The position numbers and the translations under genes were made by a program. The notes beneath the pieces were generated by a model. The model was not told the DNA's origin, searched no databases, and was given only the letters and a program-made list of their open reading frames with translations. A DNA stretch of 64,000 nucleotides, from NCBI RefSeq assembly GCF_030269305.1, contig NZ_BSTC01000001.1, positions 571,467-635,466 on the forward strand, in the 5' to 3' direction. This DNA is from Kineosporia sp. NBRC 101731 (lineage in GTDB: Bacteria > Actinomycetota > Actinomycetes > Actinomycetales > Kineosporiaceae). Shown one piece after another: positions 1 through 64,000 of the stretch (the stretch's first letter is position 1; each line of letters opens with the position of its first letter).

Positions 1-778
1 CCCGGGACGCCTTCGCCCGGTCGACACTGGCCTGCAAAGCCGAAAGCAGGTCCACCACCTCGGTCGTGGCCTCCTCGTCGGCCTTCACCGGAGCCGGCTC
101 GGCGCCCTCGAGCTTCGCCTCGACCAGCTGCACCAGCGCCTGCTGGTACTCGTCCTCGTACTGATCCGGCTCGAAATCCGCGGCCATCGAGTCGACCAGC
201 GACGCCGCCATCCGCAGCTCCTGCGGGCGCAGGTCCACCTCGTCCTCGAGGATCGGGAACTCCGCCGCCCGGATCTCGTCGGGCCACAGCAGGGTCTGCA
301 TCATGATGACCCGATCGCGCACCCGCAGTACGGCGAGTGACTCACGCTGACGCAGGGCCACCTTCACCACGGCCACCCGGTCGGTCGCCTCCAGGGCCTC
401 GCGCAGCAGGGCGTAGGGCTTGGCGGCGCGCGCGTCGGGCTCCAGGTAGTACGACTTGCCGAACAGCACCGGGTCGACCTGGCCCGTCGGCACGAACTCG
501 ACCACGTCGATCTCGCGGCCCGTGCTCAGCGGCAGGGCGTCGAAGTCCTCGTCGGTGAGCACCACCAGGCGGCCGTCTTCCGACTCGTAGCCCTTCGCCA
601 GCTGGTCCCACGCCACTTCTTCGCCGCACACGCTGCACATCCGCTTCATCCGGATGCGCCCACCGTCTTCCCGGTGCACCTGGTGGAAGCGGATGTCGTG
701 CTCCTGGGTCGCCGAGAACAGCCGGACGGGAACGTTGACGAGGCCGAACGAGACCGCGCCCTTCCAGATGGCTCGCAT
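1..778 (-). CDS. ku: Ku protein, NHEJ (3' end outside window)
   Basis: Homodimeric DNA-end-binding protein of bacterial non-homologous end joining; it threads onto double-strand ends and recruits the LigD activities. The start MRAIWKGAVSFGLVNVPV, followed by HDIRFHQVHREDGGRI and a C-x-x-C pair (MCSVCGEE), is the classic Ku N-terminus. About 259 codons are visible with no stop, so the C-terminus lies beyond base 1. The ATG at 778 has an AGGAG about 8 nt upstream. It is divergent from the ligase and polymerase genes, as expected for an NHEJ locus, with a palindrome in between. The family call is very secure. Confidence 0.96.
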   Translation of the reverse strand, partial: MRAIWKGAVSFGLVNVPVRLFSATQEHDIRFHQVHREDGGRIRMKRMCSVCGEEVAWDQLAKGYESEDGRLVVLTDEDFDALPLSTGREIDVVEFVPTGQVDPVLFGKSYYLEPDARAAKPYALLREALEATDRVAVVKVALRQRESLAVLRVRDRVIMMQTLLWPDEIRAAEFPILEDEVDLRPQELRMAASLVDSMAADFEPDQYEDEYQQALVQLVEAKLEGAEPAPVKADEEATTEVVDLLSALQASVDRAKASR

Positions 779-829
779 CGTCTGTCTCCTCAGTTGTCGC
801 GCTGATCGACCCTGGCAGGACGGTTTAAA

Positions 830-853
830 TCCGACAGGACATGTCAAGTCGGA
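830..853. promoter_or_regulatory. 24-bp dyad between ku and the ligase gene (candidate operator)
   Basis: Half sites TCCGAC and GTCGGA flank a central GACATGTC; 20 of 24 bases are symmetric about 841/842, with only the AG/AA spacers breaking symmetry. It overlaps an AT-rich patch (TTTAAAT) and sits about 50 bp upstream of ku. It could be bound by a dimeric regulator acting on both divergent genes. The regulator is unknown. Confidence 0.45.
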
Positions 854-976
854 CACGCCGAAAACCTGGAACCAAGCATGACTGCTTGGTCTCACTCCTG
901 CCAGTGTCGACTCGGTTACCCGCTGAAAATCATCGGTCCGCGCGGCGGGGCGATTGAGGCCGTGATCGACACCCCC

Positions 977-1939
977 ATGTGCTCTCATGTGGCCATGCGC
1001 CCCATGCTCGCGACGCCGGCCGATGCCGACCGCGGGCTCCCGACCGACGCCGAACGCTGGGCCTACGAGGTCAAATGGGACGGCTGGCGGGTGCTCGCCG
1101 ACATCCACGACGGCGCCGTGCGGCTCTGGAGCCGGTCGGAGCGGGAGATCACCCCGGCCTTCCCCGAGCTGGAGGCGATCGGCCGGGCCCACCCCGACGT
1201 GCTGCTCGACGGCGAGATCGTCATCCTCTCCGGGGGTGTGCCGTCGTTCACGGCGCTCGCCGACCGCATCCACGTGACCGACCGGCGCAAGGCGCAGGCG
1301 CTCGCCGCCCGGGCTCCGGCCACGCTGATCGCCTTCGACGCGCTGCGGATGTACGGCGTGGACCTGAAGCGTCGCACCTGGCAGGAACGGCGGGAGGCCC
1401 TGGAGCGGCTGCCCGCCTCGGGCGATCACTGGCAGCTGTCACCGGTCTACGACGACGTCGGCATCCTGCTGCACGCCACTCTCGAGCAAGGGCTGGAAGG
1501 AGTGGTGGCCAAGCGGCGCGGTTCCGACTACCGGCCCGGCGTGCGCAGCAGTGACTGGCGCAAGCTGGCCCACCGCCGGGTGCAGTCGGTGATCGTCGGG
1601 GGCTGGCGGCCCGAGGTGAACGCGCGCAACCCGGTCGGAGGGCTGCTGATCGGCATTCCGTACCAGGGGCAGTTGCGGTTCGCGGGGCGGATGGGCAGTG
1701 GGTTGACCGCACCGGGGGTGCAGGCCGACCTGCGCCGTCTGCTGACGCCGTTACAACTGGAGAAGTCACCGTTCGACGACCCGGTGCCCCGGGCCGACGC
1801 CAAGGGGGCGACCTGGACGCAACCGCGTCTGGTGGTCGACGTGCGGCACATGGGCCGCACGGACAACGGGCGACTGCGGCAGCCGGTCTTCCGGGGCATC
1901 CGGGCCGATCTGGAAGCGCAGGACGTCCGCCACGAGTGA
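977..1939 (+). CDS. ligD: ATP-dependent DNA ligase (LigD ligase domain as a separate protein)
   Basis: Seals nicks or ends during NHEJ. The nucleotidyl-transferase motif EVKWDGWR (Lys near residue 33 is the AMP acceptor) is followed by DGEIV, and then EGVVAKRRGSDYRPG and WRKL of the adenylation core; the C-terminal part is the OB-fold. About 320 aa matches a stand-alone ligase domain, with no polymerase or phosphoesterase domain attached. The start is uncertain: ATG 977, ATG 995 or GTG 962 all fit and none has a convincing ribosome site. The polymerase-domain gene follows after 9 bp, so the two are surely co-transcribed. Confidence 0.92.
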   Translation: MCSHVAMRPMLATPADADRGLPTDAERWAYEVKWDGWRVLADIHDGAVRLWSRSEREITPAFPELEAIGRAHPDVLLDGEIVILSGGVPSFTALADRIHVTDRRKAQALAARAPATLIAFDALRMYGVDLKRRTWQERREALERLPASGDHWQLSPVYDDVGILLHATLEQGLEGVVAKRRGSDYRPGVRSSDWRKLAHRRVQSVIVGGWRPEVNARNPVGGLLIGIPYQGQLRFAGRMGSGLTAPGVQADLRRLLTPLQLEKSPFDDPVPRADAKGATWTQPRLVVDVRHMGRTDNGRLRQPVFRGIRADLEAQDVRHE

Positions 1940-1948
1940 GGGGGAACA

Positions 1949-2884
1949 GTGGCCGGAGAGGAACAGCTGGTCGAGGTCGAGGGACACACCCTGCGGCTGC
2001 GGAACCTGGACAAGGTGCTCTACCCCTCCACCGGCACCACCAAGGGTGAGCTGCTGCACTATCTGACCGGGGTGGCCGACCTGCTCCTGCCGCACCTGAA
2101 AGACCGTCCCGCCACGCGTAAACGCTGGCCCGACGGGGTGGAGGGAAGCACCACGTTCTTCGAGAAGAACGTGCCGCGCGGTGCCCCCCGATGGCTGCGC
2201 GACGTCACCCTGCCCGCGCCCGGCAGCACCAAGGACCGCGAGATGGTCACCTACCCGCTCATCGACGATCTGGCCGGGCTGGTCTGGGCCGCGAACCTGG
2301 CCGCACTCGAGCTGCACGTGCCGCAGTGGCGGGTGGGCCCGCGCGGTGCCGCGAAAGACCCCGACCTGCTGGTCATCGACCTCGATCCGGGCGCGCCCGC
2401 GGGGTTGCCGGAGTGCGCGGAGGTCGCCCTGGCGGTTCGGGAGAAGCTTGAGGACGACGGGTTGCACCCGTATCCCGTCACCTCCGGGGGCAAGGGCATG
2501 CAGCTCTACGCCGCGGTCTCGGGCCGGCAGGACGCTGCGTCAGTGGGGAATTACGTGCATCGTCTGGCCGAGCAGCTGGAGCGCGAGCTGCCCCGGCTGG
2601 TGGTGTCGCGGATGGCCAAGAACCTGCGCAAGGACCGGGTGCTGCTGGACTGGAGCCAGAACCACGCGGCCAAGACCACCATCTGCCCGTTCTCACCCCG
2701 GGGCCGGGAACGCCCGACCGTCGCGGCCCCCCGCACCTGGGACGAGCTGGACGATCCCGGTGCCCTGCGGCAACTGGAATTCGGTGAGGTGCTGGAACGC
2801 TGCGCCGATCTCGGTGATCCGCTGGCCACCTTGCTGCCCTCGGGTTCGCGGACCGGGGCGGGCCCGAGGGTACCGACCGGATGA
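1949..2884 (+). CDS. ligD: LigD polymerase-domain protein (archaeo-eukaryotic primase fold)
   Basis: NHEJ polymerase that fills gaps and adds nucleotides at aligned ends. Seen: LRNLDKVLYPSTGTTKGELL at residues 17-36, FFEKNVPRGAP, and the metal-binding DxD in VIDLDPG (Asp144 and Asp146), with KTTICPFSPRGRERPTVAAP near the C-terminus. 311 aa equals one Pol domain. GTG start at 1949 with GAGGGGGA upstream. With ku and the ligase it makes a three-gene split version of the single mycobacterial LigD; no phosphoesterase (3'-processing) domain is visible here. Confidence 0.94.
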   Translation: MAGEEQLVEVEGHTLRLRNLDKVLYPSTGTTKGELLHYLTGVADLLLPHLKDRPATRKRWPDGVEGSTTFFEKNVPRGAPRWLRDVTLPAPGSTKDREMVTYPLIDDLAGLVWAANLAALELHVPQWRVGPRGAAKDPDLLVIDLDPGAPAGLPECAEVALAVREKLEDDGLHPYPVTSGGKGMQLYAAVSGRQDAASVGNYVHRLAEQLERELPRLVVSRMAKNLRKDRVLLDWSQNHAAKTTICPFSPRGRERPTVAAPRTWDELDDPGALRQLEFGEVLERCADLGDPLATLLPSGSRTGAGPRVPTG

Positions 2885-2893
2885 CCGTCGGAC

Positions 2894-2899
2894 TACGTT
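2894..2899 (+). promoter_or_regulatory. -10 box TACGTT of mobA (leaderless type)
   Basis: TACGTT lies 7 nt before the ATG at 2907. No Shine-Dalgarno sequence fits between them, so the transcript probably begins at or next to the start codon. Confidence 0.5.
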
Positions 2900-2906
2900 C
2901 ACGATC

Positions 2907-3500
2907 ATGAAAACGATGAGCGCTCTGGGTGTCGTGGTGCTCGCCGGTGGATCCGGTGAGCGACTGGGCGGAGTGGACAAGGCCACTCTGACCCGGGCCG
3001 GGGTGACGCTGCTCGACGGTGTGCTGCTGGCGACCTTCGCCGCGGAACACACCGTGGTGGTCGGTGAACGCCGTCCGACGGTGCGAGAGGTCGGGTGGAC
3101 GCGCGAGGACCCACCCGGAACCGGGCCACTGGCCGGGCTTCTCGCGGGCGTCGAGGCGCTGGAACCCACCGCCCCGACCCTCGTCGGCGTGTTCGCGACC
3201 GACCTGACCAGACTGGGGGCACAAGACGTCCACCGGCTCGTCGAGGCCCTGGCCTGCGCCCCGCACGCCGACGCGGCCCTCTTCGTCGACGCCGAGGGCC
3301 ACCGCCAGCCACTCGCGGCGGTGTACCGCACGCCCGCGCTCATCCGTGTGCTGCGGGAACTCGAACCGCTGGAGGGCCGGCCGATGCGGGCCCTGGTGCG
3401 GGAACTGGACGTGATCGAGGTGCCGGACCTCGGGGCCTCGCAAGACTGTGACACGCCGGAGCAACAGGCCCGGCTCGACGAGCTCGACGATGGGGAGTGA
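2907..3500 (+). CDS. mobA: Molybdenum cofactor guanylyltransferase (MobA-like NTP transferase)
   Basis: Transfers GMP from GTP to molybdopterin, giving the guanine dinucleotide cofactor. The N-terminal loop VVLAGGSGERLGGVDKATL (nucleotide-binding LAGGxSxRxG..K), then GPLAGLLAG and the metal-site region VGVFATDL, are typical. 197 aa fits MobA. Start taken at ATG 2907, after a -10 box; ATG 2916 is the alternative. The end overlaps the region of the next small gene, the usual MobA partner in actinobacteria. A related NTP-transferase specificity cannot be excluded. Confidence 0.82.
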   Translation: MKTMSALGVVVLAGGSGERLGGVDKATLTRAGVTLLDGVLLATFAAEHTVVVGERRPTVREVGWTREDPPGTGPLAGLLAGVEALEPTAPTLVGVFATDLTRLGAQDVHRLVEALACAPHADAALFVDAEGHRQPLAAVYRTPALIRVLRELEPLEGRPMRALVRELDVIEVPDLGASQDCDTPEQQARLDELDDGE

Positions 3501-3502
3501 CC

Positions 3503-3766
3503 ATGCTTGAGGGTTGGGTGGACGAGGTCGGGGAGCACCTTTCGGTTCCCACGGGTGACGTGCAGGTGGCGGAGATCCTGGATCTGGCCAAGGAGGCGGC
3601 CCACGGCATTGCGCGTCCCGCCGCGCCTCTCACGACGTTCCTGGTCGGCTACGCCGCCGGGCTGAAGGGTGGCGGGCGCGACGAGATCGCCACCGCCGTG
3701 GGTGAGGTGCTGCGCCTGCTCGCGACCCGGCCCCCGGAGCTGGAGCAGGAGTCGGAAAAAGCCTGA
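3503..3766 (+). CDS. Small DUF6457-type protein next to mobA
   Basis: An 87-aa helical protein (LEGWVDEVGEHLSVPTGDV, then EILDLAKEAAHGIARPAAPLTTFLVGYAAG). I recognise it as the short helical domain found next to or fused to MobA in actinobacteria (DUF6457). Its role is not established; a link to molybdenum cofactor assembly is inferred from position. GGGGAG at 3492-3496 supports ATG 3503; GTG 3497 overlapping the mobA stop is possible. Its stop abuts the stop of the convergent FUSC gene in the hexamer TGATCA. Confidence 0.75.
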   Translation: MLEGWVDEVGEHLSVPTGDVQVAEILDLAKEAAHGIARPAAPLTTFLVGYAAGLKGGGRDEIATAVGEVLRLLATRPPELEQESEKA

Positions 3767-4834
3767 TCAGCCGGGCAGCAAGGTCCGGGCCTGGTGTTCG
3801 TCCATCCCGGTGGCGCCCAGCAGGTCCACCACCACCGACCGGATCTGCCCGACCACCACGTTGGCCGACAGCGACTGCGCGCCGAGCTGCTCGGGGTCGA
3901 GGCGGGCGGCCAGGGTGGCCAGGGCGGTGGTGGAGACCAGACGTTCCTGCGCCGTGCCCACCTCACCCTCCAGCAGGTGCAGGATCTCGGCCAGATGGTC
4001 GAAGATGTCGGCCAGGGCCATCGGCATCTCGGTGCCGGTGTCCAGGGCCGCGGCGATGCGGCGCACCGCCACTCGCATGTTGCGGGTCGCCCGGTCCAGT
4101 CCGGTCAGACCGCGGCGGTACCGCAGCAGCTCGGGCTGGTGCCGCCGGCGCAGCGGGGAGATCCGGCTGATCTCCTCGCCGCCGCGCAGGGCGTCGGTCC
4201 AGGCCTGGATGTCGTCCTGGGTCCGCCGGGCCCGGTCGAGCACCGCGTCCGCCCGGGCGGCGTCACCACTGCGCAGCACCGCCGCCGACTCCGACGAGAT
4301 CGCCGCCAGCTCGCGGATCAGGTCCTGTGCCTCCTTCCGTACGAACCGGCCCGGATCGGCCGGGAGGAAGGCGACGATGAGCAGTGCCGTGGTGCCGCCG
4401 ATCAGCGCGTCCTCCCAGCGGTAGAGCCCACCGCCGGGGGTCTGGGGCAGCGCGGCCAGGAAGATGCTCTGCACCGCCGACTGCGTGGTCATCAGCGCGC
4501 CGCCCCCGAGCAGCTGGGCGATCGACATGGAGATCAGCACCACCAGTGTGATCTGCCACCAGCCGTTCCCGATCTGGGTGACCAGCAGCTCGGCGATGCC
4601 CACCCCGATCGTCACGCCCAGGGCCAGCTCGACCATGCGGCGCAGGCGCTGCGTGTTGGACAGGCCGAGGCAGACCACGGCGGCGACCGGGGCGAAGAAC
4701 GGGCGCGGGTGGCCCAGCAGGTTCTCGGCGATGATCCAGGCCAGGGCGGCCCCGATCCCGCACTGGAAGATCGCGAACGCGTTCGTCCGGATCCGGAGAA
4801 CACCGTCCCGCACGGCCGTGCCCGACGTAGTCAT
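3767..4834 (-). CDS. FUSC-family membrane protein (aromatic acid exporter-like)
   Basis: The N-terminal half has about six hydrophobic segments (FAIFQCGIGAALAWIIAENLLG, PFFAPVAAVVCLGL, then ALGVTIGVGIAELLV and so on), followed by a cytoplasmic helical C-terminal half with many Arg and Asp residues. This matches FUSC/ArAE-type proteins. The PFFAPVAAVVCLGL..RLRRMVELALGVTIGVGIAELLV stretch is characteristic. The substrate is unknown. ATG 4834 chosen, GTG 4837 and TTG 4858 being alternatives. 355 aa. No partner gene of an efflux complex is adjacent. Confidence 0.8.
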   Translation of the reverse strand: MTTSGTAVRDGVLRIRTNAFAIFQCGIGAALAWIIAENLLGHPRPFFAPVAAVVCLGLSNTQRLRRMVELALGVTIGVGIAELLVTQIGNGWWQITLVVLISMSIAQLLGGGALMTTQSAVQSIFLAALPQTPGGGLYRWEDALIGGTTALLIVAFLPADPGRFVRKEAQDLIRELAAISSESAAVLRSGDAARADAVLDRARRTQDDIQAWTDALRGGEEISRISPLRRRHQPELLRYRRGLTGLDRATRNMRVAVRRIAAALDTGTEMPMALADIFDHLAEILHLLEGEVGTAQERLVSTTALATLAARLDPEQLGAQSLSANVVVGQIRSVVVDLLGATGMDEHQARTLLPG

Positions 4835-4862
4835 CACGGGCCAATCCTGGGGGAGCAATCCT

Positions 4863-4868
4863 TACCCT
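4863..4868 (+). promoter_or_regulatory. -10 box TACCCT before the aminotransferase remnant
   Basis: TACCCT lies 6 nt before ATG 4875. The promoter of the decayed gene is therefore still recognisable although its reading frame is destroyed. Confidence 0.4.
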
Positions 4869-4874
4869 GCCACC

Positions 4875-5375
4875 ATGGCGAGCACGCGTCCCCCGCTCCC
4901 GTGCACCGCACCGCTGCTGCCCGTCGATCCAGACCGGGCGGAAAGGGCAAAGCGGGCAATGGAACTCGACCTCGGGTACGTCTTCCACTCCTGGCCGGCG
5001 CAGGACGGCCGCCAGCCCTTCACCGCCGACGGCGCCCAGGTCTCGTGGTGGTGGGACGGCGCGGGCACGGCATTCTCTGGATCGCGGACGAGGTGATGTC
5101 CGGTTCCGGACGCGCGGGGCGGTGGTTCGCGGTGGCTCGCGGCCGTTCCCGGGCGGTCTCACCTACTCCGGTCACCCGCTCGCGTGCGCCGCGGCCGTCG
5201 CGAACATCGGTGTGCTGAGCGACGACTCACTGATCGGGAACGCCGGCCGGCTGGGTCGTGAGGTGTTCGGACCCGCGAACCGTTGGTGCCGGCCCTGAAC
5301 ATCACCGACGAGGAGGCCCGGTACGGCCTGGCCCTGCTCGGGGAGGCGCTCGCCGAGGTCGAGGCCGGCCTCTGA
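4875..5375 (+). pseudogene. Decayed class III (PLP-dependent) aminotransferase
   Basis: Three pieces in three frames read as one protein. First, the N-terminus from 4875 (PVDPDRAERAKRAMELDL, then YVFHSWPAQD, ending at a stop at 5096). Second, ILWIADEVMSGSGRAGRWFA from about 5063, containing the pyridoxal-binding Asp of the family's ADEV(M/Q)SG motif. Third, GGLTYSGHPLACAAAVANIG from 5152, then ITDEEARYGLALLGEAL from 5295 to the stop at 5373-5375. The intact family is about 430-460 aa; only about 165 codons remain, so the middle, including the catalytic Lys, is deleted. Nonfunctional. Confidence 0.88.
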
Positions 5376-5378
5376 GGG

Positions 5379-6179
5379 TCAGGCACTGAGCGGCGGCGCC
5401 TGGCCCGTGGACTCTTCCCAGGTGATCGGGTGCGGCGGGGCCTCGAGCACCAGCGGGTCGTTCCAGAGGGAGTAGATCGCGCGGAAGTCCTCCTCGCGGT
5501 GCAGGAGCACCTGGCGGGCGCCGTCCGTGCGCACATAGGTACGGCGCTCGCCGCCCTCCAGGCCCAGGGCGACCGTCGGGAGCCCGTCCAGGGTCTTGTG
5601 CTCGTACGTCCTCCACGGGGCGTCGACATCGGGCAGGTCGAGCACGTCGTCGACCAGGAGGGGCATCTGCGTGGCCGCGAAGATCTCTTCCGTCTGGTCG
5701 TTCCGGGTGATCGAGATCCACTGCCCGGTGAGCCACCCCGGGGTGCCCGGCTCCTGCGGCGGCAGGTTCTCGCCGTACTGCACGTACCCGGTGTCCCCCT
5801 GCAGGATCACCCGGGTCTCGCCCCCCTCGGTGTTCGAGATCCGGCCCAGAGCCTGACCGTTCCGGTCGATGCTGAGGTCGTACCGGAGGTGCTGGCCGTA
5901 GCCCACAGTGTCGGCCTCCACGTGCACGGAGGTGGCGGTGAACGCGGCCTCCATCGCACTCCGCGCGAGGTCTCCCGCGTAGTCGTGGTCGCTCGGCGGT
6001 TCCGAGGAGACGGGCGTGCTGAAGAGCGAGGTCCAGGGTTCGGCCGGGGCCGCGGTGGGCTCGACGGGCTGGTCGATGCGCTCGTTCACCCAGGTCAGGG
6101 AGAGCAGTGCGGTCAGGATCAGGACGGTGGCCAGCAGGACGACCAGAAACCGCTGGCGGCGGAGAGCAGACGACGACAT
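5379..6179 (-). CDS. Membrane-anchored extracytoplasmic protein of unknown function
   Basis: 266 aa with one N-terminal hydrophobic helix (residues about 11-31, FLVVLLATVLILTALLSLTW) and no lipobox, then an extracytoplasmic domain. The domain has alternating hydrophobic beta-like strands (VHVEADTVGYGQHLRYDLSI, ETRVILQGDTGYVQYGENLP), recalling LppX/LprG-like lipid-binding folds, but I cannot assign it. ATG at 6179. Its stop lies 3 bp beyond the aminotransferase remnant, which it faces. Divergent from purD. Confidence 0.72.
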   Translation of the reverse strand: MSSSALRRQRFLVVLLATVLILTALLSLTWVNERIDQPVEPTAAPAEPWTSLFSTPVSSEPPSDHDYAGDLARSAMEAAFTATSVHVEADTVGYGQHLRYDLSIDRNGQALGRISNTEGGETRVILQGDTGYVQYGENLPPQEPGTPGWLTGQWISITRNDQTEEIFAATQMPLLVDDVLDLPDVDAPWRTYEHKTLDGLPTVALGLEGGERRTYVRTDGARQVLLHREEDFRAIYSLWNDPLVLEAPPHPITWEESTGQAPPLSA

Positions 6180-6342
6180 GACGGATCCGTTCGGTGAAAG
6201 TGTGCGCCGCCCCGTGGTTCCGGGCGGCGAGTCAGCCTAGTTCCGCTCCGTCCGGTTCTGTACCGATTTATTGCCCGCCCGGGTCTCGATTGCGTGAATC
6301 CCACCCCGGCCCGGAGCGGAGCGCCCGCACCCCCGGACCGAT

Positions 6343-6348
6343 TACCCT
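6343..6348 (+). promoter_or_regulatory. -10 box TACCCT of purD (leaderless type)
   Basis: TACCCT is 8 nt before the GTG at 6357. No ribosome-binding sequence is present in the gap. Confidence 0.5.
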
Positions 6349-6356
6349 CGTCCCCC

Positions 6357-7664
6357 GTGAAGGTTCTTGTGGTCGGGCCAGGCGCCCGCGAGCACGCGCT
6401 GGTCCGTTCTCTCGCCACCGACCCGGGGGTGACGGGGCTCTACGCGGCCCCCGGCAACCCGGGTATCGCCGGGATGATCGGTGAGCGCAACTGCTTCGCC
6501 GTCGATGCTCTCGACCCGCAGGCGGTGGCCGGCCTGGCCGGCGACCTGGCGGTCGACCTGGTCGTGGTCGGGCCGGAGGCGCCGCTGGTCGCGGGGGTTT
6601 CCGACGCCGTGCGGGCCGCCGGGATCCCGTGCTTCGGTCCTTCGGCCGCCGCCGCGCAGCTCGAGGGCAGCAAGGCCTTCGCCAAAGACGTGATGGCCGC
6701 GGCCGGAGTGCCCACCGGAGCCTCGTTCGCCTGTTCCACGCTCGCGCAGGCGAACGACGCCCTGACCGAGTTCGGCGCCCCCTACGTGGTGAAGGACGAC
6801 GGCCTGGCCGCGGGTAAGGGTGTGGTCGTCACCGAAGACCTGGACACGGCGCTCTCCCACGCCGCCGCCTGCCTCGAGCGCGAGGGCGGCCGGGTGGTGA
6901 TCGAGGAGTACCTCGACGGCCCCGAGGTCTCCCTGTTCTGCATCACCGACGGTGTGACCGTGCTGCCGCTGGCCCCCGCGCAGGACTTCAAGCGGGCGCT
7001 CGACGGCGATCTGGGTCCGAACACCGGTGGCATGGGCGCGTACTCGCCGCTGCCCTGGGCCCCGGACGATCTGGTCGACGAGGTACTGGAGCAGGTTGCC
7101 CGCCCGACGATTGCCGAGATGGCAAACCGGGGAGCACCTTTCGTCGGTGTTCTGTACTGCGGCCTGGCCCTGACCAGTCGTGGGGTGAAGGTGATCGAAT
7201 TCAACGCCCGCTTCGGCGACCCCGAGACCCAGGTCGTGCTGGCCCGCCTGGCCACGCCTGCGGGGATGCTGCTGCGCGCCGCCGCGGTGCAGCACCTGGA
7301 GCACGTGCCGCCCCTGGAGTGGCACGAGAAGGCCGCCGTCACCGTGGTACTGGCCGCCGAGAACTACCCCGACACGCCGGTGCGGGGTGACGTCATCACC
7401 GGCGTTGACGATGCCGACGGCTGGCCCGACGCCTGGGTGCTGCACGCCGGCACGGCCCTGGAGGACGGTGACCTGGTCGCCGCCGGGGGGCGGGTGCTCT
7501 CCGTGGTGGGAACGGGTGACGATCTCGAGGCGGCCCGCACCACCGTCTACGCCGCGCTCGACCGGATCGGCCTGCGCGGTGGGCAGTTCCGGACCGACAT
7601 CGCCGAGGCGGCGGCCGCCGCCGAGCTCACCGGCCGGCTGGGTCACCCGGTCGCCCCGAACTGA
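6357..7664 (+). CDS. purD: Phosphoribosylamine-glycine ligase
   Basis: Second step of de novo purine synthesis: phosphoribosylamine + glycine + ATP to GAR. ATP-grasp enzyme. Seen: KVLVVGPGAREHAL at the N-terminus, GPEAPLVAGVSDAVRAAGI, VVKDDGLAAGKGVVV, EEYLDGPEVSLFCITDG, PAQDFKRALDGDLGPNTGGMGAYSP and FNARFGDPETQV. 435 aa is the normal length. GTG 6357 is chosen because it starts the conserved VKVLVVG and follows a -10 box; upstream in-frame sequence is not conserved. It stands alone here, away from purSQL and purFM. Confidence 0.97.
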   Translation: MKVLVVGPGAREHALVRSLATDPGVTGLYAAPGNPGIAGMIGERNCFAVDALDPQAVAGLAGDLAVDLVVVGPEAPLVAGVSDAVRAAGIPCFGPSAAAAQLEGSKAFAKDVMAAAGVPTGASFACSTLAQANDALTEFGAPYVVKDDGLAAGKGVVVTEDLDTALSHAAACLEREGGRVVIEEYLDGPEVSLFCITDGVTVLPLAPAQDFKRALDGDLGPNTGGMGAYSPLPWAPDDLVDEVLEQVARPTIAEMANRGAPFVGVLYCGLALTSRGVKVIEFNARFGDPETQVVLARLATPAGMLLRAAAVQHLEHVPPLEWHEKAAVTVVLAAENYPDTPVRGDVITGVDDADGWPDAWVLHAGTALEDGDLVAAGGRVLSVVGTGDDLEAARTTVYAALDRIGLRGGQFRTDIAEAAAAAELTGRLGHPVAPN

Positions 7665-7672
7665 GGTTCGGG

Positions 7673-7699
7673 CGTGCGGCGGGGTGAACCCGCCGCACG
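7673..7699. terminator. Terminator hairpin between purD and the convergent small gene
   Basis: An 11-bp perfect G+C stem (CGTGCGGCGGG with CCCGCCGCACG) and a 5-nt loop lie between the two converging stops. It can serve both strands. Confidence 0.65.
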
Positions 7700-7708
7700 T
7701 CCGAGGTG

Positions 7709-7897
7709 TTACCCGCCGATGGCGCCGTCCGCCTTCTGCTGGGCGGAGTCGACCTGCTTCCCGTACTTGTCCCCGGTGGCCTTGTCGGCCTGATCGCCGC
7801 CCTTGTCGATGGCCTGGTCACTGGCCTTCTCGACCTGCTCCGGGTGGTCCTGGGCGTAGTCCTGGCCCTTGTTCTTGATGTCGTCGAACGCACCCAT
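7709..7897 (-). CDS. Small Rv0909/MT0933-like protein (annotated as antitoxin)
   Basis: A 62-aa charged helical protein, MGAFDDIKNKGQDYAQDHPEQVEKASDQAIDKGG..., matching the small actinobacterial family often labelled antitoxin (MT0933/Rv0909). The label rests on one mycobacterial pair; no toxin gene is adjacent here, so a stress- or envelope-associated role is just as likely. ATG 7897 with GGAGGAG 6 nt upstream decides the start. Confidence 0.72.
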   Translation of the reverse strand: MGAFDDIKNKGQDYAQDHPEQVEKASDQAIDKGGDQADKATGDKYGKQVDSAQQKADGAIGG

Positions 7898-8043
7898 GTC
7901 GAACTCCTCCCACGGATCATGGCGGTGGATCATGGCGGTACCGCAGCGATTCCGTGAACCAGTCGAACCCGGACCGGCCGGGACCGCGAGTTGACCATGT
8001 CCCCCGGGGCAATAAGCACATGCAGACCGCCTCGGGTGCCCGT

Positions 8044-8049
8044 TAGCGT
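8044..8049 (+). promoter_or_regulatory. -10 box TAGCGT of the Eis-like gene (leaderless type)
   Basis: TAGCGT ends 6 nt before the GTG at 8056. Confidence 0.45.
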
Positions 8050-8055
8050 TCCGGT

Positions 8056-9300
8056 GTGGCAGCTCTCGCGATCAACATCGGCCCGGTCGGCACCGACGAA
8101 CTCGAGGCGTGGGCAACGCTGACGCACCGGGCCTTCCTGGCGCCCCACCGGCCGACCACGGCCCGGCTCGACCTGCTGCGCAAGGCTTCGGCCGACCAGC
8201 GGTTCCGGGTCGCCCGCATCGGCGACGTGGCCTGCGGCACCTACCGCACCTGGGACGCGGACCTGCCGGTGCCCGGTGGCAGCACGGTGAAGACCCTGGC
8301 GATCACCTCGGTATCCGTGCTGACGAGCCACCGCCGTCGGGGGGTGGCCACCGCGCTCATGGCGTCGTCCCTGGCCGAGGCCCGTGAGCAGGGGGCGGCG
8401 CTGGGCTACCTGATCGCCAGCGAGGGTGGGATCTACGGCCGGTTCGGGTTCGGCCCGGCCAGCGAGACCGTGCACCTCACCGTGAGCAGCCCGCGCCTGC
8501 GGTTCGGCGCCGGGCTCACCGAGGGCATCGACCTGGAGGCGACGGACGACCTCGCCCTGCGCCAGGTGGCCCCGGAGCTGTACCGCACGGTCTCCGCCGG
8601 CCTGCCCGGCGCTCTGCCCCGCTCCGACCTGTGGTGGGACATGTCCTGCGGGGTGTTCCCCGAGGCCGGGGAGGAGGGCCTGGCCCGGCCCGCCGTGATC
8701 GCCCGGGACGCGGCCGGCACGGTGGTCGGCACCGCCAGCTACCGGATCAAGGGTGACTGGACCCTCTCCACGCAGGCCGGCATCGACCTGCTCGACCTCA
8801 CCGCATCCACTCCGGCCGCCTACCGGGCCCTCTGGCGGTACCTGGCCGACCTCGACCTCACCGACCGGATCGTGGCGGCCGACCGGCCCGTCCACGAGCC
8901 CCTGGCCTGGATGGTGACCGACCGCCGGGCCATCGGCGAGACGAACCGCACCGACTTCCAATGGGTCCGCATCGTCGACGTGCCGGCGGCCCTCACGGCC
9001 CGCCGGGCCCAGGCGCCCGGCCAGGTCGTCGTCGAGGTGACCGACCCGGCCGGGTATGCCGCCGGGCGCTGGCAGATCGATGCCGACGAGAACGGAGAGG
9101 TGGGGGTGACCGCGTCCACCCGAACCGCCGACGTCACGCTGCCCGTGTCGACGCTGGGCTCGGTCTACCTGGGGCAGAATCCGCTCACCAGGCTGCATCT
9201 GGCGGGTCTGGCCGATGAGCACCGGGCGGGAACGGTGCGGCGGCTGGACGCGATGCTGACCTGGACCCCGACCGCGATGGTGGGCCATACCTGGTTCTAG
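8056..9300 (+). CDS. Eis-like GNAT N-acetyltransferase
   Basis: 414 aa, the length of the Eis family (hexameric acetyl-CoA-dependent acetyltransferases that modify amines and, in mycobacteria, aminoglycosides). The N-terminal GNAT part has the acetyl-CoA loop SVSVLTSHRRRGVATALM (V/I-x-V-x-x-x-x-R-x-x-G-x-A), and a Tyr in YGRFGFG that fits the catalytic region. The C-terminal third resembles the SCP2-like domain (VEVTDPAGYAAGRWQID..., AHxxGR-like end) and finishes in Phe, whose carboxylate is catalytic in Eis. GTG start. Confidence 0.85.
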   Translation: MAALAINIGPVGTDELEAWATLTHRAFLAPHRPTTARLDLLRKASADQRFRVARIGDVACGTYRTWDADLPVPGGSTVKTLAITSVSVLTSHRRRGVATALMASSLAEAREQGAALGYLIASEGGIYGRFGFGPASETVHLTVSSPRLRFGAGLTEGIDLEATDDLALRQVAPELYRTVSAGLPGALPRSDLWWDMSCGVFPEAGEEGLARPAVIARDAAGTVVGTASYRIKGDWTLSTQAGIDLLDLTASTPAAYRALWRYLADLDLTDRIVAADRPVHEPLAWMVTDRRAIGETNRTDFQWVRIVDVPAALTARRAQAPGQVVVEVTDPAGYAAGRWQIDADENGEVGVTASTRTADVTLPVSTLGSVYLGQNPLTRLHLAGLADEHRAGTVRRLDAMLTWTPTAMVGHTWF

Positions 9301-9402
9301 GGCCTGTCCAGGACCACTCGCTGCACTACCGTCCGTGAGCTGTTGCGGACACAGCGAACCGGGTGCGACTCTCGAGGGCAGGCATCCTCGGGGGAGGTAC
9401 GC

Positions 9403-10566
9403 GTGGCCCGGAGCGCAGTGCAGGGCAAGGCCCTGGTCGTCCTGACCGTGATCACGGCAGTGCTGTTCGGCATCCCGACGGCGGCCCGGGCGCAACCGAG
9501 GCTTCCGGCGGGAGACCCGGTCGTGGTCAGCCTGGGCGACAGCTACATCTCCGGCACCGGCGCGCGGTGGGCCGGCAACTCCGACGACTTCCTCTTCGAC
9601 CGGGGCGGCACCGATCGGGCCTGGTCGCGCCCGAAGGGCAAGTTGTTCGGCAGCTCCGACCGCGCCAAGATCTACGGCGCGACGGCGAGAACCGGCTGCT
9701 ACCGCTCCGACTCGGCACCGATCAACAGCGCTGTGGCCCAAGGACTGAGCCTCGGCCGCGCGGTGAACCTGGCCTGCTCCGGGGCCCGTGCGGCCCATGT
9801 GCTGCGGGCGAGCGAGGGTGGGGTCGGTCTGCGCGGCGAGCAGCCGCAGAACGACCAGCTCGCGGCTCTGGCCCGCACCAGCCGGGTGAAGCTCGTCGTG
9901 CTCTCGATCGGGGGCAACGACCTGAGCTTCCCCGACCTGGTCTACCGCTGCATCACCGCCTACGCGCTGCGCAACGACCCGTGCAAGACCAAGCAGCAGC
10001 CGCGTCTCGACGTCGAGCGGCCGGCGATGGGGGCAGCGGTCGGCGCGGTGCTCGACGACATCCGGGCCACGCTCGCCGGGGCCGGATACCGGGACGGTGA
10101 CTACCGGCTGATCCTGCAGTCGTACCCGAACCCTCTGCCCAGCGCGTCGGAAGACAAGTACGAGGGCTACCAGCGGGCGTTCAAGTGGACCGGGGGCCGG
10201 TGCCCGTTCACCGACCCGGACCTGACCTGGATCGCCCGCCAGGTGACCCCGTCGATCACCGCCACGCTGAAGAGCACGGCGCACCGGCACGGCGCCACGT
10301 TCCTCGACCTCAGCAACGCCTTCGACGGGCATGAACTGTGCGCCGAGGGCACCCGGCACCCCCAGGGCGACCCGGTCTCGGCCGAGGTGGAATGGGTGCG
10401 GTTCGTCGACTACACCGGGCAGGGCGACTACGCCGAGTCCCTGCACCCGAACTTCTACGGGCAGCAGGCGATCGGCATCTGCCTGGCTGGGGCCGCCCGG
10501 ATCGCGGGCGATTCGGCCTGCGCGAGCACCCCGGGCCGGGGCCTGCGAGGGCTCAGAGTTCGGTAG
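9403..10566 (+). CDS. Secreted SGNH/GDSL hydrolase (esterase/lipase-like)
   Basis: 387 aa. Signal peptide (VARSAVQGKALVVLTVITAVLFGI... ending ARA) followed by the catalytic block VVSLGDSYISGTG (Ser in GDS), the oxyanion motif SIGGNDLSF, and a C-terminal ESLHPNFYG carrying the catalytic His. Several Cys pairs in the mature part fit an exported, disulfide-bonded enzyme. Start at GTG 9403 with GGGGGAGG about 5 nt upstream; an earlier ATG at 9343 would give an implausible signal peptide. Natural substrate unknown. Overlaps the convergent metallo-hydrolase end by 14 bp. Confidence 0.88.
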   Translation: MARSAVQGKALVVLTVITAVLFGIPTAARAQPRLPAGDPVVVSLGDSYISGTGARWAGNSDDFLFDRGGTDRAWSRPKGKLFGSSDRAKIYGATARTGCYRSDSAPINSAVAQGLSLGRAVNLACSGARAAHVLRASEGGVGLRGEQPQNDQLAALARTSRVKLVVLSIGGNDLSFPDLVYRCITAYALRNDPCKTKQQPRLDVERPAMGAAVGAVLDDIRATLAGAGYRDGDYRLILQSYPNPLPSASEDKYEGYQRAFKWTGGRCPFTDPDLTWIARQVTPSITATLKSTAHRHGATFLDLSNAFDGHELCAEGTRHPQGDPVSAEVEWVRFVDYTGQGDYAESLHPNFYGQQAIGICLAGAARIAGDSACASTPGRGLRGLRVR

Positions 10567-11203
10567 GCCCCTGGCCGGCCAGGTCGACGATCTGCGCGCC
10601 CTCGGGCAGCAGTCCGGCCAGATTGCGCAGGTACACCGCTCGCCCGGCGGGCTGCAGCAACCCGTCGTGAATCGGGAACAGCCGGCCCGGGCCGATGGCG
10701 CGTACGAAGTTGGCGGTCTCGCTGAACTTGGCCCAGGGCGCGTTCAGCGGCACGGCCAGAAGGTCGATGCCCTCCGGCTGGGCCCCGTAGGAGTCGCCGG
10801 GGTGGAACAGGGCCAGGTCGCCCGGTGAGCTGATGGTCAGGCCCATGTTGCCGATCAGCGGGATGTCGGCATGGATCTCGGCGTGCGTGCCGCCCACCGC
10901 GGTCAGCGTCGCCCCGGCGATCGTGACCGGCTCGTCGAGCATCAGCTGTTTCACCGGCACCCCGGCCTTCTCCAGCAGCGCCGCGGTCTCCGGCTCGGCC
11001 AGCACCACGGCCTGCGGGTTCCCGGCCAGCAGGGCGGGCAGGCGCTCGGTGTCGAGGTGATCCATGTGCTGGTGCGTCACCGCGATCGCATCCAGCCCGG
11101 TCAGGTCCTCGAAACCCTCGGCGAACGCGCCCGGGTCGGTCAGGATGCGGGCGCCCCCGGTCTCGACCAGGAGGCATGAGTGTCCGATATGAGTGATCTG
11201 CAC
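10553..11203 (-). CDS. MBL-fold metal-dependent hydrolase
   Basis: Metallo-beta-lactamase-fold hydrolase of the UlaG/YtnP-like group: ITHIGHSCLLVETGG at the N-terminus, HQHMDHLD (HxHxDH zinc motif), GGTHAEIHADIPLIGNMGL, and FHPGDSY supplying further ligands. About 216 aa. GTG 11203 chosen because it begins the conserved domain and follows a CAATCT -10-like box 7 nt upstream; an ATG at 11290 extends the protein by 29 residues. Substrate unknown. Divergent from the deaminase gene, with a palindromic element between them. Confidence 0.85.
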   Translation of the reverse strand: MQITHIGHSCLLVETGGARILTDPGAFAEGFEDLTGLDAIAVTHQHMDHLDTERLPALLAGNPQAVVLAEPETAALLEKAGVPVKQLMLDEPVTIAGATLTAVGGTHAEIHADIPLIGNMGLTISSPGDLALFHPGDSYGAQPEGIDLLAVPLNAPWAKFSETANFVRAIGPGRLFPIHDGLLQPAGRAVYLRNLAGLLPEGAQIVDLAGQGPTEL

Positions 11204-11292
11204 ATCATCCAGATTGGCACGCGGGACGGCCGGATGCACCAGAGACAGGCCGTACCCCGGCGTACGTCTGGCGCGCGGCACCTCGGTCATCC

Positions 11293-11356
11293 CCTTCGTC
11301 CGTGATCATGCAGACGTTCCCGGCGATGAGGGGGATCGCATGATCACGGACGAAGG
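11293..11356. repeat. Palindromic intergenic element, copy A (CGTGATCATGC family)
   Basis: Perfect 19-bp inverted repeat at 11293-11311 and 11338-11356, core CGTGATCATGC, around a 26-bp centre containing GTTCCCGG. It lies between divergent genes, upstream of the 8-oxoguanine deaminase promoter. It shares its core with copies B-F. Confidence 0.85.
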
Positions 11357-11410
11357 AGCCACATCCGGCCTGGCGCGCTGGTCGTCAACGTGTCTGCAAC
11401 ACGTGGTCGG

Positions 11411-11416
11411 TAGCGT
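11411..11416 (+). promoter_or_regulatory. -10 box TAGCGT of the 8-oxoguanine deaminase gene
   Basis: TAGCGT is 7 nt before ATG 11424, with no ribosome site between: leaderless type. Confidence 0.5.
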
Positions 11417-11423
11417 CGGCGGC

Positions 11424-12725
11424 ATGGTGAAGTCAGAAGGACGACTGGTGATCCGGGGTGCCCGGTGGCCGGGTGACGTCGCGGTCGAGGACGGCCGGAT
11501 CGTGGCGGTCGGGGTCGTGCCGCCCGTGCCCGGTGAGCGGGTGCTGCGGGTGGACGGCGACATTCTCACCGCGGGTCTGGTCAATACCCACCATCACCTC
11601 TACCAGTGGGCCACCCGGGGCCGGGCCGTCGACTCGACCCTCTTCGGCTGGCTGACCGAGCTGTACCCGGTCTGGGCGAAGCTCGACCCGGACGACGTGT
11701 ACGCCGCCGCCCTGGTCGGGCTGACCGAACTGGCGCTGTCGGGCTGCACGACCGCCGCCGACCACCACTACCTGGTGCCGCGGGGCGACGACCGGGTGTT
11801 CGACCGCATCGCCGAGGCCGCCGGGCAGGTCGGCATCCGGCTGCACCTGGCCCGCGGTTCGATGGATCTCGGCGAGTCCGCCGGTGGGCTGCCGCCCGAC
11901 GACGTGGTCGAGGACACCGAGGCGATCCTGGCCAGCACCGAGGCCGTCCACGCGCGGCTGCACGACGGCGAACGGGTCACCGTGACCGTGGCGCCCTGTT
12001 CGCCGTTCTCCGTCACACCTCGCCTCATGGTCGAATCGGCGCAGTTGGCAAGGCGTCTCGGTCTCCGTTTGCACACCCATCTGGCCGAGACCCTGGATGA
12101 GGAGCAGGCGGTGGCGCAGCGGTTCGGCCTGCGTCCCCTCGCCTTGATGGACGAGTGGGGCTGGCTCGGCGACGATGTCTGGTTCGCGCACGGCATCCAC
12201 TTCGACGACGCCGAGATCGCCCGGCTGGGGACGGCGGGAACCGGTGTGGCGCACTGCCCGTCGAGCAACGCCCGGCTCGCGGCCGGGATGTGCCGGGTGA
12301 GTGACCTGTTGCGCGCCGGGGCCCCGGTCGGTCTCGGGGTGGACGGCGTGGCGAGCAACGAGGACGGCGGTCTGGCCACCGAGATGCGGCAGGCTCTGTT
12401 CACCGGTCGTCTGCGCACCGGCGACCCGGCGAATCTGACCGTGCGCCAGGCGCTCGATCTGGCCACGGTGGGCGGTGCCGCCTGCCTGGGGCGGGACGAC
12501 ATCGGCGTCCTGGAACCGGGAAGGCGTGCGGATATCGCGGTTTGGCCGGGGGATGATGTGCAGGACATCGCCGATCCGGTCGCCGCGCTGGTGCTGGGGC
12601 CCCGCCGGCCCGTGCGGCACCTGCTGGTCGGTGGCGATCCGGTGGTCCGTGACGGGATCCCGGTCGGCGTCGACCTGGCCCGTGCCCGAAAGGAACTCGC
12701 GCGGGTGTCGGAGCGGTTGTCCTGA
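11424..12725 (+). CDS. 8-oxoguanine deaminase (amidohydrolase)
   Basis: Zinc amidohydrolase that converts 8-oxoguanine to urate and ammonia, removing oxidised base. Seen in order: LTAGLVNTHHHLYQW (metal HxH), GCTTAADHHYLVP, LHTHLAETLDEE, WFAHGIHFDD, AHCPSSNARLAAG and GLGVDGVASNEDGG (metal Asp). Length 433 aa fits. Specificity is from overall resemblance; guanine- or related-purine deamination is the alternative. Start at ATG 11424, after the -10 box; the upstream in-frame stretch runs through the palindromic element and is not protein-like. A GuaD-type guanine deaminase follows 60 bp downstream. Confidence 0.85.
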   Translation: MVKSEGRLVIRGARWPGDVAVEDGRIVAVGVVPPVPGERVLRVDGDILTAGLVNTHHHLYQWATRGRAVDSTLFGWLTELYPVWAKLDPDDVYAAALVGLTELALSGCTTAADHHYLVPRGDDRVFDRIAEAAGQVGIRLHLARGSMDLGESAGGLPPDDVVEDTEAILASTEAVHARLHDGERVTVTVAPCSPFSVTPRLMVESAQLARRLGLRLHTHLAETLDEEQAVAQRFGLRPLALMDEWGWLGDDVWFAHGIHFDDAEIARLGTAGTGVAHCPSSNARLAAGMCRVSDLLRAGAPVGLGVDGVASNEDGGLATEMRQALFTGRLRTGDPANLTVRQALDLATVGGAACLGRDDIGVLEPGRRADIAVWPGDDVQDIADPVAALVLGPRRPVRHLLVGGDPVVRDGIPVGVDLARARKELARVSERLS

Positions 12726-12785
12726 CCGGATCCGGTGGGTCCGGCTGGTCCGATGATGAGAAGTGACGAACGGGAGTAGTGGAAC

Positions 12786-13256
12786 ATGGCCGACGAGACC
12801 GTGTGGCTGAACCAGGCAGTGGCCCTGGCCGCCGAGAACGTCGCAAACGGAGGGGGCCCTTTTGGTGCCCTCGTCGTCCTCAATGACGAACTGATCGCGA
12901 CCGGCACGAACCAGGTGACCCCGACGCTCGACCCGACGGCGCACGCCGAGGTGGTCGCGATCCGGGCCGCCTGCCAGGCGCTGGGCACCTTCAAGCTCGA
13001 CGGCTGCCTGCTGGTGGCGTCGTGCGAGCCCTGCCCGATGTGCTTCGCCTCGTCGCTGTGGGCGCGGGTGGACCGGATCATCTACGCCGCCGACCGCCAC
13101 GACGCGGCCAAGGCGGGCTTCGACGACCGGGTGTTCTACGAGGTGTTCGAGAGCGAGCCGTCGAGCTGGCCCCTGACCCTGGCCCAGGTGCCGCTGCCGG
13201 GGGCGACACTCCCGTTCGACCACTGGGAGGTCAAGGCGGATCGGACAGACTACTGA
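12786..13256 (+). CDS. guaD: Nucleoside/guanine deaminase (GuaD-type, CDA fold)
   Basis: 156 aa, the same length as the Bacillus GuaD guanine deaminase, which turns guanine into xanthine. Zinc motifs HAEVVAIRAAC and CEPCPMC are present, with NGGGPFGALVV before them and the C-terminal FDHWEVKADRTDY, like the swapped GuaD tail. It lies 60 bp after the 8-oxoguanine deaminase and just before purS, which suggests a purine-base salvage or sanitation unit next to de novo synthesis. tRNA-adenosine deaminase is less likely given the C-terminus. Confidence 0.82.
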   Translation: MADETVWLNQAVALAAENVANGGGPFGALVVLNDELIATGTNQVTPTLDPTAHAEVVAIRAACQALGTFKLDGCLLVASCEPCPMCFASSLWARVDRIIYAADRHDAAKAGFDDRVFYEVFESEPSSWPLTLAQVPLPGATLPFDHWEVKADRTDY

Positions 13257-13350
13257 CGGACATCTGATCAGGCGCGATGCGGCTCTGTCGGTGAGGTCGG
13301 GTAGCGTCTGACGTGCATTGAGCCACCTCTCCACCTAGGGAGCACACGTC

Positions 13351-13608
13351 ATGGGTCGCGTCGTGATCGACGTCATGCCGAAGCCTGAGATCCTCGATCC
13401 GCAGGGCAAGGCGGTCGTCGGGGCCCTCGCCCGGCTCGGTTTCGCCGAGTTCGCCGGCGCCCGTCAGGGCAAGCGGTTCGAGCTCGAGTTCGAGGGCGAG
13501 GTCGACCAGGCCGTCCTGGACCGTGCTCGCGAGGCGGCGCAGACGCTGCTCTCGAACCCCGTCATCGAAGACGTCGTCGCGGTCCGCGCGGCCTCAGACC
13601 CGGAGTGA
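13351..13608 (+). CDS. purS: Phosphoribosylformylglycinamidine synthase, PurS subunit
   Basis: Small bridging subunit of the three-part FGAM synthase. 85 aa, [21 protein letters not shown] and [13 protein letters not shown] typical. AGGGAG upstream of ATG 13351, and a TAGCGT box near 13309 could be the operon promoter. Its stop overlaps a possible GTG start of purQ. Confidence 0.95.
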
Positions 13609-13613
13609 CGGCC

Positions 13614-14315
13614 ATGCGCATCGGTGTCGTCACCTTCCCGGGCAGCCTCGACGACCGCGACGCCGTGCGCGCGGTCCGCATCGCAGGCGGTACCCCGGTC
13701 TCCCTCTGGCACGACGACGCTGACATCAAGGGTGTCGACGCCGTCGTGCTGCCCGGCGGTTTCTCCTACGGCGACTACCTGCGCTGCGGAGCGATCGCCC
13801 GGTTCTCCCCGGTGATGAACGAGATCATCCGGCTGGCCGGCCCGCCCGACCAGGTCTCCTCCGGGCTGCCGGTGCTCGGTATCTGCAACGGTTTCCAGGT
13901 GCTCACCGAGTCGCACCTGCTGCCCGGGGCCCTGGTGCGCAACGAGAAGCAGCAGTTCATCTGCCGCGACCAGTTGCTCCGCATCGAGCGCACGAGCACC
14001 GCGTGGACCAACGGCTACGCCGAGGGCCAGGAGATCGTCATCCCGCTGAAGAACGGTGAGGGCGGCTTCATCGCCGACGAGTCCACGCTCGACCGACTCG
14101 AGGGCGAGGGCCGCGTGGTCGCCCGCTATCTCGACGTGAACCCGAACGGCTCGCGCCGCGACATCGCCGGCATCAGCAACGCCTCCGGCACCGTCGTCGG
14201 CCTGATGCCGCACCCCGAACACGCCACCGAGGCGGGCTACGGCCCCGAGGTCAACAACGGCACCGACGGTCTGGCCTTCTTCACCAGCGCACTGCAGGGA
14301 GTGCTCTCCGCGTGA
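13614..14315 (+). CDS. purQ: Phosphoribosylformylglycinamidine synthase, PurQ glutaminase subunit
   Basis: Class I glutamine amidotransferase that supplies ammonia to Pur[36 protein letters not shown], the nucleophile Cys in LGICNGFQ, and the His/Glu pair in [10 protein letters not shown] are all present. ATG 13614 (GGAG 8 nt upstream) is preferred; GTG 13605, overlapping the purS stop, gives three more residues. The end overlaps purL by 4 bp, pointing to translational coupling. Confidence 0.95.
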
Positions 14316-16666
14316 CCAGCGACAGCATCAACACCTACGGCGAGAACCTCGACGCTCTGGGGGCGTCCTCGCCCCTGACCGAGCAGCAGCGGCAGGCTCT
14401 CGACACCGTCGACAAGGCTATGAAGAGCCCCGACGTCGATCAGCCCTGGGCCGCGCTCGGGATGAAGGCCGACGAGTACGAGGCCGTGCGCAAGATCCTC
14501 GACCGCCGGCCCACCGGGTCGGAACTGGCGATGTACTCGGTGATGTGGAGCGAGCACTGCTCCTACAAGTCGAGCAAGGTGCACCTGCGTCAGTTCGGCG
14601 AGAAGACGACGCCGGAGATGCAGGAGCACCTGCTGGTCGGCATCGGTGAGAACGCCGGCGTGGTCGACATCGGCCAGGGCTGGGCGGTCACCTTCAAGGT
14701 GGAGAGCCACAACCACCCCAGCTACGTCGAGCCCTACCAGGGTGCGGCCACCGGTGTCGGCGGCATCGTGCGCGACATCATCTCGATGGGCGCCCGCCCG
14801 GTCGCGGTGATGGACCCGCTGCGCTTCGGTGCTCTCGACCACCCCGACACTCTCCGCGTTCTGCCCGGGATCGTCGGCGGCGTCGGTGGTTACGGCAACT
14901 GCCTGGGTCTGCCCAACATCGGTGGCGAGGTCTCCTTCGACCCCTGCTACCAGGGCAACCCACTGGTCAACGCGCTGGCCGTGGGCACCCTGCGGCACGA
15001 AGACATTCACCTCGCCAACGCCCGCGGCAACGGCAACCTGGTGGTGCTGTTCGGCGCCCGCACCGGCGGCGACGGCATCGGCGGGGCGTCGATCCTGGCC
15101 AGCGACACCTTCACCGAGGGCGGCCCGACCAAGCGCCCGGCCGTGCAGGTGGGCGACCCGTTCGCCGAGAAGGTGCTCATCGAGTGCTGTCTCGACCTGT
15201 TCAAGGCCGACGTCGTGCAGGGCATCCAAGACCTCGGAGCGGCCGGCCTGAGCTGCGCGTTCTCCGAGCTCGCCAGCAACGGTGACGGCGGCATGCTCGT
15301 CCACCTCGACCGGGCCCCGCTGCGTGACTCCACGCTCGCCCCGGAAGAGATCCTGATGAGCGAGTCGCAGGAACGCATGATGGCCGTGGTCACCCCGGAA
15401 GACCTGCCCGGCTTCCTGGCGATCACCACCCGCTGGGACGTCGAGGCCACCGTGATGGGCGAGGTCACCGAGACCGGCCGCCTGGTGGTGCTGTGGCACG
15501 GCGAGACCATCGTTGACGTGCCGCCGCGCAGCGTGGCCCACGACGGCCCGGTCTATGACCGGCCCTATGCCCGTCCAGACTGGATGGACGTGCGTCAGGC
15601 CTCGGTCCCCGACCTGCTGCCCCGCCCGCAGACCGACGCCGAGCTCGGCGAGCTGGTCGTGAAGATGGCCGGTACGCCGAACCTGGCCAGCCGTTCCTGG
15701 GTCACCGACCAGTACGACCGCTACGTGCAGGGCAACACGGCACAGGCCATGCCCGACGACGCGGGCGTGCTGCGGGTGGACGAGGAGAGCGGCCTGGGTG
15801 TCGCCATCGCCACCGACTGCAACCAGCGTTTCGCTGCACTCGACCCGTACACCGGTGCGCAGCTGGCCCTGGCCGAGGCGTACCGCAACGTGGGTGTGGC
15901 CGGCGGTCGTCCGCTCGCCGTCACCGACTGCCTGAACTTCGGATCGCCCGAAGACCCGGCCGTGATGTGGCAGTTCGCCGAGGCCGTGCGCGGTCTGGCC
16001 GACGGTTGCCAGCAGCTCGGCATCCCGGTGACCGGTGGAAACGTCAGTCTGTACAACCAGACCGGCACCACGGCCATCCACCCGACTCCGGTCGTGGGTG
16101 TGCTGGGTGTGCTGCAAGACGTGGCCAAGCGCACCCCTTCGGGCTGGAAGACCTCCGGCGCGCAGTTGTTCCTGCTGGGCACCACCAAGGCCGAGTTCGC
16201 CGGTTCGGAATGGGCCTGGTCGCAGCACGAGCACCTGGGTGGTCTGCCGCCGGCGGTCGACCTGGAGGCCGAGCGGGCCCTGGCGTCGGTCATGGCCACG
16301 GCCGCCGACGAAGGTCTGGTGTTCGCCGCGCACGACCTGTCCGACGGTGGCCTGGCCCAGACGCTGGTCGAGGCGTCGCTGCGCTACGGCGTGGGCGCCT
16401 CGGTCTCGCTGGACGCGGCCCTGGAGCGTGACGGTGTAGACGCGTTCACGCTGCTCTTCGCCGAGTCCACCGCGCGCGCCGTGGTCGCGGTGAAGCCCGA
16501 GGCCGTGGAACAGTTCACGCAGGCCTGCGCGAGCAACGGCGTCCCGTTGGTGGAGCTGGGTTCGACCGGCGGCGACTCGCTCGCCGTGGCCGGCCGGTTC
16601 AGCCTCACCCTCGACGAGCTGCGGGCCTCGCACGAGGCCACGCTGCCGGCGGCACTGAACGCCTAG
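14312..16666 (+). CDS. purL: Phosphoribosylformylglycinamidine synthase, PurL subunit (small type)
   Basis: FGAR to FGAM synthase, ATP-dependent catalytic subunit; 784 aa, the size of the small PurL that needs PurS and PurQ. Seen: [16 protein letters not shown] (catalytic His), [54 protein letters not shown] and [14 protein letters not shown] start in a GTGA overlap with the purQ stop. The first 30 residues are a nonconserved extension. Confidence 0.96.
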
Positions 16667-16679
16667 TAGTTCCTGGTCA

Positions 16680-16710
16680 TCGCCCGTCGGTCCTCGGGAC
16701 CGGCGGGCGA
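16680..16710 (+). terminator. Hairpin after purL, abutting the next promoter
   Basis: A 14-bp stem (left arm 16680-16693, right arm 16697-16710, one T/G wobble) with a 3-nt loop TCG, starting 13 bp after the purL stop. No T-run follows; the next bases are the TACCGT -10 box of the following gene. Confidence 0.6.
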
Positions 16711-16716
16711 TACCGT
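16711..16716 (+). promoter_or_regulatory. -10 box TACCGT of the IspD-like gene (leaderless type)
   Basis: TACCGT is 7 nt before ATG 16724 and touches the end of the upstream hairpin, so the -35 region would fall inside the hairpin. Confidence 0.5.
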
Positions 16717-16723
16717 TTTTCCC

Positions 16724-17386
16724 ATGAGCGTCTGGGGCGTTGTTCTTGCTGGTGGTGGCGGTACCCGGTTCGGCGGGCTGAAGCAGTTCGCCGTGCTCGG
16801 TGGACAGACTCTCCTGGAGCGGGTGGTCGACATCGCGGCGCAGAGCTGTGACGGTGTGGTCGTCGTGCTCCCGGCCGGTCACCCCTGGTCCGGCCCGGGG
16901 GTCCGGGCCACCGGCGGCTCCACCCGGGCCGAGTCGGTGCGCTCGGGCCTGGCGGCCCTTCCCGCCGACGCCGAGGTCGTCTGCATCACCGACGCGGCCC
17001 ACCCCCTCGCCACGTCCGTCCTCTACTACCGGGTGATCAACGCGGTGCGTGCCGGTGCCGACGCAGCCCTTCCGGGGCTGCCGCTCACCGATGCGGTCAA
17101 GAAGATCAAAAAGGTGGACGAAGAAGGTCTTCTGGGCCTGGCCGGGGCCACCACCCCGGCCGGTGGCAGGGTCTCCGCGCAGATGCCCATGGCGTTCTCG
17201 CTGCCGGTGCTGCGCCGGGCTCACGAACAGATCGCGGACGCGGTCGAGGACTCCGCCATGGTGGCCGCGGCGGGCGGCCGGGTCGTGGTGGTTCAAGGGG
17301 AGCCAACCAACGTGCACGTGACCACGCCGGCCGAGCTGGCGGTGGCCCAGGCCCTGCTACCGCTGTCCCAGGCCTGGAGTCAATAG
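16724..17386 (+). CDS. IspD-like cytidylyltransferase, divergent active site
   Basis: 220-aa nucleotidyltransferase of the IspD/TarI family. The N-terminal loop GVVLAGGGGTRFGGLKQF keeps the Arg and Lys of the CTP site. However, the block normally read DAAR(P) is DAAHP here, and the late N-x-K-x-T block is NVHVT. Both residues equivalent to E. coli IspD Arg109 and Lys213, which bind methylerythritol phosphate or assist catalysis, are therefore His. It is also not next to ispF. It may be a paralogue with another substrate rather than the MEP-pathway enzyme; I leave the gene symbol blank. Confidence 0.75.
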   Translation: MSVWGVVLAGGGGTRFGGLKQFAVLGGQTLLERVVDIAAQSCDGVVVVLPAGHPWSGPGVRATGGSTRAESVRSGLAALPADAEVVCITDAAHPLATSVLYYRVINAVRAGADAALPGLPLTDAVKKIKKVDEEGLLGLAGATTPAGGRVSAQMPMAFSLPVLRRAHEQIADAVEDSAMVAAAGGRVVVVQGEPTNVHVTTPAELAVAQALLPLSQAWSQ

Positions 17387-17468
17387 CTGATCATTCTCGA
17401 TATGCGGGGTTGGTCTGCCTGTGCGACGTTGGTTGTCGATCATCTTCATGAGGAGTGAGAGGCAAACG

Positions 17469-18323
17469 ATGGCCAGTTCCACGCCGACACGAAACGGCTC
17501 GTCCGGCGCCGAGGGCAAGGCGTCCGGCGCCCAGAAAAGTGCTGAAGGTCTTGCCCGTCAGGCCAATTCGAAATGGCTGAAGCGGCTGGGGCAGGTCGGT
17601 GTGGCAGCGATCGGTATCGTCTACCTGCTGCTCGCCTGGATCTCCCTGCAGGTCGCCTGGGGCGGTTCGTCGAAGAGTGCCGACAACACCGGTGCGCTCC
17701 AGCAGGTGGCTGAGAAGCCCTTCGGCAAAGCACTTCTCATCATCATGGGCATCGGCCTGATCGGCTTCGCGGTCTGGCAGCTGTTGCTCAGCATCATCGG
17801 CCCGCCCAGCGACGACAGCGCCTTCAAGCGCGTGAGCGCCGCGGGTAAGGGACTTTTCGGCGCCTCGCTGGCCGTGCAGTCACTGCGTATCGGCTTCGGC
17901 GGTGGCAGCCAGAGCTCCAGCAGCAAGACCGCCGACTGGACGGCTTCGCTGATGGAAGCCCCGGCCGGTCGTGTGCTGGTGGTCATCGTGGGTCTCGCCG
18001 TCATCGCCTACGCCGGGTACATGGCGTACAAGGGCGTGAAGAAGAAGTTCCTGGAGAAGCTCGAGGGCAACCCGGGGCAGGGTATTACCCGTCTCGGTCA
18101 GGCCGGCTGGATCTCCCGGGGCGTCGCTTTCGGCACGCTGGGCATCCTGATCGTCGTGGCCGGGGTGAAGTCGCAGCCGGAGGAGGCCCGAGGTCTCGAC
18201 GCCGCGTTGAAGACCCTGGCCGACCAGCCGTTCGGCCAGTGGATCCTCACCCTGGTCGCTCTGGGCCTGGCCTGCTACGCGGCCTTCCAGCTGCTGACGG
18301 CCCGGATCCACAAGGAGGGCTGA
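17469..18323 (+). CDS. DUF1206 membrane protein
   Basis: 284 aa. A Ser/Gly-rich hydrophilic N-terminus (about 45 residues) precedes three repeats of a two-helix unit, visible as WLKRLGQVGVAAIGIVYLLLAW, FKRVSAAGKGLFGASLAVQ and ITRLGQAGWISRGVAFGTLG, each with a following hydrophobic helix (six helices). This is the DUF1206 architecture; function unknown. Start at ATG 17469 with GAGAGG 7 nt upstream. A terminator-like palindromic element follows. Confidence 0.85.
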   Translation: MASSTPTRNGSSGAEGKASGAQKSAEGLARQANSKWLKRLGQVGVAAIGIVYLLLAWISLQVAWGGSSKSADNTGALQQVAEKPFGKALLIIMGIGLIGFAVWQLLLSIIGPPSDDSAFKRVSAAGKGLFGASLAVQSLRIGFGGGSQSSSSKTADWTASLMEAPAGRVLVVIVGLAVIAYAGYMAYKGVKKKFLEKLEGNPGQGITRLGQAGWISRGVAFGTLGILIVVAGVKSQPEEARGLDAALKTLADQPFGQWILTLVALGLACYAAFQLLTARIHKEG

Positions 18324-18360
18324 CCCCGCTCTCGCCGACACGGGAGATTCATCGAAACCT

Positions 18361-18441
18361 CGTTGGCGAGAGGGCGTCCCCAGCTCGTTGGTGAGGGAAG
18401 CGTCCCCAACCGTGTTGGTGGGGGATTCGCCCCCCAACCTT
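18361..18441. repeat. Degenerate ~26-bp tandem repeat, three copies
   Basis: Units start at 18361 (CGTTGGCGAGAGGGCGTCCC), 18386 (CGTTGGTGAGGGAAGCGTCC) and about 18413 (TGTTGGTGGGGGATTCGCCC), each ending in a C-run plus A. They run straight into palindromic element B, whose first half also ends in GTCCCCA. Confidence 0.65.
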
Positions 18442-18444
18442 GTT

Positions 18445-18505
18445 CGTGATCATGCAAAGTGTCCCCAGACCGACGATTCGGTCTGGGGACACTTGCATGA
18501 TCACG
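18445..18505. repeat. Palindromic intergenic element, copy B
   Basis: Long hairpin: left arm CGTGATCATGCAAAGTGTCC continuing to CCAGACCG, right arm its complement with one base missing, loop about 6 nt. It lies between the converging DUF1206 and LacI genes and its TGATCA contains the LacI stop codon (18501-18503). Probably acts as a two-way terminator. Confidence 0.85.
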
Positions 18506-19574
18506 GTTGGTGCGGGGGGCGGATCTCGCCCGAGCCCCGGGTTATCAGCCGGGTCGGCACCACATGCGTCTCGGGCGGGCCCTCGTGGCCCCCGATCCGG
18601 TCGAACAGTACGGTCGCGGCCAGCCGCCCGATCGCCGTCGGGTCCTGCGCGACCACGGTGATCCCCGGGTCGAGCAGGTCGGCCAGGGGGAAGTCGTCGA
18701 ATCCCACCAGCGCCACCGTGTGCTCACGCTTCAGCTGCCGCAGGGCCCGGGCCACGCCGATGGTGACCAGGTTCTGGGCGGCGAACACGGCGGTGGGCGG
18801 ATCGGGCTGCTTCAGCAACTGGATCGCGGCGGCCTGGGCGAGTGTCTGACTGGTCAGATCGCTCAGCACGATGCTGGTGTCGATCGGGATCCCGGCCGCG
18901 GTGAGAGCCTCGGTGTATCCCTCGTACCGTTGCTGCGCCGTGGTGATGTCGGCCCGGTCACCGAGGAACGCGATGCGCCGGTGGCCGTGGTCGAGCAGAT
19001 GCTGCATCCCGGCCGCCGCCCCGGCCACGTTCGTGGTGAGCACCGAGTCCACCTCGAGCCGCTTGGCCTCGCGATCGATGCAGACGATGGCCGTACCCGC
19101 GCGCAGCTCGCTCTCCAGGTACGACTGGTCGTTGCTGGCCGGCGCGATGATCAGGCCGTCGGCCCGCCGCGCGCTGAAGGCCCGGGTGAGCTCGCGCTCG
19201 CGCTGCGGGTCTTCGTCCAGGCTGGCGGTGAACACCATGACGCCACGCGGTATCGCGACGTCTTCCACGGCTCGCTGCAACGTCGACGAGAACGGGTTCG
19301 ACACGTCTTCGAGCAGTAGCCCGACCGTGGCCGTCCGGCCCCCGGCCCGGCGCAGACTGCGTGCGCCGATGTTGGGCCGGAAGTCGAGTTCGTCGATCGC
19401 CTCGCGCACCCGCCGGCCGAGAGTGCTGGACACCCCCGGTTCCCCGTTCACCACCCTCGAAACGGTTTTGAGGCTGACGCCCGCGACCGCGGCGACATCC
19501 CGCATCGTCGGACGTCGCCCGAGTTGCTGGCTCCGTATCGGCATTCCTGCAGTCTCCGGCAGCTGGCTGTCCAT
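18501..19574 (-). CDS. LacI-family transcriptional regulator
   Basis: 357 aa: an N-terminal helix-turn-helix (PTMRDVAAVAGVSLKTVSRVVNGEPGVS, then VREAIDELDFRPNIGARSLR as hinge) followed by a periplasmic-binding-protein-like sensor domain (ATVGLLLEDVSNPFSSTL, HLLDHGHRRIAFLGDRAD). Start ATG 19574 with GGGGAG upstream. Divergent from the sugar ABC operon, so it probably controls that operon; a 10-bp palindrome CCAGATCTGG at 19708-19717 lies in the shared region. The stop codon is provided by palindromic element B. Confidence 0.9.
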   Translation of the reverse strand: MDSQLPETAGMPIRSQQLGRRPTMRDVAAVAGVSLKTVSRVVNGEPGVSSTLGRRVREAIDELDFRPNIGARSLRRAGGRTATVGLLLEDVSNPFSSTLQRAVEDVAIPRGVMVFTASLDEDPQRERELTRAFSARRADGLIIAPASNDQSYLESELRAGTAIVCIDREAKRLEVDSVLTTNVAGAAAGMQHLLDHGHRRIAFLGDRADITTAQQRYEGYTEALTAAGIPIDTSIVLSDLTSQTLAQAAAIQLLKQPDPPTAVFAAQNLVTIGVARALRQLKREHTVALVGFDDFPLADLLDPGITVVAQDPTAIGRLAATVLFDRIGGHEGPPETHVVPTRLITRGSGEIRPPHQP

Positions 19575-19838
19575 GGCCCGCCGCTCCCCTCACGCCCGAG
19601 ATCAACATCCCCTGCCGAGAACCTACCGCGCGGTCGTGATGCACGGAGTGCGTTCGCACTAGCTGCGCCCAGCGGACTCGTTCAGTGACGGAGCGGTTAC
19701 CGAATTTCCAGATCTGGCGTAACTTGTAAGAGTTCGTCCAGTAGCCGACAAAGATGTCGGGAGCCTGTCCGGGTGTGCCCACTCACGCTTGAAAGTGCCC
19801 GGCCACGGCGGCTCGACGCGAACCGAAGGAGCCGCTTC
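19575..19838. promoter_or_regulatory. Shared control region of lacI-type gene and sugar ABC operon
   Basis: 264 bp without a supported gene. It holds a perfect palindrome CCAGATCTGG (19708-19717) and an imperfect one around 19722-19735 (AACT-TGTAAG-AGTT), either of which could be the LacI operator. The assignment is a guess from position. Confidence 0.35.
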
Positions 19839-20876
19839 GTGCCGCGTTCAGGTCCCCACCGGCTTGCCGCCGTCGTCCTCGCCGTGTCCGCCGTCGGTCT
19901 GGCCGCCTGCTCCGGGGGCAACGACGGTCGTCCCATCATCGGACTGATCACGAAGACCGACACCAATCCGTTCTTCGTGACGATGAAGAAGGGCGCGCAG
20001 GCGCAGGCCGCGAAAGACGGCATCGACCTGCGCACGTTCGCCGGGAAGATCGACGGCGACAACGAGTCGCAGGTCACCGCGATCGAGAACCTGATGGCGC
20101 TCGGCGCTGAGGGCTTCATGATCACGCCGAACGACTCGCGGGCCATCGTGCCCGCGATCGACCGGGCGAAAGAAGCCGGACTGGCCGTGATCGCGCTGGA
20201 CACCCAGCTCGACCCGGCGGACGCCGCCGACTCCACCTTCGCCACCGACAACTTCACCGCCGGAAAACTGGTGGGGGAGTGGGCCAGGGCCAAACTCGGC
20301 GACCAGGCGCAGGACGCCCACATCGCGTTCCTTGACCTCACGCCCGACCAGGTCTCCGTCGACGTGCAGCGTGATCAGGGATTCATGGAGGGTTTCGGCA
20401 TCGACACCGCGGACCCGAACCGGATCGGCGACGAGAACGACCCTCGGATCTCCGGCCACGACGTCACCGACGGAGCCGCCGAGGGCGGGCGCACCGCGAT
20501 GGAGAACCTGTTGCAGCGCGAACCCGACATCAATCTGGTCTACGCCATCAACGAGCCGGCCGCGGCGGGGGCGTACGAGGCGCTGAAGGCCGCGGGCAAG
20601 GCCGAGTCGGTGGTGCTGGTCGCCGTCGACGGGGGTTGTCCTGGTGTTCAGAGCGTGAAAGACCTTCAGCTGGGAGCCACCTCGCAGCAGTACCCGTTGA
20701 AGATGGCATCCGACGGGGTGACGGCCATCTCGAAGTTCGCCTCGACCGGCGCCCGGCCGAGCAACCCCGCGGGCCAGGACTTCACCGACACCGGAGTCAC
20801 TCTGATCACCGATGATCCGCAGTCCGGCGTGGAGTCGAAAGACACCACGTTCGGCGCCGAGAACTGCTGGGGGTAG
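19839..20876 (+). CDS. Sugar ABC transporter substrate-binding lipoprotein
   Basis: 345 aa. Lipoprotein signal peptide ending in LAAC (lipobox), then a type I periplasmic-binding fold: [58 protein letters not shown] and [13 protein letters not shown]. It resembles the fructose/ribose-type binders (FrcB). Start at GTG 19839 with AAGGAG 7 nt upstream; the longer reading frame would lack a sensible signal peptide. First gene of a three-gene importer operon. Confidence 0.9.
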
Positions 20877-20880
20877 CGAG

Positions 20881-21885
20881 ATGACAACTGGTTTCGAGGA
20901 ACGCCGGCAGGAGTCGGCGCAGGACCGGATTCAGCACCTGCTGCACGCCCGACCCACGCTCGGCCCGCTGGCGGTGCTCCTGCTGGCCGTCATCGTGTTC
21001 TCCGTCATCAATACCCGGTTCTTTCATCCGGAGAACCTCAGCCTGGTGTTGCAGCAGGTCACCGTGATCGCACTGCTGGCTCTCGGGCAGACCCTGGTCA
21101 TCCTGACCGCCGGCATCGACCTGTCGGCCGGGGCCATCGCCGTGTTCTCCTCGATCCTGATGGCGAACCTGGCTTTCGACACCGGTTTTCCCGGGGTCCT
21201 GGCTCTTCTCCTGGGGCTGGTGTTCGGGACGCTGATGGGTGCGGTCAACGGCACCCTGGTCACCCGGCTCGGCCTACCGCCGTTCATCGTCACGCTCGGC
21301 ACTCTGTCCGTCTTCTTCTCGCTGAACTCGGTGGTCTCCGGCAGCGAGACGGTGCGGGGCAGCGACATGCCCGCGATCATGACCTGGACCGGCGAGACCA
21401 TCCCGCTCGGCAGCTTCCGTCTGACCTACGGCTCGATCATCATGCTGCTGCTCTTCGGCTTCTTCTTCTACCTGCTGGCGCACACCGCGTGGGGCAAACA
21501 CGTGCGCGCCACCGGAGACGACGCCGAGGCCGCCCGGCTGGCCGGTATCCGTACCGACCGGGTGCTGCTGTCGGTCTACGTCGTGGCCGGTGCGGTCTAC
21601 GGCGTCGCGGCCTGGGTGCTGATGGGGCGCCTGGCCTCGGCCGATCCGAACGTCGGCACCGAGTACAACCTTGACTCGATCACCGCCGTGGTGCTCGGCG
21701 GTACCAGTCTCTTCGGCGGCCGGGGTGGCGTCATCGGCACGCTCGTCGGTGCGCTGATCGTCGGTGTGTTCCGGAACGGGCTGGTGCTGGCCGGGGTTCA
21801 AGTGGTCTGGCAGGGCTTCGCGATCGGTCTGCTCGTTCTGCTCGCGGTCACCATCGACCAATGGATTCGGAAGGTGAGGGCATGA
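20881..21885 (+). CDS. Sugar ABC transporter permease (FrcC/RbsC type)
   Basis: 334 aa, mostly hydrophobic with about nine to ten helices. LALGQTLVILTAGIDLSAGAI and the EAA-type loop AARLAGIRTDRVLLSVYV are hallmarks of the RbsC/FrcC permease family, and AVVLGGTSLFGGRGGVIGTLVGALI is near the end. Starts 4 bp after the binding-protein stop; its stop overlaps the ATPase start (ATGA). Confidence 0.93.
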   Translation: MTTGFEERRQESAQDRIQHLLHARPTLGPLAVLLLAVIVFSVINTRFFHPENLSLVLQQVTVIALLALGQTLVILTAGIDLSAGAIAVFSSILMANLAFDTGFPGVLALLLGLVFGTLMGAVNGTLVTRLGLPPFIVTLGTLSVFFSLNSVVSGSETVRGSDMPAIMTWTGETIPLGSFRLTYGSIIMLLLFGFFFYLLAHTAWGKHVRATGDDAEAARLAGIRTDRVLLSVYVVAGAVYGVAAWVLMGRLASADPNVGTEYNLDSITAVVLGGTSLFGGRGGVIGTLVGALIVGVFRNGLVLAGVQVVWQGFAIGLLVLLAVTIDQWIRKVRA

Positions 21886-22706
21886 GTACCCAGACGCCCG
21901 GCGAGGGCGAAGTCCTGCACAGGGTGGAACTGACCGACCGGACGCCGGTGATGCGGGCCCGGGGTCTGGTGAAACGCTACGGCCGGGTCACCGCCCTGGA
22001 CGGCTCCGACCTGGAGCTGTACCCGGGGGAGATTCTCGCGGTGATCGGCGACAACGGGGCGGGGAAGTCCAGTCTGATCAAGGCTCTGTCGGGAGCGCTG
22101 GTCCCGGACAGCGGGGAGATCTGGCTGGACGGGGAGCGGGTGAACTTCCGTACGCCGATGGACGCGCGCACGGCCGGTATCGAGACGGTGTACCAGACCC
22201 TGGCCGTGGCACCGGGTCTCGATATCGCGGACAACCTGTTCCTGGGCCGGGAGGAGAGAAGGCCCGGACCTCTCGGGTCGATCTTCCGGATGCTCGACCA
22301 CCAGCACATGCGTTCCGAGGCTCAGCGGCACATGGGCGAACTCGGCATCGCGACGTTGCAAGACATCGGACAGGCCGTCGAAAGTCTTTCCGGTGGACAG
22401 CGTCAGGGTGTGGCGGTGGCCCGGTCGGCGGCCTTCGGCAGCAAGGTCGTGATCCTCGACGAGCCCACTGCCGCGCTCGGGGTGAAGGAGGGCAACCGGG
22501 TGCTGCAGCTCATCCGCGACGTCCGGGACCGCGGTCTGCCGGTGATCCTGATCAGCCACAACATGCCGCACGTGTTCGAGGTGGCCGATCGCATCCACAT
22601 CCAGCGCCTGGGGCGGCGGGTCGCCGTGGTGACACCGGCGTCCCACTCGATGTCCGACATGGTGGCCATCATGACCGGTGCCGCACCGCCACCACCGATC
22701 GAATAA
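21882..22706 (+). CDS. Sugar ABC transporter ATPase, single domain (FrcA-like)
   Basis: 274 aa with one nucleotide-binding domain: Walker A GDNGAGKSSL, signature LSGGQRQG, Walker B KVVILDEPTAAL and the switch His in ILISHNMPH. Sugar importers of this class usually carry a duplicated ATPase of about 500 aa; the half-size protein matches the fructose system FrcBCA, so it must work as a homodimer. Fructose as substrate is inferred from this architecture only. Confidence 0.9.
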   Translation: MSTQTPGEGEVLHRVELTDRTPVMRARGLVKRYGRVTALDGSDLELYPGEILAVIGDNGAGKSSLIKALSGALVPDSGEIWLDGERVNFRTPMDARTAGIETVYQTLAVAPGLDIADNLFLGREERRPGPLGSIFRMLDHQHMRSEAQRHMGELGIATLQDIGQAVESLSGGQRQGVAVARSAAFGSKVVILDEPTAALGVKEGNRVLQLIRDVRDRGLPVILISHNMPHVFEVADRIHIQRLGRRVAVVTPASHSMSDMVAIMTGAAPPPPIE

Positions 22707-22785
22707 TGGTGGACGTCCGGGAGACTCGAGTGGTCGGCGGTCGGTGCGCGGTGGCTGGTCCCGGGAAACTGTCGGACCCCTGATC

Positions 22786-22791
22786 TACAGT
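22786..22791 (+). promoter_or_regulatory. -10 box TACAGT of the methyltransferase gene (leaderless type)
   Basis: TACAGT is 7 nt before ATG 22799. Confidence 0.5.
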
Positions 22792-22798
22792 CCTCTTC

Positions 22799-23602
22799 AT
22801 GACGTGGGAACAGCAGCGGGTTTCATTCGGTGCCAACGCGACCACCTACGACAGCATCAGGCCGGACTGGCCGGCGGCCACGGCGGCGTGGCTCACCGGC
22901 ACCGAACCGGGGTCGGACCGCGAGGGCGTGGTGCTCGACGTGGCCGACCTGGGCGCGGGCACCGGCAAACTCACCAGCACGCTGACCTCGTCGGGGCACC
23001 GGGTGACAGCGGTGGAGCCCGACGAGGGCATGCTGAGGGTGCTGACCGGGAAGCTGCCGCAGGTGCGGGCGATCCAGGGGTCGGCCGAGCAGATCCCGCT
23101 GCCCGACCACAGCGTCGATGTCGTCACCGTGGCGCAGGCCTGGCACTGGATGAAACAGCCGGCCACCGCGCTGGAGATCGCCCGCGTGCTGCGCCCGGGT
23201 GGTCTGCTGGCGGTGGCCTGGCACCAGCGTGACGTCTCTGTGCCGTGGCTGGCCGAGCTGAACGATCTGGCGGGTGGCCCGGAGTGGACCGAGACGTCGG
23301 CCGCGGACGGTTCAGTGGATGCGTCCCAGCAGGTTCACGCCGGCCACACGAGGATCGACCTACCCGGTGCTTTCACTCCGGTCGAGGGCGCCACGTTCGC
23401 CTACACCCTGCAGCTCCCGGTTCCCGACCTGGCCCGCCTGGTCTCCAGCTGGTCGTACGTGGCCACCCGGCCCGACCGCGACGAGGTGCTGAAGAAGTCC
23501 GGAGCGCTCGGCGAACGGGTGGCGGCCGAACAGGGAACCCCGGGAATGCTGGCCATGCTCCACCGAACCCACTGCTACCGGGCGCGCACGGTGGCGGGGT
23601 GA
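22799..23602 (+). CDS. Class I SAM-dependent methyltransferase
   Basis: 267 aa. SAM-binding motif I VADLGAGTGKLTSTL, motif II VTAVEPDEGML, then SAEQIPLPDHSVDVVTVAQAWHWMKQP and VLRPGGLLAVAWHQRD, the pattern of the methyltransferase type 11 family. The substrate cannot be read from sequence. It is a separate, leaderless transcript after the ABC operon. Confidence 0.88.
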   Translation: MTWEQQRVSFGANATTYDSIRPDWPAATAAWLTGTEPGSDREGVVLDVADLGAGTGKLTSTLTSSGHRVTAVEPDEGMLRVLTGKLPQVRAIQGSAEQIPLPDHSVDVVTVAQAWHWMKQPATALEIARVLRPGGLLAVAWHQRDVSVPWLAELNDLAGGPEWTETSAADGSVDASQQVHAGHTRIDLPGAFTPVEGATFAYTLQLPVPDLARLVSSWSYVATRPDRDEVLKKSGALGERVAAEQGTPGMLAMLHRTHCYRARTVAG

Positions 23603-23853
23603 CCGTGGGCCCGGGGCCGCCGGACCCTCCTGGACCGGTTGGTTCCACGGGCCGTCCCGTCCCGGGCTTCTGCGCTTCGGCGTCCGTCACTGAACCGCGT
23701 GTCCTGGGTCCCGTCTCGCAGTCATGGGCCCCGCCTCGCTGTGTGCCCGCCCGCTCAGAGGTGCCTTCGCCCGTAAAGGTGCGGGCGAACGTCCACCATG
23801 GGATCGGTGACCCGGTCGCCTCACCCACCCGGCCGCTCAGCGAACCCGAACGG

Positions 23854-25293
23854 ATGCCGACAGGCAGCCCGATGGACGCCCAGACGCTGCTCCTCGTGCG
23901 ACGAGCCACCTATGGCCCGACTCCTGCCCTGCTGGCCGAGGCCCAGGGTCTGGGCCGGGCAGCCTGGCTCGACCGCCAGCTGAAGCCCGAGACGATCAAA
24001 GACTCGTACGTGGAAGGCATTCTCCAGCGCTTCCCCCGGGTGAACTGGTCGATCTCCAGGATCCGCAGCGAGTACGCCAAGAGCTTCGGCAGCTGGGACG
24101 TCATGGTCCAACTGACCCGGGCGACCATGGTGCGGGCGATCTGGAGCGAGCGGCAACTCTTCGAGCTGATGGTCGAGTTCTGGTCGAACCACCTGAACGT
24201 GACCTGCCCGTCCAGTGATGTCTGGGACTCGCGGGCCGACTACGACCGGGTGGTCCGCCGGCACGCCCTGGGTCGGTTCGCCGATCTGCTGGTGGCGGCG
24301 AGCCTGCACCCGGCGATGCAGAGCTACCTGGACAACGCCTCGTCCACCAAGGACCACCCGAACGAGAATCAGGGCCGCGAGCTGCTGGAACTGCACACGG
24401 TCGGGATCGGCGCCGGGTACTCCGAAGAAGACGTCAAGAACAGCGCACGCATCCTCACCGGGCTGGGCACCGACGGCTCGGGCGAGGCGACCTACCGGGC
24501 CGGCCGGCACTGGGTGGGGCCGGTGCAGGTGCTTGGCTTCACCTCCGCCAACAACACGGCTGCGGGCGGTAAAGACGTCGCGGTCGCGTACCTGACCTAC
24601 CTGTCGAGGCACGAGAACACGGCCCGGCAGCTGGCGACGAAGCTGTGCCTGCGGTTCGTCGGTGACAGCCCACCCGAGGCGCTGGTCGCCCGGCTCGCGT
24701 CGGTCTACCTGGCCAACGACACGGCCATCGTTCCGGTGCTGCGAGAACTCTTCGGCAGCAACGAGTTCGCAGCATCGACGGGGCAGAAGGTGCGCCGTCC
24801 GTACGAAGACCTGGTCGCGACATTGCGCATTCTCGGGGTGAAACCCGATGTCAAGGGCATCGAGGGCATCGAGAACCTGCACTGGATGATCCTCGACATG
24901 GGCCACTCGCCGCTCTACTGGGGGCCGCCGAACGGGTACCCCGACGTGGCGACGGCCTGGCAGTCCCCGGCCGGCACTCTGGCCCGCTGGAACTCGCACC
25001 TGAACATCGCAGACCGATGGTGGCCGACCACGTTGACCGGCCCGGACCTGGGCACTCTGATCCCGAGACCTCGCCCGGCGACGCACGGTGCACTGATCGA
25101 CGCCCTCTCCGAACGGCTTCTCCAGCAGAAGGCCACGAAGGTCCAGCAGGTGGCGATCTGCGAGTTCCTGACCGATGAATGGCACAAGATCACTCCGTCG
25201 ACACCCGTGACGAAAGACAGTTACGCCATCGGTGGAAGGCTTCCCTACGTGGTCGGTCTGCTGCTCGACTCACCGGCGCACGCATTGCGGTAA
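23854..25293 (+). CDS. DUF1800 family protein
   Basis: About 479 aa: LLLVRRATYGPTPALLAEAQGLGRAAWLDRQL at the N-terminus, LFELMVEFWSNHLNV, NASSTKDHPNENQGRELLELHTVG, GYSEEDVKNSARILTG and the late RRPYEDLVATLRILG are the standard DUF1800 landmarks. Its molecular function is unknown. It is the constant partner of DUF1501 proteins, which follow here. The start is uncertain: ATG 23854 or 23872, both with weak ribosome sites; the ORF stays open further upstream but the residues there are not conserved. Confidence 0.85.
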   Translation: MPTGSPMDAQTLLLVRRATYGPTPALLAEAQGLGRAAWLDRQLKPETIKDSYVEGILQRFPRVNWSISRIRSEYAKSFGSWDVMVQLTRATMVRAIWSERQLFELMVEFWSNHLNVTCPSSDVWDSRADYDRVVRRHALGRFADLLVAASLHPAMQSYLDNASSTKDHPNENQGRELLELHTVGIGAGYSEEDVKNSARILTGLGTDGSGEATYRAGRHWVGPVQVLGFTSANNTAAGGKDVAVAYLTYLSRHENTARQLATKLCLRFVGDSPPEALVARLASVYLANDTAIVPVLRELFGSNEFAASTGQKVRRPYEDLVATLRILGVKPDVKGIEGIENLHWMILDMGHSPLYWGPPNGYPDVATAWQSPAGTLARWNSHLNIADRWWPTTLTGPDLGTLIPRPRPATHGALIDALSERLLQQKATKVQQVAICEFLTDEWHKITPSTPVTKDSYAIGGRLPYVVGLLLDSPAHALR

Positions 25294-25434
25294 CGAGCTC
25301 CCGGGTCTCATGACACCTCGTCGCCGGCCGACGGTAGTCGCGTATGGGCTGTATCGCTCCAGACGGGGCGCCCGCGCCGATCCGACGACCTCCTGCCGCC
25401 AGACCGACCCGACGCCGAGGACACCACAGCCCGC

Positions 25435-26724
25435 ATGAGCATCCCCACCCTCGCCCCTGACTGCCTCTGCCCCGAGGCCCCCGCCGGCCTGTCCCGCCGT
25501 ACCTTGTTGCGAGGGCTGGCCGCGACCGGAGCGCTCGGTGGTGTGCTCACCGCCGTCGAGGGTTTCGGCGCCCACTACGCCTTCGCCGCCTCGCCTGCCG
25601 CCTATACCGGCGACGTCCTGGTCGTGCTCTCGCTGCGCGGAGGCTTCGACGGGCTGAACGCGGTGGTACCGATCGGTGATCCGGGCTATCTGAAGGCCCG
25701 CCCGACCATCGGTATCCACGAGCGCTCGCTGATCCCGGCCGGTGGCGTCTTCGGGCTGCACCCGGCTCTGAAACCACTGAAGAAATTTTGGGACGCAGGG
25801 ACTTTCGGGGCTGTGCACGCGGTGGGCCAGGACAGTCCGACCCGCTCGCACTTCCAGGCCATGCAGGAGCTCGAGCGCGCCGCCCCCGGTTCCGGTCTGC
25901 GCACCGGCTGGATCGACCGCACTCTCGGAAGCCGTTCCCGCGGAACGATCTTCCAGGCCTCTCAGGTCGGCTCCACGCAGGTTCCCCTGGCCCTGGCCGG
26001 ACCGAATCCGGAGATGGCCCTGGGCAGCGTCGACTCGTTCCGGATCGGTGGCGCCTGGGACGCCGCCGAGCGCAAGCGCTGGACGAAGGCGCTGACCGCG
26101 ATGAATGCCGGTGCCCCGGAATCGATCTCCGCCCCAGCCACCGCCACCCTGCGGGCCACGGCCACCACCGCATCGATGGCCGCCTACCATCCCGCGAACG
26201 GTGCTACCTACCCGAAGGATTCGGCGGTCGGCGACGCCCTGCGCGACGTCGCCCGGATGATCAAGGCCAATGTCGGTCTGCAGGTGGCCTGCGTCGACGA
26301 GGGCGACTGGGACATGCACGCGGCCATGGGCTCCGCCACCGATGGCTGGATGCACGACCACCTCAGCGACCTGGCGCTCGCCCTGGCCGCGTTCGCCACC
26401 GACCTGGGGTCGAGGTTCAGGAAGGTCACCGTGGTCACGCTCTCCGAGTTCGGTCGGAGGGTGGCCGAGAACGGTTCCGGCGGAGTGGATCACGGCCACG
26501 GCAACGCGGTGCTGCTGATGGGCGGGGGAGTCGTCGGAGGAAAGGTGCACGGTCGCTGGCCCGGCCTTTCCGACGCGGATCTGGTGGACGGCGACCTGGC
26601 CGGCACCACCGACTACCGCCAGATCCTCGGCGAGATCCTGCAGAAACGCTGCGGAGCCGGATCCCTTGCCCAGATCTTCCCGGGCCTGAGCGGATCCCCG
26701 TTAGGAATAGCCATAGCCCCCTGA
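25435..26724 (+). CDS. DUF1501 family exported protein (Tat signal)
   Basis: 429 aa. Twin-arginine signal (LSRRTLLRGLAATGALGGVL) and then the sulfatase-like DUF1501 fold: VLVVLSLRGGFDGLNAVVP, FGLHPALKPLKKFWDAG, HFQAMQELE, DEGDWDMHAAMG, VTLSEFGRRVAENGSGGVDHGHGN and LMGGGVVGGKVHG. Function unknown; the partner DUF1800 gene is directly upstream (141 bp). Tat export implies folding before secretion, perhaps with a metal. Confidence 0.9.
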   Translation: MSIPTLAPDCLCPEAPAGLSRRTLLRGLAATGALGGVLTAVEGFGAHYAFAASPAAYTGDVLVVLSLRGGFDGLNAVVPIGDPGYLKARPTIGIHERSLIPAGGVFGLHPALKPLKKFWDAGTFGAVHAVGQDSPTRSHFQAMQELERAAPGSGLRTGWIDRTLGSRSRGTIFQASQVGSTQVPLALAGPNPEMALGSVDSFRIGGAWDAAERKRWTKALTAMNAGAPESISAPATATLRATATTASMAAYHPANGATYPKDSAVGDALRDVARMIKANVGLQVACVDEGDWDMHAAMGSATDGWMHDHLSDLALALAAFATDLGSRFRKVTVVTLSEFGRRVAENGSGGVDHGHGNAVLLMGGGVVGGKVHGRWPGLSDADLVDGDLAGTTDYRQILGEILQKRCGAGSLAQIFPGLSGSPLGIAIAP

Positions 26725-26744
26725 AGCCCCCGCCAAACCTTCTC

Positions 26745-26856
26745 CGTGATCATGCAAAACCTCCCCGGAGTTCTAGAACTCTCATGTCGACAGTTCTAGA
26801 ACGCCGGGGAGTGGGGGCACCTCCCGGCCGAAGGCTGGGGGATTTGCATGATCACG
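26745..26856. repeat. Palindromic intergenic element, copy C (long form)
   Basis: Outer inverted repeat of 14 bp (26745-26758 CGTGATCATGCAAA and 26843-26856) encloses a second inverted repeat (CTCCCCGG..TTCTAGAACT at 26761-26780 against 26791-26811) and a GGGGGCACCTCCCGG stretch. At 112 bp it is the longest copy, as if an insertion or second palindrome sat in the middle. It lies between two genes of the same direction. Confidence 0.8.
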
Positions 26857-26881
26857 ACGGGGTTTGGGGGAGGATGGGCTC

Positions 26882-27271
26882 GTGGTGGTGAGACGGCGCA
26901 AGATTGATGTCGAGGTGGGGCGGGGCGACCTGCAGGCCTGGGTGGCCGATCCGACCGGTGTTCCCCGGCCGACCCTGGCCAGTGCGGTGCGTTTCACGCT
27001 GGAGGAGATCGCCGCCCGGGCGCCCGGGCCGACCACCGAGGTGCGCGTGCCGCCGTTCGGGGCGGTGCAGTGCATGGACGGGCCGCGGCACACCCGGGGC
27101 ACGCCGCCGAATGTTGTGGAGACCGACCCGCAGACCTGGCTGGAACTCGTCACCGGACATCTGACCTGGGCCGAGGCGGCTCATCGGGGCCGGGTGAGGG
27201 CCAGCGGCAGCCGGGCCGATCTGTCCTCACTGCTACCGCTGGGCGGTCTCGTCGCCGGGGGTGCGCAATAG
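26882..27271 (+). CDS. Sterol-carrier (SCP2-like) family protein
   Basis: 129 aa: RRRKIDVEVGRGDLQAWV, ASAVRFTLEEIAARAPG, TEVRVPPFGAVQCMDGPRHTRGTPPNVVETDPQTWLELVTG and the final LSSLLPLGGLVAGG fit the small SCP2-like family commonly found upstream of purF in actinobacteria. A lipid- or hydrophobic-ligand-binding role is inferred from the fold; no catalytic residues are known. Three tandem GTG codons at 26882-26890 make the exact start uncertain. Confidence 0.75.
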   Translation: MVVRRRKIDVEVGRGDLQAWVADPTGVPRPTLASAVRFTLEEIAARAPGPTTEVRVPPFGAVQCMDGPRHTRGTPPNVVETDPQTWLELVTGHLTWAEAAHRGRVRASGSRADLSSLLPLGGLVAGGAQ

Positions 27272-27275
27272 TCGG

Positions 27276-27281
27276 TACCGT
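27276..27281 (+). promoter_or_regulatory. -10 box TACCGT of the small membrane protein gene
   Basis: TACCGT is 7 nt before GTG 27289; an alternative GTG at 27283 is too close to be used. Confidence 0.45.
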
Positions 27282-27288
27282 CGTGTCC

Positions 27289-27675
27289 GTGGCTGAGAGC
27301 AAGGAACTGTCGGAGAGCGCTGCCGAAGGTCAGGAGCCGGTGAGGCCGGCCGATGACCTGGTGGTCGGTGCGCCTGCCGGGCCCGAATCGCCTGCCGGGC
27401 CGGAATCGCCTGCCGGGCCGGAATCGCCCGCTGATCCGGAATCGCCGGCTGCGCCCACTTCGTACCGGTTGCGGCGGGCTCCGCGATACCGCGCCTTCGG
27501 ATTCACCGGGGCGGCGATCGGAATCGTGATCGGTGCCCTGCTCGCTCTTTCGTCCCAGGTGGCCGGGGACTACTCGGAGCAGACCATTCTGGGCTACTTC
27601 GTGGCTATTTTCGGGCTGTTCGGCGCCCTTCTGGGCTGCGGCGCCGCCGTTCTCCTGGACCGCCGCAAGGGCTGA
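27289..27675 (+). CDS. Small membrane protein with PAGPES repeats
   Basis: 128 aa of unknown function. An acidic N-terminus carries four degenerate repeats of PAGPES (encoded about 27378-27450), then a basic patch YRLRRAPRYRAFG and two transmembrane helices (FTGAAIGIVIGALLALSSQ and ILGYFVAIFGLFGALLGCGAAVLL), ending RRKG. Its place between the SCP2-like gene and purF is conserved, as far as I recall, in related actinobacteria. Start at GTG 27289 from the leaderless promoter. Confidence 0.7.
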   Translation: MAESKELSESAAEGQEPVRPADDLVVGAPAGPESPAGPESPAGPESPADPESPAAPTSYRLRRAPRYRAFGFTGAAIGIVIGALLALSSQVAGDYSEQTILGYFVAIFGLFGALLGCGAAVLLDRRKG

Positions 27676-27748
27676 AAGGCAAGGCCGCCGGGCCGTGGCG
27701 GGGCGGGTCTGCCCTTCCGGCCGATGCTGCGACCTCCTCCAGATGTGC

Positions 27749-27754
27749 GACACT
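27749..27754 (+). promoter_or_regulatory. -10 box GACACT of purF (leaderless type)
   Basis: GACACT is 7 nt before GTG 27762. It keeps A at position 2 and T at position 6 of the usual TANNNT. Confidence 0.35.
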
Positions 27755-27761
27755 CGACAAC

Positions 27762-29330
27762 GTGGCGCGCGGCGACGGACGGCTTTCGCACGAACTGCTC
27801 CCCGGCGAGAAGGGTCCGCAAGATGCTTGCGGAGTCTTCGGAGTCTGGGCCCCCGGTGAAGAAGTTGCGAAACTGGCCTATTACGGCCTGTACGCACTTC
27901 AGCACCGCGGCCAGGAGGCAGCGGGGATTGCTGTCAGCAACGGCAAGCAACTACTGGTCTACAAAGACATCGGCCTGGTCTCCCAGGTCTTCGACGAGAC
28001 CTCACTCGAGTCTCTTCGTGGGCACATCGCGGTCGGTCACTGCCGGTACAGCACCACCGGTGGGTCGACCTGGCAGAACGCGCAGCCCACGCTGGGCGAT
28101 ACGGCGGCCGGCACGGTGGCCCTGGGTCACAACGGCAACCTGGTCAACGGCCACGAGCTGCGTGAGCTGGTGGCGGAGCGCTACGGCACGCTCGACCGCG
28201 GTGAGATCGTCCAGGGCAACACCACCGACACTGCACTGGTGACGGCGCTTCTGGCCGGTGATCCCGATCACACGCTGGAGGCGACCGCTCTGGAGGTGCT
28301 TCCGCACCTGCGCGGGGCCTTCAGTTTCGTCTTCATGGACGAGCACACGCTCTACGGCGCCCGCGACCCCCACGGTGTCCGCCCGCTGGTCATCGGCAAG
28401 CTCGAGACCGGCTGGGTGATGGCCAGCGAGACCGCCGCACTCGACATCGTCGGGGCCGCGTTCGTGCGTGAGGTCGAGCCCGGAGAGTTCATCGCGATCG
28501 ACGCCGACGGCCTGCGCTCGCGTCGTTTCGCCGAGCCCACCCCCACCGGCTGCATCTTCGAGTACGTCTACCTGGCGCGGCCCGACACGACGATCAACGG
28601 CAAGGTCGTCCACGAGGCCCGGGTCGACATGGGCCGTCAGCTGGCGCGGGAGCACCCGGTGGAGGCCGACCTGGTCATCCCGGTGCCGGAGTCGGGCACC
28701 CCCGCCGCCGTGGGCTACGCCCAGGAGTCGGGCATCCCGTTCAGCCAGGGCCTGGTGAAGAACGCCTACGTCGGGCGCACCTTCATCCAGCCCAGCCAGA
28801 CCATTCGCCAGCTGGGTATCCGGCTGAAGCTGAACCCGCTGAAGAACGTGATCAAGGGCAAGCGCCTGGTGGTGGTGGACGACTCGATCGTCCGCGGTAA
28901 CACCCAGCGCGCCCTCGTACGCATGCTGCGTGAGGCCGGCGCCGCCGAGGTGCACGTGCGCATCTCCTCCGCCCCGGTCACCTGGCCGTGCTTCTACGGC
29001 ATCGACTTCGCCAGCCGGGCCGAACTGATCGCCAGTGGTCTGGGTATCGACGAGATCCGCGCCAGCATCGGCGCCGACTCCCTGGGATACATCTCCCTGG
29101 ACGGCATGGTCGAGGCCACCGAACAGAAGCCCGAGCGGCTCTGCACGGCCTGCTTCACCGGCAAGTACCCGATCGCGCTGCCCGACTCCGAGCACCTGGG
29201 CAAGCACGCCCTGGAGCAGCCCCAGCTCCCCCTGGGTCTGGAGATCACGGAGACGACCGGGCGCCGTGACGTCGAGGGTGTGTCGACCGGCATTGCCGGT
29301 GGCGCCGTCGACGCCCTCACCCGTCCCTGA
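27762..29330 (+). CDS. purF: Amidophosphoribosyltransferase
   Basis: First committed step of purine synthesis: PRPP + glutamine to phosphoribosylamine. 522 aa. A propeptide of about 22 residues precedes the catalytic Cys (DACGVFGVWAP), followed by YALQHRGQEAAGIAV, the PRPP loop RLVVVDDSIVRGNTQRALV, and LCTACFTGKYPIALP, whose Cys pair fits the iron-sulfur-containing Bacillus-type enzyme. GTG start at 27762. purM follows after 50 bp with its own promoter. Confidence 0.97.
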   Translation: MARGDGRLSHELLPGEKGPQDACGVFGVWAPGEEVAKLAYYGLYALQHRGQEAAGIAVSNGKQLLVYKDIGLVSQVFDETSLESLRGHIAVGHCRYSTTGGSTWQNAQPTLGDTAAGTVALGHNGNLVNGHELRELVAERYGTLDRGEIVQGNTTDTALVTALLAGDPDHTLEATALEVLPHLRGAFSFVFMDEHTLYGARDPHGVRPLVIGKLETGWVMASETAALDIVGAAFVREVEPGEFIAIDADGLRSRRFAEPTPTGCIFEYVYLARPDTTINGKVVHEARVDMGRQLAREHPVEADLVIPVPESGTPAAVGYAQESGIPFSQGLVKNAYVGRTFIQPSQTIRQLGIRLKLNPLKNVIKGKRLVVVDDSIVRGNTQRALVRMLREAGAAEVHVRISSAPVTWPCFYGIDFASRAELIASGLGIDEIRASIGADSLGYISLDGMVEATEQKPERLCTACFTGKYPIALPDSEHLGKHALEQPQLPLGLEITETTGRRDVEGVSTGIAGGAVDALTRP

Positions 29331-29367
29331 GACCGACCGGTTCTCGGTCCGTCTGCATTTCCTTGAG

Positions 29368-29373
29368 TAGGGT
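29368..29373 (+). promoter_or_regulatory. -10 box TAGGGT of purM (leaderless type)
   Basis: TAGGGT is 7 nt before GTG 29381 and decides that start over the upstream in-frame codon at 29363. Confidence 0.5.
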
Positions 29374-29380
29374 GATCTCT

Positions 29381-30502
29381 GTGGCTTCAGTTGAGCCGGG
29401 TTCCACGGCCCTGACCTATGCCTCCGCCGGTGTCGACACCGAGGCCGGCGACCGCGCGGTCGAATTGATGAAGGCTTCCGTCAAGCGCACCCAGGGCCCC
29501 GAGGTCCTGGGCGGCCTGGGCGGCTTCGCCGGGCTGTACGACGCGAGTTTTCTCACGTCGTACCGGCGGCCGCTGCTGGCGACGAGTACCGACGGGGTCG
29601 GTACCAAGATCGGCATCGCGCGGGCGCTCGACATCCACGACACGATCGGCATCGACCTGGTCGGCATGGTCGTGGACGACATCGTGGTGTGCGGTGCCCG
29701 CCCACTGTTCATGACCGACTACATCGCGGTCGGCAAGGTCGTGCCCGAGCGCATCGCCGCGATCGTCAGCGGCATCGCCAAGGGCTGCGAGCTGGCCGGC
29801 ACCGCACTGGTGGGCGGTGAGACGGCCGAGCACCCCGGTCTGATGGCGGCCGACGAGTACGACGTCGCCGGGGCCGCCACCGGTGTGGTGGAGGCCGACG
29901 ACGTGCTCTCACCCGAACGGGTCCGGGCCGGCGACGTGGTCATCGGTCTGGCGTCGTCCGGGATGCACTCCAACGGCTACTCGCTGGTGCGCAGCGTGCT
30001 GAAACTGGCCGGCTGGTCGCTCGAGCGAGACGTGCCCGAACTGGGCCGCACCATCGGCGAGGAGCTCCTGGAGCCCACCCGCATCTACACCGCAGACGTC
30101 CTGGCGGCCGCACAGGCCCTGGGAGGCCAGCTGCACGCCGTGTCACACGTGACCGGGGGCGGACTGGCCGCCAACCTCGCCCGGGTCCTGCCGGCCGGTA
30201 CCAGCGCCGTGCTGGACCGCTCCACCTGGAGCCCGCAGCCCGTGTTCGACCTGCTGATGAAACTCGGATCGGTGCCCCTGGCCGACGCCGAGGGCACGTT
30301 CAACCTGGGTGTCGGCATGGTGCTCGTGGTGGATCCGGCCGCCGCCGACCGCACGCTGGAGCTCTTCGCCGGCCGCGGTCTGCCCGCCTGGGTACTCGGC
30401 CAGGTCGGAAACCACGACGGATCAGCCGCTGAGGGCACCGTCCAGGGCACCAAGGGTGTCGACGGTGGGGCCGTGCGTCTGGTCGGGAACTACCGGGCCT
30501 GA
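29381..30502 (+). CDS. purM: Phosphoribosylformylglycinamidine cyclo-ligase (AIR synthetase)
   Basis: FGAM to AIR, ATP-dependent. 373 aa: LTYASAGVDTEAGDRAVELMK, GGFAGLYD, LLATSTDGVGTKIGIA, MVVDDIVVCGARPLFMTDYIA, LVGGETAEHPGLM, LASSGMHSNGYSLVR and HVTGGGLAANLARVLP are all family blocks. The GTG at 29381 gives VASVEPGSTALTYASAG. A strong hairpin follows 49 bp after the stop. Confidence 0.97.
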   Translation: MASVEPGSTALTYASAGVDTEAGDRAVELMKASVKRTQGPEVLGGLGGFAGLYDASFLTSYRRPLLATSTDGVGTKIGIARALDIHDTIGIDLVGMVVDDIVVCGARPLFMTDYIAVGKVVPERIAAIVSGIAKGCELAGTALVGGETAEHPGLMAADEYDVAGAATGVVEADDVLSPERVRAGDVVIGLASSGMHSNGYSLVRSVLKLAGWSLERDVPELGRTIGEELLEPTRIYTADVLAAAQALGGQLHAVSHVTGGGLAANLARVLPAGTSAVLDRSTWSPQPVFDLLMKLGSVPLADAEGTFNLGVGMVLVVDPAAADRTLELFAGRGLPAWVLGQVGNHDGSAAEGTVQGTKGVDGGAVRLVGNYRA

Positions 30503-30551
30503 GGGCCGGCGTGGCGACATGGACCGCACTCTGACAGGGCGAGACATGACA

Positions 30552-30589
30552 AGAGGTGAACCCGGCACGTTCTGCTGCCGGGTTCACCT
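30552..30589 (+). terminator. Terminator hairpin of purM
   Basis: 15-bp perfect stem (GAGGTGAACCCGGCA with its complement at 30575-30589) and an 8-nt loop. No T-run, as is common for high-G+C actinobacterial terminators. Confidence 0.7.
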
Positions 30590-30712
30590 CAAGCTCCGTG
30601 CGGACACGCGACCTCGTTGTGGCGTGTCGTCATGCTGTTCGTTCTTGCTCGTCGCCGGGCCTGATCAGCCTTGCGGAGGAGGAGGACGATGATCGCCCGG
30701 AGTCGCCCTGAC

Positions 30713-30755
30713 AGACTCGGCCCCGGTACCCCTGCGGATACCGGGGACCGAGTCT
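30713..30755 (-). terminator. Terminator hairpin of the DUF3073 gene
   Basis: Stem of about 16 bp (AGACTCGG plus CCCCGGTA with the complement at 30739-30755, one bulged A), starting 4 bp past the stop of the leftward DUF3073 gene. Confidence 0.65.
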
Positions 30756-30759
30756 TCAG

Positions 30760-30975
30760 TCAATGGTGACGACCGTTTGATGCCCAATCGGCGTACTCGT
30801 CGTACTCATCGTCGTCTCGACCGGCATCCGTGTCCTCCACAGGCATGCTCGGGCTCGGCCGACGATCATGAGTGCCGAGTTCCTGCTGCAAGGCGTCATA
30901 GTCGGTGCTGGGGCTGTAGTACTTCAGCTCCCTAGCGACCTTCGTCTGCTTGGCCTTCTGACGGCCGCGCCCCAT
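30760..30975 (-). CDS. DUF3073 family small protein
   Basis: 71 aa: MGRGRQKAKQTKVARELKYY opening (basic), SPSTDYDALQQELG, then an acidic tail DDDEYDEYADWAS. This basic-then-acidic small protein is the actinobacterial DUF3073 family, normally found between purM and bldC, as here. Function unknown. ATG 30975 with AAGGGGG about 8 nt upstream decides the start. Confidence 0.88.
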   Translation of the reverse strand: MGRGRQKAKQTKVARELKYYSPSTDYDALQQELGTHDRRPSPSMPVEDTDAGRDDDEYDEYADWASNGRHH

Positions 30976-31839
30976 GGCGTCGACCCCCTTAAACGTCGAC
31001 CCGGCGCAGGCGCACATGGCGCGGCCCCGGAGTGGTCATCAGTCTCTCGTGACGCCAAACGCTACATCGTCTGGTGCGGTTCCGGCATCCCGGTTGGAAC
31101 GACTGACCCAACCAGGGGGTAGTCGTAACCCGTTTGCCGACCGCGGTGCTGCGTGTTCCATCCTACGTGCAACCTGCGTACGACGCTCACCCCGCCGCTC
31201 CGGGAGTCACTTCTCGCGGTCGCTCATGCCTCTGCGTGCAGTGTCCGGTCTCACATGACGGTCACGTGAAGCGACGAATCGGTGCGCGTGGTTTGATAGC
31301 TATGTCCTAATCGTGGGCAACACGCCCGTGAAGGTTGTCGCGATCGCCGGGGGGTCGGCTCGTGGTCACGAGGGGTTCACCCGGGGTGAGGGTCACTGTG
31401 AGAAATGACGTCACCCGGAAGCCGCACCGTGACGCTTCGTCCCCATCAGGGTCTGAGAATATGGATCTGGGCGCTTCGGGGGTGCTCCACACAGTGATGG
31501 CTGCTTTAGTGGGGCACACGCCGACCTCGAGGGGGTTTGATGTGTTCCGGGTGATACCGCATGGCCCGGTTGAGGGGCATACATCCGGTGTTCAGCGGAC
31601 ACATCGGCTATCGAGGGAGTGCTCACGAGAGCGAACGTTAGAACCGACCCGCGAGGCGTGTCGGATGGGCCACATTCGTGGTTCGATCACTGTAAGGTGC
31701 CATGCCGTGACCGTACGTACACAACCAACGTCATGCTTCCTCCTGATGGGGGATCATCCGTCTGGATTGTTCCCGCGACGTGTCCTAACAAGGCACGATG
31801 TCGGAAGCCGGGGTATCCGCCCCGTTCATGGAGGCTGAC
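30976..31839. other. 864-bp gene-poor control region upstream of bldC
   Basis: No convincing coding sequence. Open frames at 31335-31838 and 31619-31843 have no recognisable protein features. Composition is less G+C-rich than the neighbours, with AT-rich patches such as TTTGATAGCTATGTCCTAAT near 31290. The stretch GGGTGA at 31393-31398 pairs with TCACCC near 31410. It must hold the bldC promoter(s) and the divergent DUF3073 promoter; the length suggests several sites or a long leader or small RNA. Confidence 0.4.
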
Positions 31840-32049
31840 ATGACCACCCGATCGCCCGACGCCGAGCCGCTGCTGACACCGGCTGAGGTTGCCGCGCTAT
31901 TCCGTGTCGATCCGAAGACCGTCACCCGGTGGGCTAAGGCCGGCAAGCTCTCTTCGATCCGAACGCTCGGTGGCCATCGCCGCTACCGCGAGTCGGAAGT
32001 TCGGGCTTTGCTTGCTGGAATCCCACAGCAGAGGCTCGACGAGGACTGA
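31840..32049 (+). CDS. bldC: BldC, MerR-like DNA-binding developmental regulator
   Basis: 69 aa, almost entirely one winged helix-turn-helix: LLTPAEVAALFRVDPKTVTRWAKAGKLSSIRTLGGHRRYRESEVRALL. BldC proteins are stand-alone MerR-type DNA-binding domains that bind head-to-tail on direct repeats and time development in Streptomyces. ATG 31840 is set by GGAGG 7 nt upstream; an in-frame ATG at 31798 is not needed. Synteny purF-purM-DUF3073-bldC supports the name. Confidence 0.95.
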   Translation: MTTRSPDAEPLLTPAEVAALFRVDPKTVTRWAKAGKLSSIRTLGGHRRYRESEVRALLAGIPQQRLDED

Positions 32050-32073
32050 GATCCTGACGACCCGAAATCCGTG

Positions 32074-32106
32074 ACCGCCGGGGCCCACTGTGGCCTCGGC
32101 GGTTTT
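32074..32106 (+). terminator. bldC terminator
   Basis: 12-bp stem (ACCGCCG then GGGCC, with its complement 32092-32103, one G-T pair), 6-nt loop and a TTTT run: an intrinsic terminator 24 bp after the stop. Confidence 0.8.
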
Positions 32107-32264
32107 CGGCTTCTCGGGGGCCACTAGTGGAAACACCTACCCGTAGGAAGTTTTGGGACGCGGGTGGTCCGGTCGCAGACCGGGCTCGTGGTGTCCGGAT
32201 TCATGATCCGGATACCCACGGGTGTTCTTCCCGGCCGTCAGGTACGGCTCTGGCGCCCGAAAGT

Positions 32265-32312
32265 ACTAGAGGCCGTCAGTAACACCAAAAGGTGTCACTG
32301 ACGGCCTCTAGT
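32265..32312. terminator. Long hairpin between bldC and the convergent exported-protein gene
   Basis: 22-bp stem with one mismatch (ACTAGAGGCCGTCAGT... against its complement at 32291-32312) and an AAAA loop; flanking AAAG/CTTT extends it. It lies 39 bp past the stop of the leftward gene, probably its terminator. Confidence 0.75.
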
Positions 32313-32350
32313 AGCTTTCCGGAGCCTTGTCGACGTCTTGTGTGCTGATG

Positions 32351-33136
32351 TCAGAAGATCGTCGGCACATGGGCCGGGTCGGTGAGATCAGCGAGAGCAA
32401 CAACGATTGAACTGGCGCTTGCCGAAGTTGTCTTCGTCGTACTTCCGGTGGAAGTGGTACTCCCGGTGGAATCCGACGCCGGCGTGTTGGCGGCCGGGGC
32501 GCTGGGTTCCTCCGCCGGTGTGCTCGGTTCGTCCGTCGATGTCGATGTGGACGGCACCGGGCTCGTGGTGGTGGGCGACTTCGTCGGGGACTTGGTGGGC
32601 GACTTGGTCGGCGACTTCGTGGGTGACTTCGTCGGGGACTTGGTGGGCGACGTGGTCTTGCTCGTCGACTTCGTGGTCGAGGGCTTGGACGTCGACGAGG
32701 TCGACCTGGTCGACGACGGTTTGGTCGTCGACCCCGGGTTTGAGGCATCGCCGTTGTTCACGGCCGGGCGTGTGGTGGTCGTCACCACCCGGTTGCCCTG
32801 GGCGTCCGTAGTCGTGGTCACCACGACCTCGGACGGGGTGTCGTCGTCCGTCGCCGTACCCGACCGGGACGATGGGGAGCCGGTGGGCGTGGTCGCCGGC
32901 ACGTCCGTGGCGTCGAGTGCATCGTCCGTGGGGTCGCCGTCGGCCGCTGCGGGCAACTGGGTGCCGTCGGCGATGCTGGTCGCCGAGTCACGGGCCGGAG
33001 CGGTGGGCTGATGGAGCGGGCCACCGGTGACCGCCCAGGACGGCACGGCAATGACAACGGCTGCCGCAACGCCACCGACAATGGGGCGGCGTAGCAACAA
33101 GGGGCGTGGTGCCCGGTGTCTACCGACGTACCTCAT
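32351..33136 (-). CDS. Membrane-anchored Thr/Ser/Pro/Lys-rich protein
   Basis: 261 aa, unknown function. Basic N-terminus (MRYVGRHRAPRPLLLRRP), one hydrophobic helix (IVGGVAAAVVIAVPSWAV), then a long disordered region with VVVTTTTDAQGNRVVTTTTRPAV and a run of about six SPTK units, followed by Ser/Thr/Pro-rich sequence and a short hydrophobic C-terminus (IVVALADLTDPAHVPTIF). It looks like an exported wall-spanning or glycosylated stalk. ATG 33136; the upstream in-frame ATG 33205 is less likely. Confidence 0.65.
   Translation of the reverse strand: MRYVGRHRAPRPLLLRRPIVGGVAAAVVIAVPSWAVTGGPLHQPTAPARDSATSIADGTQLPAAADGDPTDDALDATDVPATTPTGSPSSRSGTATDDDTPSEVVVTTTTDAQGNRVVTTTTRPAVNNGDASNPGSTTKPSSTRSTSSTSKPSTTKSTSKTTSPTKSPTKSPTKSPTKSPTKSPTKSPTTTSPVPSTSTSTDEPSTPAEEPSAPAANTPASDSTGSTTSTGSTTKTTSASASSIVVALADLTDPAHVPTIF
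32570..32650. repeat. 12-bp minisatellite coding for SPTK repeats
   Basis: Six to seven units of about 12 bp (for example GTGGGCGACTTC, GTCGGGGACTTG) inside the Thr-rich gene; each unit encodes Ser-Pro-Thr-Lys on the minus strand. Likely length-variable. Confidence 0.75.
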
Positions 33137-33674
33137 GGCTCGCTCTCGTCTGCCGGATCTGCTGACCCCGTACGTTCCTGACCGGCCGGTCAGTGGTGTG
33201 CCCACCGGCGTCCGATTCGATACCTGAGGTGCACTATGCTCTATATCGAGCTATGCCCCGTCTGTGTTACTGACCGGACGTTAACAGGCCTATCGCCTCA
33301 GGGGCGATCCCGATGTGGACACTCGGGCATCCTGCCCCCGGCGCATCCTTCGGTACCGATCGCAGGCTTCCTGTCCTCGGCGATCAGTTCTAGCTTGCTG
33401 CAGCCGAGGCGTTCGTGGCAGCTGTTCGGGAGATTGATAAGGCCTGGATAGCCCTTATTTGAGCCAACGGGCCACATGGATGGCTTCGCTCACAGCGGGA
33501 ACAGCTCGTTCTGGTTTCGCCGGCCACCCAGACCGGCCACCCGGACCGGCCGCCAGACCGGCCACCCAGAGCCGGCCACCGAGGGCCGAGGCGATGAGAG
33601 CGCACACATCCGTACCCGGACATGCGTGAGGCCGGCCTCGGGGAAACCCGTGGCCGGCCGAGGACGAACGTGTC
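33137..33674. other. 538-bp region without a supported gene, with a short tandem repeat
   Basis: No convincing gene. From about 33520 to 33583 there are five degenerate 12-13-bp units (CCGGCCACCCAGA, CCGGCCACCCGGA, CCGGCCGCCAGA and so on). Between 33234 and 33265 an AT-richer stretch (CTATGCTCTATATCGAGC) may hold the promoter of the leftward exported protein. Confidence 0.4.
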
Positions 33675-33911
33675 CTAGTTGTGCAGGATGCAGCGAGCGT
33701 TAACGACCTCGACGCACTCGCCGTAGCGGTCGCTGAGGTGTCGCTCGATCGAGGCGACGGTGGCGCTGCCGCTGACGTCGACCTGGGTGCTGCGGGTGAA
33801 CCGGCTGGACGGAATCGTGACCTTGAGCTCGAACCGGCCCCGCTCCAGGACGGTGCCTGGGGTAACAGGGATGAACTGCGCGAGCGCAGCGGTGCTGGCG
33901 TTCTCAAACAT
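33675..33911 (-). CDS. Hypothetical 78-aa protein
   Basis: Possible small gene, MFENASTAALAQFIPVTPGT, then a strand-rich middle (GRFELKVTIPSSRFTRSTQVDVSGSATVASIERHL) and a C-terminus with two Cys. The composition is protein-like, but no ribosome site is visible and I recognise no family. The reading frame remains open upstream to 34025. Confidence 0.35.
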   Translation of the reverse strand: MFENASTAALAQFIPVTPGTVLERGRFELKVTIPSSRFTRSTQVDVSGSATVASIERHLSDRYGECVEVVNARCILHN

Positions 33912-34216
33912 GGGAAACAGCGATCCTGAACGTAGTGCCCTTCGTGGTAGACGCGGGCACTTCACCGTGCTCCGCACCCATACCACAACGTGACAGTTGA
34001 GGTGGTTATGCCGTCGACGAGACACAGATTACTCCAGACAGAGGACCAAAGACTCCACTACTACTGACTGTGAGTCACGGCCTGCCCCGGGTAATAAATC
34101 CCGGAAAACTCTCGGCGTTGCGGGCCTCAAGCGGAAGGAATCCGACCTGATGGCCTCTTACGGTGCTGCCACGGACACCGGTGGGGAGTCCGTCATGCGA
34201 TCCCACGGAGGCTGAG
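33912..34216. other. 305-bp intergenic region
   Basis: Nothing firm. Relatively AT-rich around 34020-34110 (GATTACTCC, GGTAATAAATCCCGG), so promoters for the flanking genes probably lie here. Confidence 0.3.
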
Positions 34217-34753
34217 ATGTCGATCACCGAGACCATCGGGAATGGCACCGATCGGGAAACGACCGAGCTGCTGGAGACCCTGGCCGAGCGCCGGCAGTTC
34301 TTCCGGCACACGGTGCAGAACCTCTCGCACGAGCAGGTCACGGCACGCCACACCGTCAGCGCCCTCACCCTGGCCGGGCTCGTGAAGCACGTCAGCGCGA
34401 TGGAGGAGCAGTGGGTGGGCTTCATCGTCGAAGGGCCGTCCCGGATGGCGCTGCCCGAGAACTGGCAGGACGATCCCGGCTTCTGGGAGAACGGCTGGAA
34501 GCTGCTCGAAGGGGAGACCCTGGAGAGCGCGCTGGCCCACTACGAGAAGGTCGCCGCCCACACCGAAGAGGTGGTGCGCGGCCTGCCCGACCTCGACCTC
34601 TCCCACCCTCTGCCCGAGGCCCCGTGGTTCGCGCCCGGCGCCTCCTGGTCGGCCCGGAGGGTGCTGCTGCACCTGATCGCTGAGACGGCCCAGCACGCCG
34701 GACACGCCGACATCATCCGAGAGACCATCGACGGCCAGAGGACCATGGGGTAA
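34217..34753 (+). CDS. DinB-family protein (DUF664 type)
   Basis: 178 aa, four-helix-bundle DinB/YfiT-like family: TTELLETLAERRQFFRHTVQNLSHEQ, LTLAGLVKHVSAMEEQWVGF (His of the metal triad) and SARRVLLHLIAETAQHAGHADIIRE (the other two His). Such proteins bind a divalent metal and include thiol S-transferases (mycothiol- and bacillithiol-dependent); the reaction here is unknown. ATG 34217 with GGAGG upstream. Confidence 0.85.
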   Translation: MSITETIGNGTDRETTELLETLAERRQFFRHTVQNLSHEQVTARHTVSALTLAGLVKHVSAMEEQWVGFIVEGPSRMALPENWQDDPGFWENGWKLLEGETLESALAHYEKVAAHTEEVVRGLPDLDLSHPLPEAPWFAPGASWSARRVLLHLIAETAQHAGHADIIRETIDGQRTMG

Positions 34754-34858
34754 AACCCCAGGTCAGACGGGTCCTAGTACCTCTGTCGCATAGCCACTGG
34801 AACTCGTCCTCCCCGTCAATGGGTACCAGCGGAAAGAATGGCCACCCAGGAGGACGAC

Positions 34859-35368
34859 ATGAAGAAGATGCTGATCATCAGTGGCGCTGCGGCAGCGGCG
34901 ATCATCCCGGCCGCGCTCGGGCTCGCCGCCAACCCCTCGCTGAGCGCCCAGCGCCCGGTGGACTCCAGCAACGTGCAACTGGTGGAGAGCTCGACACCGC
35001 GCACGACCGCCACCTCCAGCCCCTCGGCGTCGGCGGACGACCACGGCCGGCGCCATGGTGGTCGTGGTGCCGACGACAACCGGCGGGCGGTCGGCGCCAC
35101 CACCACTGCCACCACCACCACTGCCACCACCAGCGCCTCCACCAGCGCCTCCACCAAGAGTTCCAGCAAGGCGAGGAGCACGAGCCGGGCCACGTCCACC
35201 CACGACGCCGGCGACGACCACGGCAAGCACAGCACCCACAAGCGTCACAGTGGGGACGACGACGGCAGCCACCAGCACCGCGGCCGGGGCAGTGACGACA
35301 AGGGCAGTGACGACAAGGGCAGTGACGACAAGGGTGGACGTCACGGCGGTCACGGCAGCGACGACTAG
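34859..35368 (+). CDS. Secreted His/Asp/Ser-rich low-complexity protein
   Basis: 169 aa. Signal peptide MKKMLIISGAAAAAIIPAALGLAANPSLSA, then no globular domain: Thr/Ser-rich tracts (TTTATTTTATTSASTSAST), clusters of His, Asp and Arg, and three GSDDK repeats near the end, finishing HGGHGSDD. The His/Asp content suggests metal binding; this is inference. AGGAGG 5 nt before ATG 34859 makes the start secure. It lies upstream of a two-component system in the same direction. Confidence 0.65.
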   Translation: MKKMLIISGAAAAAIIPAALGLAANPSLSAQRPVDSSNVQLVESSTPRTTATSSPSASADDHGRRHGGRGADDNRRAVGATTTATTTTATTSASTSASTKSSSKARSTSRATSTHDAGDDHGKHSTHKRHSGDDDGSHQHRGRGSDDKGSDDKGSDDKGGRHGGHGSDD

Positions 35369-35389
35369 TGCGGTGGTCGTCCCCTCCTG

Positions 35390-35465
35390 TTCGTGATCAA
35401 GCAGACCTTCCCCGGGCCGGTGGAGGCACCTCCGACCGCAGACCGGGACACCGCATGATCACGAA
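35390..35465. repeat. Palindromic intergenic element, copy D
   Basis: Ends TTCGTGATCAAGC (35390-35402) and GCATGATCACGAA (35453-35465): 12 of 13 bases paired, one A for T. The centre carries CCTTCCCCGGGCCGG. It starts 22 bp after the stop of the secreted His/Asp-rich gene. Confidence 0.75.
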
Positions 35466-35673
35466 AGTGAAGACGCCCGACTCCCGGGGTCGCCGCACCA
35501 GGCCACCTCGGCGATGAAGGACGCACAGGGCACCCGGGCGGCCGGATCGCCGGTGTGGGGCAAGGGGCCTGCCGGTGGCGGGCCGGATCGTGTGCATCCA
35601 TGGCGGTCAGGGCGCAAAGAAGGCACACGATCTCACCGAGTGAGCATGTTGAGCCAGGAGTGACGATGCGGGC

Positions 35674-37140
35674 ATGACCGATGCCGGGCCGGGCCGGGGC
35701 ACCGAGCCGGCCGGTGAGGGTTCAGCTTCTGAGGACCTGGTGAGTTCGGGGCCGCCGACCGGGGGTTCTTCGCCGGAACCCGGCCCCTGGGTGAGCGTCA
35801 CCGAGGCCGGCGCGGGTCACCCCTCCGAGTCGCCGCTCCACTGGGGCCGGCTGGTCGGAGGGGTGGTCGTGCTGGCCCTGCTGGTGTTCGTCGGGGTCGC
35901 GGCGGCCAGCGCGATCACGGCCCGTCGCGCGGCCGAGCGGGAGGCGGTGAACGACGCGCTGGCCATCACCGATGTGCTGGGCGAGTCGGTGATGCAGCCC
36001 GCGATCAGCGCCGACCTGTTCGACGCCGACACCGCGACCCGGCAGGCGGCGCTCGCCCAGCTGGACACCACGGTGCGCGAGCGGCTGCTCAGCGACACCA
36101 TCGTGCGCGTCAAGCTCTGGAAGCCCGACGGCACAATCGTCTACGCCGACGAGCCCCAGCTGATCGGCATGCGGTTCGCGCTCGACGACGAGGAGACGCA
36201 GGCGCTGGACGACCAGGTCACCAAGGCCGAGATCAGCGACCTGAGTGCACCGGAGAACCAGTTCGAGCGCGCCAACAACCGCAAGCTGCTCGAGGTCTAC
36301 CGGCCGGTCTGGGCCGCCGACGGCCAGACCCTGCTGTTCGAGACCTACTCCGCCTACGACGCCGTGACCGCCCGGACCGGTGACCTGACCCGTGGCTTCG
36401 GCGGCATCACCCTCACCAGCCTGCTGCTCATGCTGGTTGCCCAGGCCCCGCTGACCTGGGCCCTGGTGGCCCGGGTGCGGCGTTCACAGCGCGACCGGGA
36501 GGCCTACCTGGCCCGGGCCGTGCAGGCCTCGGACGACGAGCGCCGCCGGATCGCCGCCACCTTGCACGACGGCGCGGTGCAGGAACTGGTGGGCAGTGCG
36601 TTCCTGGTGGCGGGAGCGGCCGACCGGGCCCGGGCCGCGCACGACGACACGACGGCGGGGCAGCTGGATCTGGCGGCGGGATCGGTACGTTCGAGCATCG
36701 GTGGGCTCCGCTCGCTGCTGGTCGACATCTACCCGCCGAGCCTGCGCAACGCCGGGCTCCGGTCGGCGCTCACCGATCTCACCGCACCGTTGCGGGCCCA
36801 GGGCGTGGCCGTGGAGGTCGAGGTGCCGGACGAGCTGCAACTACCTCCCGAGAAGGAGGAGCTGGTGTTCCGAGTGGCCCAGGAATGCCTGCGCAACACC
36901 ATGAAACATGCGGACGCGGAGAGTGTGCGGGTCACGCTGGACGATCTCGAGGGAAGAACGGTGCTGGACATGATGGACGACGGGGTCGGGTTCGATCTCG
37001 ACACGGTGATGAAGCGACCGCAGGAGGGTCACTTCGGGGTCCGGCTGATCGCCGACCAGGCCGCCGCCGGCGGGGCCGAGCTCCTGGTGAGCACCGCTCC
37101 GGGGGCCGGAACCCAATGGCGACTGGAGATCTCGCGGTGA
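35674..37140 (+). CDS. NarL/DesK-type sensor histidine kinase
   Basis: 488 aa. An acidic Pro-rich N-terminus, helix 1 (LVGGVVVLALLVFVGVAAASAI), an extracytoplasmic sensor of about 160 residues, helix 2 (ITLTSLLLMLVAQAPLTWALV), then the dimerisation/phosphoacceptor block DERRRIAATLHDGAVQELVG (the His) and an ATPase domain with ECLRNTMKHADAE (N box) and DDGVGFD (G1 box). The ligand is unknown. The stop overlaps the response-regulator start by 4 bp. Confidence 0.93.
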   Translation: MTDAGPGRGTEPAGEGSASEDLVSSGPPTGGSSPEPGPWVSVTEAGAGHPSESPLHWGRLVGGVVVLALLVFVGVAAASAITARRAAEREAVNDALAITDVLGESVMQPAISADLFDADTATRQAALAQLDTTVRERLLSDTIVRVKLWKPDGTIVYADEPQLIGMRFALDDEETQALDDQVTKAEISDLSAPENQFERANNRKLLEVYRPVWAADGQTLLFETYSAYDAVTARTGDLTRGFGGITLTSLLLMLVAQAPLTWALVARVRRSQRDREAYLARAVQASDDERRRIAATLHDGAVQELVGSAFLVAGAADRARAAHDDTTAGQLDLAAGSVRSSIGGLRSLLVDIYPPSLRNAGLRSALTDLTAPLRAQGVAVEVEVPDELQLPPEKEELVFRVAQECLRNTMKHADAESVRVTLDDLEGRTVLDMMDDGVGFDLDTVMKRPQEGHFGVRLIADQAAAGGAELLVSTAPGAGTQWRLEISR

Positions 37141-37772
37141 CCGATGACGTCCTCAAGGTGCGGGTTCTGCTCGTCGACGACCACGCCCTGGTGCGGGCCG
37201 GGCTGAGCGCACTGCTCGACGCCCACCCCCAGATCACCGTGGTGGGTGAGGCCTCGGACGGTGAGCAGGCCGTCGAGCTCGCCCAGAACGCCGACCCCGA
37301 CGTGGTGCTCATGGACCTGTCGATGCCGGGTATGGACGGAGTGACGGCTACCCGCAAACTCCTGGCGCTGCGCCCGGAGATCCAGGTGCTCGTGCTGACC
37401 TCGTTCTCCGACCGCAACCGGGTGCGGGACGCGCTCGCCGCCGGCGCGATCGGTTACCTGCTCAAGGATTCCGATCCGCAGGACGTGGTGTCGGGGGTGC
37501 TGGCCGCCGCGAAGCAGGGCTCCCCGATCGACCCCCGGGTGGCCCGCACCCTGCTGACCGAGGGCGCGGTCGGCCCGCCGCCACCGCTGTCACCGCGGGA
37601 GACCGACGTGCTGCTCCTGGTGGCCAAGGGCATGGCCAACAAACAGATCGGCCGTGCCCTCGGCATCAGTGAGCGCACGGTCAAGGTGCACCTGGGCAAC
37701 GTGTTCCGCCGCATCGGGGTGCAGGACCGGACCAGCGCCGCGCTCTGGGCGAAGGAGAACCTACAGACCTGA
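37137..37772 (+). CDS. NarL/FixJ-family response regulator
   Basis: 211 aa. Receiver domain: RVLLVDDHALVRAGL, phospho-acceptor Asp in VVLMDLSMPGMDG, Lys in YLLKDSDP; then a LuxR-type helix-turn-helix (LSPRETDVLLLVAKGMANKQIGRAL, ISERTVKVHLGNVFRRIGV). GTG start within a GTGA overlap with the kinase. Its targets may include the exported protein upstream. The stop overlaps the convergent peptidase gene by 12 bp. Confidence 0.95.
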   Translation: MTDDVLKVRVLLVDDHALVRAGLSALLDAHPQITVVGEASDGEQAVELAQNADPDVVLMDLSMPGMDGVTATRKLLALRPEIQVLVLTSFSDRNRVRDALAAGAIGYLLKDSDPQDVVSGVLAAAKQGSPIDPRVARTLLTEGAVGPPPPLSPRETDVLLLVAKGMANKQIGRALGISERTVKVHLGNVFRRIGVQDRTSAALWAKENLQT

Positions 37773-39653
37773 GCGGTCGACGCCCAGGTGCTCGCAGGCC
37801 CAGTCCACGGCGGTGCGCACGAACGTCACCCGGTTCTTCGTGTCGAGCAGGTCGTGCCCCTCCCCCGAGAACTTCAGGAACCGGTGCGGCACGCCCTGTT
37901 CGGTCAGGGCCGCGACCACCTGCCCGGCCTCCTCCACCGGCACGTTGGTGTCGTCCGCGCCGTGCACCACCAGCAGGGGAGCGGTGAGCCGGCCGATCCG
38001 GTGGATCGGCGAGAACTCCCGCAGCACGGCGCTGTCCGTGACCGGGTGGCCGTACTTCGAGACCGCGGCCGTGGCGATCCACGGTTCGGTGTGCTCGTAG
38101 AACGTCTCCAGGTCGGCCATGCCGCAGACGTCGATACCGACGCTGAACAGGTCGGGGAACCAGGTCAGGCCGGCCAGCGTGAGGTACCCGCCGTACGACC
38201 GGCCCATCAGCCCGATCCGCCCCGGTGCGCAGACGCCCGAGGTGACCAGGTGTTCCACGGCGGCCGCGACGTCTTCGATCGACCCGAGCCGCCGCCCGAC
38301 GTCGTCGGCCGTCTCGAACGTCCGCCCGTATCCCGACGATCCCCGCACGTTCGGCGCGAAGACCGCGATGCCCTCGGAGACCAGCGACTGGAAGAGCGAG
38401 TTGTAGACCGGGCGCTCCTGCGACTCCGGGCCACCGTGCAGGTGCACCATCGTCGGCCAGGGCCCCGGCGAGTCCGGGGCATCGGGCCGGTAGAGCCAGC
38501 CGCTGAGTCCGAGCCCGTCCCGGCCCGGGAAGCGGCGCAGGACCGGCCGGGACAGATCGGCGGTGTCCACCGTGGCGTAGCTGGAACCCCGGGAACCGCG
38601 CAGCTCACCGTCGGCCCGGCTGGTCAGGGGCAGCGTGGCCCCGGTGGTCAGGTCGATGGTCCAGGCGCCGCGCGGGTCGGACCAGTCCTCGGCCGTGAGC
38701 ATCAGTGACTTACCGCCCGCGAAGAGCTGGCAGTCGTCCACCACATCGCGGGGAAGCGGCCCGATCTCGTCCTCGTGCAGGGAGACCAGATCGAGCAGGC
38801 TCACCGCGTTGGTGCCGCCGAACTCGTTCCACAGCAGCACGGCCGTGGTGCCGTCGGGTGAGAGCGTGACCCGTTGCAGCTCGGCATCTTCGCGTCGGGC
38901 CAGGAGCTCGGCCGCACCAGCCGTACCAGTCGCATCACTGAGTAGATCCAGATCCACCCGCACCAGCGCCGCCAGGTCGTGGTCGGCCTCGCTGCGGGCG
39001 TACAGGTACCGGCCGTCGGGCGAGAGACAGCCCTGATCGGCGAATCCGCCGCGCTCACCGGTGACCGAGGTGTCCACCGGACGCTCGTGGGAGCCGTCCA
39101 GGTCGCACACGGCCAGCGTGCGGTAGCTGCGGGGCCCGCGGCGCAGCAGTGCCCGGCCCGCGGCCACGTCGAGCAGCGAGATCAGTGGTCCGGAAGCGAT
39201 CACGGTGCGCTCGCCGGCCAGGGGCGAGACGAGAACGGCGGAGGCGACCGCACCGACCGACTCGGTGACCATGAGACGTCCGTCGGGCGTCCACCCGTGC
39301 CGTGACCCCGCACCCAGCCACGCCGTCGCGCCCGGTCCGCCCGAGATCATCCGCAGGCCCGAGCCGTCGGGCCGCACCACCCAGATCTCGTCCCGGGAGC
39401 TGCCGGCCCCGGCCACCAGACAGGCCAGCCAGACCGCGTCGGGCGACCAGCTGATCGAGAGCACCCGGTCCAGGCTGATGCCCGGATTGACCGCCTGCCC
39501 GGTCTGTGAGTCCTTGATCCAGATCGCCGGCGCGCCACCCCGGTCGGAGATGAACGCGATCCGCGTCCCGTCCGGGTCGGGGGTGGGCGACCAGCTGCCG
39601 TAGACGTCCTCGGGGACCAGCTCGGACGACTGGTCGCCGGGCTGGACGTTCAC
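37761..39653 (-). CDS. S9-family (prolyl oligopeptidase-type) serine peptidase
   Basis: 630 aa. An N-terminal beta-propeller of TolB/WD40-like repeats (RIAFISDRGGAPAIWIKD, ISWSPDAVWLACLVA, GCLSPDGRYLYARS) is followed by an alpha/beta-hydrolase: GLMGRSYGGYLTLAG (Ser), HGADDTNVPV (Asp) and GEGHDLLD (His). No signal peptide, so probably cytoplasmic. The start GTG overlaps the AsnO-like gene stop by 4 bp, so it is translationally coupled to the amidotransferase: it may cleave the product of that pathway. Confidence 0.9.
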   Translation of the reverse strand: MNVQPGDQSSELVPEDVYGSWSPTPDPDGTRIAFISDRGGAPAIWIKDSQTGQAVNPGISLDRVLSISWSPDAVWLACLVAGAGSSRDEIWVVRPDGSGLRMISGGPGATAWLGAGSRHGWTPDGRLMVTESVGAVASAVLVSPLAGERTVIASGPLISLLDVAAGRALLRRGPRSYRTLAVCDLDGSHERPVDTSVTGERGGFADQGCLSPDGRYLYARSEADHDLAALVRVDLDLLSDATGTAGAAELLARREDAELQRVTLSPDGTTAVLLWNEFGGTNAVSLLDLVSLHEDEIGPLPRDVVDDCQLFAGGKSLMLTAEDWSDPRGAWTIDLTTGATLPLTSRADGELRGSRGSSYATVDTADLSRPVLRRFPGRDGLGLSGWLYRPDAPDSPGPWPTMVHLHGGPESQERPVYNSLFQSLVSEGIAVFAPNVRGSSGYGRTFETADDVGRRLGSIEDVAAAVEHLVTSGVCAPGRIGLMGRSYGGYLTLAGLTWFPDLFSVGIDVCGMADLETFYEHTEPWIATAAVSKYGHPVTDSAVLREFSPIHRIGRLTAPLLVVHGADDTNVPVEEAGQVVAALTEQGVPHRFLKFSGEGHDLLDTKNRVTFVRTAVDWACEHLGVDRSGL

Positions 39654-41422
39654 AGACCGATCCGCTGCAGCCAGAGCTCGAGCAGGCCGAGCTGCCAGAC
39701 CACGTTGGCGCCGATCGTGGTACGTGCCGTGTTGGGGTCGGCGAGCAGAGTGTTCACGACTTCCGGACGGTACAGGGCCCGGTCGGTCGCTGTCCTGGAC
39801 AGCAGCGCGTCGCGCACCCGGTCGAGGATCTGGCCGTCCAGGTGCCGCACCCCGGGGACCGGGAAATAGCCCTTCGTACGGTCGATCACGGCATCCGGGA
39901 CAACTCCTCGGGCGGCTTCTTTCAAGACCCCCTTGCCGCCGTGGGCGAGTTTCAGTTCCGGCGGGCAGAGGGCGGCGAGTTCGACCAGCTCGTGGTCGAG
40001 GAACGGCACGCGGGCCTCGAGGCCCCAGGCCATGGTCATGTTGTCGACGCGTTTCACCGGGTCGTCGACCAGCATCACCCGGCTGTCGATGCGCAGCGCG
40101 GCGTCCAGCGTAGTCTGCGCCCCCGGCGCGGCGAAGTGGTCGCGCACGTACGACAGGCTGGGGTCACCGGACACGTGCCACTGCGGGTTCAGCAGGCCGG
40201 CCACGAGGTGGCCGGGGCGGTCGAAGAACACATCGGCATAGGCCTGGGCGGCTTTCGAACGGGGGACGCCCGCCAGCGGCGGGTACCAGTCGTACCCGGC
40301 GAACACCTCGTCCGCCCCCTGGCCCGACTGCACCACCGTGATGCTCTTGGACACCTCTTCGGAGAGCAGGTAGAAGGCCACGCAGTCGTGACTGACCATC
40401 GGCTCGCTCATCGCCCCGATCGCCCCGTCCAGCCCGCTGGCCAGCCGGTCGTCCGGGATCATGATCTTGTGGTGGTCGGTGCCGAACTCCTTGGCCATCA
40501 GGTCGGAGTACTCGAACTCGTCACCGCTCTCACCGGCCACCGAGTTGAAACCGATGCTGAACGTGGCCAGCCCGCTCTGCCCGGCCTTCGCCAGCAGCGA
40601 CACGATGAGGCTGGAGTCCAGCCCGCCCGACAGCAGGACGCCCACCGGCACGTCGGAGACCATGCGCCGGCGCACGGCCGCCTCCAGAGCGGCCAGGGTT
40701 CGCTCTCGCCATTCGCCGGGGGACAACGAGAGTTCCCGGGTGGCGGGGGGATTCCAGTAGACCGACTCGGTCGCCGAGCCGTCCGGCTCGATCACGCGCA
40801 CGGTGGCGGGCGGCAATTTGCGGACGCCGGTCAGCATCGTCCGCGGGGCGGGCACCACGGAGTGCCACGAGAGGTAGTGGTGCAGGGCCACCGCGTCGAT
40901 GCTCGTGTCCACATCGCCGGCCGCCAGCAGTGCGGGAAGGGTCGACGCGAACCGGATGCGCTGCGGGGTCTCGCTCAGGTAGAGCGGCTTGATACCCAGC
41001 CGGTCGCGGGCCATCACCAGGCGGCCGCTGTCGAGCTCGTGGATGACGAACGCGAACATGCCCAGGAAACGGTCCACACAGGCCGTGCCCCAGTGGTGGT
41101 AAGCCGCCAGGATCACCTCGGTGTCGGAGGTGGAACGGAACCGGTAGCCGTGCCCCTGGAGCTCGCGCCGCAGCTCGTGATGGTTGTAGATGCAGCCGTT
41201 GAACACCAGGGCCAGCCGCAGCTCCTCGTCGACCATCGGCTGCGACCCGGCCTCGGACAGGTCGATGATCTTCAGCCGATGGTGCAGGAACGCGACCGGC
41301 CCGTGTGACCAGGTGCCCTTCGAGTCCGGACCCCGGCGCTCCAGACACGGCGACATCCTCGCCACCGCGTCCCGGTCTCCTCGGGCGCCGTCCAGCCGGA
41401 ACTCGCCACCCAAGCCACACAT
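39650..41422 (-). CDS. AsnO-like glutamine-dependent amidotransferase (NAGGN type)
   Basis: 590 aa, asparagine-synthetase fold. The N-terminal glutaminase starts with the catalytic Cys (MCGLGGEFRLDGARGD), RRGPDSKGTW, FNGCIYNHHELRRELQ; the synthetase domain has VGVLLSGGLDSSLIVSLLAKAG (PP-loop) and SGQGADEVFAGYDWYPPL. Blocks such as ALHHYLSWHSVVPAPRTMLTGVRKLPPATVRVIEPDG and MSEPMVSHDCVAFYLLSEEVSK are those of N-acetylglutaminylglutamine amidotransferase (osmolyte NAGGN), not house-keeping AsnB. GGGAGG 8 nt before ATG 41422. Instead of the usual GNAT/ATP-grasp synthetase the neighbour is a GCS2/ATP-grasp fusion. Confidence 0.9.
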   Translation of the reverse strand: MCGLGGEFRLDGARGDRDAVARMSPCLERRGPDSKGTWSHGPVAFLHHRLKIIDLSEAGSQPMVDEELRLALVFNGCIYNHHELRRELQGHGYRFRSTSDTEVILAAYHHWGTACVDRFLGMFAFVIHELDSGRLVMARDRLGIKPLYLSETPQRIRFASTLPALLAAGDVDTSIDAVALHHYLSWHSVVPAPRTMLTGVRKLPPATVRVIEPDGSATESVYWNPPATRELSLSPGEWRERTLAALEAAVRRRMVSDVPVGVLLSGGLDSSLIVSLLAKAGQSGLATFSIGFNSVAGESGDEFEYSDLMAKEFGTDHHKIMIPDDRLASGLDGAIGAMSEPMVSHDCVAFYLLSEEVSKSITVVQSGQGADEVFAGYDWYPPLAGVPRSKAAQAYADVFFDRPGHLVAGLLNPQWHVSGDPSLSYVRDHFAAPGAQTTLDAALRIDSRVMLVDDPVKRVDNMTMAWGLEARVPFLDHELVELAALCPPELKLAHGGKGVLKEAARGVVPDAVIDRTKGYFPVPGVRHLDGQILDRVRDALLSRTATDRALYRPEVVNTLLADPNTARTTIGANVVWQLGLLELWLQRIGL

Positions 41423-41501
41423 GCACGAACCTCCCGGACCACGTCACCGAATGCCGTTCTGAGTTGACACGGGCGACGGGGTGGTCCGCAACCCGGGAAG
41501 G

Positions 41502-44060
41502 TCAGGTCAGCAGCCAGGTGTCCTTCGACCCACCACCGCGTGAGCTGTTCACCACCATGCTGCCCGCCGGTGCCACCCGGCTCAGCGCGGTCGGCGCCAC
41601 CAGCAGCTCCGGGGCGCCCGAGTTCAGCACGAAGGCCCGCAGATCGACGTGATGAGCCGTGAAACCGTCATCGGTGAAGCAGGGCATGCTCGACAGCTGC
41701 ACCATCTCCTGGGCGATCCACCGGTGCGGCGCGGTGAGCAGCTGCTTGCGGTGTGCCTCGATCTCCTGCTCGCTCGCCATCGGGCCGATCAGCACCCCCT
41801 CGCCGCCGTATCCGTCCACCGGCTTGAGCACCAGTTCGCCGAGCCGGTTCAGCACCTGCTCGGCCTGGTCGGGGATGCCGCACAGATAGGTCGGCACACT
41901 GTTCAGCAGCGGCTTCTCGGAGAGGTAGTACTCGATCATCTGCGGCACGAACGTGTAGATGGCCTTGTCGTCGCCCACCCCGTTGCCGGGAGCGTTGGCC
42001 AGCACCACGCGGGCAGCACCGACGGCCGAGAGCAGGGACGGGCCGAGCGGACGGCCGTCGGCACCCGCCGAGTGCAGCAGGGCCTCCTCGTCCACCCGCA
42101 GGTAAAGCACGTCCACCCGCTTACGACCGCCCTCCCGCAGCAGGTAGACGGTGTCGTTCTCGATCAGCAGGTCGCCGATCACGGCCACCGGCACGCCCAT
42201 CTCGTTGGCCAGCATGCGGTGCTCGAACCAGGCCGAACCCTCCGGGCCCTCGCTCAGCAGCACCACCTGCGGGCTGTCGGGGGCGCTCGGCAGGGCCGCG
42301 GCCTCCAGCGTCTCGCGCAGCAGGGCCGGTACCCGGTTCGGGTCGAGCATGCCCGCGGGCCGAGGCAGATCACCCATCACCGCGTCGGTCAGGCGCCGGT
42401 TCTGCACCGAGTAGCCCAGGCCGGAGGGCACCCGCAGATTGTCTTCCAGCAAGAACCACTCACCGGTGTGCGAGTCCTTCACCAGGTCCATACCGCTGAT
42501 GTGGGCACGCACCTTCTGCCGGTGCACCAGCGCCCCGGTGCCCCGCAGCCCGGGCGCCGAGTCGATCACCCAGCTCGGCACCACGCCGTCCTTGACAATG
42601 GCGCGATCGCCGTAGACGTCGTGCAGGAAGGCGTCGAGTGCCGTCGCCCGCTGCCGCAGCCCGAGACCGAGGGCGGCCCATTCGTCGGCCTGCACCACGC
42701 GGGGCACCAGGTCGACCGGGAACAGCCGGGCACTGGCCCGGCCCGGCACGCCGAACGTCACGCCGTGGGAGCGCTGCTCCTCGTCGCGCCGCCGCTCGCG
42801 CTGCCGCATCCCGGCCGGGCCGAGATCTTCCAGCACGGCGAACAGGTCGGCGTAGGGGGCCGTCGGGCCGTCCTGACCGAGCGCCTCGTCGCCTTCGAGC
42901 TGATACAGGGGCAGGGCCGCCGGATGCCCGGCCTCGCCCGGCACGGTCGGTGCGGCCTGGTCCGGGTCGGTGCGGCGTACCAGCATGTCGACCACGTCGG
43001 CGAAGCGCTCGCGGCGTTCGTAGATCGCGCGCTGCTCGGCCGCCGAGCTGCCACGCACCAGGGCCCGTTCGGTCAGCTCGCTGACCAGCTCCCAGTCACC
43101 GGCCTCCTCCAGCTGCGGGCGCAGGTCTTCCAGCAGCGCCTGCACCGCCTGAGCGGCCGGCACCGGCCGTGACGAGCGCGGCAGGTCGAGCAGATCGCCC
43201 TCCAGACCGGACCGGGCGGCCCGCCAGATGGCGCTGCGCAGCAGGGGGGAGAGCCAGCGCCGGCTCGGCTCGCCCGCGGTGATCGCGGCGTGCTCCTGGC
43301 GCACCATCGCCCGGAACAGCCCGGCCAGCAGCACCACGGTGTCGAGGTCGGGGCAGGCGTCGGTGAGGCGCAGTTCGAGGGTGGGGAGGTGCGACGAGGG
43401 CCGCACGTCGAAGTAGATCATCCCGGCGTCGCTGATCGTGCCGGACTCGACCAGGTCGGCGATCAGCTGGTCGTGCTCCACCGCCGTCGCGACCTCACCG
43501 CTCAGCCCGGCGGTGGGCCAGCGCGACCACAGCAGAGACCGGTTGCTGGCGTAGCCGGAGTCTTCACCCATCCAGAACGGGGACGACGCCGACAGCGCGA
43601 GCAGCACCGGCAGCCGGGGCGTGACCCGTTGCGCGATCTGGACGGCCAGGTCGCGGTCGGTGACCTGCACGTGCACCTGGGCACCGCAGATCAGCTGCTC
43701 GCGCACCAGCGTCTGGTACTCGTCGAGCATGCGCTCGTAGCGCTGGTTCGGTGTCACCGACAGCTGCAGCGGGTCGACCAGCGGCACCGTGCCCGCGGCC
43801 ACCACGCCCAGCCCCATCGGGGTGGCCACCTCGACCAGCTTGCGTCGCGTGTCGATCAGAGCCTGGCGCAGGTCGGCCAGGGTGTTGCAGACCGGGGTGT
43901 TGCTCTCCACGACACTGCGCTGCAACTCGTCGGAGTAGGTCTCGGCGGGTAGATGCTCCAGCAGCTTCGGGGCCTGAGCCACCAGCTCACGGGAGAGCAG
44001 ATCCACTACGTGGAACTCTTCCTCGACACCGAGACTGGTCAATTCACCGGGACCGGTCAC
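41502..44060 (-). CDS. Carboxylate-amine ligase (GCS2) fused to circularly permuted ATP-grasp
   Basis: 852 aa, two ligases in one chain. Residues about 5-375 are a GCS2/YbdK-type glutamate-cysteine-ligase-like domain (LTSLGVEEEFHVVD, QLICGAQVHVQVTD, FDVRPSSHLPTLELRLTDACPDLDT). Residues about 400-845 are a circularly permuted type 2 ATP-grasp (DUF404/DUF407): ISGMDLVKDSHTGEWFLLEDNLRVPSGLGYSVQNR, VVLLSEGPEGSAWFEHRMLA, LVLKPVDGYGGEGVLIGP, RWIAQEMVQLSS and HHVDLRAFVL. Both make amide bonds from carboxylates and ATP. GTG start at 44060. The amidotransferase starts 79 bp downstream. Substrates unknown. Confidence 0.9.
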   Translation of the reverse strand: MTGPGELTSLGVEEEFHVVDLLSRELVAQAPKLLEHLPAETYSDELQRSVVESNTPVCNTLADLRQALIDTRRKLVEVATPMGLGVVAAGTVPLVDPLQLSVTPNQRYERMLDEYQTLVREQLICGAQVHVQVTDRDLAVQIAQRVTPRLPVLLALSASSPFWMGEDSGYASNRSLLWSRWPTAGLSGEVATAVEHDQLIADLVESGTISDAGMIYFDVRPSSHLPTLELRLTDACPDLDTVVLLAGLFRAMVRQEHAAITAGEPSRRWLSPLLRSAIWRAARSGLEGDLLDLPRSSRPVPAAQAVQALLEDLRPQLEEAGDWELVSELTERALVRGSSAAEQRAIYERRERFADVVDMLVRRTDPDQAAPTVPGEAGHPAALPLYQLEGDEALGQDGPTAPYADLFAVLEDLGPAGMRQRERRRDEEQRSHGVTFGVPGRASARLFPVDLVPRVVQADEWAALGLGLRQRATALDAFLHDVYGDRAIVKDGVVPSWVIDSAPGLRGTGALVHRQKVRAHISGMDLVKDSHTGEWFLLEDNLRVPSGLGYSVQNRRLTDAVMGDLPRPAGMLDPNRVPALLRETLEAAALPSAPDSPQVVLLSEGPEGSAWFEHRMLANEMGVPVAVIGDLLIENDTVYLLREGGRKRVDVLYLRVDEEALLHSAGADGRPLGPSLLSAVGAARVVLANAPGNGVGDDKAIYTFVPQMIEYYLSEKPLLNSVPTYLCGIPDQAEQVLNRLGELVLKPVDGYGGEGVLIGPMASEQEIEAHRKQLLTAPHRWIAQEMVQLSSMPCFTDDGFTAHHVDLRAFVLNSGAPELLVAPTALSRVAPAGSMVVNSSRGGGSKDTWLLT

Positions 44061-44206
44061 GTCTGGTCGCCACCTCGCCTGCCGTTCGAACCCGCCGTGA
44101 CGGACGACGCGGCGGTGGGGCGGCTGAACGCCTCACGCGTCCGTCTCACCGTCATTGGAGGTTAGGCGAGAAGCATGACCTGCACATTTCGAGCGGGTTG
44201 CGCGGT

Positions 44207-45211
44207 CTACGACATCAGGGTCTTCAGGACCCCGGCCTCCTTCTCCGGATCGAGCCCGGGCTGCGGCCGGTCCGGACGCTGCGGAGCCTGGCCCCCGATG
44301 GACTGCAACCAGGCCCAGGTGTCACCGACCGTCTCGGCCACGGGACGGTTGTACAGCCCGGTGGCCAGGGCCTTTGCCGGATTGCCGAGGTGCAGGGCGG
44401 CGTGCTCCGGGCCCGGCGGGATCCACACCGGCAGCTCGGTCCAGGGTTCGATGCCCGCCTGATCGATCAGCTCCGGCGGGGCCCAGCGCAGCTCGGCGTC
44501 CGAGCCCGTGACCTCGACACAGGTGCGCAGGAATTCACCCATGGAGGTGTGCCCGGGCGGGCTGATCATGTCGAACGCCCCGGACAGTCCCTGCTCCGCC
44601 GCCCCGACCGTCCAGATCGCCAGGTCACGCGCGTCCACGTACTGCAGCGGCAGGTCGTCCGGCCCGGGCGCGAGCACGTCCCCTCCGCGTGCCACCCGCC
44701 CCAGCCACCAGGGCAGCCGGCCGATGTTCTCCCACGGCCCGAGGATCAGCCCGGCCCGCACGTGCACGTACCGATCGCCGAAACCTCGCTCCACCGCGAT
44801 CTCCGAGCCCCGTTTCGCCTCGCCGTACGGCACCTCGGCACCGTCCCGCCCGGCCTCGGGGTCACCCGCCAGCAGCGGCGCGGACTCGTCCGCGCCGACC
44901 GGTGCCGGGAACTCGTACACCGAGCGGGTGGAAACGAAAAGATACCGTCCGACGCGGTTTTTCAGCGCCTCGACGCTGTCGCTGACCACGTAGGAGTCCG
45001 AGCTCCAGGTGTCGATCACGACGTCCCACTCGCCGGTCAGGGCATCGAGCCCGCCGGGCTGCCGTCGATCGCCGTGCCGGGCGGTCACCTGCGGTTGCTC
45101 CGGGGTCTTGGTGCCCCGGTTCAGCGTGGTCACCTCATGTCCGCGCCCGACCGCCTCGTCCACGAGGGCCCGCCCCACGAACTCCGTCCCACCCAGCACG
45201 AGAATCCTCAT
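44207..45211 (-). CDS. NAD-dependent epimerase/reductase (extended SDR)
   Basis: 334 aa. Rossmann motif MRILVLGGTEFVGRALVDEAV, then VIDTWSSDSYVVSDSVEAL, YLFVSTRSVYEF, PYGEAKRGSEIAVER (Tyr/Lys pair in YGEAK) and LQYVDARDLAIW. It fits the atypical reductase-like branch of the epimerase family; the substrate is unknown. ATG 45211. It is transcribed in the same direction as the ligase fusion 146 bp downstream, but I see no strong reason to place it in that pathway. Confidence 0.85.
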   Translation of the reverse strand: MRILVLGGTEFVGRALVDEAVGRGHEVTTLNRGTKTPEQPQVTARHGDRRQPGGLDALTGEWDVVIDTWSSDSYVVSDSVEALKNRVGRYLFVSTRSVYEFPAPVGADESAPLLAGDPEAGRDGAEVPYGEAKRGSEIAVERGFGDRYVHVRAGLILGPWENIGRLPWWLGRVARGGDVLAPGPDDLPLQYVDARDLAIWTVGAAEQGLSGAFDMISPPGHTSMGEFLRTCVEVTGSDAELRWAPPELIDQAGIEPWTELPVWIPPGPEHAALHLGNPAKALATGLYNRPVAETVGDTWAWLQSIGGQAPQRPDRPQPGLDPEKEAGVLKTLMS

Positions 45212-45297
45212 GCGCCCACCCTGCCGGTCCGAACCGGTGTGATCCAAGCGTTTCTGCGGTGAAGAGAATCAAATGGAGGACGAGGTCGGTGGGGGTT

Positions 45298-45365
45298 CGG
45301 GGAACGTTTGCATGATCACGAACGAAGTGAGGGGGGCCTTGCCGTGATCATGCAAACGTTCCCCG
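45298..45365. repeat. Palindromic intergenic element, copy E (inverted order)
   Basis: A perfect 23-bp inverted repeat, 45298-45320 with 45343-45365. Unlike the other copies, the G/C-run is outside (CGGGGAACG...) and GATCACG faces the 22-bp centre, so the element is turned inside out. It ends 13 bp from the stop of the leftward DUF499-like gene. Confidence 0.85.
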
Positions 45366-45378
45366 ACGATCTTGAAAC

Positions 45379-46599
45379 TCAGCTCGCCGAGCGCTCGCGA
45401 TCCCCGGTCGGGCGTCCTTCGTCGTCCAATCCTCGACCCGCAGCCATCAGGGCTTCGGGGGTGAGGGTCTCGCCCTGGGCCAGGCGGGGCAGGGGTGGGA
45501 CGGGGTCTTCGTGGTCGAGGTGGTCGATGGTGCGCAGCTGGTCCAGGGCCGCGCGGGCGGTGTCGCTGTGCCGCTGCTCCACGGCGCGGTCGGGCCGCAC
45601 CACCAGCGTCGACTCCCGCATGACCTCCGGCGGCCGGTCGTCGCCGGGCAGACGCAGCCCGAGGTATGACGCCTTGCGCTGGTCGTAGCCATCAGCCAGG
45701 GCGAAACCCTGGTACTGCCAGTCCAGTTCGTCGGCGATCGCGGCGACCAGGCCGGCCTCCAGCACCGAGCGGTCGCGCAGGCGGGGCAGGTAGGGCAGCG
45801 AGGTGTAGAGCTCCCACAGCTCGCCCACACTCACGTGGCCGGTGCGCCAGCGGGAGGTGAGTGGCCCGTTCAGATCGCTGCGGATGGCGTGGTCGTCGCG
45901 GGAGGTGACGAGCTCGCCCTCGGCGCGCAGGGTGAGCGCGGCCCGTTCGGCCAGGGTGCCGCCCGCGCCCTCGGCGGTCAGGACCCGTAGCGTCAGCGGC
46001 TCGTCCTCCGACTGCTGGCCCGGAATCAGCAGCCAGAAGTAGGTCTCCGGCAGCAGGTGATCGATATCGTTCTCGGCTGCGTCCTTCCAGATCAGGGCCT
46101 CCCGGCCGGCCTCTTCGGGCAGGCCCAGGGCATGGGCCATGGCGGCCACGTGCGACCAGGCGAGGAACTCGCGGACGCCGGCCTCCAGCATCGGGTAGTG
46201 GTGGGCGTCGGCAGCCAGCGCGATCACCGCGTTGCGGTGCCGGCGGGGCTGGGCGCCTCGCGTGGAGGTGAGCCGGAGCGTCTGCTCGGCGGCCGCCGAG
46301 GTGAGCACCGGGTCGGCCAGCGATCCGTGCACTTCGGCGGGATCGTGCAGGTGGCGCGGATGGAGGATCGCGAGTTGCACCTCGGCCTCGTCCGGGAGCC
46401 CATTGGTCGTGTCGACCACGTGCACCGCCTCGAATCCGGTGTCGTCGGCCCCGGTCGTGCAGTGCTGCTCCAGACGGCGCACGATCTCCGCCTGCAGCCG
46501 TTCGATGCTCAGGCTGTCCGCGAACTCATGGGCCACGCGGTCGATCTCAGCCGTCGGGTCGTACCCGGACCTTCGCGTGAGGTGGGGCAACGGGCTCAT
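45379..46599 (-). CDS. DUF499-like C-terminal fragment protein (no ATPase part)
   Basis: 406 aa. The sequence RRHRNAVIALAADAHHYPMLEAGVREFLAW, TYFWLLIPGQ, GELVTSRDDHAIRSDLN and VSVGELWELYTSLPYLPRLRDRSVLEAGL resembles the C-terminal half of the large (about 1000 aa) DUF499 ATPases, which are often listed with anti-phage gene sets (DUF1156 methylase, DUF3780, helicase). The N-terminal Walker ATPase is absent. It nevertheless has a clean start (AAGGAG 7 nt before ATG 46599) and no frameshift, so it could be a working domain or a trimmed relic. Assignment is from memory of family motifs. Confidence 0.6.
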   Translation of the reverse strand: MSPLPHLTRRSGYDPTAEIDRVAHEFADSLSIERLQAEIVRRLEQHCTTGADDTGFEAVHVVDTTNGLPDEAEVQLAILHPRHLHDPAEVHGSLADPVLTSAAAEQTLRLTSTRGAQPRRHRNAVIALAADAHHYPMLEAGVREFLAWSHVAAMAHALGLPEEAGREALIWKDAAENDIDHLLPETYFWLLIPGQQSEDEPLTLRVLTAEGAGGTLAERAALTLRAEGELVTSRDDHAIRSDLNGPLTSRWRTGHVSVGELWELYTSLPYLPRLRDRSVLEAGLVAAIADELDWQYQGFALADGYDQRKASYLGLRLPGDDRPPEVMRESTLVVRPDRAVEQRHSDTARAALDQLRTIDHLDHEDPVPPLPRLAQGETLTPEALMAAGRGLDDEGRPTGDRERSAS

Positions 46600-46734
46600 C
46601 GTGTGCTCCTTTCCTGCCGCCGTGCCCGACCCATCGACGCGTTGCTCCCCGAGCTTGAGCCACCGCCGGGGTTACCGTGGAACACTGACCGTGCGTCATC
46701 GGGGAGGCCGGGTAGCCGGAAAGGGTGGATGTCG

Positions 46735-47250
46735 ATGAGGGCCATCAGGATCACGCTGTCGACGTTCTTGCTGGGTCCGCTGCTGGTCGCCTGCGGGGGC
46801 GGAGGGGCCCAGGTGGGTTCGATCGGCTCGACCGAGAATCCGCCCGCCGAACAGGCCGCGGCCACCCGGCAGAGCGAGCGTGACCTCGCCGACCAGCGTG
46901 AGCGGGATCGTGAAGACGATCCCCGCACCGCGCAGGAGCAGCGTCGCGAGGAGGCCCGCGACGTGGCGAACAAGGTCAAGGAGGTCGCCGACGACGTCAA
47001 GAAGGGCATCACGCAGTCGCACTTCACCATGCCGCAGCTGGTGGGTCGCAACCTCCAGAACGCGCAGGACCTGCTGCAGAAACGGGGCAGCTACCTGCTC
47101 GATCAGGTCGATGCCACCAGTCAGCACCGCTTCCAGCTGCTCGACTCCGACTGGAAGGTCTGCCATCAGTCACCGCGGGCCGGATCGAGGGTGCTGAAGA
47201 CCAAACTGGTGCGACTGGAGGCCGTGCGCCTCGACGAGAACTGCCCCTAG
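46735..47250 (+). CDS. PASTA-like lipoprotein
   Basis: 171 aa. Lipoprotein signal MRAIRITLSTFLLGPLLVAC (lipobox LVAC), a charged coiled-coil-like stretch (SERDLADQRERDREDDPRTA, then EEARDVANKVKEVADDVKK), and a C-terminal PASTA-type domain MPQLVGRNLQNAQDLLQKRG with two Cys. PASTA domains bind cell-wall fragments; this one would sit outside the membrane. ATG 46735 has AAGGGTGG 6 nt upstream; ATG 46729 is too close to it. Confidence 0.8.
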   Translation: MRAIRITLSTFLLGPLLVACGGGGAQVGSIGSTENPPAEQAAATRQSERDLADQRERDREDDPRTAQEQRREEARDVANKVKEVADDVKKGITQSHFTMPQLVGRNLQNAQDLLQKRGSYLLDQVDATSQHRFQLLDSDWKVCHQSPRAGSRVLKTKLVRLEAVRLDENCP

Positions 47251-47311
47251 CGCTCCTGAACGGGCGAGGCCGTCCCACCTCGCGGAACGATGGCCGGGGA
47301 AAGTTTCTTGC

Positions 47312-47364
47312 CGTGATCGTGCAGAGTGTCCCCTGGAACGCTGGGGACACTCTGCACGATCACG
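47312..47364. repeat. Palindromic intergenic element, copy F
   Basis: Perfect 22-bp inverted repeat (47312-47333 and 47343-47364), loop 9 nt; arms begin CGTGATCGTGCAGAGTGTCC, so the core has CGTGC for CATGC on both sides (a compensated change). It lies between converging genes and contains the stop codon of the debranching-type gene. Confidence 0.9.
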
Positions 47365-49417
47365 AAAGGGATGGTGGGGTGGTGGACAGGCGGCCCCGGC
47401 CTTCGCGGTCGACCGTCACCGTGACCTCGTCCGGGCCGAAGCGCAGGCCGCTCACCCGCAGGGCCCCGAACGGGGAGTTCTCGGGAGGTAGGCACTCCAG
47501 CGTGCCGTTGTCGGCCGAGAGCCCGGCCAGGACCTGCACGAGCGGGCCGATCGCCGCCGCGGACCAGGCCTGGGGGCGGCAGGCGGCGGGATAGGGCACG
47601 AGGCTCCTTCCCTCGCCGCTGTGCAGTTCCGGGAGCCGGTAACCGAACTCCGCCGCTGTCCTCAGCAGCCCCTCGACCAGGCCGAACGCCGAAGCGCCGA
47701 GCCCACTGCGGTGCAACCCGTGAATCGCGATCGCCGTGTCGTGGGCCCAGACCGAGCCGCAGTGATAACTCAGCGGCCAGTACCCGCCCTCGGTGGAGGC
47801 CATGGTCCGCAGTCCGTAGCCACTGGACAGGGCTGGGCCGCTCAACAGCGCCGCGACCTGCTCGGATTCGGCCGCAGAGAGCAGGCCGGTGCCCAGGAGA
47901 TGCCCGATGTTGCTGGTCAGCGAGTCGACGGGGCGCCCGGAGCCGTCCAGGGCGAGGGCCGGGAAACGCTCGCCGTCGGCGCCGGTCACCCAGAACGATT
48001 CGCGGAACCGCGCCGCCAGTCGTTGCGCCCGGTCTCTCCAGAACACGCCACCGGGCCGGCCGAAGTGGTCGAGCAGCTCGGCACCGTGCACGGCCGCCTC
48101 GTGCGCGTAACCCTGCACCTCGCACAGCGCCACCGGTCCGTCGGCGATCGTGCCGTCGGCGAAACGGACCGCGTCGGCAGAGTCCTTCCAGCCCTGGTTG
48201 GCCAGACCTGTGCCGGAGCCGGTGTACCGGACGAACTCGTCCCCGTGGTCGCCGAGCCACCCCAGGGCTCCCTCCAGTGCCGGAAGCAGCGACCGGACGG
48301 TGTCTTCGGGCATTCCCCAGCGCCAGGAGTCGTGCAGCAGGCAGATCCACAGAAGGGTGGCGTCGACCGTGCCGTAGTACAGCGGCGGCAGGCTCATCCC
48401 GCCCCCGACGCCGCCCTGGGCGTGCTGCGTGGCCGTCGCGCGCAGTTCGTGCAGGATCTTGCCCGGCTCCTCGCCGGTCGCCGCATCGGTCTTCGTGCCC
48501 TGCCGGGCCGCCAGCGCCCGGAGGGTGCCCTCGGCCAGGTCGGTGCCGAAGGGCAGTAGCAGGCGCGCGGCCCACAGGCTGTCCCGGCCGAAAAGAGTGA
48601 AGTACCAGGGAGATCCCGCCCCCAGAAACACAGCACCCGGATCGTCGGCCGGTGCCATGCGCAGGGCCTGCAGATCGCTCCAGGAGGTGCCGATCAGGGC
48701 CGGGAGGCGCCGGTCGTCGGCCCGGGCCTGCGGTTCTCGGTGCAGAGCAGGGACGTTTCGGTCACCGAGGCCGGTCACCGGCGCCGTGGGGGCCTCGAGG
48801 CTCAGCCGCCAGGTCAGGCCCACCGTGCCGCCGACGGGAACCTCGACCGTCCAGTGCAGCCGCACCGCCCGGCCGTCGTCGTCGATACGAGCCCCGGGAG
48901 CATCGAGATCGGCCACCACCTCGTCCGCTCCCCAGTGCACGTGCGACCCGTCCACCGACCGTTCCGGCGTGGACGGCGGTTGCGAGCCGGGCGACCGGAT
49001 GGTCTCGACCCGCTGCCGGGCCGGTGTCACCACGAGCGTCACCGTCGCCGGGACCGGCCGCGGGCGGTGGGAGCTCAGCTCGACCCGTTCCTCGAGCCGA
49101 CCCGCTCCGACCGTCCGCGTCCGGTCGACCCGCACCGCCGCGTCCGGACCGCCACCCCCGAGCCCCCGGGGTACCGCGACGAACCGGGCCACCCCGGCGC
49201 AGACCGGGCCCCCACCGATCGGGGTGGGTTCCTCCCCGTCGATGAGCAGCACGGCCGACGAGAGCACCTGGACGTCGCAGTGCAGCACGCCCTGCACCCC
49301 GCTCTCGCGGATCTGCCCGGAGGCCTCGCTCAGCACCGTGGTCGGAGCGCTCAGGGAGGTGACGAGGTCGTGCAGCCACGGGTGCTGGGACACGGGGTCA
49401 GGACTGGTCTCGGGCAT
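47360..49417 (-). CDS. Glycogen-debranching-type amylo-alpha-1,6-glucosidase family protein
   Basis: 685 aa. An N-terminal glycogen-debranching beta domain (STVLSEASGQIRESGVQGV-like opening, WTVEVPVGGTVGLTWRLSLE) and a C-terminal (alpha/alpha)6 glycosidase: PWYFTLFGRDSLWAARLLLPFG, YYGTVDATLLWICLLHDSWRW, NQGWKDSADAVRFADG, EVQGYAHEA and GYWPLSYHCGSVWAHDTAIAI. It should cleave branch points or related alpha-glucosides, but its true substrate is unproven. ATG 49417. The stop is inside palindromic element F. Confidence 0.88.
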   Translation of the reverse strand: MPETSPDPVSQHPWLHDLVTSLSAPTTVLSEASGQIRESGVQGVLHCDVQVLSSAVLLIDGEEPTPIGGGPVCAGVARFVAVPRGLGGGGPDAAVRVDRTRTVGAGRLEERVELSSHRPRPVPATVTLVVTPARQRVETIRSPGSQPPSTPERSVDGSHVHWGADEVVADLDAPGARIDDDGRAVRLHWTVEVPVGGTVGLTWRLSLEAPTAPVTGLGDRNVPALHREPQARADDRRLPALIGTSWSDLQALRMAPADDPGAVFLGAGSPWYFTLFGRDSLWAARLLLPFGTDLAEGTLRALAARQGTKTDAATGEEPGKILHELRATATQHAQGGVGGGMSLPPLYYGTVDATLLWICLLHDSWRWGMPEDTVRSLLPALEGALGWLGDHGDEFVRYTGSGTGLANQGWKDSADAVRFADGTIADGPVALCEVQGYAHEAAVHGAELLDHFGRPGGVFWRDRAQRLAARFRESFWVTGADGERFPALALDGSGRPVDSLTSNIGHLLGTGLLSAAESEQVAALLSGPALSSGYGLRTMASTEGGYWPLSYHCGSVWAHDTAIAIHGLHRSGLGASAFGLVEGLLRTAAEFGYRLPELHSGEGRSLVPYPAACRPQAWSAAAIGPLVQVLAGLSADNGTLECLPPENSPFGALRVSGLRFGPDEVTVTVDREGRGRLSTTPPSLS

Positions 49418-49492
49418 CGGGACTCCCCTCGGGCACTACGGACGAGGTCCATCGTGCCCCAGGGCGGTGGCCACCGCCCTGGACCTGGACCG

Positions 49493-50218
49493 TCAGCGGG
49501 TCACTGCTCTCGACGTGCGGGCGCCGGTGGTGCTGCTTCCGGCGTAGACGGCGCGCCACTGGTGCTTGCCGAGCTTCTTCGAGACCTTGAAGGTGCCGTT
49601 CGCCGTGGTCTTCGTGGTGGTGGCGGTGACCCACCGGCCGCTCGCGGCCCGGTACTGGATCTTCACCGGCCGGCCGGCGAGGGCGGCCCAGGTCGGCTCG
49701 ACCCGGTGGTCGTAGCGACCGCCCCCGAGGGACCAGCCGAACCTGATGGCCTTGAGCGACCCGGTGAACTTCCGCCCGCCCGAGATCTTCTGGGCCGACA
49801 GGGAGATGCGCGAGCCCCGCAGCACCGAGAACGTCGCCCGGCAGTTGGCGGCCCGGTAGGGGTCGGCCTCCCAGAGTCTCACCAGGGTCTCGACGTCACC
49901 GGCGATCCAGTTCGGCAGCTCGGAGGCATCCATCTCGCCCTGGGTCATGTCGCTGATGGCAAAGGCACCGGCGTCGAGGATCCGCAGACTCCAGTCGGGG
50001 AACGATCTCTCGACGTCGAAGATCACCGACTTCGGCTGCTCGTAGAGGGTCACGGACGACGGGATGATCTTGCACTCGGTCGCGGAGGACTCGGGTGCGG
50101 CCGTGGGTACGGCGGCTGCGGTGGCAGCTGACGCGGACGTTCCCGGGGCGAGCAGGGCCAGGGGAGCGAGCAGGGTGGCGGCCGCGAGGCCGACCGCAGA
50201 TCTACGAAAAATTCTCAT
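49493..50218 (-). CDS. Secreted paralogue 1 of 6 (type A)
   Basis: 241 aa. Signal peptide MRIFRRSAVGLAAATLLAPL... ending in SASA, then a first domain (CKIIPSSVTLYEQPKSVIFDV ... CRATFSVLRGSRISL, two Cys probably joined) and a second beta-rich domain shared by all six (GGRKFTGSLKAIRF, AGRPVKIQYRAASGRWVTAT, GTFKVSKKLGKHQWRAVYAG, ending TSRAVTR). The second domain looks Ig-like. Function unknown. Closest to type A copy 2 at 51141; 26 bp after the preceding type B gene. Confidence 0.8.
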   Translation of the reverse strand: MRIFRRSAVGLAAATLLAPLALLAPGTSASAATAAAVPTAAPESSATECKIIPSSVTLYEQPKSVIFDVERSFPDWSLRILDAGAFAISDMTQGEMDASELPNWIAGDVETLVRLWEADPYRAANCRATFSVLRGSRISLSAQKISGGRKFTGSLKAIRFGWSLGGGRYDHRVEPTWAALAGRPVKIQYRAASGRWVTATTTKTTANGTFKVSKKLGKHQWRAVYAGSSTTGARTSRAVTR

Positions 50219-50244
50219 GGTCAGTCAATTCCACATCTGCGAGA

Positions 50245-50943
50245 TCAGCCGGTGACGGTCTTCGAGGTGCGGGCGCCGGAGGTCGGCGTGCCTGCGTACA
50301 CGGCCCGCCAGGTTCGCTTCCCAGACCTGACGGTGGTCTTGAAAGTGCCGTCCTTGCCGGTTTTCACGATCTTGTCGATGATCCACCGGGTACCTGACCG
50401 GTGCTCCAGCCGCACCGTCTGCCCGGAGTGGTTCACCCACGGTGGCGAGAGCCAGTACGGCTGGTCGGTCTCGTCGAAATCGACCTGGGTGAGACGGCCG
50501 CGGAGTTGACGTCCACCGGTGACCTTCTTGGCGGTCAGGGATATCTTCGAACCTCGGAGCAGCCTGAACGGGGCCCGGCAGACCTCGATCTCACGGAGAT
50601 CGGCGCTCTGGAGGGAGACCTCCGCCAGGGTCAGCCCCGCGTCGCTGTTCGCGAGTTTCCCGGGATGGAACTCCATCAAAGGAGACCTGGTATCGGGAGC
50701 GATCTGGGCCGCGCCGGAAGAGGCATAGTCGATGCCGATGGCCCAGTAGGGGTATTCGGTCTCGACGTCGAACTCGACCACCTTGCTCCGGTCGTAGACG
50801 GTGATCGAGCCCGGGGTGATGGAGCACGTCGGGCCGGACGCCTCCGGGGCGGCGCTCGCGGCTGCGGCGGGCCCCAGGAGAGCCATCGTGGCAATGACGA
50901 AAGTGGTGGCCAGGCAAGCGAAAGCCCGGCGGGGAATCCTCAT
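50245..50943 (-). CDS. Secreted paralogue 2 of 6 (type B)
   Basis: 232 aa. Signal peptide MRIPRRAFACLATTFVIATM..., first domain CSITPGSITVYDRSKVVEFDVETEYPYWAIGIDY ... CRAPFRLLRGSKISL, second domain GGRQLRGRLTQVDFDETDQPYW, RTWRAVYAG, ending TSKTVTG. The signal peptide and the first domain match the type B copy at 51854 much better than its direct neighbours. ATG 50943 follows a TACCTT -10 box by 6 nt (leaderless). Confidence 0.8.
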   Translation of the reverse strand: MRIPRRAFACLATTFVIATMALLGPAAAASAAPEASGPTCSITPGSITVYDRSKVVEFDVETEYPYWAIGIDYASSGAAQIAPDTRSPLMEFHPGKLANSDAGLTLAEVSLQSADLREIEVCRAPFRLLRGSKISLTAKKVTGGRQLRGRLTQVDFDETDQPYWLSPPWVNHSGQTVRLEHRSGTRWIIDKIVKTGKDGTFKTTVRSGKRTWRAVYAGTPTSGARTSKTVTG

Positions 50944-50949
50944 GTCGAG

Positions 50950-50955
50950 AAGGTA
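50950..50955 (-). promoter_or_regulatory. -10 box TACCTT of secreted paralogue 2
   Basis: On the minus strand TACCTT lies 6 nt before ATG 50943. It probably drives paralogues 2 and 1 together. Confidence 0.45.
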
Positions 50956-51140
50956 AACGCCACTGAACCGGCGGATGTCCAATATGACCGAACTGTAACC
51001 TTGGTCTCATCGGACCGATCCGGATGTTGCGGACCAGAAGATCGGCATGTCACTCAACACTGAAAAGTTTTACCGAACAGGCAAAAGCCCGGCGAGGCAT
51101 GGCAAGGGGCCCCGCCGGGCCATCGGGCTCTACCGTCGTG

Positions 51141-51827
51141 TCAGCGGGTGACGGCCGCCGAGGTGCGGGCTCCGGTCGTGCTGCTGCCGCCGTAAACCGC
51201 ACGCCACTGATGTTTCCCGATCTTCTTCGTCACCCGGTACGTGCCGTCGGACGCGGTCCTCGTCGTGGTGGCGGTGACCCAGGTGTTCTTCGTGGTCCGG
51301 TACTGGATCTTCACCAGCTGATCCCCCAGTGCCGACCAGGTGGGTTTGCTGGTTTGCCCGAGGTACGAAGGGTCATGGTGCCAGCCGAACGTGATGGCCT
51401 TGAGCGATCCGGTGAACTGCCGCCTGCCGGTGACGGTCTTCGCCGCCAGGGAGATCCGGGACCCGCGCAGAATCGTGAAGGTGGTCTTGCAGTTGGCCTT
51501 GTCGTACCCATCCGCCGAGGACAGCAGGGCGAAGGCGTCGACCTTTCCGGCGATCCAGCTGAACTGGGTGGAGGAGTCCAGTTCCCTGACCGGGTCGTCA
51601 CTGGTCGGCGAGATTTCCGCATCGGGAACGTCCAGCATCCAGAACGGAAGGCGGCTATTGACCCTGAACTTCACTTTCTTGGGCTTGTCGTACAGGGTCA
51701 CGGACGAGGGGGTGACCGTGCACGTGGTGCCAGCGGCCGCCGCGGGGGAGGCCGGGGCCAGCAGTGTGAGAGGGGTGAGGAGGGCAGCCGCGATCAGACC
51801 GGCGGCAGCCCGGCGGGGCAACTTCAT
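51141..51827 (-). CDS. Secreted paralogue 3 of 6 (type A)
   Basis: 228 aa. Signal peptide MKLPRRAAAGLIAAALLTPL... ending AAAA, first domain CTVTPSSVTLYDKPKKVKFRV ... CKTTFTILRGSRISL, second domain GRRQFTGSLKAITFGW, GTYRVTKKIGKHQWRAVYGGSSTTGARTSAAVTR. It is the sister of paralogue 1. ATG 51827 chosen by alignment of signal peptides; ATG 51845 is upstream in frame. It starts 26 bp after the type B stop, the same gap as in the other B-A pair. Confidence 0.8.
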   Translation of the reverse strand: MKLPRRAAAGLIAAALLTPLTLLAPASPAAAAGTTCTVTPSSVTLYDKPKKVKFRVNSRLPFWMLDVPDAEISPTSDDPVRELDSSTQFSWIAGKVDAFALLSSADGYDKANCKTTFTILRGSRISLAAKTVTGRRQFTGSLKAITFGWHHDPSYLGQTSKPTWSALGDQLVKIQYRTTKNTWVTATTTRTASDGTYRVTKKIGKHQWRAVYGGSSTTGARTSAAVTR

Positions 51828-51853
51828 CCTGGGGAGATCCATCATCTGTGAGG

Positions 51854-52546
51854 TCAGCCGGTGACGGTCGTGGAGGTGCGGGCGGCGGTGGTGGCACTAC
51901 CCGCGAACACCGCCCGCCACTGCCGTTTCCCGAGCTTCGTGGTGAACTTGAAGGTGCCGTTCTTCCGGGTCTTCACCGTTGAGGCAGTGATCCACGTACT
52001 TCCGGACCGGTACTGGATGCTGACCTTCTGGCCGGCGAAGCTCGCCCAGGGGGCCTTGATCCAGGGGGCCTGGCTGTTCTCGTCGAAGTTGATCCTCTTC
52101 AGGGTGCCGGTGAGCCGGCGGCCGCCACTGACCGGAGCGGCGGACAGGGAGATCTTCGAGCCGCGCAGGAGGCGGAACGGTGCCGTGCAGGTCCTCGTCT
52201 CGCCGTCGCGGATCTGGTGGAGCTTGACCTTGAACTGCTTCAGGCCGGCGTCCGAGTTCTCGAAGTGGCGGGGATTGAAGATGGTGTTGCGGAAGTCGCT
52301 GTACGACGTGACGGCGGCCATCAGGTTGTTCTTCGGGTAGTCGAAGTCGATCCACCAGTAGCGGTAGGTGCTGTCGACGTCGAATTCCACCACCTGGGTC
52401 CGGTCACCGAGGGTGAGTGAGCTCGGGACGATGGAGCACGACACCGTGGCGGCGGCGTTCGCCGGGGTGGCCGGTCCCAGGAGTGCCATCGTGGCAACGG
52501 TGAAAGCAGTAGCCAGGCAGGCAAAAGCCCGGCGGGGCGTCTTCAT
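51854..52546 (-). CDS. Secreted paralogue 4 of 6 (type B)
   Basis: 230 aa. Signal peptide MKTPRRAFACLATAFTVATM..., first domain CSIVPSSLTLGDRTQVVEFDVDSTYRYWWIDFDY ... CTAPFRLLRGSKISL, second domain GGRRLTGTLKRINFDENSQAPW, KRQWRAVFAG, ending TSTTVTG. Sister of paralogue 2. The TAACTT -10 box sits exactly 7 nt before ATG 52546 and decides that start over ATG 52552. Confidence 0.8.
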   Translation of the reverse strand: MKTPRRAFACLATAFTVATMALLGPATPANAAATVSCSIVPSSLTLGDRTQVVEFDVDSTYRYWWIDFDYPKNNLMAAVTSYSDFRNTIFNPRHFENSDAGLKQFKVKLHQIRDGETRTCTAPFRLLRGSKISLSAAPVSGGRRLTGTLKRINFDENSQAPWIKAPWASFAGQKVSIQYRSGSTWITASTVKTRKNGTFKFTTKLGKRQWRAVFAGSATTAARTSTTVTG

Positions 52547-52553
52547 GATCATG

Positions 52554-52559
52554 AAGTTA
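52554..52559 (-). promoter_or_regulatory. -10 box TAACTT of secreted paralogue 4
   Basis: Minus-strand TAACTT, 7 nt before ATG 52546. Probably drives paralogues 4 and 3. Confidence 0.45.
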
Positions 52560-52626
52560 GCGTCCGCCGGGCCGGCCGGTGCGGGAAACTTCCCAAACGT
52601 TATCTTCGGGTCATCGGGTCATCGGG

Positions 52627-53277
52627 TCATCGGGTCACCGTGGACGAGGTGCGCGCCCCGGTGGTGCCGGTGCCTGCGTAGGTGGCTCGCCAGCGGTGCT
52701 TGCTCAGCTTCACCGTGGCCGAGAAAGTGCCTGTCTTGGAGGTTTTCACGGTCTTCGCGGTGACCCAGACGTCGTTGCCGTTGAGGTACTGCACGCGCAC
52801 CTTCTGACCTGACAGCTTCTGCCACTTCGTTGCCCCGGTGCCGAAGTTCACCCGCTTCAGGGTGCCCGTGACCTTCCGGGACGACGACACCGTCTTCACC
52901 GATATCGCGAGATCGGTGCCGCGTTTCAGGCGGAAGGAGGCCGAGCAGCTGTCGATGGCCGTGCCGTTCTGGCGCTGCACCTTGACCGCGTACGCCCCGG
53001 CGTCGGCATTGGCGAACCGCGACGGGCTGAAGGTCGCGATCCGGTCGGCCTTGCCGTCCACCTTGTACACGGACAGGTTGATGTCGGCGATCGAGAGGGT
53101 CCAGTACTGCGCGGAGGGAACGTTGAACGTGACGTTCTTCGACCGCTGGTAGAGCGTCGTGCTACTGGGGGTGATCGTGCACGAGGCCGCGCTGGCGGGC
53201 TGGGCGGACAGCAGGATCACGAGGGGTACCGCGCACGCGGCCAGGCCCGCGACGGTCCGGCGCAGAAGGGTCGTCAT
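52627..53277 (-). CDS. Secreted paralogue 5 of 6 (divergent)
   Basis: 216 aa. Signal peptide MTTLLRRTVAGLAACAVPLVILLSAQ.., first domain CTITPSSTTLYQRSKNVTFNV, NADAGAYAVKVQRQNG, CSASFRLKRGTDLAI, second domain RKVTGTLKRVNFGTG, LSGQKVRVQYLNGNDVWVTAK, HRWRATYAGTGTTGARTSSTVTR. More distant from types A and B but clearly the same two-domain plan. A tandem GGTCATCGGGTCATCGG stretch marks its 3' end. Confidence 0.8.
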   Translation of the reverse strand: MTTLLRRTVAGLAACAVPLVILLSAQPASAASCTITPSSTTLYQRSKNVTFNVPSAQYWTLSIADINLSVYKVDGKADRIATFSPSRFANADAGAYAVKVQRQNGTAIDSCSASFRLKRGTDLAISVKTVSSSRKVTGTLKRVNFGTGATKWQKLSGQKVRVQYLNGNDVWVTAKTVKTSKTGTFSATVKLSKHRWRATYAGTGTTGARTSSTVTR

Positions 53278-53388
53278 ACTGCATATGACGGGTGGTGGGC
53301 ACCGCAGGGTTCACGAACGCCACCACCGACCGACCCACCGGGGCATGCGCCGTCGTGAGGCGCGTCCTCCATCCCGATGCTTAGCAGC

Positions 53389-54057
53389 TCAGCCGGTGAC
53401 TTCGGACGAGTAGTCGGATCCGGAGATGTTGGTGCCCTGGAAGTAGGCGCGCCACGTGCGTTCACCGATCTGCTTCGTGAACGTGAACGTGCCGTTCTTC
53501 ACCGGTACCCGGCCGCCGTACTGCCACTGGCCCCGGGCGTTCACGAACTGGATGTCGACCTCCTGGTTGGAGTAGGTCGTCCAGCGGGTCTTCGGGTTCT
53601 TGCCCCAGTTCACCCGCTCCAGGGTGCCGGTGACCTTGCGCCCGTACCTGATCTTCTGCACCTTGGTGATCTCGATCCGGGTGCCGCGCTTCAGGCGCCA
53701 GGTGCCGGTGCACGTGTCCGTGGTGCCGTCGCTGCGTTCCCGCTCCACGGTGCCCATGTGCCAGCGGGCGTCGGCGTTATCGAGCTTCTTCGGGTCGACC
53801 CGGGCCACGCTGGCGTCGCCGTCCACCGAGGTGTCGTAGATGTACAGGCCGATCTCGGGGAGATCGAAGGTGAAGTGCCGCGCCGAAGGAACATCGAAGT
53901 CGATGGTCTTGGGCCGGGTGAGGAAGGTGGTGCCCCGGGGTCGTACGTCGCACGACGGAACCGTCTGGGCGGACGCCGGGGTGGCGACGAGCGCGAGCGG
54001 GCCGACGAGAGCAGCGGCGGCCACGATGCCGGCCGCGGACTTCCGCAAGGTGAACAT
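53389..54057 (-). CDS. Secreted paralogue 6 of 6 (most divergent)
   Basis: 222 aa. Signal peptide MFTLRKSAAGIVAAAALVGPL... ending ASAQ, first domain CDVRPRGTTFLTRPKTIDFDV, LDNADARWHMGTVERERSDG, CTGTWRLKRGTRIEI, second domain GRKVTGTLERVNWGKN, EVDIQFVNARGQWQYG, RTWRAYFQGTNISGSDYSSEVTG. It is the first of the series in transcription order. TAGGCT 8 nt before ATG 54057 suggests a leaderless promoter. Confidence 0.8.
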   Translation of the reverse strand: MFTLRKSAAGIVAAAALVGPLALVATPASAQTVPSCDVRPRGTTFLTRPKTIDFDVPSARHFTFDLPEIGLYIYDTSVDGDASVARVDPKKLDNADARWHMGTVERERSDGTTDTCTGTWRLKRGTRIEITKVQKIRYGRKVTGTLERVNWGKNPKTRWTTYSNQEVDIQFVNARGQWQYGGRVPVKNGTFTFTKQIGERTWRAYFQGTNISGSDYSSEVTG

Positions 54058-54065
54058 GAAAGCTG

Positions 54066-54071
54066 AGCCTA
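54066..54071 (-). promoter_or_regulatory. -10 box TAGGCT of secreted paralogue 6
   Basis: Minus-strand TAGGCT, 8 nt before ATG 54057. Confidence 0.45.
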
Positions 54072-54168
54072 TGAGCCGCGCACCGGTTCCGGATGTCCCC
54101 CGAACATGGGATTCGCGGCCGTCCCGGGGGTTTTCCGGGACGGCCGCGAAGTCTTGCGGATCGGCCGA

Positions 54169-55896
54169 TCAGGCCGAGGGGATGCCCACCCGAACGTCGG
54201 GTGCGCCCAGACGCGCGGAGTCGGCGGTCTGGTCGTCGGGCTGCTTCTGCGACTCGATCTCCGCCGCGACCCGCTTGGTGTAGTGCTCGATCTCGCGGGC
54301 GGTCTGGCCGGCGTCCCATCCGAGGATCGGGGCCACCAGCGCGGCGACCTCCTGGGCGGCCTCGACCCCGCGGTCCCGCACCTCGATCGAGAGGCGGGTA
54401 CGACGGGCGAGGATGTCGTCCAGGTGCTGAGCGCCCTCGTGCGAGGCCGCGTAGACGACCTCGGCCTTGAGGTACTCGTCGCCACCGGTCAGCGGTTCAC
54501 CCAGCTCGGGCCGCTCCTCGATCAGGTCGAGCACCTGCGTGTAGAGGCTGCCGTACCGGTTGAGCAGGTGCTCCAGCACGTGCACCCGCAGGCCGGCCCG
54601 CTTGGCGATCGCCTGCCGGTTGTTCCAGGCCGCGAAGTAGCCGTCGGCCCCGATCAGCGGGATGCGCTCGGTGCAGGACGGTGCGACGACCCGGTCCAGA
54701 CCGTGCACCGCGTTGTCGACGGCGTCCTTGGCCATCACCCGGTAGGTGGTGTACTTCCCACCGGCGATGACGGTCAGGCCCCGCACCGGACTGGCCACCG
54801 CGTGCTCCCGGGAGAGCGTGCTGGTGGACTCGCTCTCCCCGGCCAGCAGCGGCCGCAGCCCGGCGTAGACGCCCACCACGTCGTCCCGGGTCAGCGGGTC
54901 GGCCAGTAGGGCGTTCGCGTGGTCCAGCAGGTAGTCGATATCGGTCTGGCTGGCGGCGGGATGGGCCTTGTCGAGTTCCCAGTCCGTGTCCGTCGTGCCG
55001 ATCACCCAGTGACTGCCCCGCGGGATGATGAAGAGCAGGCTCTTCTCGGTGCGGTGGATGATCCCGGTGGCGCTGTTGATCCGGTTGCGCGGGATCACCA
55101 CGTGCACGCCCTTGGAGGCCCGGACGCGGAACGAGCCGCGTCCGCCGACCATCTCCTGGATCTCGTCGGTCCACACGCCGGCAGCGTTGATCACCTGCTG
55201 CGCGCGGATCTCGAACTCCTTGCCCGACTCCAGGTCACGGGCGACGACGCCGACGACCCGGTCGTCCTCACGCAGGAACCGCATCACCCGGGTGCTGTTC
55301 GCGATCGCCGCACCGTAATGGGCCGCCGTCCGGGCGATCATCATGGTGTGACGGGCATCGTCGACCTGGCCCTCGTAGAACGAGATGGCACCGGAGATCT
55401 CCGAGGCCTTGCCGGAGGGGAACGACTCCTTCGCCTTGGCCCGGCGCATGTACCGCATGTGGTGCGGCACACCCCGGCCCGAGCCCATGACGTCGTACAC
55501 ACCCATGCCCAGTGACACGTAGGCGTGATCGAACGCCTTGGTCAGCGGGTAGATGAATTCCACCGGGTGCACGAGGTGCGGCGCCAGGGTCTCCAGGTTC
55601 AGCGACCGCTCCTTCAGCGCCTCGAAGACGAGGGCGAAGTTGAACTGCTCCAGGTAGCGCAGGCCACCGTGGAACAGCTTGGTCGATCGGCTGGAGGTGC
55701 CCGCGGCGTAGTCCCGCATCTCGACCAGGCCGGTGCTCAGGCCGCGGGTCACGGCGTCCAGAGCCGCACCGGCCCCGACCACCCCGCCCCCGATCACCAG
55801 GACGTCGAGTTCCTCTGATGCCAGTCGGGCCAGTGCTGCCTCACGGCCGGCCGGGCTGAACGGTTCCTGCGTGGTACTCAATCTACGTCCACCCAT
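54169..55896 (-). CDS. glpD: Aerobic glycerol-3-phosphate dehydrogenase
   Basis: FAD-dependent, quinone-reducing oxidation of glycerol 3-phosphate to dihydroxyacetone phosphate. 575 aa: [20 protein letters not shown] (FAD-binding GxGxxG), [74 protein letters not shown]. Starts in the glpK end: ATG 55896 overlaps it by 19 bp; a TTG at 55881 with GGGTGG upstream and a TTGA overlap is an attractive alternative. Last gene of glpF-glpK-glpD. Confidence 0.95.
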
Positions 55897-57392
55897 CCCA
55901 TCGTTCGGTCCACGGCCTTCTTCCAGCCCGTGTAACCGCTACTGCGCTGCTCGTCGGACCAGTCCGGCGTCCAGCGCTTCGACTCGTTCCAGTTCGCCCG
56001 CAGCTCGTCAGTGTTCTGCCAGAACCCGACGGCCAGGCCGGCCGCGTAAGCCGCACCCAGGGCGGTGGTCTCGGCGACCACGGGCCGGCTGACCGGCACG
56101 TTGAGGATGTTCGCCTGGAGCTGCATGCACAGCTCGTTGGCAGTCACCCCGCCATCGACCTTCAGCACCTCGACGTGCACCCCGGAGTCGGCCTCCATCG
56201 CCTCGGAGACATCCCGGCTCTGATAGCAGATCGATTCCAGGGTGGCACGGGCCAGGTGCGCGTTCGTGTTGTATCGCGACATGCCGACGATCGCCCCTCG
56301 GGCGTCACTGCGCCAGTACGGTGCGAAGAGCCCGGAGAAGGCCGGCACGAAGTACATGCCACCGGTGTCCTCCACCGTTCGGGCCAGCGTCTCGATCTCC
56401 GAGGCGCCGGAGATGATGCCGAGCTGGTCACGCAGCCACTGAACGGCCGAGCCGGTGACCGCGATCGACCCTTCGAGGGCGTAGACCGGGGCGTCGTCAC
56501 CGAACTGGTAGCAGACCGTGCTCAGCAGGCCGTTCTTCGAACGGACCAGCTCGGTACCGGTGTTCAGCAGCAGGAAGTTGCCGGTGCCGTAGGTGTTCTT
56601 GGCCTCGCCCGGGGCGAAGCAGACCTGGCCGACCATGGCGGCCTGCTGGTCGCCGAGGATGCCCGAGATCGGGATGCCGTGGAAGCCGGAGGGGTCCACG
56701 ACCTCGCCGTACCAGGACGGCTCGGAGGACGGGCGGATCTGCGGCAGCATCTGACGCGGGATGTTGAAGAACGACAGCAGCTCGTCGTCCCAGTCCAGCG
56801 TCTCGAGGTTCATCAGCATGGTGCGGCTGGCATTGGTCACGTCGGTGACGTGCTTGCCGCCGTTGATGCCACCGGTCAGGTTCCAGACCAGCCAGCTGTC
56901 GGTGTTGCCGAAGATCGCGTCGCCCTTCTCCGCGTCTTCACGCGCACCGGGGACGTTCTCGAGGATCCACTGGATCTTGCCGGCGGAGAAGTAGGTGGCC
57001 GGCGGGATGCCCGCCTTCTGCCGGATCACGTCGCCCTTGCCCTCGCGCTCCAGGGCGGAGGCGATGCGGTCGGTGCGGGTGTCCTGCCAGACGATCGCGT
57101 TGTAATAGGGCCGCCCGGTCTTCTTGTTCCAGACCACCGTGGTCTCGCGCTGGTTCGTGATGCCCAGCGCGGCCAGGTCGGAGGGCTGAAGCCCCAGGCC
57201 GTTGAGCGTGTTGGTCATGACCGACCGCGTGCGCTCCCAGATCTCCACCGGGCTGTGTTCCACCCAGCCGGCCTGCGGCATGATCTGGCTGTGCTCGAGC
57301 TGGTGTTTGCCGCGCTCGTTGCCCTCGTGGTCGAAGAGCATGAAGCGGGTACTGGTCGTGCCCTGGTCGATTGCACCGACGAGATCTGCCAT
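55878..57392 (-). CDS. glpK: Glycerol kinase (copy 1, in glpFKD operon)
   Basis: ATP + glycerol to glycerol 3-phosphate. 504 aa: [109 protein letters not shown] and [17 protein letters not shown] 57392 with AAAGGAG upstream, 3 bp after the glpF stop. Confidence 0.97.
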
Positions 57393-57395
57393 GAC

Positions 57396-58274
57396 TTAGA
57401 GCTCCTTTGCGCCAGCGCTGGCGGTTTCCGGGGTTTCGGCCTTGGGGAGGAAGATCTGGAGGCCGTACTTGTAGAGGGCTCCACCGATCAGGGCGCCGAT
57501 GATCGGGCCGATGATCGGGATCCAGAAGAACAAGTCGCCGTTCTGATCCCGCATCGCTCCGCCGTAACCGGTGAAGAACGAGGCCAGACGCGGCCCGAAG
57601 TCACGGGCCGGGTTGATGGCGTAGCCGTCGAGCGTGCCCCAGGCCATACCGATGGCGACGATCAGCAGACCGACGACGACGGGGGCCAGGTTGCCCAGCG
57701 GGGCCGAGTTCCGGGCGTCGCCGATGGCGAACAACATGAAGACCAGGATCGCGGTACCGATGATCTGGTCACGCAGTGCGCCACCCTGGCCGATCGGCAG
57801 GGTGCCGTTACCCGGCAGCGTACTGAAGATGCCCTGGGTCTTGATCGTGTGCCCGGGGTCGACCATCGCGATCAGGTCGGTGTAGTTCCAGCGCACGATC
57901 AGCGCGGCGACGAAGGCGCCGGCGGTCTGGGCCAGGGAGTAAGGCAGAACCTTCTTCCAGGGGAAGCCCTGGTAGGCGGCGAGGGCGATGGTCACTGCGG
58001 GGTTGAGGTGGGCCCCGCTGATCCGGCCGGCCGCGTAAACACCCAGCATGACGCCGAAGCCCCAGGCCCAGGTGATGCTGTCGTGGTCACCGATGCCGCC
58101 GGCGACCACCTGGGCCACCACGCCGACACCGAAGAGAATCAGGATGGCGGTGCCGAAGAATTCGGCGGCCAGTTCACCGGTCAGGCCCGGGATGCGCCGG
58201 GTGGCGGAGGGCAGTTGCCCCTGGGGTGGTTCGGATGCGGTCGTCTGACCGTTTGCGCTTGCCGTCGTTGGCAT
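57396..58274 (-). CDS. glpF: Glycerol facilitator (aquaglyceroporin)
   Basis: 292 aa MIP-family channel with six helices and both NPA-type loops: SGAHLNPAVTIAL and GYAINPARDFGPRL (Asp after NPAR is the mark of glycerol facilitators). ELAAEFFGTAILILFGVG is helix 1. First gene of the glp operon, starting at ATG 58274 opposite the IclR regulator gene. Confidence 0.95.
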   Translation of the reverse strand: MPTTASANGQTTASEPPQGQLPSATRRIPGLTGELAAEFFGTAILILFGVGVVAQVVAGGIGDHDSITWAWGFGVMLGVYAAGRISGAHLNPAVTIALAAYQGFPWKKVLPYSLAQTAGAFVAALIVRWNYTDLIAMVDPGHTIKTQGIFSTLPGNGTLPIGQGGALRDQIIGTAILVFMLFAIGDARNSAPLGNLAPVVVGLLIVAIGMAWGTLDGYAINPARDFGPRLASFFTGYGGAMRDQNGDLFFWIPIIGPIIGALIGGALYKYGLQIFLPKAETPETASAGAKEL

Positions 58275-58362
58275 GGCGTCACCCTCGATCTGATGATTGT
58301 TGCCCCGATGTTTCGGGGTCCTTCGACGCTATGAAAACGCTGGCCACAGCGACACGCCTTTC

Positions 58363-58380
58363 TGTCGACATTGTCGAACA
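58363..58380. promoter_or_regulatory. Candidate IclR/GlpR operator: repeated TGTCGAACA-like boxes
   Basis: TGTCGACA followed directly by TTGTCGAACA, in the space between glpF and iclR. The second box overlaps a TTGTCG -35 placed 18 bp before the TACGTT -10 of iclR, so binding would block that promoter. Confidence 0.45.
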
Positions 58381-58394
58381 TCCGCCGACCGGTC

Positions 58395-58400
58395 TACGTT
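58395..58400 (+). promoter_or_regulatory. -10 box TACGTT of the IclR gene (leaderless type)
   Basis: TACGTT is 6 nt before ATG 58407; a possible -35, TTGTCG, is at 58371-58376. Confidence 0.5.
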
Positions 58401-58406
58401 GGCCGC

Positions 58407-59168
58407 ATGCCGGGCTCGATTCAGTCCATCGAGCGTGCCGCCGCGATCCTGCGTCTGCTCGCCGCGGCGCCGGGTCCCCTGCGCCTGACGGAGATCAGTT
58501 CATCCGTTCAGCTCTCGCGCGGAACGGCCCACGGCATTCTGCGCACGCTGACCGAGGTGGGGTTCGTCGACCAGGACCGGGTGACGGGCAAGTACCTGCT
58601 GGGTGCCGGGCTGGTGGCCCTCGGCGGTGGTCTGGTGGATCCGAACGAGCTGCGGGCGCGCAGCATGAACTGGGCCGACCCGCTGGCCGCGCGGACCGGT
58701 GAGGCGGTGCGGGTGGTGACGCCCGAGACCGGGGACGCCCGCGTGGTCCACTACGTGTTCCGCCCCGACCACTCAGCCCAGAAGGCCGACGTCGGGGCCG
58801 TGCTGCCCGGTCACGCCACCGCTCTGGGCAAGGTGCTGCTGGCCTTTCACCCCGTGGCGGTCCCGGACGTGCTCACCTTCTACACGGCACGCACCCTCAT
58901 CACCCGCACCACCCTGACCGCCGAGCTGACCCGGATCCGGCGCCAGGGGTGGGCCGTCGAGCGGGGTGAGCACCAGATGGACATGGCCGGCATCGCCGCC
59001 CCGCTGACCGGGCTCGGGGGCCTGGTGGTGGGGGCCATCGGTATCCACGGCGCGGTAGATCGCCTTCTCGACCCGGCCGGTGTGCCCCGCCCCCGGCTGC
59101 TCGCCCTGGTGCAGGAATGTGCCCGTGCGGTCGGCCGCGAACTGACGACCTTGAGGACGCAGGTGTGA
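58407..59168 (+). CDS. IclR-family regulator of glycerol genes
   Basis: 253 aa: N-terminal winged helix (IQSIERAAAILRLLAAAPGPLRLTEISSSVQLSRGTAHGILRTL) and C-terminal effector domain (ADVGAVLPGHATALGKVLLAF, YTARTLITRTTLTAEL, ERGEHQMDMAGIAAPL, GGLVVGAIGIHG). It sits between glpF (divergent) and a second glycerol kinase (downstream, 4-bp overlap), so it most likely controls glycerol use, as GylR does in Streptomyces. Confidence 0.92.
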   Translation: MPGSIQSIERAAAILRLLAAAPGPLRLTEISSSVQLSRGTAHGILRTLTEVGFVDQDRVTGKYLLGAGLVALGGGLVDPNELRARSMNWADPLAARTGEAVRVVTPETGDARVVHYVFRPDHSAQKADVGAVLPGHATALGKVLLAFHPVAVPDVLTFYTARTLITRTTLTAELTRIRRQGWAVERGEHQMDMAGIAAPLTGLGGLVVGAIGIHGAVDRLLDPAGVPRPRLLALVQECARAVGRELTTLRTQV

Positions 59169-60688
59169 AGCCACGTTTCGTGATGGCCATCGACCAGGGC
59201 ACGACGAGCACCCGCTCGATCCTGTTCGACCACAGCGGTCAGCTGGTCGCCGTGGCCCAGCTGGAGCATCACCAGTACTTCCCCCGGCCCGGCTGGCTGG
59301 AGCACGATGCGGAAGAGATCTGGCGCAACGTGGACAAGGTCGTCAACCGCGTTCTGGGCGACGTCGGCGCCACCGCCACGGATATCGCCGCCGTCGGCAT
59401 CGCGAACCAGCGCGAGACCATCGTGATCTGGGAGCGGAAGACTGGAAAGCCCGTGCGCCGGGCCATCGTCTGGCAGGACACCCGCACCGACGCGATGGTG
59501 GAGGAGATGCTGCGCGCGCCGGGCGCGGAGCAGATCCCGCAACTGTCCGGCCTGCCGCTCTCCTCCTACTTCAGTGCGCCGAAGCTGCGCTGGATGCTGG
59601 ACGAGACGCCGGGGCTGCGGGAGCGGGCACAGCGGGGCGAGGTGCTGTTCGGCACCATGGAGTCCTGGCTGATCTGGAACCTCACCGGAGGGGTGCACGT
59701 CACCGACGTGACCAATGCCAGTCGCACCATGCTGATGAACATCCGTACCCTGGAATGGGATTCACATCTGCTCGACTTCTTCGGCATCCCGGCCGCGATT
59801 CTGCCGGAGATCCGGGGTTCGCTGGAGACCTACGGCACCGGGCACGGCCCGTTGCAGGGTGTGCCGATCGCGGCGGCGCTGGGCGACCAGCAGGCGGCGT
59901 TGTTCGGGCAGACCTGTTTCTCTGCCGGTGAAGCGAAATGCACCTACGGCACAGGTAGTTTCCTGCTGCTCAACACCGGCACCGAACTGGTCGCCTCGAC
60001 CCACGGCCTGCTCACCACGGTGGCTTACCAGATCGCGGGGGAGCCGGCCCACTATGCGCTGGAGGGCTCGATCGCGATCACCGGCTCGCTGGTGCAGTGG
60101 TTCCGCGACGGGCTGGGCCTGATCGGCAGTGCCGCCGAGATCGAGACCCTGGCCCGCACGGTCGACGACAACGGGGGCTGCTACATCGTCCCCGCGTTCT
60201 ACGGTCTGTTCGCGCCGCACTGGAGACCCGAGGCCCGTGGGGTCATCGCCGGCCTGACCAGCTACATCACCAAGGGGCACCTGGCCCGGGCGGTGCTGGA
60301 GTCGACCGGCTGGCAGACCCGTGAGGTGCTCGACGCGATGAACGCCGACTCCTCGCTGCGGCTGAAAGCGCTGAAGGTCGACGGCGGTATGACCTCTGAC
60401 AACCTGCTCATGCAGTTCGTCGCCGATGTGCTCGACGTGCCGGTGGTGCGTCCGATGGTGGCCGAGACCGTTTCCCTGGGAGCCGGTTACGCGGCCGGTC
60501 TGGCCGTGGGCTACTGGTCCGACCTGGAAGGTCTTCGCCGGAACTGGCACCTGGCCGCGGAATGGCTGCCGGAAATGGATCAAGAGCGCCGGGAGTCGGA
60601 ATTCCGGAACTGGACATATGCCGTTCAACTCACCCTGGACTGGACCAGCAAAGTGGGCAATGCCACTACTCGTGTGAAGTCCCGATAA
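59165..60688 (+). CDS. glpK: Glycerol kinase (copy 2)
   Basis: 507 aa: [126 protein letters not shown]. All kinase motifs are intact. GTG start in a GTGA overlap with iclR. Similar to, but clearly distinct from, copy 1 only 1.8 kb away; the reason for two copies is unknown. Confidence 0.95.
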   Translation: MKPRFVMAIDQGTTSTRSILFDHSGQLVAVAQLEHHQYFPRPGWLEHDAEEIWRNVDKVVNRVLGDVGATATDIAAVGIANQRETIVIWERKTGKPVRRAIVWQDTRTDAMVEEMLRAPGAEQIPQLSGLPLSSYFSAPKLRWMLDETPGLRERAQRGEVLFGTMESWLIWNLTGGVHVTDVTNASRTMLMNIRTLEWDSHLLDFFGIPAAILPEIRGSLETYGTGHGPLQGVPIAAALGDQQAALFGQTCFSAGEAKCTYGTGSFLLLNTGTELVASTHGLLTTVAYQIAGEPAHYALEGSIAITGSLVQWFRDGLGLIGSAAEIETLARTVDDNGGCYIVPAFYGLFAPHWRPEARGVIAGLTSYITKGHLARAVLESTGWQTREVLDAMNADSSLRLKALKVDGGMTSDNLLMQFVADVLDVPVVRPMVAETVSLGAGYAAGLAVGYWSDLEGLRRNWHLAAEWLPEMDQERRESEFRNWTYAVQLTLDWTSKVGNATTRVKSR

Positions 60689-60863
60689 AGAGGATATTAC
60701 GAGCTGCTGTGCGCCTGGTTTCAGGAAACATCAGGGACGGTCAGGGGTGATCTCAGGGTGATGCCTGAGGCGTTTCCGGCCTGCTGAATTGATACTGTTC
60801 CGGCGTTCTTGAGCAAGAAAATGCCTGCTGCCTCCGGGTTTCTCCAGGGGTTGGGCAGTAAGG

Positions 60864-60882
60864 TTAGGTCAGCCTGACTCCG
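60864..60882. promoter_or_regulatory. Candidate iron box (DtxR/IdeR-like) upstream of the desaturase
   Basis: TTAGGTCAGCCTGACTCCG matches 13 of 19 positions of the IdeR/DtxR consensus; the centre is a dyad (GGTCAG/CTGAC). It lies about 118 bp before ATG 61000 in a 311-bp region (60689-60999) that otherwise shows no gene. Confidence 0.4.
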
Positions 60883-60999
60883 ATACTTCGAGTCGGCTGT
60901 ATGCACCCTGAGCCAAGCAGTCAGCCAGACGTTCGCGGGAGCCGTCCGACCGGATTCCCGTGCGGCGAATATGGAGGCACGACCGGCTATGAGGCAATC

Positions 61000-62121
61000 A
61001 TGACCATCATTACTTCGCGGTTCGAGCGGCGTGCGGGCAAGGGCGATACCGCCGATTCTGCCGCTTCCGCCGACTCTGTCGACCGGGAGAGCACACTCGG
61101 CGTCACCCGGCGTCTGAGTACCCGGCGCAGTGACCGGCACCGGGGCGAGCCCTGGCGCGACTGGGCCGCCATCGGCCTTCTCAACCACGCGCAGATGCTC
61201 GTCATCGCCCTGATCTCCCCGAGTTGGCCCTGGCTCCTGCTGGCTGCGCTGCCTCTCAGCCTGACCTTCGCCACCGGCACCCTGACCATCCTGCACGACG
61301 CCGGTCACCGCCGGTTCTCCCGCAAGACCTGGCCCAACGTCTTCGCCACCCAGACGGCCATCCCGCTGGGCTTCTTCGTACAGCACTGGACCCTGAAACA
61401 CCGTGTGCACCACCGGTCGTCACAGGTGTATCCACTGGACGAGGCCACCCGTAACACCACGGTCCGGATGCATCCGGGCATCGAGCGCAAGCCGATCCAC
61501 CGCTACCAGCACTTCTATGCGTGGTTCCTCTACGCGTTCGCCTGGGTGGGCGAGCTGGACAGCCAGATCACCTACGTGCGGAAGGGCAACATCATCGGCC
61601 TGGAGGTGCCGCCCTTCCGGGTGCGGCTGGGCCAGTGGCTGTTCGAGAAGGCCTTCTGGGCACTGGTGATCGCCCCGTACGTGATCCTGCTGGGGCCGGG
61701 CAAGTTCGCGCTGTACTTCATGGTGGCCATGAGCCTGGGTGCGGTCCAGGCCGCGATCGTGCTGGTGGTCGGGCACATCAACGAGGGGCTCTACGCGCCG
61801 AGTGAGCAGCCGGCGCCGAAGGACTGGTCCAAGCATCTGGTCGCCACCACGGCCTCGTTCAACACCGGCAGCCTGCCGATGCGCTGGCTGACCGGCGGTA
61901 TGACCCATCACCTGGCCCATCACCTCAAGCCGGTGGCCCCGCGGCACCAGCTGCCGCAGTTGCACACCACCGTGGTGGCGAAGGTGGTGCAGGCTTCGGG
62001 TCTGCCGCACGTGGAGTACCCGACCCTGACCTCCGCCACGATCAGCCACTACCGCAGGCTGAAGGAACTGGGTCACAGCGACGGCGGTCCGCCCGTGGTC
62101 ACCGGGCCCACCGCCACCTGA
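61000..62121 (+). CDS. Membrane fatty acid desaturase
   Basis: 373 aa with several hydrophobic segments and the three His boxes of di-iron desaturases: HDAGHRRF (HxxxH), HRVHH (HxxHH) and MTHHLAHHL (HxxHH). Flanking features such as WTLKHRVHHRSSQVYP and NTGSLPMRWLTGGMTHHLAHHLKP fit the type that works on acyl-lipid or acyl-CoA chains; position of the double bond unknown. ATG 61000, GAGG upstream; the reading frame extends to 60901 but the longer N-terminus is not protein-like. It needs iron, which fits the iron-box-like site upstream. Confidence 0.88.
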   Translation: MTIITSRFERRAGKGDTADSAASADSVDRESTLGVTRRLSTRRSDRHRGEPWRDWAAIGLLNHAQMLVIALISPSWPWLLLAALPLSLTFATGTLTILHDAGHRRFSRKTWPNVFATQTAIPLGFFVQHWTLKHRVHHRSSQVYPLDEATRNTTVRMHPGIERKPIHRYQHFYAWFLYAFAWVGELDSQITYVRKGNIIGLEVPPFRVRLGQWLFEKAFWALVIAPYVILLGPGKFALYFMVAMSLGAVQAAIVLVVGHINEGLYAPSEQPAPKDWSKHLVATTASFNTGSLPMRWLTGGMTHHLAHHLKPVAPRHQLPQLHTTVVAKVVQASGLPHVEYPTLTSATISHYRRLKELGHSDGGPPVVTGPTAT

Positions 62122-62142
62122 GAGAAAGCACGAGAGTCAACG

Positions 62143-63039
62143 GTGAACGCGCCAGCCATCCTGGTCGCCTTTCTTGATGCGATCGCCTTCGGTGCGTCGA
62201 CCGCACTGATGCACCACAGCGCCTCCCGTGCCCCGGAAGGGCCGGGAGGCCTGCGGGGGCTGGCGCACCTGCTCCGGCATCTCGCCACCCAGCCGACATG
62301 GCTCGCCGGTATCGCGGCCAGCCTCGGCGGTCTGGGGCTGCACGCCGTCGCCCTCAAGCTCGGGTCTCTCGCGGTGGTGCAGCCGATCGTCGTCACCGGG
62401 TTGGTCTTCGCGTTCGTCTTCCGCGCGGTGCTCGACCGCCGGTGGCCGCAGCCCCGCATCATGATCTGGGTGGTCGTGGTGGCGGCCGGGATCGCGGTGT
62501 TCCTGGTCGGTGCGCGCAGCAGTGAGAGCTCATCCGACGTCAGCACGAGGTCGGCGCTGATCTTCGTCGCCGTGGCCGGTTTCGCCGCGGCCTTCACCTG
62601 GTGGCTGGCCACGAGAGTGCCCACCGCCCGGGCCGGGCTGCTCATGGGTATCGCCGGCGGCCTGATCTTCGGCCTGATCGCCTCGATGATCAAGATGGTC
62701 ACGTCGTCGGCCGGCGTCTGGGAGGCTCTCACGACCTGGCCGATCTACGTGCTCGCGGGGCTCGGCGCCTCCGGGTTCCTCAGTAACCAGTACGCCTACA
62801 ACCGGGCGCCCCTGTCGCACTCGCTACCGGTGCTCAACGTGGTGAACCCGGTCATCGCCGTCACCTTCGGCATTCTCGTCTTCAGCGAGTCACCCAGTTC
62901 CGACCCGGCCCTGCTGAGCCTCGAGGTGGCCGGGCTGATCATGGTGCTGACCGGCGTGGCGTTCCTGGCCCGCGAGGGCGACGAGCACCCCACGTCGTTA
63001 CCGGACCTGCCCCGGGAAGCCCTCAGAACCCGTTCGTGA
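62143..63039 (+). CDS. DMT-superfamily (EamA-like) membrane transporter
   Basis: 298 aa, about ten helices: ILVAFLDAIAFGASTALMHHSA, LGSLAVVQPIVVTGLVFAFVF, ALIFVAVAGFAAAFTWWLA, AGLLMGIAGGLIFGLIASMIK, YVLAGLGASGFLSNQYAYNRAPLSHSLPVLNVVNPVIAVTFGILVF. It is the DMG-less DMT family common in actinobacteria. GTG start, 21 bp after the desaturase stop, so it may be co-transcribed. Substrate unknown. Its stop TGA is half of a TGATCA shared with the TetR stop. Confidence 0.85.
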   Translation: MNAPAILVAFLDAIAFGASTALMHHSASRAPEGPGGLRGLAHLLRHLATQPTWLAGIAASLGGLGLHAVALKLGSLAVVQPIVVTGLVFAFVFRAVLDRRWPQPRIMIWVVVVAAGIAVFLVGARSSESSSDVSTRSALIFVAVAGFAAAFTWWLATRVPTARAGLLMGIAGGLIFGLIASMIKMVTSSAGVWEALTTWPIYVLAGLGASGFLSNQYAYNRAPLSHSLPVLNVVNPVIAVTFGILVFSESPSSDPALLSLEVAGLIMVLTGVAFLAREGDEHPTSLPDLPREALRTRS

Positions 63040-63049
63040 TCACGAGGGT
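63028..63049. terminator. Two-way hairpin with CGTGATCACG core (copy G, short form)
   Basis: AACCC and TCGTGA pair with TCACGA and GGGTT across the TGATCA centre, followed by TTT on the plus side. Both stop codons of the converging genes (TGA 63037-63039, TGA of TetR at 63042-63040) lie inside it. Confidence 0.6.
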
Positions 63050-63624
63050 TTTTGGTCCAGCCGGCCGGCCGCCTCGTGGAGTTCGTCCAGCGCGTCCCGG
63101 GCGAGAACGGCCAGATCGGTGGCGTACCCCGGTGAGCGCCACCGCACGAAGGCCTCACGCAGCGCTCGCGCGCCGAGGTCGGCGGCCAGGCCCGCCGTCG
63201 CGGCCGGCACTTCCCGCTCGAGCAGCGCCTGCTCGAGGGCCTCGGTCAGGCGGGCGTTCTTGAAGGCCGACCGCTCGCGCAGGTCTTCGTGGGAGGCGAC
63301 GACGGCGTGGAGGCGGGCGCTGGGCTCACGGCGCTCCGGCGGGAAGAACGCGGCCAGTTCGACGACGGCCGCGGCGACCGTCTCGTACGGGGTCGCCGAG
63401 GCCGGCGCGGCGGTGACGGCGTCGTGCAGCATCTTCACCTGTTCCTCCTGCCCGGCGAACAGCACCTCGCGCTTGTCGGGAAAGTGCCGGAAGAAGGTCA
63501 TTTTGGAGACCCCGACGCGGGCGGCGATCTGGGCGACCGTGGTGGCCTCGTAACCGTTCTCGGCGAACAGCTCGATCGCGGCGTCGATCAGCCGTAGACG
63601 CGTGTTCGGTTCCCAGCGAGCCAT
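63040..63624 (-). CDS. TetR-family transcriptional regulator
   Basis: 194 aa. N-terminal helix-turn-helix MARWEPNTRLRLIDAAIELFAENGYEATTVAQIAARVGVSKMTFFRHFPDKREVLFAGQEEQ, then a helical ligand domain. ATG 63624 lies 7 nt after a TAGGCT -10 box, so the transcript is probably leaderless; an earlier in-frame ATG at 63660 is inside the operator. Divergent from the epimerase gene, which it probably represses along with itself. Confidence 0.92.
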   Translation of the reverse strand: MARWEPNTRLRLIDAAIELFAENGYEATTVAQIAARVGVSKMTFFRHFPDKREVLFAGQEEQVKMLHDAVTAAPASATPYETVAAAVVELAAFFPPERREPSARLHAVVASHEDLRERSAFKNARLTEALEQALLEREVPAATAGLAADLGARALREAFVRWRSPGYATDLAVLARDALDELHEAAGRLDQKPS

Positions 63625-63631
63625 GTGGGAC

Positions 63632-63637
63632 AGCCTA
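63632..63637 (-). promoter_or_regulatory. -10 box TAGGCT of the TetR gene
   Basis: Minus-strand TAGGCT, 7 nt before ATG 63624. Confidence 0.5.
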
Positions 63638-63643
63638 GTGAGG

Positions 63644-63687
63644 TGACTGGGTAACGTCATGAGTGCTAGTTTGATGTTACTCAGTCA
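63644..63687. promoter_or_regulatory. Candidate TetR operator (inverted repeat)
   Basis: Arms 63644-63659 (TGACTGGGTAACGTCA) and 63672-63687 pair at 14 of 16 positions, with a 12-bp spacer. It covers the region between the two divergent start sites, the expected place for autorepression and target control. Confidence 0.6.
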
Positions 63688-63703
63688 CATCAAGGAGGAC
63701 GTC

Positions 63704-64000
63704 ATGCGTGTTTTCGTCACCGGAGCCAGCGGTCACATCGGTTCGACGCTCCTGCCGGAGCTCATCGGCGCCGGTCATGAGGTGGTGGGGCTGGCCCGGT
63801 CCGATGCCTCCGGGAAGAAGGTGCGCGAGCTGGGGGCCGAGGTGCGTCGTGGGTCGCTGGACGACCTGGACCTGCTGCGTGAGGCCGCGACCGAGGCCGA
63901 CGCGGTGATCCATCTGGCCTTCAGCAACGAGCTGATGATGAGCGGGGACTTCGCCGGGGCGGTGGCGAAAGACCTGACGCACGTGGGCGCCCTGGGTGAT
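63704..64000 (+). CDS. NAD-dependent epimerase/dehydratase-type SDR (3' end outside window)
   Basis: First 99 aa only: MRVFVTGASGHIGSTLLPELIGAGHEVVGLARSD (NADP-type Rossmann GxSGHIG), VRELGAEVRRGSLDDLDLLREA, ADAVIHLAFSNELMMSGDFAGAVAKDL. It is the SDR group commonly controlled by an adjacent TetR protein. AAGGAGG precedes ATG 63704. No stop is seen before the right edge. Confidence 0.9.
   Translation, partial: MRVFVTGASGHIGSTLLPELIGAGHEVVGLARSDASGKKVRELGAEVRRGSLDDLDLLREAATEADAVIHLAFSNELMMSGDFAGAVAKDLTHVGALGD

What the first reader, a model, noticed from the sequence alone, without database searches (positions are those of the whole stretch)
37761..44060. Three-gene operon: GCS2/ATP-grasp fusion, AsnO-like amidotransferase, S9 peptidase
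Seen: a single 852-aa chain joining two different amide-forming ligases, then an amidotransferase with the block structure of N-acetylglutaminylglutamine amidotransferase, then an S9 peptidase whose start overlaps the amidotransferase stop by 4 bp. Known: in the NAGGN osmolyte pathway the dipeptide is made by a GNAT/ATP-grasp synthetase next to AsnO, usually with a peptidase. Here no GNAT domain is present and the fusion takes its place. Inference: the operon makes a different, C-terminally amidated di- or oligopeptide (osmolyte or signalling metabolite) and carries its own degrading peptidase.
Basis: partly seen in the sequence, partly recalled or inferred. Interest (0 to 1): 0.72.

Follow-up and report, generated by a model that had tools for sequence, protein, structure and literature searches.

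The report
Amidated-peptide cassette with glutathione-like double ligase
Many actinobacteria carry a three-gene cassette that probably builds, caps and recycles a small glutathione-like peptide; it shares one enzyme with a known salt-protectant pathway but uses a different peptide-building enzyme, so its product is probably a different, still unidentified metabolite.

Summary
Confirmed: window 37761-44060 (- strand) holds a GCS2/circularly permuted (CP) ATP-grasp fusion (852 aa), a TIGR03104 amidotransferase (AsnO) and an S9 peptidase. It is a conserved cassette: of 80 fusion loci kept from other genomes (of 282 found), AsnO follows on the same strand in 71 and S9 in 60. The fusion sits where Ngg, the NAGGN dipeptide synthetase, is expected. 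Of 46 AsnO genomes, 32 have Ngg; the other 14 have beside AsnO the fusion (4), GCS2 alone (5), CP-ATP-grasp with or without a separate GCS2-like gene (4) or no ligase (1). Hydrolases change with the ligase: the NAGGN M42 peptidase occurs in 26 of 32 Ngg genomes and 0 of 14 others; eight fusion loci have an EgtC paralogue instead of S9. The model resembles gamma-glutamyl ligases plus glutathione synthetases. Four of 49 fusion genomes also carry Ngg with its own AsnO. Best reading: an amidated gamma-glutamyl peptide. Against: AsnO hardly differs between the two systems. Product and osmolyte role are untested. New variant of a known kind.

The parts
41502..44060 (-). GCS2 / circularly permuted ATP-grasp fusion, 852 aa (P0001)
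   Evidence: 80 relatives kept, each match from query residue 1-9 to 849-851
42951..44033 (-). GCS2 (YbdK-like carboxylate-amine ligase) half, residues about 10-370
   Evidence: PF04107 and TIGR02050 (278.3 bits, cut-off 176.4); structure match 1r8g; GVEEEFH (11-17), H130, R220, E229, R231 kept in at least 78 of 79 aligned fusions
41508..42890 (-). circularly permuted ATP-grasp half, residues about 391-851
   Evidence: PF14403; 3n6x and eukaryotic glutathione synthetases; E539-D540-N541, K699, K746, D806-R808, N838 kept in at least 78 of 79 aligned fusions
41423..41501 (-). 79-bp intergenic gap with GGGAGG 7 nt before the AsnO ATG; no terminator-like site
39650..41422 (-). AsnO-type amidotransferase (glutamine-hydrolysing, Cys2, SGGLDSS loop), 590 aa (P0002)
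   Evidence: TIGR03104 924.5 bits; sequence; tree
39650..39653 (-). 4-bp overlap of the AsnO stop and the S9 start
37761..39653 (-). S9 family peptidase, beta-propeller repeat plus alpha/beta hydrolase, 630 aa (P0003)
   Evidence: PF00326 and PF07676; nearest solved relative an amino acyl peptidase (5l8s), then other S9 peptidases

Best explanation
The operon builds, caps and recycles a short gamma-glutamyl peptide. The GCS2 half joins the gamma-carboxylate of glutamate (or a derivative) to an amino acid X. The circularly permuted ATP-grasp half, which resembles eukaryotic-type glutathione synthetase, adds a further residue Y, so the fusion works like a bifunctional glutathione synthetase. AsnO then converts the C-terminal carboxylate to an amide with nitrogen from glutamine (product of the type gamma-Glu-X-Y-NH2; in the Streptomyces-like genomes, where the ATP-grasp half is missing, gamma-Glu-X-NH2). 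The S9 peptidase, or an EgtC-like hydrolase in its place, breaks the product down. Shown here: the gene set, its conservation, the replacement of Ngg, the linked change of hydrolase, the predicted folds. Inferred: order of reactions, gamma linkage, amidation of the C-terminus, role of the product as an intracellular solute or nitrogen-rich metabolite.
For: Domains and families. Predicted structure (pLDDT 87.2) matches YbdK and plant glutamate-cysteine ligase for one half, 3n6x and many eukaryotic glutathione synthetases, some with gamma-Glu-Cys bound, for the other. AsnO follows the fusion in 71 of 80 loci, S9 is present in 60 of 80. GCS2-AsnO-S9 in Streptomyces-like genomes and separate GCS2-like, CP-ATP-grasp, AsnO and DUF1028 genes in family f19 show the same kinds of parts unfused. 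EgtC paralogue in 8 of 80 loci, none of which has S9; all 8 host genomes have a separate EgtC over the cut-off; EgtC removes a gamma-glutamyl group in ergothioneine synthesis (recalled), which fits GCS2 chemistry. M42 NAGGN peptidase in 26 of 32 Ngg genomes, 0 of 14 others; S9 beside AsnO in 9 of the 14, 0 of the 32. Fusion-linked AsnOs group apart from Ngg-linked ones. Four genomes hold both ligase-AsnO pairs.
Against: No metabolite, enzyme assay or expression datum. Only 4 of 590 AsnO positions separate Ngg-linked from fusion-linked enzymes, so the acceptor may be the same as in NAGGN. 9 of 80 fusions have no AsnO beside them, and 7 of those 9 genomes had no TIGR03104 match over the cut-off anywhere, so amidation is not obligatory. 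The GCS2 substrate is unknown: a broad subfamily model named glutamate--cysteine ligase is over its cut-off (NF010041, 356.9 against 332) but all equivalog models listed are below theirs. The glutathione synthetase matches are distant (13-15% identity, rmsd 6-8, TM-score about 0.6 by target length) and pTM of the model is only 0.63. The eight EgtC loci are one AsnO clade, so one event. S9 is a broad family. Fisher tests ignore relatedness.
Confidence: 0.55

Rival explanations
1. The fusion is a non-homologous replacement of Ngg and the cassette still makes NAGGN or a very near relative, the acetyl group coming from an unlinked acetyltransferase or from N-acetylglutamate.
For: AsnO is nearly unchanged (4 separating positions); TIGR03104 scores far over its cut-off; Frankiaceae add a GNAT gene to the cassette in 11 of 80 loci; a Frankia genome paper treats such a locus as asnO-ngg although its 'Ngg' has under 15% identity (PMC5563000, passages).
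Against: The NAGGN M42 peptidase is absent at E <= 1e-40 from all 14 non-Ngg genomes, though also from 6 of 32 Ngg genomes; four genomes carry both ligase-AsnO pairs; the EgtC-like hydrolase points to a gamma-glutamyl bond; no relative of the Frankiaceae GNAT at E <= 1e-4 in the other 69 loci.
Confidence: 0.17
2. Only one ligase half matters for the conserved pathway (GCS2, as in the Streptomyces-like genomes); the product is a dipeptide amide and the other half is regulatory or acts on a side product.
For: Four unnamed Streptomyces-like genomes have GCS2-AsnO-S9 and no CP-ATP-grasp match at E <= 1e-20; G121 has GCS2 directly beside AsnO; Nonomuraea, whose AsnO lies inside the fusion group, has only GCS2 beside it.
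Against: Both halves keep near-invariant catalytic-looking residues in 79 aligned fusions; one genome (G076) keeps the CP-ATP-grasp gene without a GCS2-like gene beside AsnO.
Confidence: 0.15
3. The ligase modifies a macromolecule (protein or peptidoglycan peptide), with AsnO amidating it, as proposed for other CP-ATP-grasp proteins that occur with alpha-E and transglutaminase genes (recalled).
For: Relatives of the CP-ATP-grasp half occur as separate genes in many other bacteria, with no tested substrate that I know of (for occurrence); AsnB-family enzymes can amidate cell-wall residues (recalled).
Against: No further gene family recurs in more than 11 loci in my gene calls over the loci, so no conserved protein substrate was seen; folds match small-molecule ligases.
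Confidence: 0.08

Closest known systems
NAGGN cassette (asnO-ngg-M42 peptidase; TIGR03104/TIGR03103/TIGR03106)
   Same: AsnO amidotransferase over the TIGR03104 cut-off, an adjacent ATP-dependent peptide ligase and a linked hydrolase
   Different: ligase is GCS2-CP-ATP-grasp without GNAT instead of GNAT-ATP-grasp; hydrolase is S9, EgtC-like or DUF1028 instead of M42; AsnO falls in a different group of the tree
Bifunctional glutathione synthetase GshF (GshAB)
   Same: a glutamate ligase domain followed by an ATP-grasp domain in one chain, expected to make a gamma-glutamyl tripeptide; 3ln7 is among the fold matches
   Different: both halves belong to other families (GCS2/YbdK and circularly permuted ATP-grasp); followed by an amidotransferase and peptidase
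Ergothioneine genes egtA/egtC
   Same: GCS2-family ligase, and in 8 loci an EgtC paralogue that scores just under the EgtC cut-off
   Different: EgtA model scores only 22.3 bits against cut-off 370.8; a separate EgtC over cut-off elsewhere in those 8 genomes
Frankia 'asnO-dipeptidase-ngg' locus (PMC5563000, passages seen)
   Same: probably the same cassette: AsnO, then a peptidase, then a GNAT gene in Frankia loci seen here
   Different: published as NAGGN genes; the low-identity 'ngg' is probably the separate GNAT (my inference), and the passages seen do not mention the ligase fusion upstream

Membership tests
NAGGN osmolyte cassette | AsnO over the TIGR03104 cut-off | tested here: met
   924.5 bits against 570.1
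NAGGN osmolyte cassette | Ngg (TIGR03103) adjacent | tested here: not met
   no match over cut-off in the own genome, best 35 bits against 569
NAGGN osmolyte cassette | M42 peptidase TIGR03106 | tested here: not met
   no match at E <= 1e-40 in the own genome; 6 of 32 Ngg genomes lack it too, so it is not a strict feature
NAGGN osmolyte cassette | NAGGN accumulates at high salt | not testable with these tools
   needs LC-MS or NMR
YbdK-type carboxylate-amine ligase (GCS2) | TIGR02050 / PF04107 over cut-off and YbdK fold | tested here: met
   278.3 bits against 176.4; 1r8g TM-score 0.85 by target length
Circularly permuted ATP-grasp type 2 | PF14403 over cut-off | tested here: met
   398.9 bits against 32
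GshF bifunctional glutathione synthetase | match to the GshAB family models | tested here: not met
   TIGR01435 and NF002688 (PRK02471) are not among the 12 families listed for P0001 at E <= 0.01
EgtC (for the hydrolase of 8 relatives) | TIGR03442 over cut-off | tested here: not met
   copies beside AsnO 200.2-217.1 bits against 218.65 in 8 of 8 genomes
Glutamate-cysteine ligase activity | gamma-glutamyl ligation in vitro | not testable with these tools
   -

The most novel reading that the evidence does not exclude
A widespread actinobacterial pathway makes an amidated, glutathione-like tripeptide (gamma-Glu-X-Y-NH2) by a bifunctional ligase that arose independently of GshF, and databases at present file it under the NAGGN osmolyte because only its AsnO is recognised.
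Probability: 0.3. Interest if true: 0.77.

Novelty: new variant of a known kind. Interest (0 to 1): 0.6.

Why it matters
If the reading is right, some NAGGN pathways predicted from AsnO alone in actinobacteria make something else (a Frankia locus in print is one probable case), and a small metabolite class in Frankia, Pseudonocardia, Streptosporangiaceae, Kineosporia and some mycobacteria is unknown. The exchange of ligase together with hydrolase around a constant amidotransferase gives a direct way to test what AsnO recognises, and four genomes with both systems give a natural comparison.

Tried and rejected
Rejected: an Ngg-like GNAT hidden in the fusion (solved relatives cover 8-341 and 391-851; no GNAT among the 50 fold matches shown, of 85 with E <= 0.001). 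Rejected: chance neighbourhood. Rejected as general: a linked GNAT; the Frankiaceae GNAT is in 11 of 80 loci only and has three weak matches in the own genome, best 29.5 bits. Rejected: a known riboswitch or other Rfam RNA near the operon (0 matches at gathering threshold in 37000-46000). No promoter-like site was found, which says little for an actinobacterium.

Led nowhere: literature for the circularly permuted ATP-grasp / GCS2 fusion, for gamma-glutamylglutamine as osmolyte and for NAGGN in fusion-bearing genera. I saw the listings of these searches, several of them capped (20 of 51, 15 of 37, 12 of 125), and passages of one paper (PMC2922099), which do not mention GCS2. Sagot 2010 is not held. 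A 2009 survey of amidoligases by Iyer and colleagues (recalled, not seen) may mention this gene neighbourhood, so I do not claim that it is undescribed. Annotation of the S. meliloti pSymB and Nonomuraea records was empty in the collection. A Mycobacterium branderi plasmid GCS2 has no AsnO beside it. The F. alni proteome paper PMC5768760 (passages) reports two proteins assigned to NAGGN synthesis as raised by PEG, but I could not map its locus tags to this cassette. PMC5884947 (passage) only names NAGGN in a list. The second AlphaFold job was not used.

Rows dropped before counts: L033 (stop), L046, L062, L158, L159 (weak or partial) were left out of the AsnO set; duplicate rows of the same genomes and the contig-end row L157 were removed, but two duplicate pairs (L014/L053, L052/L067) stayed in the tree; L065 was also left out. 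L107 and L136 were left out of the fusion alignment (L136 has no clean single frame over the match). L078, L155 and G317 are one and the same contig; L155 and G317 are not in the count of 80. Of 282 fusion relatives only the best 80 were returned. One search was given 50 of 80 loci, chosen by me to spread over genera; one was not held, so 49 were searched. Alignment A2 for the model took 50 sequences, chosen likewise. Gene calls in loci are from my own simple script and miss some genes, among them S9 genes that tblastn then found.
Full report
Observation. The 852-aa protein joins a GCS2 domain to a circularly permuted ATP-grasp domain; its relatives of known structure, YbdK (1r8g) and 3n6x, cover residues 8-341 and 391-851. 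AsnO scores 924.5 bits against TIGR03104 (cut-off 570.1). The third gene is an S9 peptidase. The 79-bp gap before AsnO has a plausible ribosome-binding site and no terminator-like site; the S9 start overlaps the AsnO stop by 4 bp. The scan does list one terminator-like site on the - strand inside the fusion gene (42475-42458), which I take for chance.

Organism.

Ngg replacement. The own genome has AsnO once over cut-off and no Ngg. In 396 genomes drawn from the phylum, 46 have AsnO over cut-off. Of these, 32 have an Ngg match at E <= 1e-20 (30 over cut-off, two in pieces or partial); by coordinates it is beside AsnO in 31, and in G344 it lies on another contig. The 14 without Ngg have beside AsnO: the fusion in 4 (G000, G086, G308, G386), GCS2 alone in 5 (G023, G128, G193, G246, G121), a CP-ATP-grasp gene with a separate GCS2-like gene in 3 (G130, G237, G379) and alone in 1 (G076), and no ligase in 1 (G298). 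The GCS2-like gene was confirmed by Pfam in G130 only (48.8 bits); in G379 it was seen as a similar translation and in G237 as a tblastn match. In the same 396 genomes the fusion occurs in 5; four have AsnO beside it and one (G317) does not.

Conservation of the cassette. A scan of the genome collection (one genome for each of 84,980 species) with the fusion alignment gave 282 relatives; the best 80 were kept, and each match runs from query residue 1-9 to 849-851. AsnO lies downstream on the same strand in 71 of 80; S9 is present in 60 of 80, some cut by a contig end; both in 57; Ngg in none. Where measurable (70 loci) the fusion-AsnO gap has a median of 47 bp and is at most 300 bp in 59; six Pseudonocardia loci have 0.9-2.6 kb, some with inserted genes. 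AsnO is missing in 9: three keep S9 (L078, L081, L150) and six have neither (L109, L121, L128, L133, L140, L143); L133 is a short contig. In those nine genomes TIGR03104 is over cut-off elsewhere in two, those of L133 and L143. Beyond these genes, the largest other family in my gene calls occurs in 11 loci. One of the 80 is a Myxococcales MAG (L152); whether that is transfer or mixing was not tested.

Hydrolase exchange. Ngg goes with the M42 peptidase TIGR03106: 26 of 32 genomes with Ngg, 0 of 14 without, at E <= 1e-40 (Fisher P 1.6e-7, relatedness ignored; in some Ngg genomes it is not next to AsnO). A P0003-like S9 lies beside AsnO in 9 of the 14 and in 0 of the 32 (positions; P 1.8e-6); S9 genes elsewhere in the genome are common in both groups. 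In 8 of 80 fusion loci, none with S9, the next gene is an EgtC paralogue. The one tested keeps Cys2, and its nearest solved relatives are EgtC structures. These copies score 200-217 bits against the EgtC cut-off of 218.65, and each of the 8 genomes has another EgtC over the cut-off, in one of them joined from two pieces. Their AsnOs form one clade (99*), so this is one exchange, not eight. The f19 loci L061 and L063 have a DUF1028 gene there (Pfam for L061), and L064 has a tblastn match to it. Six AsnO-bearing loci have neither S9 nor the EgtC paralogue: in L083, L105 and L153 the contig ends soon after AsnO, while L127, L130 and L147 lack both.

AsnO family. In a tree of 120 rows (quick method) the 75 fusion-linked AsnOs fall in one group (96*, with two rows without a ligase beside them, L066 and L156, and one GCS2-linked row, Nonomuraea L164, inside it), next to the Streptomyces-like ones (95*), apart from Ngg-linked AsnOs. 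The f19 set falls among Ngg-linked rows, with weak support (89), which suggests a second, independent change of partner. Only four positions separate Ngg-linked (31 rows) from fusion-linked (75 rows) AsnOs at 85% conservation in each. That speaks for a similar acceptor and thus against a very different product.

Coexistence. In 49 fusion genomes searched whole (50 of 80 given, one not held), 4 have Ngg over cut-off: those of L106, L137 and L145 (mycobacteria) and L130 (an Actinomycetota MAG whose AsnO groups with theirs). Each Ngg has its own AsnO beside it, and those AsnOs fall with Ngg-linked ones while the fusion-linked AsnOs of the same genomes fall with the fusion group. L145 is an isolate (Mycolicibacterium stellerae); the other three are metagenome-assembled, so mixing cannot be excluded for them. 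Two ligases with private amidotransferases in one genome are hard to explain if both make NAGGN.

Mechanism. AlphaFold2 gave a model with mean pLDDT 87.2 and pTM 0.63. Foldseek matched it to 3n6x and YbdK, then more distantly to eukaryotic glutathione synthetases (several solved with gamma-Glu-Cys or homoglutathione; 13-15% identity) and plant glutamate-cysteine ligase; GshF (3ln7) is also matched; no GNAT is among the 50 matches shown. Both halves keep many near-invariant residues in 79 aligned fusions, among them GVEEEFH and E539-D540-N541, the latter resembling the ExN magnesium motif of glutathione synthetase (recalled). I therefore read the fusion as a two-step gamma-glutamyl peptide ligase, AsnO as the enzyme that amidates the end, and S9 or EgtC-like as the recycling hydrolase. 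The S9 enzyme's nearest solved relatives are an amino acyl peptidase, two other S9 peptidases and acylamino-acid-releasing enzymes; the last act on N-blocked short peptides (recalled). The Streptomyces-like arrangement without the ATP-grasp half suggests that a dipeptide amide can be enough there.

Known literature. A Frankia paper (PMC5563000, passages) assigns NAGGN synthesis to 'asnO-ngg'. It says both that a dipeptidase lies immediately downstream of ngg and that it lies between asnO and ngg, and gives under 15% identity for 'Ngg'. In 11 of 80 loci here, all Frankiaceae, a GNAT gene lies behind S9 (9) or behind AsnO (2); it is probably that 'Ngg', which is my inference. Micromonospora provocatoris was shown by NMR and MS to make NAGGN (PMC8146288, abstract and passages), and the paper names asnO and ngg. 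Micromonospora NAGGN clusters are reported from antiSMASH (PMC11537254, PMC12915310, passages). In the held library the listings that I saw (several capped, for example 20 of 150) showed no paper on the GCS2-CP-ATP-grasp-AsnO cassette; most subscription papers are not held.

Verdict. A real, conserved cassette; a new variant of the AsnO peptide-amide systems. A different product is probable; its identity and role are unknown.

Noticed in passing
L081:10540-12486, L150:2885-5227, L078:10739-11560: Motilibacter, a Corynebacterium MAG and an Actinomycetota MAG have fusion plus S9 without AsnO beside it, and no TIGR03104 match over cut-off in the genome: a two-gene version without amidation.
   Followed up: partly
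L094:15720-16265 and ten other Frankiaceae loci: A separate GNAT gene follows S9 or AsnO in 11 of 80 loci, all Frankiaceae; probably the low-identity 'Ngg' of a published Frankia paper.
   Followed up: partly
L130:12494-13729: An MscS-type mechanosensitive channel gene follows AsnO; in Azospirillum (L166) one precedes the canonical asnO-ngg cassette. A weak hint at osmotic regulation.
   Followed up: no
L165:5001-9091 (Streptomyces sp. NBC_01276 plasmid); L066:6786-10615 (G298): AsnO-S9 pairs with no ligase gene beside them, the former annotated as N-acetylglutaminylglutamine amidotransferase.
   Followed up: no
window 35674-37772 (+): A histidine kinase and LuxR-type response regulator run convergent to the operon; the regulator's end overlaps the end of the S9 gene by 12 bp.
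   Followed up: no
window 32351-33205 (-): A Thr/Ser/Pro-rich ORF with SPTK repeats, low complexity.
   Followed up: no
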